A stretch of DNA of 25,226 bases, from contig JAFUCD010000035.1 in the NCBI GenBank assembly GCA_017459865.1, forward strand, positions 1 to 25,226. Direction: 5' to 3'. Every line of letters begins with the position of its first letter. The first letter of the stretch is position 1. Positions 1 to 25,226 of the stretch are shown piece by piece. The DNA is from Oscillospiraceae bacterium (GTDB lineage Bacteria > Bacillota_A > Clostridia > Oscillospirales > Oscillospiraceae). Both the position numbers and the translations under genes were made by a program. A model generated the notes under the pieces. That model worked only from the letters and a program-made list of their open reading frames with translations. It was not told the origin of the DNA and ran no database searches.

Positions 1-309
1 ATAATAGCAGGCGATCTCGCCCAGAAACTCCGTGGCGAAGATGTGGATCAGAATGACGATCTGCATCCCGGTCGGGAACGTGATGCGCAGGTTTTTCTGC
101 ACGATGCTGGGAAGCAGAAACAGCGCCAGCACCAGCAGGCAGATAAATGCATTGTCCCACGAGCCCAGCATCACCGAACGCACCAGCGCCGCGACCACCA
201 CCGGCTGCAGGATCAGCCAGACAATCAGTGCCGGACGGTTGGTCTCCCATTGCTCGCGGAACGTACGGCGGAGCCGGTTCCTGTCCTTTTCCGGTTTTTT
301 CGCTTTCAT
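1..309 (-). CDS. Integral membrane protein, DUF2238/YjdF-like, 3' end outside window
   Basis: An open frame runs from ATG at 309 to the window edge, giving 103 residues with no stop. The N-terminus is basic (MKAKKPEKDRNRLRR). Hydrophobic helices follow at about residues 25-45 and 52-68, and a third hydrophobic stretch contains FPTGMQIVILIHIFATEFLG. That last stretch resembles the predicted membrane protein family DUF2238/YjdF, which is recognition by eye and not a search. The start overlaps the stop of the upstream acyltransferase as ATGA, so translation is probably coupled and the gene belongs to the glycosyltransferase-acyltransferase group. Its function is unknown. Placement with glycolipid and phospholipid enzymes suggests an envelope role, which is inference. 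The rest of the protein lies beyond base 1. Confidence 0.75.
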   Translation of the reverse strand, partial: MKAKKPEKDRNRLRRTFREQWETNRPALIVWLILQPVVVAALVRSVMLGSWDNAFICLLVLALFLLPSIVQKNLRITFPTGMQIVILIHIFATEFLGEIACYY

Positions 310-1139
310 CGTGTATCGTTCCTTTCATCATTCGACTCCGCGGCGTTCTGATCCGCGAGCGCATAGCAGTAACGAATGTATTCCACCTGCTCCCGGCCCT
401 CCGCCGTCTCTTCCATAAAGCGATAGACCCGATCCCGCAGCTCCCGCTGCGCTTTACGCGGCGAGAGCGACGGATCCGGGAACATTGGATCCGAGAAGAT
501 CACGGTCATTCCCGGCTTTTTCAGCAGTTGAAACAGACCCTTTCGCTTGCGGTATGTTGTGACCATGGCGATCACGGGTGCGTTTTCTTTGACCGGGTAA
601 CGGAAGGCGGTATCTGAAAAGGGCCGGATTCCGGTATAAAACGGCCAGATGTGCGCTTCGGGATAGATGGCGACGCAGTTGTTTTCCTTGTATCGCTGCG
701 AGACAGCTTCCAGAAAGGCACGCATCGCGGACAGCTCCGTGGGGATCGGCAGTGCGCCGAGCATCATCACGATATGTTTGAGACCCGAGATCGAGACCGC
801 GTCCGGCCCCGCGATGATATAGGCCTTTTTCGGGTAAGCGGCCATGGCCGGTACAAAAGCGTCCAGCACCCGGGTGTGGTTGCCATAGAGATAATATCCC
901 GCGCCGCGAAGAGACCGCGGCGCTTTTCTGTTTTCAAAGCGAAGTCCCAGATAGAGCTTGGAAACCAGAAACACAATGGGAACGGCAATGATGTAATAGA
1001 CAAGAAAGGACAGACCTTTCCACAGGACGGAGCTTCTCACGTAGGGAAAGTCCGCGCCGACTTCGCAGGTGTTGATACTCGTCCCGGCGAAGTCATCGTT
1101 GACAGGATCGGAATAATACTGCACGCGATCATTTTTCAT
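306..1139 (-). CDS. PlsC-like lysophosphatidic acid / glycerolipid acyltransferase
   Basis: 277 residues. One hydrophobic segment near residues 40-60 (SFLVYYIIAVPIVFLVSKLY) would anchor the protein at the inner face of the membrane. It is followed by the acyltransferase HX4D block in GNHTRVLDAF, the catalytic His-Asp pair of the PlsC/LPLAT family. A later YPEAHIWP corresponds to the family's PEG block, with A replacing G. APVIAM fits the last conserved block. Members move an acyl chain from acyl-ACP or acyl-CoA to a glycerolipid. The substrate here cannot be read from sequence. The ATG is preceded by GGAGAAAAAG. The gene overlaps the upstream glycosyltransferase by 11 bases and the next gene by 4, which indicates one transcript. 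It could act on a glycolipid made by that neighbour rather than on lysophosphatidate. Confidence 0.85.
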   Translation of the reverse strand: MKNDRVQYYSDPVNDDFAGTSINTCEVGADFPYVRSSVLWKGLSFLVYYIIAVPIVFLVSKLYLGLRFENRKAPRSLRGAGYYLYGNHTRVLDAFVPAMAAYPKKAYIIAGPDAVSISGLKHIVMMLGALPIPTELSAMRAFLEAVSQRYKENNCVAIYPEAHIWPFYTGIRPFSDTAFRYPVKENAPVIAMVTTYRKRKGLFQLLKKPGMTVIFSDPMFPDPSLSPRKAQRELRDRVYRFMEETAEGREQVEYIRYCYALADQNAAESNDERNDTR

Positions 1140-2280
1140 GGCGCTTTTTCTCCACCGTGTCCAGCATCATGTTCTCCATGGCGTCCATGCAGGTCTGGAA
1201 ATCAAATTGCTTTGCGTAGCCCAGATAGGCCTGGGAGCAGCGCTCCCGCTCCTCTGGGTGTTCCAGCCACCAATCCATCTTTTGCGCCAGATCTGCCGGG
1301 TCGTCATAGCGAAACAGATTGTCGTCGCTCAAAGCGAAATAGCGCGTGGCGCTGCGGGGTGAGTCCGCGATCAGAGGGACCCGTCCGCAGGCGATCGCTT
1401 CGAGGCAGGAGATCGCCTCGATCTCGATCTCGGCAGGATGAACATAGAGATCAGCGCTGTTGATCATGTCGATCAGCGTGTTGCGGTCATAGAACTCCAT
1501 GATCGGCTGGGGAATGCCGCGCCTTCTTGCCTGCCGCTGCAGCGTGAGCTTCAGCGGTCCGGTTCCGGCAAAAATGAGCTGGATCTCGTCCTTGTGTTGG
1601 GAGAGGGCCACCGCATCGATCAGCACCTTGTGGGATTTCTCCGGACTGTAGCGCCCGGTAAACAGGACGACGAAACGCCCCCGGAGCGCTTCCGGTTTTT
1701 CAACAGGAATGGGCTGAAAGGTGCTGCTCACGCCGTTGGAGATGATGCGGTGCGGCGTCGGGCCGACGATTCCTTCAAAGGTATCGCAGATAAACTGGGA
1801 CGGGTAATGAATACAGTCGCAATATCGGTATAGCTTATGATAAAAGGTCTTGTAAGCGATGGTGTTTGCGAGCGGAAAATCCATCATAAAAATGTGCCCC
1901 GTCACATTCTCCGCCTGGCAGTGGAAGCCTGCGGTCAAGGGGATGTGATGTTCGTGAGCATACGCTGCCGCAGCGCAGCCCACGGCAAAGGGCATCATCA
2001 CATGAATGAGATCCACGTCCGCAATGGCGGCCTCCAGAATCGCGCGGTCCACCCTCGCGGGGGCCACGCCGTTTTTGGCGACGTAGCCGTTGATCGGCCC
2101 GAAATTCATTTTGGGCACAATATAGTAATCCTGCTGTCCGGCGCGCTCCGGGTCGGCGCAGACCACGCGCACGTTGTGGCCTTTGGCACGCAGGGAACGA
2201 ATCAGATTCATGGCTGCGATGGTCGTGCCGTTGTTTTCCTTGCCCAGCACATCGCAAATCACTGCAATTTTCAAGTGCAT
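1129..2280 (-). CDS. GT4-family glycosyltransferase, probably glycolipid-forming
   Basis: 383 residues with the two-domain GT-B layout. The N-terminus (KIAVICD, then ENNGTTIAAMNLIRSLRAKG) is the acceptor domain. VVLFTGRYSPEKSHKVLIDA opens the nucleotide-sugar domain. EIEAISCLEAIACGRVPLI carries the E-x7-E retaining GT4 signature. Relatives include diacylglycerol glucosyltransferases and mannosyltransferases, and the adjacent acyltransferase favours a lipid acceptor (inference). The start is uncertain: AGAGG directly abuts the ATG at 2280, so that site has no usable spacing. A TTG codon at 2274 has GAGAGG six bases upstream and would give a more typical N-terminus, M-K-I-A-V. A terminator-like hairpin lies only 24 bases upstream, so expression may depend on read-through or attenuation. 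Confidence 0.88.
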   Translation of the reverse strand: MHLKIAVICDVLGKENNGTTIAAMNLIRSLRAKGHNVRVVCADPERAGQQDYYIVPKMNFGPINGYVAKNGVAPARVDRAILEAAIADVDLIHVMMPFAVGCAAAAYAHEHHIPLTAGFHCQAENVTGHIFMMDFPLANTIAYKTFYHKLYRYCDCIHYPSQFICDTFEGIVGPTPHRIISNGVSSTFQPIPVEKPEALRGRFVVLFTGRYSPEKSHKVLIDAVALSQHKDEIQLIFAGTGPLKLTLQRQARRRGIPQPIMEFYDRNTLIDMINSADLYVHPAEIEIEAISCLEAIACGRVPLIADSPRSATRYFALSDDNLFRYDDPADLAQKMDWWLEHPEERERCSQAYLGYAKQFDFQTCMDAMENMMLDTVEKKRHEK

Positions 2281-2303
2281 CCTCTCTTTTCCGCTGTTCT
2301 CGA

Positions 2304-2335
2304 AAAGGCCGATCCGTTTGATGGGACCGGCCTTT
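2304..2335 (-). terminator. Intrinsic terminator-like hairpin between the small peptide gene and the GT4 gene
   Basis: Read on the minus strand, AAAGGCCGGUCC and GGAUCGGCCUUU form a 12-bp stem with one G-U pair around an 8-base loop, followed by a short U run (the stem's last three U plus one more). It lies 8 bases after the stop of the 29-residue peptide gene and about 24 bases before the glycosyltransferase start. It probably ends the upstream transcript or attenuates read-through into the glycosyltransferase group. Confidence 0.7.
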
Positions 2336-2343
2336 CGTTTGTG

Positions 2344-2433
2344 TTACTCGCTCAGCTTTTTCTTTGCAAAGACCACCGCTGCGGCGGCGACGATGCAGAA
2401 AACACCCAGAATCGCTACTTTCTTTTTGTTCAT
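2344..2433 (-). CDS. 29-residue single-TM lysine-flanked peptide
   Basis: ATG at 2433 is preceded by GGAGGAGGTG with a 6-7 base spacing, one of the best ribosome binding sites in the window. The frame runs 29 codons to TAA at 2344. The peptide starts MNKKK, has a hydrophobic core of about 18 residues (VAILGVFCIVAAAAVVFA) and ends KKKLSE, which suits a single-spanning membrane peptide. It lies between metK and a terminator hairpin, 71 bases after the metK stop, and may have its own promoter at 2460-2487. No family is recognised. The strong Shine-Dalgarno, the terminator just downstream and the clean TM design argue that it is translated. Conservation in relatives would settle it. Confidence 0.6.
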   Translation of the reverse strand: MNKKKVAILGVFCIVAAAAVVFAKKKLSE

Positions 2434-2459
2434 GTTTTTCACCTCCTCCGCTTGTAAAT

Positions 2460-2487
2460 CGTATATCAAACAGAATGCAGATGACAA
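2460..2487 (-). promoter_or_regulatory. Possible promoter for the 29-residue peptide gene
   Basis: On the minus strand TTGTCA (2482-2487) is separated by 16 bases from TATACG (2460-2465), about 26 bases before the peptide start. A small GCAGAT/ATCTGC hairpin overlaps the -35 box and could be a weak metK terminator. The match is modest. Confidence 0.3.
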
Positions 2488-2504
2488 ATCTGCTCTGTGC
2501 GCCG

Positions 2505-3680
2505 TCAGACGCCGAGATCCATGAGCCCTGTGTCGATTTGCTCCCAGGGCATTTCGGAGGCGTTACTGCCGAAGTGCCCATAGCAGGAGACGCGGGAAAA
2601 CCGCGGCGCGCGCAGATCAAACTTCTGCATGATCGCGGCGGGGCGGGCGTCCACCTGGTCGGCAATGGCCTGACAAAGCAGCGCATCGGAGACGATCCCG
2701 GTGCCAAAGGTGTCCACGCGGATGGACATAGGGTCGGCAAGGCCAATGGCGTAGCTCAGCTGCACCTCGCATTCCTGTGCAAGCCCGCCCGCGACGATGT
2801 TTTTCGCCATATAGCGCGCCATGTAGGCGCCGCTGCGGTCTACCTTGGTTGCGTCCTTGCCGGAGAAGGCGCCGCCTCCGTGGCGGGCATAGCCCCCGTA
2901 GGTGTCCACGATCAGCTTCCGCCCGGTGAGGCCGGAATCGGCTGCCGGACCGCCCTCGACAAAGCGCCCTGTGGGGTTGATGAAAAACTGTGTCCGCTCG
3001 TCAAGCATCTCTTCCGGGAGCGTCGGCAGAATGACGTGGCTCAGCAGCGCCTCACGCAGTTCGGCGGTTCTGATTCCCGGCTGATGCTGCGCTGAGAGCA
3101 CCACCGTCGCGATCCGTTTCGGAACATTGCGCTCATACTCCACCGTCACCTGCGATTTCCCGTCCGGCAGGAGAAAATGCAGTTGCCCGCTGCGGCGCAC
3201 AGATTCGAGTTTTTTGGACAGCGCGTGCGCTAGCTCGATGGGCAGCGGCATCAGGTGCTTTGTCTGCGTGCAGGCAAAACCGAACATCATGCCCTGATCG
3301 CCTGCACCGGCGTCCAGCGCTTCCGAAGCAGCGCTGCGGCAGATGCCGCGCGCGATATCTGCCGACTGCTGCCGCAGATCCACGGTCACACGGCAGGTCT
3401 CGGCATCGAAGCCGTGACCAAATTCGGTATAGCCAATCTCCCGAATCACGCCGCGGGCGATTGTCTCATAGTCCACATTGGCGTCGGTGGAAATTTCGCC
3501 GAAGATGTGTACCTGATCCATGCAGGCTGTGACCTCACAGGCGACGTGGGACTCCGGATCTTGGGCAAGCACCGCATCCAGAATGGCGTCCGCGATCTGG
3601 TCGCACACCTTGTCCGGGTGACCGCGGGTCACGGATTCCGAGGTAAAATAGGTTTTTTCCATAGGATCCATCTTCCGCAT
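2505..3680 (-). CDS. metK: S-adenosylmethionine synthetase (methionine adenosyltransferase)
   Basis: 391 residues, close to the usual bacterial length of about 380-400. The enzyme makes SAM from methionine and ATP. Family signatures are intact. SVTRGHPDKVCDQIADAILD is the N-terminal methionine/ATP site, GAGDQGMMFG the ATP-binding hexapeptide region, and GGGAFSGKDATKVDRSGAY the P-loop-like phosphate-binding segment. FFINPTGRFVEGGP is also present. The start at 3680 has AGAAGGA seven bases upstream. An internal ATG at 3662 would align better with shorter homologues (MEKTYFTSES) but has a poorer site. The gene begins 3 bases after the radical SAM stop, so cofactor synthesis and a SAM-consuming enzyme are co-transcribed. 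No SAM riboswitch is seen, because no free leader precedes the gene. Confidence 0.97.
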   Translation of the reverse strand: MRKMDPMEKTYFTSESVTRGHPDKVCDQIADAILDAVLAQDPESHVACEVTACMDQVHIFGEISTDANVDYETIARGVIREIGYTEFGHGFDAETCRVTVDLRQQSADIARGICRSAASEALDAGAGDQGMMFGFACTQTKHLMPLPIELAHALSKKLESVRRSGQLHFLLPDGKSQVTVEYERNVPKRIATVVLSAQHQPGIRTAELREALLSHVILPTLPEEMLDERTQFFINPTGRFVEGGPAADSGLTGRKLIVDTYGGYARHGGGAFSGKDATKVDRSGAYMARYMAKNIVAGGLAQECEVQLSYAIGLADPMSIRVDTFGTGIVSDALLCQAIADQVDARPAAIMQKFDLRAPRFSRVSCYGHFGSNASEMPWEQIDTGLMDLGV

Positions 3681-3683
3681 CGT

Positions 3684-5054
3684 TCAATCCTTCTGCGCGG
3701 CGCGCTCCGCCTTCTGCTTCAGCCGCGCGTCCCAAATCTCCTCTGCCTTGGGCGCCCAGCATTCAGCGTAGCTGTCGCACTTGGCGCAGAGATGCTCCGC
3801 CGTCTCCGGGGACTGCATATCCGTCGACTTCGCGCCGGTCTCAGCCACGATGGCGCGCAGCTTCGTAGGGTTTTCCAGCATGGGGCAGGGCTGCATCATG
3901 TTCTGGTTGAAGGGCTGGCCGTCGTGGTAGGCCTGAAACAGCGGGGAGCGCATGGTCTCCAGCAGTGTCTTTTCCCGGATGTTGGAGTCGGAGTAGTGGA
4001 TGAACACGCAGGGATCCACATCGCCGTTGGCATTGATGTGCATATACTTCCTGCCTCCGGCGATGCAGCCGCCGACAAATTCCGCGTCGTTCTGGAAGTC
4101 CATGGCGAAGAGCGGCTTCTCGCTGCGATAGCTGCGGATACGCTTGTAGACCTCCGCGCGCTGCTCCGGATTTGGCAGCAGCGCAGGGCTTGCGTCATTG
4201 CCCACGGGCATATAGTGGAAATACCAGACGAAATAGGCGCCCGTCTCGATGAGCATGTCGTAGTATTCCTCGGAGGTGATGGAATCCCAGTTTTCACTGG
4301 TATAGCAGCAGGAGATGCCGTAAAGCAGCTTCTTGCGGTGCAGAAGATCCATGGCGGTGCGAACCTTGTCATAGACGCCAGCTCCACGGCGGGCGTCCGT
4401 GGCTTCGCCGAAGCCCTCGAGGGAGATGGCCGGGACAAAGTTTTTCACGCGCAGCATCTCATCGGCAAATTCCTCGTCGATCAGTGTGCCATTGGTGAAG
4501 CAGAGGAACACGCAGTCGTCGTGCTTTTCGCAGATGCGGATCAGATCCTTTTTGCGTACCAGCGGCTCGCCGCCGGTGTAGATGTACATGTACACGCCCA
4601 TTTCCTTGCCCTGACGGATGATGTCATCGATCTCCTCAAAGCTCAAATTCAGCTTGTTGCCGTATTCCGCCGCCCAGCAGCCGACACAGTGTAGGTTGCA
4701 GGCGGAGGTGGGATCCAGAAGGATCGTCCAGGGGATGTTGCAGTTGTATTGCTCCCGCAGCGCTACGCGCCGGTCGCCGCCCACGAGATTCTCGTTGAGG
4801 AAGAAATTCACCGCCACCGTCGTCAACACATCTGGATCTACATCCTTCAGCATGTGGCGTACATAGGGATAGTACGCGTTTTCGGGATCGGTGAACGCTG
4901 CGCGGATCGCCGCGCGCTGATTTGGGTACTCCCCGTGGGCAAATTTGTCCGCCCAATCGATCATCTGCGGCAAATTCTTCTCCGGGTCCTTGTAGACGTG
5001 CCGAAACATCCGAGTCAGACCATACTTTTTCAGTGTTGTGGATACATTCATCAT
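3684..5054 (-). CDS. Radical SAM protein with C-terminal SPASM-like cysteine region
   Basis: 456 residues from ATG at 5054, with GGAGG eight bases upstream. A longer frame upstream is unlikely because it overlaps the preceding gene. After an all-helical N-terminal region of about 105 residues comes the radical SAM CX3CX2C motif (ACNLHCVGC; C119, C123, C126), which binds the [4Fe-4S] cluster that cleaves SAM. Then comes the SAM-binding YTGGEPL. C-terminal cysteines occur in FVGGCIAGG, NGDVDPCVFIH, MQPCPML and LCAKCDSYAECW, consistent with a SPASM-type auxiliary-cluster domain. The substrate is unknown. metK follows 3 bases downstream, and the flanking genes concern membrane lipids, so a lipid- or envelope-modifying reaction is possible. 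A peptide substrate, common for SPASM proteins, is the alternative. Confidence 0.9.
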   Translation of the reverse strand: MMNVSTTLKKYGLTRMFRHVYKDPEKNLPQMIDWADKFAHGEYPNQRAAIRAAFTDPENAYYPYVRHMLKDVDPDVLTTVAVNFFLNENLVGGDRRVALREQYNCNIPWTILLDPTSACNLHCVGCWAAEYGNKLNLSFEEIDDIIRQGKEMGVYMYIYTGGEPLVRKKDLIRICEKHDDCVFLCFTNGTLIDEEFADEMLRVKNFVPAISLEGFGEATDARRGAGVYDKVRTAMDLLHRKKLLYGISCCYTSENWDSITSEEYYDMLIETGAYFVWYFHYMPVGNDASPALLPNPEQRAEVYKRIRSYRSEKPLFAMDFQNDAEFVGGCIAGGRKYMHINANGDVDPCVFIHYSDSNIREKTLLETMRSPLFQAYHDGQPFNQNMMQPCPMLENPTKLRAIVAETGAKSTDMQSPETAEHLCAKCDSYAECWAPKAEEIWDARLKQKAERAAQKD

Positions 5055-5086
5055 GAAAACCTCCGTTTCGTGTTTCGTTCTCCTTT

Positions 5087-5743
5087 TTATTTTTGCAGCG
5101 TTCTCAGATAGCGGAAGATCAGCAGCGACAAGATCGTCATCACGATCTGCGCCGCCACAGCACCGATGAAAAGCGGCGAGCGGACGTTCTGGATGCTCAT
5201 GCCCATCACGGTGAACGCGATCGTAATCGGCAGCATCCCGGCGAGCGTCCCGATCAGATAGACCCAGATATGAAACCGCCGCGCGCCCATATAGATCCCC
5301 GCGACATTGACCGGCAGGCCAACCGTGCGAAAGAGGATCGTGACGACCCACTCGTTCTGCGCCCAGAGCGCGTCCAACGTTTGGAGCTTTTTATATTTCC
5401 GGCTCAGCGCGTCTGCCACATCTGCTCCCATCTCATATCCGAGCCAATAGGGGATCATCGCCATGATCGCGACGCCCAGCATGTTTAACGCCAGCGCCGC
5501 GGGAAAAGGATAAAGTACCCCGCACAGCGCGAACAGCACGCCGCAATGAATCAGCACATCCAGACTTTTCAGCGCGAACAGCACGCAGATCAGCAGTGCC
5601 GCGAGCCAGGGGTTCTTCGGTCGCCAACGGAGAAAATCCTCCAGTGTCAGATCTCCATTCTCCCGAACGAGCACGTACAAGATCCCAATCCAGATGATCC
5701 CGACCACGACGCTCGTGAGCCGCAGCTTCTTTTCATTTGACAC
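5087..5743 (-). CDS. TVP38/TMEM64 (VTT/DedA-like) membrane protein
   Basis: 218 residues if translation starts at GTG 5743, eight bases after the stop of the lipid kinase gene, with AGGGGT upstream. The longer frame to 5875 would overlap most of the kinase tail and is rejected. Hydrophobic segments lie near residues 10-28, 46-66, 72-100, 150-175 and 190-210. The stretch FRTVGLPVNVAGIYMGARR followed by GTLAGMLPITIAF matches the VTT domain (SNARE-associated/DedA superfamily), which includes membrane proteins linked to lipid scrambling or flipping. Position between a diacylglycerol-kinase-like gene and other lipid genes agrees with a lipid transport role, although bacterial TVP38 proteins are poorly characterised. 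It lies 32 bases upstream of the radical SAM gene. Confidence 0.88.
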   Translation of the reverse strand: MSNEKKLRLTSVVVGIIWIGILYVLVRENGDLTLEDFLRWRPKNPWLAALLICVLFALKSLDVLIHCGVLFALCGVLYPFPAALALNMLGVAIMAMIPYWLGYEMGADVADALSRKYKKLQTLDALWAQNEWVVTILFRTVGLPVNVAGIYMGARRFHIWVYLIGTLAGMLPITIAFTVMGMSIQNVRSPLFIGAVAAQIVMTILSLLIFRYLRTLQK

Positions 5744-5750
5744 TGCGCGC

Positions 5751-6659
5751 TTACCCCTGTAACCGCAGAAAGCCGGGCAGCGCGTGAATGCGCACCGTCT
5801 CATAATAGCCGGACTGCTCCCCGTCCAGTGACCATTGGAGCTCCGGCGGATTATACACCACGAGCTCCCGCACATGCCGGAGCGTCAGCCATGGGCCGGT
5901 GTAGTCCCCTGCGGTCACGGCGCGCACCGCGTGATCCAGCTCAGGTAGTGAGTGCGGCGCTTTCACCAGTACAAGCTCCAACAGTCCGTCCGAGAGATCT
6001 ACGCCCTGCGCGGTGAGATCCAGATACCCGCCCAGATTGCGCGCGTTGCTCACAGCGCCGAAGAGATATTCGCCCTCGATGGTCTCCCCGTCTGCCCACA
6101 GCTTCATGGGGATCGGTTTCAGGCGGGAGAGATCCCGCATCCCGTCCAGCACATAAGCATGGTAGCCGAGACGGTTTTTGCGGGTCTGATCTGTGGTATA
6201 TGCCATCCACGAAAACGCGCCGAAAAGGGCGGCGTTCGTGAAATAACTTCCCTCGAAGCACCCGATGTCATACTGCCGGACTTCTCCTGCGGCAATGGCC
6301 TGCAGCGCCCCTGCAACATCCTTCGGCAAGCCGCGGGAGGCGCAGAAATCGTTGGTGGTGCCGCAGGGAAGGTAGCCCAGCGGCACATGGGTCTCGCTCT
6401 GTGCAAGGCCGGAAACAGTCTCGTTCAGCGTACCGTCCCCGCCGGCGCAGACCACGAGATCGAAAAACTTGCCATAGGTTCTTGCGAACTGCGTCGCATC
6501 CCCCCGCGCCGCCGTCACCATGGTGGTGACAAGGTATCCTGACTCCATCAGCGCGCGGATGCACTCGGTCACACTTTTTTGTATCGTCTTCCGTCCCGCC
6601 ACCGGGTTTATCAAAAACAGTGCCCGCTTCGGGAAGGAATGGTTCGTTGATTCGTTCAT
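5751..6659 (-). CDS. YegS/BmrU/DagK-family diacylglycerol or lipid kinase
   Basis: 302 residues. The N-terminal DAGK catalytic domain has the nucleotide-binding INPVAG near residues 17-22 and the glycine-rich GGDGTLNE at 73-80. GYLPCGTTNDFCASRGLP corresponds to the GT-NDFAR block. The C-terminal half (LWADGETIEGEYLFGAVSNARNLGG, then DLSDGLLELVLVK) is the beta-sandwich typical of DgkB/YegS. Such enzymes phosphorylate diacylglycerol or related lipids with ATP, which recycles diacylglycerol to phosphatidate for the CDP-diacylglycerol route. The start at 6659 has GGAGGAAG six bases upstream, and that site overlaps the stop region of the preceding cdsA remnant. The adjacent cdsA that would use the product is broken here, so a functional copy should exist elsewhere. 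Confidence 0.93.
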   Translation of the reverse strand: MNESTNHSFPKRALFLINPVAGRKTIQKSVTECIRALMESGYLVTTMVTAARGDATQFARTYGKFFDLVVCAGGDGTLNETVSGLAQSETHVPLGYLPCGTTNDFCASRGLPKDVAGALQAIAAGEVRQYDIGCFEGSYFTNAALFGAFSWMAYTTDQTRKNRLGYHAYVLDGMRDLSRLKPIPMKLWADGETIEGEYLFGAVSNARNLGGYLDLTAQGVDLSDGLLELVLVKAPHSLPELDHAVRAVTAGDYTGPWLTLRHVRELVVYNPPELQWSLDGEQSGYYETVRIHALPGFLRLQG

Positions 6660-6671
6660 ATGCTTCCTCCG

Positions 6672-6830
6672 TCAGATCCCCGCCAGGCGCAGGCAAACGT
6701 ATGCCGTCGGGATGGCTAAAAGCAGGCTGTCCGCCCGGTCAAACATGCCGCTGTGGCCGGGGATCAGGTCGGAAAAGTCCTTGACGCCAAGCATCCGTTT
6801 GAGCAGGGATTCCGCAAGATCGCCGATCGG
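6672..6830 (-). pseudogene. cdsA: 3' remnant of phosphatidate cytidylyltransferase (cdsA)
   Basis: In this frame the minus strand reads [17 protein letters not shown], then [14 protein letters not shown] and a normal-looking C-terminus ending in TGA at 6672-6674. These are the CDP-diacylglycerol synthase signature (GDL-ES-KR-KD-PGHGG-DR-DS) at the C-terminal end of CdsA. Only about 52 of roughly 270 residues remain. Everything upstream is replaced, in another frame, by the first codons of pgsA. The fragment has no start codon with a ribosome binding site of its own and cannot make an active enzyme. CdsA is normally essential for phospholipid synthesis, so either another copy exists or this junction is an assembly error. 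Confidence 0.85.
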
Positions 6831-6966
6831 CGGTATCTGTCAGACTTGCCAGTATCAAGACGCCCAGCGCCCAATAGAGATGGCCGGGAAAGTCCAGATA
6901 CAGCAGCACGGTCAATACTGGAACCAGGAGCATTCGAAGGATCGTCAGTTTGTTCGCCGTAGTCAT
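6826..6966 (-). pseudogene. pgsA: 5' remnant of phosphatidylglycerophosphate synthase (pgsA)
   Basis: ATG at 6966 follows GGAGGTGA ten bases upstream and a good promoter. The first 47 or so codons read TTANKLTILRMLLVPVLTV, then [15 protein letters not shown], the N-terminal TM helix and lead-in of PgsA. PgsA transfers glycerol-3-phosphate to CDP-diacylglycerol. The frame breaks just where the catalytic D-G-x2-A-R-x8-G-x3-D-x3-D motif should follow. It then continues about 28 codons out of frame through cdsA sequence to a stop at 6739-6741. The breakpoint is at the 10-bp palindrome GCCGATCGGC (6822-6831), where the two genes may share short homology. The product lacks the active site. The intact promoter and ribosome binding site suggest a recent event or a misassembly. 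Confidence 0.85.
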
Positions 6967-7009
6967 CGTTTCGGAATCACCTCCGCCGTGGATTCATCAT
7001 GTTGGTATG

Positions 7010-7038
7010 ATTGTAATTTTTTTCATGCAGTCTCTCAA
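7010..7038 (-). promoter_or_regulatory. Sigma-A promoter of the lipid gene group
   Basis: On the minus strand TTGAGA (7033-7038), a 17-base spacer and TACAAT (7010-7015) form a near-consensus promoter about 44 bases before the pgsA' start codon. It likely drives the pgsA'/cdsA' remnant, the lipid kinase, the VTT protein, the radical SAM gene and metK. Confidence 0.7.
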
Positions 7039-7099
7039 CAGACCGAAAAGAGCCCGTGCTCAAAAGTCGCAGCATTCGACCCTTTCGCCCGTTTTTTGA

Positions 7100-7117
7100 G
7101 CAAATTAGCTCATTTGC
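7100..7117. promoter_or_regulatory. Candidate TetR-family operator palindrome
   Basis: GCAAATTAG followed directly by CTCATTTGC is an 18-bp inverted repeat with one mismatched pair. It lies in the 236-base divergent gap between the lipid group and the TetR gene, about 22 bases upstream of the tetR -35 box. Size and placement fit a TetR-dimer site. Overlapping 9-base arms TGCTCAAAA (7057-7065) and TTTTGAGCA (7094-7102) form a second, wider inverted repeat. Confidence 0.45.
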
Positions 7118-7138
7118 CTAATTTTTGGAGAATCCGGT

Positions 7139-7167
7139 TTGACTTTGCAATTTGCATTTGATAGATT
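7139..7167 (+). promoter_or_regulatory. Probable promoter of the TetR-family gene
   Basis: TTGACT (7139-7144), a 17-base spacer and TAGATT (7162-7167) lie about 35 bases before the start codon at 7203. The -35 is a 5/6 match and the -10 a 4/6 match. Confidence 0.5.
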
Positions 7168-7202
7168 GAAATGAGCCGGAATGCACAACTGGAGTGAAGG
7201 GC

Positions 7203-7775
7203 ATGGCAAATGTAAACATCACCAAGCGCGTGATCCGCGAAACGTTTCTGGAACTGCTCAACGAGCGTCCCCTGAGCAAGATCACGGTAAAGGACATTGC
7301 GGATCGCTGCGGCATCAACCGCAACACGTTCTATTATCACTATCAGGACATCGCCGCTCTGATTGAGGAGATCTGCTCCATGGGCATGGAACGCGCCGTT
7401 GCGGACTATCCCTCGATCCAGTCGCTCTCGGACTGTCTGGACGTGATCCTGACCTCCGCACAGGAGAATCGTCGCGCCATCATGCACATCTACAATTCCG
7501 GCAACCGCAGCGCCTATGTCAGCGCCCTGTGGCGCATCTGCGAACACGCGGTGCGCACCTATGTGGATACGGTGGTTCCTGCCGAGGATCTCTCTCCCAA
7601 AGATCGGGAGCTGATTATCCGATATCACAAGTGTGAATGCTTCGGAATGGTGATCGACTGGATCAGCAACGGCATGCAGCAGGATCTTCTGGAGGATCTG
7701 CAGCGCCTGTGCGAGCTCCGCAAAGGCTCCACGGAGGAGCTGATCCGAAGGAGCAAGCTGGATAAGCCGGAATAA
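7203..7775 (+). CDS. TetR/AcrR-family transcriptional regulator
   Basis: 190 residues from ATG at 7203, chosen because GGAG lies eight bases upstream. An in-frame GTG at 7194 overlaps that site. The N-terminal domain has the TetR helix-turn-helix: KRVIRETFLELLNERPLSKI then TVKDIADRCGINRNTFYYHY at about residues 24-43. The C-terminal helical domain (ligand and dimer part) resembles the Firmicutes TetR type found in DhaS-like proteins. The ligand is unknown. The gene is divergent from the lipid group, with an 18-bp palindrome between them, so autoregulation and control of the lipid promoter are plausible (inference). A strong terminator follows 11 bases after the stop, so it is a one-gene transcript. 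Confidence 0.93.
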   Translation: MANVNITKRVIRETFLELLNERPLSKITVKDIADRCGINRNTFYYHYQDIAALIEEICSMGMERAVADYPSIQSLSDCLDVILTSAQENRRAIMHIYNSGNRSAYVSALWRICEHAVRTYVDTVVPAEDLSPKDRELIIRYHKCECFGMVIDWISNGMQQDLLEDLQRLCELRKGSTEELIRRSKLDKPE

Positions 7776-7786
7776 AAAGCAAAATG

Positions 7787-7820
7787 ATACAGCCGCCAGC
7801 AGCTGGCGGCTGTATTGTTT
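7787..7820 (+). terminator. Strong intrinsic terminator after the TetR gene
   Basis: ATACAGCCGCCAG and CTGGCGGCTGTAT form a perfect 13-bp stem with a 3-base loop (7800-7802), followed by TGTTTTGTG. The other flank is A-rich (AAAAGCAAAATG), so it could also end transcripts coming from the minus-strand lipase-SLH remnant. Confidence 0.85.
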
Positions 7821-7844
7821 TGTGATTGGATGTGTGGCGCTTCC

Positions 7845-9579
7845 TCAACCTGCAACGGTTTTGCAGAATGTCATAAGGATCTTGGCCGCCTGCGCACGGG
7901 TCGTGGTGCCCTTCGGATCCAGATAGACCGTACCGTTTACCAGTGTTCCCTGGATGAGCGCCTCGGAAACCGCCCAGCGCATTGCCTGCTCGGCATAGGC
8001 GGAGACACGATCCGCGTCCGGAAATCCGCTCAGGTCTGCCGTGCCGGAAACATCTGCGTGAAGCTCGCTGTCCGCATATCGATAGAGGATCACCGTCATA
8101 TCCTGCCGCGTCACCGCACTGTCGGGATCAAAGCGCGTTGCGGAAACACCCTTGACGATCTGATGTTCCGCTGCCCAAGCCACGGCCTGTCGATACCATT
8201 CTTGCGTCAGATCCGTAAACGGTGCGGCGTGCTTTGCGCCGGGCGAACCCGCCTGCCGCCAAAGGATTGTGACCAGCTGCGCGCGGCTGAGCGCGGTGTT
8301 CGGCGAAACGGTGGTAGCGCTTGTCCCCTTGATCAGGCCGTGTTCGATGCAGTAATCCAATCCCGTGTGCGCCCAATTCCCATAGGCAGGCATATCTGTG
8401 AATCCGGCACCGGGACAAACATGCTCCGCAGGCGCTTTCGTATCTGCCGGGATGCTTGCGAGCATGGCGGCCAACTCATAGAATTTTGGCTGAAGCGTGG
8501 ATTTGTTTTTCGTCTGCCCAACCATGTTGATATGATCCGTGCGCTCAATTTTCTCAATGTAATTCCAACCGCCCTTCTCGGTGCCCGGTTTGAAGACCAT
8601 CGTACCGTCGGCAGCGGTACCGTAGTTTTCGTTGATACGGTCCGTGGAGTTTTCATGCGGCGCTATGGCGGAGCGCACGCTCACGATGCCGTCATTTTCC
8701 CACCACTCCGGCGTAACCTGCACGTGCCCCGCCGCGTAGTTCACATGTGCTCCCATATAGGTCGCGCTTTTCAGCATCGCAGGGTTGATGTCATGGTATG
8801 GCAGATAGCTGTTCGGATAATTCAAGGTGTCGACAAAGTGTCGACACCTTGAAAGCGTCGCCAATTTGTTTGCTGCGCAAACAGAAAACTGTCTAAAAAG
8901 CTGACACTTTTTAGACAGTTTTCGGCGACAATGTATTGAAATCGAGGCGGCCTTGCCCCTCGAGCTCCCCGCTGCTCTGTTTCATAAGTCAGCAGCATAG
9001 GTTTGTCTACAGTCTGATAATTGGGCACCCGGTAGGTGTCGGAGCAGGCGACCGAGAAATAATAAATGTCGTCCTGCGCTTTGGCATAGCCATTGAGAAC
9101 CGCCGCACCGTCCACGTCCAGGTCGTAGACGGCGGTATCCGTAACGCTGCTGTCCCAAATGCTGCTGTTTGCAACGCGCTGCAGATAGGAGGCGTAATCC
9201 TCATCCGGCTGACGCACCAACCCCCCACTGTTCCAGCTTGAAGTCCAATCCGAAGTTCTGCTCATTGATGTTTGCGCCGAAGGCCGCGCCCAGCACGCCG
9301 ATGGCGCTGTTGATCCAATCCGTTCCGGAGCGGTAGACCTTCGTGTCATACTGGCTGCCGTCGTGCGGCGTGCAGAGCGTGGTGACGCTCTCGATCCAAT
9401 GTTGGCTCTCCCCCGCGAAAAGCGGGCTGATCGATCCGTCTGTGGTTGCCCTGCGCTCATCCGGATCTCCGTTTTCCAGCAGCTGCGCCAGCATGCGGAG
9501 CGTCTCGCCGCCCATGCTGTGACCCACCAGATGGACTTTTTTGTGCAATCCGGATCGCTCAAGTGTTTTTTCGGCTGTT
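7845..9579 (-). pseudogene. Decayed secreted lipase with three C-terminal SLH domains
   Basis: Three consecutive segments of one ancestral protein are visible. First, HKKVHLVGHSMGG (nucleophile Ser) and FAGESQHWIESVTTLCTPHDG down to FKLEQWG. Second, after a one-base shift at the C run 9221-9226, RQPDEDYASYLQRVANSSIW and AVYDLDVDGAAVLN. Third, beyond a hairpin element, WWENDGIVSVRS and the His-containing RTDHINMVGQ, then three SLH domains to the stop at 7845. The pattern follows family I.6 (staphylococcal-type) triacylglycerol lipases, with cell-wall-anchoring SLH domains at about 8400-8240, 8220-8065 and 8040-7845. The signal peptide and roughly the first 100 or more residues are missing, because the remnant begins next to the trpA stop. 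One deletion, one frameshift and one insertion make it non-functional. Confidence 0.85.
8821..8962. repeat. Four-hairpin palindromic element inserted in the lipase remnant
   Basis: The stretch folds almost completely into stems. A perfect 15-bp hairpin occupies 8821-8835/8839-8853, with a 3-base loop. TGTTTGC/GCAAACA pairs 8867-8873 with 8877-8883. A perfect 17-bp hairpin, GAAAACTGTCTAAAAAG and its complement, occupies 8884-8900/8907-8923. GTCGCC/GGCGAC (8857-8862/8924-8929) encloses the previous two. CGAGG/CCTCG (8943-8947/8958-8962), with inner GGC/GCC, forms a fourth hairpin. It interrupts the lipase frame with a TGA at 8822-8824. It encodes no transposase, so a REP/MITE-like non-autonomous repeat is the best guess. 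Exact ends and target duplication are not clear, and no second copy occurs in this window. Confidence 0.65.
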
Positions 9580-9582
9580 CGA

Positions 9583-10359
9583 TCAGCGGCTTTCTATGGC
9601 GTCCTTCATGCGTCTGACGTAGTCTGCCACATAAGGCACGGCGTCCCGCCCATATTGCGCCACCAGCTTCATGATGGCGGAGCCCACGATCACGCCGTCC
9701 GCCTGCGCGGCCATCTGCTTTGCCTGCTCGGGCGTGGAGATGCCGAAGCCGATCGCGCAGGGGATGTCTTTCTCCTGCTTCACGAGCCGCACCATCGCGC
9801 CGACGTCGGTCGTGATCTCGCTGCGCACGCCCGTGACGCCGAGGCTGGAGACGCAGTAGACGAAGCCCTCCGCCTCCCGTGCGATTCTGCCGATTCGATC
9901 TGCCGAGGTCGGCGCAATGAGTGACACGAGTTCCAGTCCGTGCGCCTTGCAGGCGGGGCCAAACTCCGCCTTTTCCTCAAACGGGATGTCCGGCAGGATG
10001 AGCCCCTGAATGCCCGCCTCGACGCAGCGCTCCAGAAACCGCTCCGTTCCGTAGGAGAAGACAACGTTGGCATAGGTCATGAACACCATCGGGATGGTCA
10101 CGTCCCGGCGCAGGTCGCGCACGAGGTCGAACACCTTGTCCGTCGTGACGCCCGCTTTCAGCGCGCGTTCATTTGCTTCCTGGATGACCGGCCCCTCGGC
10201 GGTGGGGTCGGAGAACGGAATGCCGAGCTCGATGAGGTCCGCGCCGTTTTCCGCCGCGGCCCGTACGAACCGCGCCGTTGTCTCCAAATCCGGGTCGCCG
10301 CAGGTGATGAAGGCGATGAAGGCCTTGCCGTTTTGAAATGCGTCGGCGATTTTAATCAT
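9583..10359 (-). CDS. trpA: Tryptophan synthase alpha subunit
   Basis: 258 residues. It cleaves indole-3-glycerol phosphate to indole and glyceraldehyde-3-phosphate and passes indole to TrpB. The catalytic Glu is E44 in [11 protein letters not shown] (E. coli E49). The second acid is E55 in [11 protein letters not shown], where E. coli has Asp60. The spacing is identical and the Glu form is common in clostridial TrpA, so activity is expected. The phosphate-binding loop GFGISTPEQ and VGSAIMK are present. The ATG at 10359 has GGGAGG six bases upstream and lies inside the end of trpB (8-base overlap). This is the last gene of the trp operon. No terminator is evident, and a decayed lipase begins right after the stop. 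Confidence 0.97.
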
Positions 10360-11536
10360 GCAGATCCTCCCCTCTGTAGCGGGCGATGGCGGCGCAGTCC
10401 TTGTCGCCGCGGCCGGAGATGTTGATGACAATGATCCGGTCTTTTCCCATCGTCGGTGCGAGCTTCATGGCGTGCGCCACGGCGTGGGCCGATTCAATCG
10501 CGGGAATGATGCCCTCCGTGCGGGAGAGATACTCGAACGCCTGCACCGCCTCCTCATCCGTCACGGCGACGTATTCCGCGCGGCCGGAGTCGTGGAGATA
10601 CGCGTGCTCCGGGCCGATGCCGGGATAATCGAGGCCCGCGCTGATGGAATAGACCGGCGCGATCTGGCCGTATTCGTCCTGGCAGAAATAGCTCTTCATG
10701 CCGTGGAAGATGCCGAGCCGCCCGGTGGCGATGGTTGCCGCGGTCTCAAAGGTATCGACGCCGCGACCCGCGGCCTCGCAGCCGATGAGGCGCACGCCGG
10801 TATCCGGGATGAAGTGATAGAACGCGCCGATCGCGTTCGAGCCGCCGCCCACACAGGCGAGCACCGCGTCCGGCAGTCGGCCTTCCTTCTCTAAGACCTG
10901 CGCGCGGATCTCTTTGGAGATCACGGCCTGAAAGTCGCGCACGATGGTGGGGAAGGGGTGCGGTCCCATGACGGAGCCGAGCACGTAATGCGTGTCGTCG
11001 ATGCGGTTCGTCCACTCGCGGAAGGTCTCGGACACCGCGTCCTTCAGCGTGCCGGTGCCACTATCCACCGGGCGCACCTCCGCGCCCAGCAGCCGCATGC
11101 GGTAGACGTTCAGTGCCTGGCGGATGGTGTCCTCGCGGCCCATGTAGACCACGCACTCCATGCCCATGAGGGCGGCGGCGGTGGCGGTGGCCACGCCGTG
11201 CTGGCCCGCGCCGGTTTCGGCGATCACGCGCGTCTTGCCCATGCGCTTTGCCAGCAGCGCCTGCCCGAGCACGTTGTTGATCTTGTGCGCGCCGGTGTGG
11301 TTTAAGTCCTCGCGCTTGAGATAGACCTTCGCGCCGCCGAGATCGGCCGTCATGCGCTTTGCGTAATACAGCCTTGACGGTCGGCCCGCATATTCGCTCA
11401 GCAGCTCGGCCAGCTCGCGGTTGAAATCCGGGTCGTTTTTATAGTGTTCGTAGGCGTCCTCCAGTTCGGTGATCGCGTTCATCAGCGTCTCGGGGATATA
11501 CTGCCCGCCGTGGATGCCAAATCGTCCTTTGCTCAT
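10352..11536 (-). CDS. trpB: Tryptophan synthase beta subunit (PLP enzyme)
   Basis: 394 residues, normal length. It condenses indole with L-serine to give tryptophan. The PLP Schiff-base lysine is K85 in [35 protein letters not shown], the phosphate-cup region [10 protein letters not shown] and [14 protein letters not shown] are all conserved, so this is the standard TrpB1 type that pairs with TrpA. The start at 11536 has GGGAGGAA eight bases upstream. It lies 19 bases after the ACT-protein gene and overlaps trpA by 8 bases, consistent with coupled synthesis of the alpha-beta complex in the cytoplasm. Confidence 0.98.
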
Positions 11537-11555
11537 GTTCGTTCCTCCCTGTCTG

Positions 11556-11963
11556 TCAGCGCCGGGAGCGGAAACCGCTCATCTCCAACAGCGATTCCAG
11601 CTCCTCCAGATCGCCGGAGCGGATGACGATGATGGGCCCGCCGCTCTCGCGATCAAAGGTGTCGTAGAGATAGTCGATGCTGATGTACGCCCGGTCGATG
11701 ACCGCAAGGAGCTTGTCCAGACTCCCCGGCACGTCCGGGATCTCAACGGCGATCACGGGGATCTGGCGGAGCAGATAGCCCGCGTCGGAGAGGAGCTGCG
11801 CCGCCTTTGCACTGTCGGATACAAGCATCCGCACGGTGCCGTACTCGGCGCTGTCGTTGGTGACGAAGCCGTTGATGTCGATGTTTGCCTCCGCGAGAAT
11901 GCGGGTGATGGCGCGCATGGCGCCTCTGCGGTTTTCGGTGTAAATGGAAAGCTGATTTACCAT
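11556..11963 (-). CDS. Tandem ACT-domain amino-acid-binding protein
   Basis: 135 residues made of two ACT domains and nothing else. The first spans about residues 1-66 ([20 protein letters not shown]). The second spans about 70-135 ([20 protein letters not shown]). The Gly after a short loop, ENRRGAM and DVPGSL, is the usual ligand-contact position of ACT domains. Such stand-alone proteins bind amino acids and may regulate an enzyme partner. The gene lies inside the trp operon, 3 bases after trpF and 19 before trpB, so an aromatic amino acid ligand and a Trp-pathway partner are reasonable guesses. No enzymatic motif is present. GAGG lies nine bases before the ATG. Confidence 0.88.
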
Positions 11964-11966
11964 GGT

Positions 11967-12584
11967 TTATGCCTCTTTCTCGGGTTTAAGTCTCGCGGCA
12001 CACACCGCCGCGAGGATCTTGCTTCGGTCCTTGATGCCGTCTGTCTCCACGCCGGAGGAGATGTCCACCAGCGCGGGGTGCAGCGTTTGAATGGCGTCCG
12101 GAAGAATCTCCGGAGTCAGGCCCCCGGCGAGGAAAAACGGTCGGGTGAACGCAGCTGCGAGCGTCCAGTCAAAGGCCTTGCCGGTGCCGTAGCCGTTGTC
12201 CAGCAGCACCGCGTCAGCGGTGCTGCGCTCCGCTGCGGCAAGGTCGTCTGCCGTGCGGACCTTGAACGCCTTCCAGATCGGGAGGTCGGTCTGCTGCCGC
12301 AGCGCGGCGATATAGTCGTCGTCCTCCTGTCCGTGGAGCTGGATCACGTCCAGCCCGATCTGCGCCGCCGCGGCTGTGACGGTTTCCAAAGGCTGATTTA
12401 CGAATACGCCCACCGCCTTGATCTTCGGATCGAGGCGTTTTTTCATCGCCGCCGCCGTTTCCGGCAATACGTTTCGGTGACTTTTGGGAAAGTGCAGGAT
12501 AAAGCCGATATAATCGGGCATTGCCTCGTTCACATAGTCGATGTCCGCGTCCCGGCGGAGCCCGCAGATCTTGATTTTGGTCAT
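11967..12584 (-). CDS. trpF: Phosphoribosylanthranilate isomerase
   Basis: 205 residues, a beta-alpha barrel enzyme that performs the Amadori rearrangement of phosphoribosylanthranilate. The general base Cys is C7 in KIKICGLRR and the general acid Asp is D129 in AVLLDNG. The phosphate-binding FFLAGGLTPEI and DISSGVE are present. The start at 12584 overlaps the trpC stop as ATGA and has GGGAGG seven bases upstream. A longer in-frame reading to 12734 lies wholly within trpC and is rejected. The next gene begins 3 bases after the stop. Confidence 0.96.
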   Translation of the reverse strand: MTKIKICGLRRDADIDYVNEAMPDYIGFILHFPKSHRNVLPETAAAMKKRLDPKIKAVGVFVNQPLETVTAAAAQIGLDVIQLHGQEDDDYIAALRQQTDLPIWKAFKVRTADDLAAAERSTADAVLLDNGYGTGKAFDWTLAAAFTRPFFLAGGLTPEILPDAIQTLHPALVDISSGVETDGIKDRSKILAAVCAARLKPEKEA

Positions 12585-13369
12585 TTCGTCGCCTCCCGCA
12601 TGGCGCGGAGCATCGCGCCCTTGTCCGCAGCGCGCATCAGCACCTCGCCCATGAGCACCGCGTCCGCGCCGATTTTCCGCAGCGCAGCCGCGTCCGCCGG
12701 GCCTTTCACGCCGCTCTCCGCCACATAGATGCACTCCGGCGGGATCCGATCGCGCAGGCGAGCGGCGTTTTCAAAGTCCACTGTGAAATCCTTGAGATTT
12801 CGGTTGTTTACGCCGATAACCCGCGCCCCGGCGCTGACCGCGGAGGCGATCTCCTGCGCGTCATGTGCCTCCACCAGCGCGGTGAGACCGAGCGCGTCAC
12901 ACCGGGCGAGATATGCCGCCAGCTGCTGCGTGTCCAGCAGCGCGCAGATCAGCAGCACTGCGTCCGCACCGAGCACCTTTGCCTGGTCGATCTGATAAAC
13001 GTCCACGGTGAAGTCCTTTCGGATCATGGGCGTCGGGATCGCGGCGCGAATCTCACGGAAAATGTCGTCCGAGCCGAGGAACCACTTCGGCTCTGTGAGG
13101 CACGAGACGCAGTCCGCGCCCGCCGCCGCGTAAGAGCGGGCAATTTTGAGATAGTCAAACTCCGGGTCGATGATCCCTTTGGAGGGTGATGCCTTCTTCA
13201 CCTCGCAGATGAAGCGGAGCCCATCGCCGCGCAGCGCATTTTCAAACCGGAAATCGCCCCGGGGCAGACTTTTGGCCAGCGCGCACATCTCGGCATCGGA
13301 GATGTTCTGCCGATCTGCCGTGACGCGCTCTTTCGCATAGGCGGCGATGGTGTCGAGGATCGTGCTCAT
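12581..13369 (-). CDS. trpC: Indole-3-glycerol-phosphate synthase
   Basis: 262 residues. It closes the indole ring from carboxyphenylaminodeoxyribulose phosphate. Catalytic and binding segments are intact: [12 protein letters not shown] (E56, K58), [11 protein letters not shown] (catalytic Lys), [18 protein letters not shown] and YVAESGV. It is monofunctional, since TrpF is a separate gene. The start overlaps the trpD stop by 4 bases (ATGA) and the end overlaps trpF by 4, which gives translational coupling in the order of the pathway. Confidence 0.97.
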
Positions 13370-14385
13370 GCGTTGGACGCCGCCTTGAATTCGTCCGCCT
13401 TTTTCAGCGCCGCGCCGGAGTCGATGAGCTCGGCTGCAAGCTTCACGCCCTCCGCCATGGTGGGCGCCTTACCCGCGATGCAGAGCGCCGCGCCCGCGTT
13501 CAGGAGGACGATGTTTCGCCTGGTGCCCTGCTCTTTGCCGGAGAGGATGTCCAGCGTGATCTGCGCGTTTTCTGCCGGCGTGCCGCCGACGATCTCGGTC
13601 TTGAGCCCGAGTGGCAGACCGAAGTCCTCCGGGCGGATCTCATAGCTCTTGTATTCCCCGTCAATGAATTCGCACACGGCAGTCGGTGCGGAGGCGGAGA
13701 TCTCGTCCAGGCCGTCCCAGCCGTGGACGACCACGCCGCGCGTGGTGCCGAGACTGGTGAGCACTTTTGCCAGCGGTTCGACCAGCAGCGGGTCGTATAC
13801 GCCCAAAAGCATATATTTCGGCTTTGCGGGGTTCGTGATGGGGCCGAGGATGTTGAACACCGTGCGGATGCCCAGCTCCTTGCGGATGCTGCCCACGTAT
13901 TTCATAGAGCTGTGGTACTTCTGCGCAAACAGGAAGCATGCGCCCACCTCATCCAGCAGCCGGACACAGGTCTCCGGGTCCTGCTGGATGTTCACGCCCA
14001 GCGCCTCCAGGCAGTCGGCGGTGCCGCTGGAAGAGGAGGCCGCCCGGTTGCCGTGCTTTGAGACCTTTACGCCGCCCGCCGCCAGGACGAACAGGCTGGT
14101 GGTGGAGATGTTGAAGGAATGGGAGTGATCGCCGCCGGTGCCGACGATCTCGAGGGTGTCCATTCCGGTCTCGACGGGCGTTGCATGCGCGCGCATGGCG
14201 GCGGCGCAGCCGGAGATCTCGTCGATGGTCTCGGCGCGGGTGCTCTTGGTGCTCAGCGCTGCGAGGAAGGCAGCGTTCTGGGTGGCAGTGGTCTCGCCGG
14301 ACATGATCTCGTTCATGACGGTATAGGCCTCATCGTAGGTGAGATCCTGCTTCGAGACGATCTTGACAATGGCTTCCTTGATCAT
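13366..14385 (-). CDS. trpD: Anthranilate phosphoribosyltransferase
   Basis: 339 residues, normal length. It joins anthranilate and PRPP. The PRPP/Mg motif [14 protein letters not shown] and the anthranilate-binding [21 protein letters not shown] are conserved, as are GPITNPAKP and [11 protein letters not shown]. The ATG at 14385 has TTTGGAGG seven bases upstream and overlaps the trpG stop by 4 bases. TrpD is not fused to TrpG here, unlike in enterobacteria. Confidence 0.97.
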
Positions 14386-14954
14386 GGTGTTACCTCCAAA
14401 AAATTACGAATGATGGCGACCCCGTCCGGGGTGAGGATGGATTCCGGATGAAACTGCAGCCCGAACACGGGGAGCTGCGCATGCTGCACCGCCATGATCT
14501 CCCCGTCGTCGGTGCGGGCCGTGACGGTCAGCGCCGGCGGCATGGTGGCGGGATCTGCCGCCAGCGAATGATACCGGGCGACCGGGATCGTCTCCGGCAG
14601 GCCGCGAAAGAGCGGGCAATCGGTTTTGATTCTGGCGTCGGACTGCTTGCCGTGCATGAGCTGCTTTGCATAGGTCACCGTCGCGCCGTAGACCTCGCAG
14701 ATGGCCTGATGGCCGAGACACACGCCGAGGATCGGAATCTTCCCGGCGAGGGTGCGGATCACGTCCTCACAGACGCCGGCGTCCGCGGGGCGGCCCGGCC
14801 CGGGCGAGAGGATGATCCGCGCAGGCTTCAGCGCTTCTATCTCTGGCGCTGTCATGGCATCGTTGCGCCTCACGCGGATCTCCGGGTCGATGGAGCCGAC
14901 GAGCTGATAGAGATTGTAGGAAAAGCTGTCGTAGTTGTCGATTAGTAAGGTCAT
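14382..14954 (-). CDS. trpG: Anthranilate synthase component II (glutamine amidotransferase)
   Basis: 190 residues from ATG at 14954, which overlaps the trpE stop as ATGA. GGGAGGGATCGACGG lies just upstream. A class I amidotransferase: oxyanion segment [11 protein letters not shown], nucleophile C79 in [10 protein letters not shown], and the His-Glu pair in [13 protein letters not shown]. It supplies ammonia from glutamine to TrpE. No separate pabA is seen, so it might also serve folate synthesis, as in Bacillus (inference). Confidence 0.96.
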
Positions 14955-16429
14955 CCGTCGATCCCTCCCTCCGCGCTGCGCACGGCGTTTAATACCGCTG
15001 CGGCCTTGTTGATGCACTCCTGATGCTCGTTTTCCGGCACGGAATCGGCCACGATTCCCGCGCCGGCGCGGACGAACACCTTGCCGTTTTTCTTGTATGC
15101 CAGCCGGATGGCAATGCAGGTGTCCATGTTGCCGGTGAAGTCGATGTACCCGATCGCGCCGCCGTAGATGCCGCGCTTGACGCCCTCCAGCTCATGGATA
15201 ATCTCGCAGGCGCGGATCTTCGGCGCGCCGGAGAGCGTTCCGGCAGGCAGGACGGCGGCGATCGCGTCCACGGCGTCGCAGTCTTCCCGAATTTCGCCCC
15301 GAACGGCGGAGCCGATGTGCATCACGTGAGAGTAGCGCTCGACGTCCATATATTTCTCCACCTCAACGGTGCCGAATATTGAAAGCCGCCCGAGGTCGTT
15401 TCGCCCCAGATCCACGAGCATGTTGTGCTCAGCCAGCTCCTTCGGGTCGGCGAGGAGCTCGGCTTCCAGCGCTTTGTCCTCCGCCTCGGTCTTCCCGCGC
15501 GGGCGCGTCCCGGCGAGTGGGAACGTGTGCAGCACGCCGTCTGTGAGCTTCACGAGCGTCTCCGGGCTCGAGCCCGCGATCTCCAGAATGTCGCTCGAGA
15601 TGTAGAACATATAGGGCGAGGGGTTTTGGCTTCTCAGCAGGCGGTAGACGTCAAGAAGACTGCCCTCCGCATCTGCCGTCAGGCGGTTTGAAATCACGGC
15701 CTGGAAAATGTCGCCCTCATAGATGTAACGCCGCGTTTTTTCCACCATGGCGCAGAAGCGCGCTTTATCGAACAGCGGCGTAAAGTCGCTTTTGAGCCGC
15801 AGCGGCGGATTCTCCGCCGGGGTGCCGTGCCGGATGAGCGCCTCCATGGTGTCGAGCTCCAGACACGCGGCGCGGTAGTTTTCCTCCAGCTCGTCGGTGC
15901 GGATGTTCACGATCATCGTGACGGTCTGGCGAAAGTGGTCGAAGGCGATCACTTTGTCAAAGAGCATCAGGTCGATGTCGTTGAACTGCTCCTCATCTCG
16001 GCAGTCCAGATCGAGCGTCGGCTCGGCGTAGTGGATGGATTCATAGGCGAAATAGCCCATCAGCCCGCCGGCGAACGGCGGCAGCCCCGGCAGCCGGGGG
16101 CTTTTATTCTCCGCGATGATCTGCCGGATGTAGCTTGCTGGCTGTGCGTTCGGAATCGTCACGGTCGTGCCGGAGCGAATCTGTACCGCGCCGTCCCGGC
16201 AGGTGAATTCCAGCTTTGGGTCATAGCCCAAAAAGGTGTAGCGTCCCCGGCGGGCTGCGTTCTCCAGACTTTCAAGGATGAAGCAGTGCCGGCTCACGGC
16301 CTTGAGCGCGCGCAGCACCTCCACCGGTGTGCGGCTGTCTGAGAGGATCGTCCGGCTCACGGGCACGGAGCGGAAATCCCGCTCGTACTGCCGCGCCTCA
16401 TCCAGCGATGGAAAAATGTTTTCTTTCAT
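14951..16429 (-). CDS. trpE: Anthranilate synthase component I
   Basis: 492 residues from ATG at 16429, where AAAGGAG lies seven bases upstream. A start at 16450 has no such site. It converts chorismate and ammonia to anthranilate. The N-terminal CFILESLENAARRGRYTFLG is the region where tryptophan feedback inhibition acts in TrpE. The catalytic C-terminal domain has QNPSPYMFY, AGSSPETLVK, PLAGTRPRGKT, LVDLGRNDLGR, LPAGTLSGAPKIRA and the terminal RAGAGIVADSVPENEHQEC, all typical of chorismate-binding enzymes. It is the first gene of the operon, directly downstream of a T-box leader, and starts within about 25 bases of the leader terminator. Confidence 0.97.
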   Translation of the reverse strand: MKENIFPSLDEARQYERDFRSVPVSRTILSDSRTPVEVLRALKAVSRHCFILESLENAARRGRYTFLGYDPKLEFTCRDGAVQIRSGTTVTIPNAQPASYIRQIIAENKSPRLPGLPPFAGGLMGYFAYESIHYAEPTLDLDCRDEEQFNDIDLMLFDKVIAFDHFRQTVTMIVNIRTDELEENYRAACLELDTMEALIRHGTPAENPPLRLKSDFTPLFDKARFCAMVEKTRRYIYEGDIFQAVISNRLTADAEGSLLDVYRLLRSQNPSPYMFYISSDILEIAGSSPETLVKLTDGVLHTFPLAGTRPRGKTEAEDKALEAELLADPKELAEHNMLVDLGRNDLGRLSIFGTVEVEKYMDVERYSHVMHIGSAVRGEIREDCDAVDAIAAVLPAGTLSGAPKIRACEIIHELEGVKRGIYGGAIGYIDFTGNMDTCIAIRLAYKKNGKVFVRAGAGIVADSVPENEHQECINKAAAVLNAVRSAEGGIDG

Positions 16430-16448
16430 GTTGCGCTCCTTTCCGGGC

Positions 16449-16488
16449 AAACAAAAACGCCCCTGATCTGCTTTTCAGCAGATCAAGG
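16449..16488 (-). terminator. T-box leader terminator
   Basis: On the minus strand CCUUGAUCUGC and GCAGAUCAGGGG pair around UGAAAA, followed by CGUUUUUGUUU. The hairpin competes with the antiterminator formed by the T-box just upstream, and ends about 20 bases before the trpE start codon. Confidence 0.9.
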
Positions 16489-16725
16489 ACGAAATTCGTG
16501 AATTCCGCGGTGCCACCTTGATTCGCGGCCTTGGCCGCGCACTTGGCAGGGTACCATCATACCCTCGGCAACTGACGCGTGCCGACACGTCGCAGCTTTC
16601 ACTGCGCCCTCCGTGGACCATTGTGACGACCCGTTTGCCGCGGACTTCTCAGCCCTGCCCGCTCTCTGTAAGCGCGTATGCCGCCTTTACTCCCACTTCA
16701 TCGGTTTGAGATGCTTTATTGATTT
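16451..16725 (-). promoter_or_regulatory. T-box riboswitch, tRNA-Trp specific
   Basis: The leader between the promoter and trpE has the T-box layout. Stem I starts with GATGAAGTGGGAGTA and has an AGAGAGCGGG / GAAGTCCGCG distal region. Its specifier loop holds ACAAUGGUCC just before the closing CCAC, so the specifier codon is UGG (Trp) at 16618-16620. Further stems follow, including GGGTA/TACCC. The T-box AAGGTGGCACCGCGG sits at 16505-16519. Its UGGC bulge would pair with GCCA, matching the G discriminator base of bacterial tRNA-Trp. Uncharged tRNA-Trp should stabilise the antiterminator and allow trp operon transcription. Confidence 0.92.
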
Positions 16726-16731
16726 AACTCG

Positions 16732-16759
16732 ATTATACACAAATTCCGTGAATTGTCAA
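16732..16759 (-). promoter_or_regulatory. Promoter of the trp operon
   Basis: On the minus strand TTGACA (16754-16759) and TATAAT (16732-16737) are both perfect consensus boxes with a 16-base spacer. Transcription should begin near 16725, giving a leader of about 295 bases before trpE. Confidence 0.9.
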
Positions 16760-17600
16760 TTGGCTTTTTCTGAAAAATCACGCGAGGCTCACTTTTGTGA
16801 CTCTCGCCCCATCAATATCATATGCAGAGACAAAGTTTGCGGACCTGCATGTTTCTGCCTTTGCAATGCATCACTTTTCAATGACTGCCCTATCCGCTGA
16901 AAAGGAACGATTTCAGGGCTTTTCTTATGTCGAAAAGGAGAACCATTTTACTCATTTTTTGCTTCCGGGGGGCAATGGGGGGGCAATACAGAAATTGAAT
17001 TTCTGAAACCCTGCGACCTCCGGGTTAGAAATACGGATGCTTTCGTATGTTCGCTGAATATAAGAATGAATATTTTTCGTGCGATTGAAATATGTAACAA
17101 GCCAGCACAGGAGCGCGCTATCACCTGCCCCCTGAGCTGGCTTTTGAAGTCTCATGAGACCTCTTTATGTCGAAGCTATTCGTTCTTCAGATAAGGAACT
17201 TATCACGCTATTTGCGTTTCGTGGCTTTTCGATCAACCAGTTATCTGTTCATTTTCAACAAAGTCGGTTTGTGATTTTTCGCAGAATCAACAAAATTAAA
17301 AAAGTTCTGAAAAAGCCGCACATTTAGGGTCTTCTCACCGGCTGGTAAGTGAGGGGGAAAGTCTTTCTCATTGTTCCTTGAGAAGTGAATATCCAAATCG
17401 CTGAGACTTCAGTCCTGATGATATGCGAAAGCACGAGCCTTTTGGCATGGTACGGTTTATGTAGGGGCATCCGGCGCTCATTTCAAGGGCAGATATGAGC
17501 CGGCTGGATGTACTCCAAATCGGCTTTCCAAAAGTTTGGCGGAAAAAGGTGCGTCAGTTTCAGGTGCCGGTCCTTGCGCTGCTTTTGTGTTATTTCTATG
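16760..17600. other. Gene-free stretch with hairpins and short repeats
   Basis: No open frame here has a convincing start, ribosome binding site or protein family. Visible structure: direct repeat GGGGGGCAAT (16967-16976 and 16978-16987); palindrome CAGAAATT-G-AATTTCTG (16989-17005); a tRNA-like segment (17006-17035); AAGCCAGC/GCTGGCTT pairing 17099-17106 with 17136-17143 and followed by TT on the plus strand; CTCAC/GTGAG (17334-17353); TTCTCA/TGAGAA (17365-17384); and an imperfect long stem, CATCC..GCTCAT/ATGAGC..GGATG (17468-17510). None matches a riboswitch class known to me. Confidence 0.6.
17006..17035 (-). other. tRNA 3'-half-like fragment, possible attachment-site scar
   Basis: The minus strand reads TTTCTAACCCGGAGGTCGCAGG. 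This looks like the anticodon loop (TTTCTAA, anticodon TCT, Arg), variable region and start of the T arm of a tRNA gene. It then diverges at the T loop (GTTTCAG instead of GTTCGAAT). No D arm, acceptor stem or CCA end is present, and the anticodon stem is only half paired, so this is not a tRNA gene. Such fragments arise when integrative elements recombine at tRNA 3' ends. No integrase is nearby. Confidence 0.35.
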
Positions 17601-17610
17601 CAGCTTGGAT

Positions 17611-17619
17611 TGCTATAAT
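17611..17619 (+). promoter_or_regulatory. Extended -10 promoter of the SLH-protein operon
   Basis: TGCTATAAT is a perfect -10 with the TGn extension, about 50 bases before the start codon at 17670. No good -35 stands at 16-18 bases, which extended -10 promoters can tolerate. Confidence 0.6.
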
Positions 17620-17669
17620 AGTAAAAATATACAGTGATATAGGCAAGAAAAACGGAAAGGGGCGATCCT

Positions 17670-20600
17670 ATGACCAACCTTTGGAAGAGAAGCATCAGTC
17701 TGTTTTTGGTGGTTTTGACGCTGATGAGCGTCATGATCCCGGGCGTTTCTGCAACGGAGCCCACAGACCTCCCTGCCAGCGACAGCCCCATGCTCTATAA
17801 CACCACCGATTCCAGCAAGATGCCCAGAGAGACTGCGAGTTTGACGGACGTCTACGGCCAGATCGACACCGAGTCCGCCAATGAGATCGACTCCATGTTC
17901 TCCGACGAGGCATGGGCCAGATTCGCAGAGGATATGGACCGCATACTGGACTTCGAGCCGGTGGAGGACAAGGAGGCCGCACCGGTCTTAAAGAGCGCCG
18001 ACCACTTTGTGGAAGACGGCGGTCTGCAGGCCTATTTGAAGGGCGGAAATCTCCTCATGGGCTCCGAAGTTGGCCTCCAACCCAACAAGGAAGAAAAGGT
18101 GCAGGTGCTCGGCGCGGACACCAACGCCGGCGCGTGGGTCTATGTCGTGGACAAGGACGCCATGTGCTTTGTGGTGAAGGACACGGACGGCGCGGGCATT
18201 CCGAATGCGCTCGTGACGATCTCCTATCTCGACGACGCCGGCAAGCGCATCACGAAAAGCGCGGTGGCCACGGCGGGAAATACCCCCGGCATCGCCGTGT
18301 TTGACGACATCCCGGACGCCTTCTTCGGCGTCGTGGATATCCAGGCGGAGGGCTATCGGTCGCGCTCGGTGCTGGATAAGCAGATGGGCGCAGGGGAGCA
18401 GTATACCTATATGCTGGAGCCGACGAAAGAGAACGATCTGTACATCCGCGGCGTCGACCTCTCCGGCAAGGATCTGATGAACGAGGAGACGCCCCTCTCC
18501 CTTATGGACATCGACACGGAAAATCTCTCGTTGAAGGTGCTGGTCACAAAGTCCGGCAGCGCCAGCTTCCCCGGCTCCGTGGAGATCCAGTCCGCCAATC
18601 GCGGAAAGACCGTCCTTACCATCAGCAGCACCTCCGGCTATGCCTATGACAGCAACACCAGAGTCTACACCGCCGAAAAGCGCTGGGTGGAGCAGAAGGC
18701 GGGCCTGCTGCAGGACGGCGACGAGGTGGTCGTCAAGGTGGGCGGCGATACCTTTCCGCTGGAGAACCTCACCGTGAAAAACGCGGTGTTCAACCAGCTG
18801 GGCACCAACAAAACCGAAATGCCCGTCACCACCGAGTCCGCCCCCGGCAATCTGGCGGACAAGATGGGCGGCAACGGCATGCTCAACAGCACCTTCCAGA
18901 TGCTCCAGGTGCCGGTCACCGTGGGCTTTTTCCCCGACGGCAGCATGATCCTCATGGCTTCCTACGACATCACGAAGCTGGCGCCGGAGATGGAGACGAA
19001 ATACAGCTCCCTGTTCCAGAAATCCTGGAACCCCAAGAACCTGGATACCACCGAATCCGCCTTCGAGGTCTTTGAGCGAAGCTTCTGGGAAAACGCCGAG
19101 AAGGTGAAGGGCGGCTCGGAGGTCCTGAACTCTGCGGACAAAATCAAGTGCATTTCCAATAAAACCTACAACTTTTCCATGAGCTTCTCGGTGTTCCTCC
19201 GCTCCAACTACAACGCCGAGACCAAGGACCACTACGGCACCGGCGGCATCCTGTTCTGCGGCAGCTTTTCCGGCGGCGTCACGGAGTATTTCCTCTTCAC
19301 CGCGGGGCCGGTGGTGATCCCGGCCTACATCGGCTTTGAGGCGGGGATCGCCGTCAAGACCACGCTGAACGTGAGCTTCAACATGGACAAGCCGCCGGTG
19401 GGCGAGGCCAAAGACACCAAGTGGAAATATGCCAACAACGGCAGCGACGACTTGAGCGGCAGGATCGAGGTGATCGTGAGCTTCTCGGTATTCGGCGGTG
19501 TGGGCGTGAAGGGCGTACTGGGCGCTTGTGCCACCGGCTATGCGAACATGGACATCGCCACGGTGCTCGGAAAGGGCAGCGCCTCTCTGGTGGAGAACCC
19601 GCACACCTTCATCGACGTCCTTTACGGCATGCGGATCGAGTATTATCTGCTGTTCTATACCGGGGAGATCAATCTGGACTGCCTCCAGGACTCGAAGCGA
19701 ATCTACGACAGCGACTGGACCTCCGCTCAGCTGATGGCCGAGGCGGTGGAGAACATGGAATTTAAGGATATGGATCTGGCCGCCTGCGCGGAGAAAATGG
19801 TGCCCGCCCTGATGGATGACGGGAAGGAGCACGACGAATACTTCATTCTGCAGAACACCGAGCAGCTGGAGGGCAACGCCACGACCAAAACGCTGGATTA
19901 TGACGTCTACCCCGACACCCAGATCCAGATGGTCACCACCAAGACCTACAACGTGCTGTTTCGCATCTGCTCCAACGGCGTGCGGACGGACATCTACTAT
20001 CAGCGGCAGGACCCCGACACCGGCTTCTTCTACCAGGGCTATAACAAGGTCACCCTGCCGGAGGGGGAGACCCGCTCCGTCACGGAGTTCGTGGTGGTCC
20101 CCAACCAAACGAACCGCAGCGACCCGAACTATTGGGACAAGGTCTACATCGGCGCCATCGTTGCTGACAGCACGCTGCCGGAGAGCGAGCGTATGCGGAG
20201 TACCGACGTGGTGACCATGGTGGTGGATGTGGATGAGTGCGAGACCGTGAGCTCCGTCGTGGCGAGCGATCCCGCGAAGCAGGGCCAGGTGCTCTACAGC
20301 GCCCCCATGCCGGCGGGCAGAGAGAACTACTGCTCCGTGGCTTATGCAGCCACCTATCTGCAGGAGCAGAACGGCACGCAGATCAACAGTCTCAAGAGCT
20401 TCGTCAGCGCTGTCCCCACCTACACGAACTACTGGATCTCCAGCTGCGAGGCCGGGACGCCCGAGGTGCGCAGTTACACGAATCTCGGCCAGAACAAGAT
20501 CTGCTCCAACGGCGTCATCGCGCCAAACGAGCCCAGCTACTGGCAGGTGAACCCTTACGCCTCTTCGGACAAGTGGCTGGTGATGAAGGGATACGGCGCC

Positions 20601-22490
20601 AACGGCTTCTATGCGCCGGATCTGCGCTGCAACATCCGTGTGGACATCGATGGCATGGTCGACATCGCCGATATTTCCTCCGGCAAGCTGGACTTCAACA
20701 GTCTCGTCACCAACTGGAGGTATCTCAACGGCTGCAACTACTTCATCGCCGGAGACAGCGTCTACTGGATGAACAAAAAAACCAGCGGCTCCAGCTACGA
20801 ATGGGTGGTGGAGAAGGTGCAGGGCGGAAACGGCATCGTCTCCGTGGACAACTCCTACGCCATGATCAGCAACCAGGCCCAGTCGGCCATCTACATCATC
20901 GACGTGGTGGGCGACTATGACGTGGACGTGGCTGCCGACACCAGCACCCTGACAAGCAACAAAATTCAGGTTTATACCCTGATCACGGAGGAGAAGATCT
21001 CCGGTAAAGTAGTCGCCGAGCTCCACGGTCCTCTGGAGCTGAAGTTTGCCAAGGGAGAGCAGGTCAACATTTTTGCCGCGGCCTACAATCCCAACGAGTG
21101 CAAGGCTCGAGGCCTTTTCGTGGTCTACACCACCCCCAACACTAACTCCGAATCCAAATATAACACCAAAATCCGCACCTGGCAGCAGAACGCCGACAGC
21201 GGCATGCTGGTGACGGATGTGAAGATTCCGGATTATCTGGTGCGGGACGGACAGCCGGTGATCGATCTCTACGCCACAGTGAAAAACTACGGTTACTATA
21301 TCGGCGGCTGCGCGCAGTACACCGTCTATGATGAGACCGGCACCAAGCTGACCATGGTCTGGAACGGCGAGGACTCGGCGGATCTGAATATCGGCGGTAC
21401 AGAGCTCTATCCCGGTGACAGCCGCGTGGATCATCTCCAGGTTCGGCCGAATCCCAACTGGGATCTCAACCAGGAGCACGAGATCATCGTGGATCTCCGT
21501 GCCAACCGATATAACGGCGACATGGACGATTTCGTGAACTCTGCCGCCCTCAAGGCGGACAACATTTCGTTTACCGCCCGGAATTCGGTGATCGGCGACA
21601 AACACTATGTCAGCACCACGTTTACCAACAACACTCTCATCGGGGGCCGGACGCCGATCATTCAGGCGGTGCTCCGCTATGCCGATGAGAGCAAAACCCG
21701 GACGCTGACCTTCCATCTGCCCACGAAGGAGCCGATCGTCCAGTTCACCGCGTCGGACGAGGATATGACCGGGCAGGTCTATCACTACGACATCGACATG
21801 GAGCCACTCTGGGAGGATGGGCTTCTGGGCGTCACGTTCTCGCTGGTGAACGATGCCGGCGAGCAGCAGTCCAACGAGGCGGTCTATGTGGCCAACCCGA
21901 TGGAGAACACCAAGCCCGGCTCCGGCACGCACGACTGCCCCTCGGCGCAATTTGCGGACATTGACCAGACCGCATGGTACCACGAGGCGGTGGACTACGC
22001 CGTCACGAATGGACTCATGAAGGGCGTTGCAGACGACGCCTTTGACCCCAACGGCGTCACCACGCGCGCGATGCTGGTCACGATCCTCTATCGCATGGAG
22101 GGAGAGCCGGCTGTCAGCGGCAAGAGCCCATTCACGGACGTGAAAGCCGACCTGTGGTATACCGACGCGATCAAGTGGGCCAGCAAAAACGGCGTCGTGG
22201 AGGGCTATGGAAACGGCAAATTCGGCCCGGCGGACACCCTCTCCCGCGAACAGTTTGCCACGATCCTGATGCGCTATGCCAAGATGAAGGATCATGATAC
22301 AAGCAAAGCTGCGGATCTCTCCGGATATACGGATGCGGCGACCATCAGCGCCTGGGCGAAGGACGCCATGCAATGGGCGAATGCGGAGAAACTCATCATT
22401 GGCCGCACGGAAACGACGCTGGTCCCTCTGGGAGAGACCACACGCGCGGAGGCAGCCGCGATCCTGATGCGGTTTCAGGAAAACACATAA
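17670..22490 (+). CDS. Large secreted SLH-domain surface protein (1606 aa)
   Basis: A Sec signal peptide covers residues 1-28 (KRSISLFLVVLTLMSVMIPG, cleavage after VSA). A carboxypeptidase-regulatory-like beta module (AMCFVVKDTDGAGIPNALVT to FFGVVDIQAEGYRSRS) spans about 165-240. The long middle is unrecognised. It includes a Gly/Val/Phe-rich stretch at about 520-670 (GVTEYFLFTAGPVVIPAYIG, VFGGVGVKGVLGACATG), a Tyr/Trp-rich section at about 900-1080, and beta-rich CARDB/Ig-like sequence to about 1400. Three SLH domains (about 1425-1480, 1488-1540 and 1545-1606; FADIDQTAWYHEAVDYAVTN, FTDVKADLWYTDAIKWASKN, DAMQWANAEKLIIGR) should anchor it to pyruvylated wall polymer. The ATG has AAAGGGG upstream. 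Two lipoprotein genes follow without a terminator. Role unknown; an adhesin, scaffold or enzyme is possible, and no catalytic motif is seen. Confidence 0.95.
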   Translation: MTNLWKRSISLFLVVLTLMSVMIPGVSATEPTDLPASDSPMLYNTTDSSKMPRETASLTDVYGQIDTESANEIDSMFSDEAWARFAEDMDRILDFEPVEDKEAAPVLKSADHFVEDGGLQAYLKGGNLLMGSEVGLQPNKEEKVQVLGADTNAGAWVYVVDKDAMCFVVKDTDGAGIPNALVTISYLDDAGKRITKSAVATAGNTPGIAVFDDIPDAFFGVVDIQAEGYRSRSVLDKQMGAGEQYTYMLEPTKENDLYIRGVDLSGKDLMNEETPLSLMDIDTENLSLKVLVTKSGSASFPGSVEIQSANRGKTVLTISSTSGYAYDSNTRVYTAEKRWVEQKAGLLQDGDEVVVKVGGDTFPLENLTVKNAVFNQLGTNKTEMPVTTESAPGNLADKMGGNGMLNSTFQMLQVPVTVGFFPDGSMILMASYDITKLAPEMETKYSSLFQKSWNPKNLDTTESAFEVFERSFWENAEKVKGGSEVLNSADKIKCISNKTYNFSMSFSVFLRSNYNAETKDHYGTGGILFCGSFSGGVTEYFLFTAGPVVIPAYIGFEAGIAVKTTLNVSFNMDKPPVGEAKDTKWKYANNGSDDLSGRIEVIVSFSVFGGVGVKGVLGACATGYANMDIATVLGKGSASLVENPHTFIDVLYGMRIEYYLLFYTGEINLDCLQDSKRIYDSDWTSAQLMAEAVENMEFKDMDLAACAEKMVPALMDDGKEHDEYFILQNTEQLEGNATTKTLDYDVYPDTQIQMVTTKTYNVLFRICSNGVRTDIYYQRQDPDTGFFYQGYNKVTLPEGETRSVTEFVVVPNQTNRSDPNYWDKVYIGAIVADSTLPESERMRSTDVVTMVVDVDECETVSSVVASDPAKQGQVLYSAPMPAGRENYCSVAYAATYLQEQNGTQINSLKSFVSAVPTYTNYWISSCEAGTPEVRSYTNLGQNKICSNGVIAPNEPSYWQVNPYASSDKWLVMKGYGANGFYAPDLRCNIRVDIDGMVDIADISSGKLDFNSLVTNWRYLNGCNYFIAGDSVYWMNKKTSGSSYEWVVEKVQGGNGIVSVDNSYAMISNQAQSAIYIIDVVGDYDVDVAADTSTLTSNKIQVYTLITEEKISGKVVAELHGPLELKFAKGEQVNIFAAAYNPNECKARGLFVVYTTPNTNSESKYNTKIRTWQQNADSGMLVTDVKIPDYLVRDGQPVIDLYATVKNYGYYIGGCAQYTVYDETGTKLTMVWNGEDSADLNIGGTELYPGDSRVDHLQVRPNPNWDLNQEHEIIVDLRANRYNGDMDDFVNSAALKADNISFTARNSVIGDKHYVSTTFTNNTLIGGRTPIIQAVLRYADESKTRTLTFHLPTKEPIVQFTASDEDMTGQVYHYDIDMEPLWEDGLLGVTFSLVNDAGEQQSNEAVYVANPMENTKPGSGTHDCPSAQFADIDQTAWYHEAVDYAVTNGLMKGVADDAFDPNGVTTRAMLVTILYRMEGEPAVSGKSPFTDVKADLWYTDAIKWASKNGVVEGYGNGKFGPADTLSREQFATILMRYAKMKDHDTSKAADLSGYTDAATISAWAKDAMQWANAEKLIIGRTETTLVPLGETTRAEAAAILMRFQENT

Positions 22491-22535
22491 ATCATGAAAG
22501 TAACGGTGATTTCAACGAAAAAGAGAAGGAAGAGC

Positions 22536-23348
22536 ATGTTGAATCGGAAAAGGATTTGGATCGTTCTGTTGGCGGTGCTGATGCTGTTTTCTGTTGCGGG
22601 ATGCGCGGGAAAAGCGCAAACCCAGTCGGAGTCTCGGATCGGGATCATTTCAGCCATGGATAATGAGGTTTCGCTGCTGCTCTCTGAGGCGGAGATCGAC
22701 CATGTGGACACCATCGGCGGCGTGGAGTTTCATGTGGGAACGCTGCATGGTCAGCCTGTCGTAATCATGCGCTCCGGCATCGGAAAGGTCATGGCCGCCT
22801 CCGCGGCCACAGCTATGCTGAACAATTACCCGATCTCGAATGTGATCTTTACCGGCGTTGCGGGAGCCGTCGGTGACGAGACCCGGGTCCTGGACCAGGT
22901 GATTGCAACGCGCCTGGTGCAGCACGATTACGGCACCATGACGAACGAAGGTTTTGTCTGGGCCAGCGGCGTAGACGGAGAAGAAGACGACGAAAAAGGC
23001 TATTATTTCTGCGACCAGGATCTGGTAACGCTTGCTTATGACAGCGCTGTTCAGGTGATGGGCGAGGAGCATGTATTCAAAGGAACGATCGCGACGGGGG
23101 ATCAGTTTGTCGCCTCGGAGGAATACGTGAAGACGCTGCAGCAGAGCTTTGGCGCCATTGCCTGCGAAATGGAGGGAGCCTCTATCGCGGCAGTCTGCAC
23201 GCAGTATGAGGTACCGTTTGTGGTCATTCGTGCCATGTCGGACAAGGCGGACGGCAACGCACATGACAGCATTGAAAACATGGGTGATCTGGCGGCAGAC
23301 AACTCCAGCCGGATTGTTATGCAGATGCTCGACTCGATGCAAAAATAA
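22536..23348 (+). CDS. Lipoprotein 5'-methylthioadenosine/S-adenosylhomocysteine nucleosidase
   Basis: 270 residues from ATG at 22536, with AAGGA about six bases upstream. An ATG at 22494 gives a longer basic leader but has no spaced site. Residues 1-23 are a lipoprotein signal: KRIWIVLLAVLMLF then SVAGC with C23 as the lipid anchor. The rest is a whole MTA/SAH nucleosidase (PNP/UDP phosphorylase fold). E44 in IGIISAMDNEV equals E. coli MtnN E12, M212-E213 in CEMEGAS equal M173-E174, and D236 in RAMSDKADG equals D197. Spacings match exactly, so cleavage of MTA, SAH or 5'-deoxyadenosine to adenine and the thioribosyl product is expected. This enzyme is usually cytoplasmic, and here it should sit outside the membrane. 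It lies 45 bases after the SLH gene and 34 before a solute-binding lipoprotein. Confidence 0.93.
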   Translation: MLNRKRIWIVLLAVLMLFSVAGCAGKAQTQSESRIGIISAMDNEVSLLLSEAEIDHVDTIGGVEFHVGTLHGQPVVIMRSGIGKVMAASAATAMLNNYPISNVIFTGVAGAVGDETRVLDQVIATRLVQHDYGTMTNEGFVWASGVDGEEDDEKGYYFCDQDLVTLAYDSAVQVMGEEHVFKGTIATGDQFVASEEYVKTLQQSFGAIACEMEGASIAAVCTQYEVPFVVIRAMSDKADGNAHDSIENMGDLAADNSSRIVMQMLDSMQK

Positions 23349-23382
23349 AGGACGCAGCCCAAAAAACCGGAGGAATCGGAAC

Positions 23383-25226
23383 GTGACAGATCACAAAAAC
23401 AAACAGAAATGGACGGCGATCGTCTGTCTCCTGGCGCTTGCGCTGTGCCTGCTGACAGGCTGCGGCGCAAAGGGCAAAGAGGCGATCACCGCGCTTGACC
23501 AGCTTAACGAGCCGGGCACGAAGATCGGCATGGCGAATGATACGAATGATGACAAGCTGGTGGCTGAGAGGCTCCCGCAGGCAGGACTTGAATACTATCA
23601 GGACGCCATGACCGGATACATCGCGGTGAGCCAGGGAAAGCTGGACGCCTTTGTATACGGAAAGCTTACAATGGAAACAGCCATCCGAAACGGCATGCAG
23701 GGCGTCCGACTCCTGGACGAGACCTTGGGGGAGAGCTATACCATGGCGGTTGCGATCGCCCCGAACACAAAGATCCCTGATCTGGAGAATCAGATCAATG
23801 CTTTTCTGGATGAGGTGAAGCGGGATGGAACGCTGGACGACATGGTCGACCGTTGGCTCGTTCGCAAGGATGAAACGATGCCGGAAATCCCGATCCCGGA
23901 GAGCTCTGAGCTCCATCTGGTCATAGGGACCTCCGGCGTCTATGAGCCCTTTACTTACTATGTGGGCACCGAGCTGCGGGGCTATGATATCGAGCTCGCC
24001 TATCGCTTCGCGGCCTGGCTGGGGGCGTCGGTGGAGTTCAAGGTCTATGACTACAACGGAATCATCGCGGCGGCGCAGGGCGGCGATGTGGACTGCGTCT
24101 TTGCCGCGCTCTTCATCACGCCCGAACGTCAGGAGGCGCTCCGTTTTTCGCAGCCGACCTATGTGGAGGAGATCGCCGTCATGGTGCGCGATGAAGGCGC
24201 GGCGCCGGAAGCATCGGGCGGCACCACGCACTGGCAGGACTACAACGGCAAAAAACTTGGCGTTCTGGTGGGCCCGCTGATGGAGGACGCGGCCGCGGAG
24301 TTTTTCCCCGACAGCGAATACTTATACTTTGACAGTTATCCGGACTGTGCGACCGCCCTGCTCACAGGCAAGATCGACGGCTTTCTCGGCGACGAGCCGG
24401 GTATGATCTCCATGCATGCGGAGCAGCCGGAGATCGACTATATTCATGAGCCCTTGACTGAAAACAACTATGCCTTTGCCTTCCGGAAGGACGATCCTGA
24501 AAGCGCTGCATTGTGCGAGGAGCTGAACGAGTTCCTTTCGCGCGCCTGGGAAGACGGCACCATGGACGAGATCGCGGAGACCTGGCTTGGTGTGGATGAG
24601 GCACGGAAGGTCGTGGACATGTCCGACCTGACAGGGGAAAACGGAACGATCCGGGTCGCGACCACTTCCACGGATATGCCCTGGTCGTATATCAAAGACG
24701 GGAAGAATGTCGGTTATGATATCGACCTCGTGGTGCGCTTCTGCCGTGACAGAGGCTATGGGCTGGAGATTGGAGATATGGACTTTGCCGGACGCATCCC
24801 GGCGGTTCAATCCGGAAAATACGACTTCACCACTGACATGAACGTGACGCCGGAGCGAGAGGAACAGGTGTTGTTTTCCAGCCCGACGGCTCACGGAGGC
24901 ATCGTGCTTGCGGTACGCGCGGCTGATCTCGATGCGCCGGGCTCAGAAGATGACGCGGTTGTACCGACGCTTGCTGATATGGAGCACGCCTCCATCGCCG
25001 TGCTGTCGGGAACGACCTTCCCAGAGGTTGTGGAACGACGTCTGCCTGATGCAGAGATCCTGTATTACAATTCGACGGCCGACGAGGTAAACGCCCTTAA
25101 GAGCGGGAAAGCGGATGCAGTCGCGATCGATGAGCCTGTTGCGCGCAATATGATGGCGGAAGATGACTCGCTTTCCATGGTATCCGAGAAGATCGACACC
25201 ATCGATTACGCCTTTGCATTCGGAAA
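23383..25226 (+). CDS. Lipoprotein with tandem family-3 solute-binding modules, 3' end outside window
   Basis: GTG at 23383 follows GGAGG by nine bases. The frame stays open to the window edge (614 codons). Residues 1-27 are a lipoprotein signal (WTAIVCLLALALCLLTGC, anchor C27). Module 1 (about 35-165; GTKIGMANDTND, then LDAFVYGKLTMETA and DLENQINAFLDEV) is short and lacks most of the N-terminal lobe. Module 2 (about 180-405; LHLVIGTSGVYEPFTYY, GYDIELAYRFAAWLG, FITPERQEALRFSQPTY, DGFLGDEPG) is complete. Module 3 (from about 420; IRVATTSTDMPWSYIKDG, VGYDIDLVVRF, MNVTPEREEQVLFSSPT, ADAVAIDEP) is cut by the end. These are SBP_bac_3 folds for amino acids and similar solutes. A fused ABC permease or a sensor output domain may follow outside the window. 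Confidence 0.92.
   Translation, partial: MTDHKNKQKWTAIVCLLALALCLLTGCGAKGKEAITALDQLNEPGTKIGMANDTNDDKLVAERLPQAGLEYYQDAMTGYIAVSQGKLDAFVYGKLTMETAIRNGMQGVRLLDETLGESYTMAVAIAPNTKIPDLENQINAFLDEVKRDGTLDDMVDRWLVRKDETMPEIPIPESSELHLVIGTSGVYEPFTYYVGTELRGYDIELAYRFAAWLGASVEFKVYDYNGIIAAAQGGDVDCVFAALFITPERQEALRFSQPTYVEEIAVMVRDEGAAPEASGGTTHWQDYNGKKLGVLVGPLMEDAAAEFFPDSEYLYFDSYPDCATALLTGKIDGFLGDEPGMISMHAEQPEIDYIHEPLTENNYAFAFRKDDPESAALCEELNEFLSRAWEDGTMDEIAETWLGVDEARKVVDMSDLTGENGTIRVATTSTDMPWSYIKDGKNVGYDIDLVVRFCRDRGYGLEIGDMDFAGRIPAVQSGKYDFTTDMNVTPEREEQVLFSSPTAHGGIVLAVRAADLDAPGSEDDAVVPTLADMEHASIAVLSGTTFPEVVERRLPDAEILYYNSTADEVNALKSGKADAVAIDEPVARNMMAEDDSLSMVSEKIDTIDYAFAFG

Follow-up and report, generated by a model that had tools for sequence, protein, structure and literature searches.

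The window, the whole stretch of 25,226 nucleotides analysed here (contig JAFUCD010000035.1, from an Oscillospiraceae bacterium), ends in two consecutive genes on the forward strand. One encodes a nucleosidase of the MtnN type with an export signal; the other, which starts at a GTG 34 nt after the nucleosidase gene and has Pfam matches to SBP_bac_3, runs off the end of the window (Table 1). No terminator-like site was reported in the 34-nt gap. The large S-layer homology (SLH) protein ahead of the two genes had no counterpart beside the nucleosidase in the related loci L001 and L005; a 1461-residue open reading frame lying antisense to it (17988-22373) is probably a composition artefact. Further upstream, on the minus strand, the 16450-16760 segment that precedes trpE of a trp operon contains a 12/12 sigma-70-like match (16759-16732) and a terminator-like hairpin of 15 pairs (16491-16458), and gave no Rfam match. 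It is a possible attenuation leader judging by these sites, which overall (sigma-70-like and terminator-like) are as frequent as in shuffles.

Table 1. Features of the nucleosidase-importer region; positions are those of the window.
Feature	Positions	Strand	Basis or remark
Protein of 1606 aa with a signal and three matches to S-layer homology domains	17670..22490	+	45 nt ahead of 22536
Shine-Dalgarno-like AAGGAAG ahead of nucleosidase start 22536	22526..22532	+	sequence
MtnN-type nucleosidase, putatively exported, 270 aa	22536..23348	+	Pfam, NCBIfam and structure-database matches
Lipoprotein signal peptide, lipobox VAG-Cys23	22536..22604	+	sequence; common among close homologues
PNP_UDP_1 catalytic domain; E44, E213, D236 = E. 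coli E12, E174, D197	22635..23330	+	Pfam and alignment
Clade-specific loop G133..N137..F140..W142, against E. coli residues 101-109	22932..22961	+	alignment
Shine-Dalgarno-like GGAGGAA ahead of importer GTG	23369..23375	+	sequence
ABC importer subunit of the fused type, truncated at the window end; relatives have about 1000 aa, with lipid anchor, array of SBP domains and permease	23383..25226	+	Pfam and homologues
Importer lipoprotein signal, lipobox Cys27	23383..23463	+	sequence
Apparently permuted binding unit 1 (lobe 2 then lobe 1)	23473..24192	+	boundaries transferred from P0121
Apparently permuted binding unit 2	24223..24933	+	sequence statistics and structure prediction
Start of apparently permuted binding unit 3 (lobe 2), cut by window end	24970..25226	+	boundary from P0121

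The nucleosidase matches PF01048 (PNP_UDP_1) with an E-value of 6e-48 and exceeds the NCBIfam cut-offs of the MTA/SAH nucleosidase equivalogs (PRK05584, 215.9 bits for a cut-off of 169; TIGR01704, 145.3 for a cut-off of 73.8); solved MTA/SAH nucleosidases are close to it (best E 2e-36). A preliminary description of this DNA had placed a nucleosidase with intact catalytic residues behind a lipobox, and both parts are borne out: the residues at the three E. coli positions, presumably catalytic, are aligned and present, and the signal has its n-region, its hydrophobic core and the cysteine of the VAGC lipobox. That description had also raised the chance of a misassigned start. An alternative ATG in the same frame, at 22494, lacks an obvious ribosome-binding site, unlike 22536. 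Of 7722 homologues the best 120 were sorted by a permissive script, which labelled 103 as lipoproteins (a few of which may be plain Sec signals), six as signals without a lipobox cysteine and 11 as unclassified; manual reading found a lipobox in two of the six (P0035, P0110) and in seven of the 11, and no signal in P0044, P0047, P0051 and P0055. Because the homologues carry the signal too, a start-site error does not account for it.

A genome scan confirmed at least 562 stretches, of which the best 80 (L001-L080) were kept, and relatives were placed on a quick maximum-likelihood tree of 100 rows. Loci L001-L059 share 48-81% identity with the query over the matched segment, and L060-L080 share 36-44%. 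The window and L001-L059 provide 61 rows, that is 57 proteins of which four are tandem, with L005, L041 and L051 excluded from the clade rows since their N-terminus is replaced or cut. These 61 rows form a single clade (SH-aLRT 100) on a stem branch of 1.04. An export signal occurs in 54 of the 57 proteins – 32 lipoprotein, 19 Sec and three Sec plus SLH, by our own rules (15 labels set by hand) and not by SignalP – and the three members lacking it (L033, L043, L048) are nested. Rows that fall outside mostly have no signal (35 of 39), and the cytoplasmic MtnN paralogues from clade-bearing genomes branch there. The exceptions are L060:278-973 (Cetobacterium), L061:9001-9744 (Oceanospirillales) and L062:9001-9687 (Enterovibrio), the last with a classical-looking loop in the alignment, and L081, the second MtnN of the Lachnospiraceae isolate AC2029, which also carries L014.

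SLH domains fix proteins to the wall outside the cell. Three relatives, from MAGs titled Oscillospiraceae, Clostridiaceae and Dysosmobacter (L054:8125-10281, L055:8044-10263 and L058:8077-10269), are organized as signal, nucleosidase, nucleosidase and SLH, with two or three SLH matches each, and so provide an independent hint that the clade acts outside the cell. The proposal of an extracytoplasmic type of MtnN thus agrees with a clade made up mostly of relatives with export signals, three of them with S-layer domains. L056 is also tandem, with the SLH match absent. MtnN is a homodimer in the excerpts consulted of PMC6371041, so a tandem chain could by itself make up the dimer.

The spirochaete label, taken like all taxon labels from record titles, changes at least four times on the tree within the clade, which suggests transfer between phyla. 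Few genomes in the groups sampled carry a member of the exported clade: the nucleosidase was found in four of 103 genomes from the family to which G004 belongs, one of the four being G004 itself (E 1e-60; up to 25 first-look candidates scored per genome), and in one of the 295 genomes of the order of G007, which is G007 itself (E 1e-90; up to 8 candidates). Six of 59 loci (L007, L011, L016, L021, L030, L057), and doubtfully a seventh (L028), have a tRNA gene no more than about 500 nt from the nucleosidase, perhaps as an insertion site. We found no description of this clade in the PMC literature searched, a body of text that most subscription papers fall outside.

The downstream gene had been read as a stand-alone binding lipoprotein with tandem SBP_bac_3 modules. 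The lipobox and the modules stand; the stand-alone character does not. Among the best 120 of 1002 homologues, 107 are 950 residues long or longer, and PF00528 permease matches occur in all of the 107 long homologues listed except P0129 and P0179. P0121, which shares 81% identity with the window protein, has SBP_bac_3 and the PF00528 permease in one chain. Given that the long homologues carry the permease, the window gene is the front of an importer subunit rather than a free binding lipoprotein. In relatives an ATPase gene adjoins it.

The SBP_bac_3 repeats appear to be circularly permuted, with lobe 2 preceding lobe 1 in place of the canonical lobe 1 then lobe 2 of GlnPQ-type binding domains; this reading draws on the lengths of linkers, distance correlation, the shuffling of units and predicted structures. 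Modelled in the permuted register, unit 2 is predicted to fold alone (pLDDT 93.9, pTM 0.87). The best matches of the permuted unit in VIA-align were OpuAC structures (2b4l, 2b4m), while at E 0.001 an OpuAC Pfam match was absent and the families listed were SBP_bac_3 and Lig_chan-Glu_bd only. Importers of relatives mostly have three units, according to sequence statistics and prediction, and the array would be reshuffled unit by unit. Unit 2 has Asp in 59/60 and Arg in 60/60 cases at places which we take to hold the ligand in amino-acid binders. The PMC literature searched, which leaves most subscription papers aside, yielded no report of a permuted SBP_bac_3 array.

The preliminary description had suggested tabulating SBP_bac_3 genes downstream of lipobox-bearing MtnN homologues. 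With importer-derived profiles, a set of SBP, permease and ATPase was found downstream, on the same strand and within 2 kb, at only two of the 50 loci of L001-L059 that have at least 1.5 kb of downstream sequence, so that the pairing is only weakly kept. In L005 the set adjoins the nucleosidase (L005:8800-9660), in which an unrelated N-terminus takes the place of the signal and of the stretch bearing the first catalytic Glu; P0047, found on 27 contigs, has this N-terminus too, so that the L005 form is probably a real variant. In L001 the set has the same orientation, lies 1.8 kb off and is separated by a TMEM164-like gene. The set of L009 is 4.6 kb from the nucleosidase. At a spirochaete locus (L029:1-2044), SBP, permease and ATPase matches lie upstream and divergent from the nucleosidase.

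Across the 103 genomes of one family, four have the nucleosidase, eight an importer match (E 1e-120; five of them whole-query) and three have both (hypergeometric p 2e-4 using the five whole-query importers, uncorrected for kinship). In G002 the two genes are on separate contigs, and no nucleosidase shows in the roughly 1.5 kb ahead of its importer; G097 and G093 have the importer and no nucleosidase match, and G101 has the nucleosidase and no importer match. The two genes thus co-occur in one lineage, with an arrangement that is not strongly kept. Co-transcription is plausible in the window lineage; a pathway linking enzyme and importer is unsupported beyond that one lineage.

Residues aligned to E. 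coli M9, E12, F151, M173, E174, R193, S196 and D197 are identical in all 61 clade rows. The invariance of E12, E174 and D197, which we take to be the catalytic residues of E. coli MtnN, points to selection on catalysis. The loop, by contrast, is unlike that of other MtnN. At the D101 position all 61 clade rows have G, where 32 of 38 other MtnN rows have D; the F105 position is N in 51/61 and another polar residue in at least eight more, so that it is polar (N, D, Q, S, H) in at least 59/61, against hydrophobic residues in 37 of the 38 others; and the Y109 position, variable elsewhere, is W throughout (61/61). Two further positions are less telling: F at Y107 (60/61) is not diagnostic, as outside rows vary too, and the F207 position is Y in 48/61 and otherwise I, V, F or M (Y or F in 49/61), the window protein having I (I246), as compared with F in 20/38 and Y in 18/38 of the other rows. 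We presume that the loop with F105 lines the 5'-alkylthio site and is contributed by the partner subunit; the literature searched yielded no list of MtnN 5'-pocket residues. The clade-wide change makes the MTA/SAH label of the window enzyme uncertain, and the substrate may differ.

Among 36 clade-bearing genomes, mostly MAGs of which completeness was not given – so that absences weigh little – LuxS was found in 14, SAH hydrolase in nine and a PurH-type match in 25, which suggests that most are not obviously purine auxotrophs. A second MtnN without a signal is present in 14: in 12 it exceeds the NCBIfam cut-off, and in two it scores below and lies beside LuxS. Of the four genomes nearest to the window, G001, G002 and G004 have SAH hydrolase and no LuxS match, and G003 has neither.

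The explanation that we favor, with moderate confidence in it as a whole, is the release of adenine at the cell surface from extracellular adenosyl nucleosides. The nucleosidase would be lipid-anchored on the outer face of the membrane, a location that we infer from the export signal, and its MtnN acid-base machinery, the residues of which are in place, would hydrolyse the glycosidic bond of adenosyl-type nucleosides outside the cell, where the released adenine would be open to uptake. The gene is a patchy accessory one, largely of gut and rumen anaerobes, followed in the window by the gene for a subunit of an amino-acid-type ABC importer (lipid anchor, apparently permuted SBP_bac_3 units and permease domain), functional coupling to which is unproven. 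The changed loop, the PurH-type match in most clade-bearing genomes and the three nested members that lack a signal count against this explanation. An unlikely reading, argued for by the polar F105 position, the change from D101 to G, the invariant W and the long stem branch, is that the clade is a distinct secreted nucleosidase that has shifted to another nucleoside, for example adenosine or SAH with their polar 5' groups; yet the window enzyme still scores above the MTA/SAH equivalog cut-off, the F207 and Y107 positions do not discriminate, and the roles of the 5'-pocket residues are presumed ones. The catalytic invariance noted above also stands against a moonlighting adhesin with catalysis secondary, which we consider very improbable despite the lipid or SLH anchors and the precedent of Borrelia Bgp, both MTAN and glycosaminoglycan binder in the excerpts of PMC7557402.

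Further alternatives involve the fate of the product. A functional pair, in which the enzyme cuts MTA, SAH or 5'-deoxyadenosine outside and the importer takes up an amino-acid-bearing or ribosyl product, would fit the adjacency in the window and L005, the shared orientation in L001, the co-occurrence in three family genomes (kinship ignored) and the Asp and Arg of unit 2 at the presumed ligand places. We regard it as quite improbable: the genes are near or adjacent at so few loci, the L005 partner is without signal and first catalytic Glu, and G002, G097, G093 and G101 have them on separate contigs or one alone. The least probable reading, also put forward in the preliminary description, is an AI-2 or quorum system fed by external S-ribosylhomocysteine. 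LuxS would be cytoplasmic, and its occurrence in a minority of clade-bearing genomes (mostly MAGs) and in none of the nearest four does not favor it; SAH hydrolase in three of those four offers an alternative route for intracellular SAH and leaves the AI-2 reading unsupported. What speaks for it is that MtnN generally makes the LuxS substrate (PMC6371041, as excerpted). Distinctly improbable, finally, is a wider combination: a distinct secreted nucleosidase with a new 5'-side preference, spread between phyla in animal guts, and in the window lineage an amino-acid-bearing product caught by a permuted SBP_bac_3 importer tethered at both ends (lipid in front, permease behind). Returning to adenine release at the surface: if the clade is indeed external, it offers a testable route of purine or sulphur salvage.

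Compared with E. coli MtnN/Pfs (b0159; PDB 5ue1 among others), the window enzyme is alike in its Pfam and NCBIfam matches, catalytic residues and full domain, but its clade has an export signal, an altered loop and a separate place on the tree. According to the introduction of PMC7557402, most bacteria have just one MTAN gene, the product of which is cytoplasmic, and Borrelia, with its exported MTANs, is the special case; a clade with export signals in several phyla, with S-layer tandem forms, would widen that picture. Bgp and the plasmid MtnN of Borrelia burgdorferi share with the window enzyme export of an MTAN through the membrane (same excerpts); compared by description only, the window clade differs in being lipid- or S-layer-anchored and mostly of Bacillota and Spirochaetota. 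The importer resembles GlnPQ of Lactococcus lactis (PDB 6h30) in that SBP domains of the amino-acid type, arranged in tandem, are fused to a permease, and differs in that its units appear permuted, are mostly three instead of two and follow an N-terminal lipobox (GlnPQ as described in the excerpts of PMC8025302). Circular permutation is described among glycine-betaine-binding proteins (PMC2395249, in part), and OpuAC of Bacillus subtilis (2b4l, 2b4m) has the permuted-unit topology in another sequence family. Treponema MglB-2 is likewise a natural circular permutation and a tethered binder with relatives in gut Gram-positives, but is a Type I sugar binder of a single domain, permuted elsewhere (PMC4990184, as excerpted). 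Besides these, the importer would add a further natural case of circular permutation, and its array would be well suited to studying what a binding domain tethered at both ends gains from permutation.
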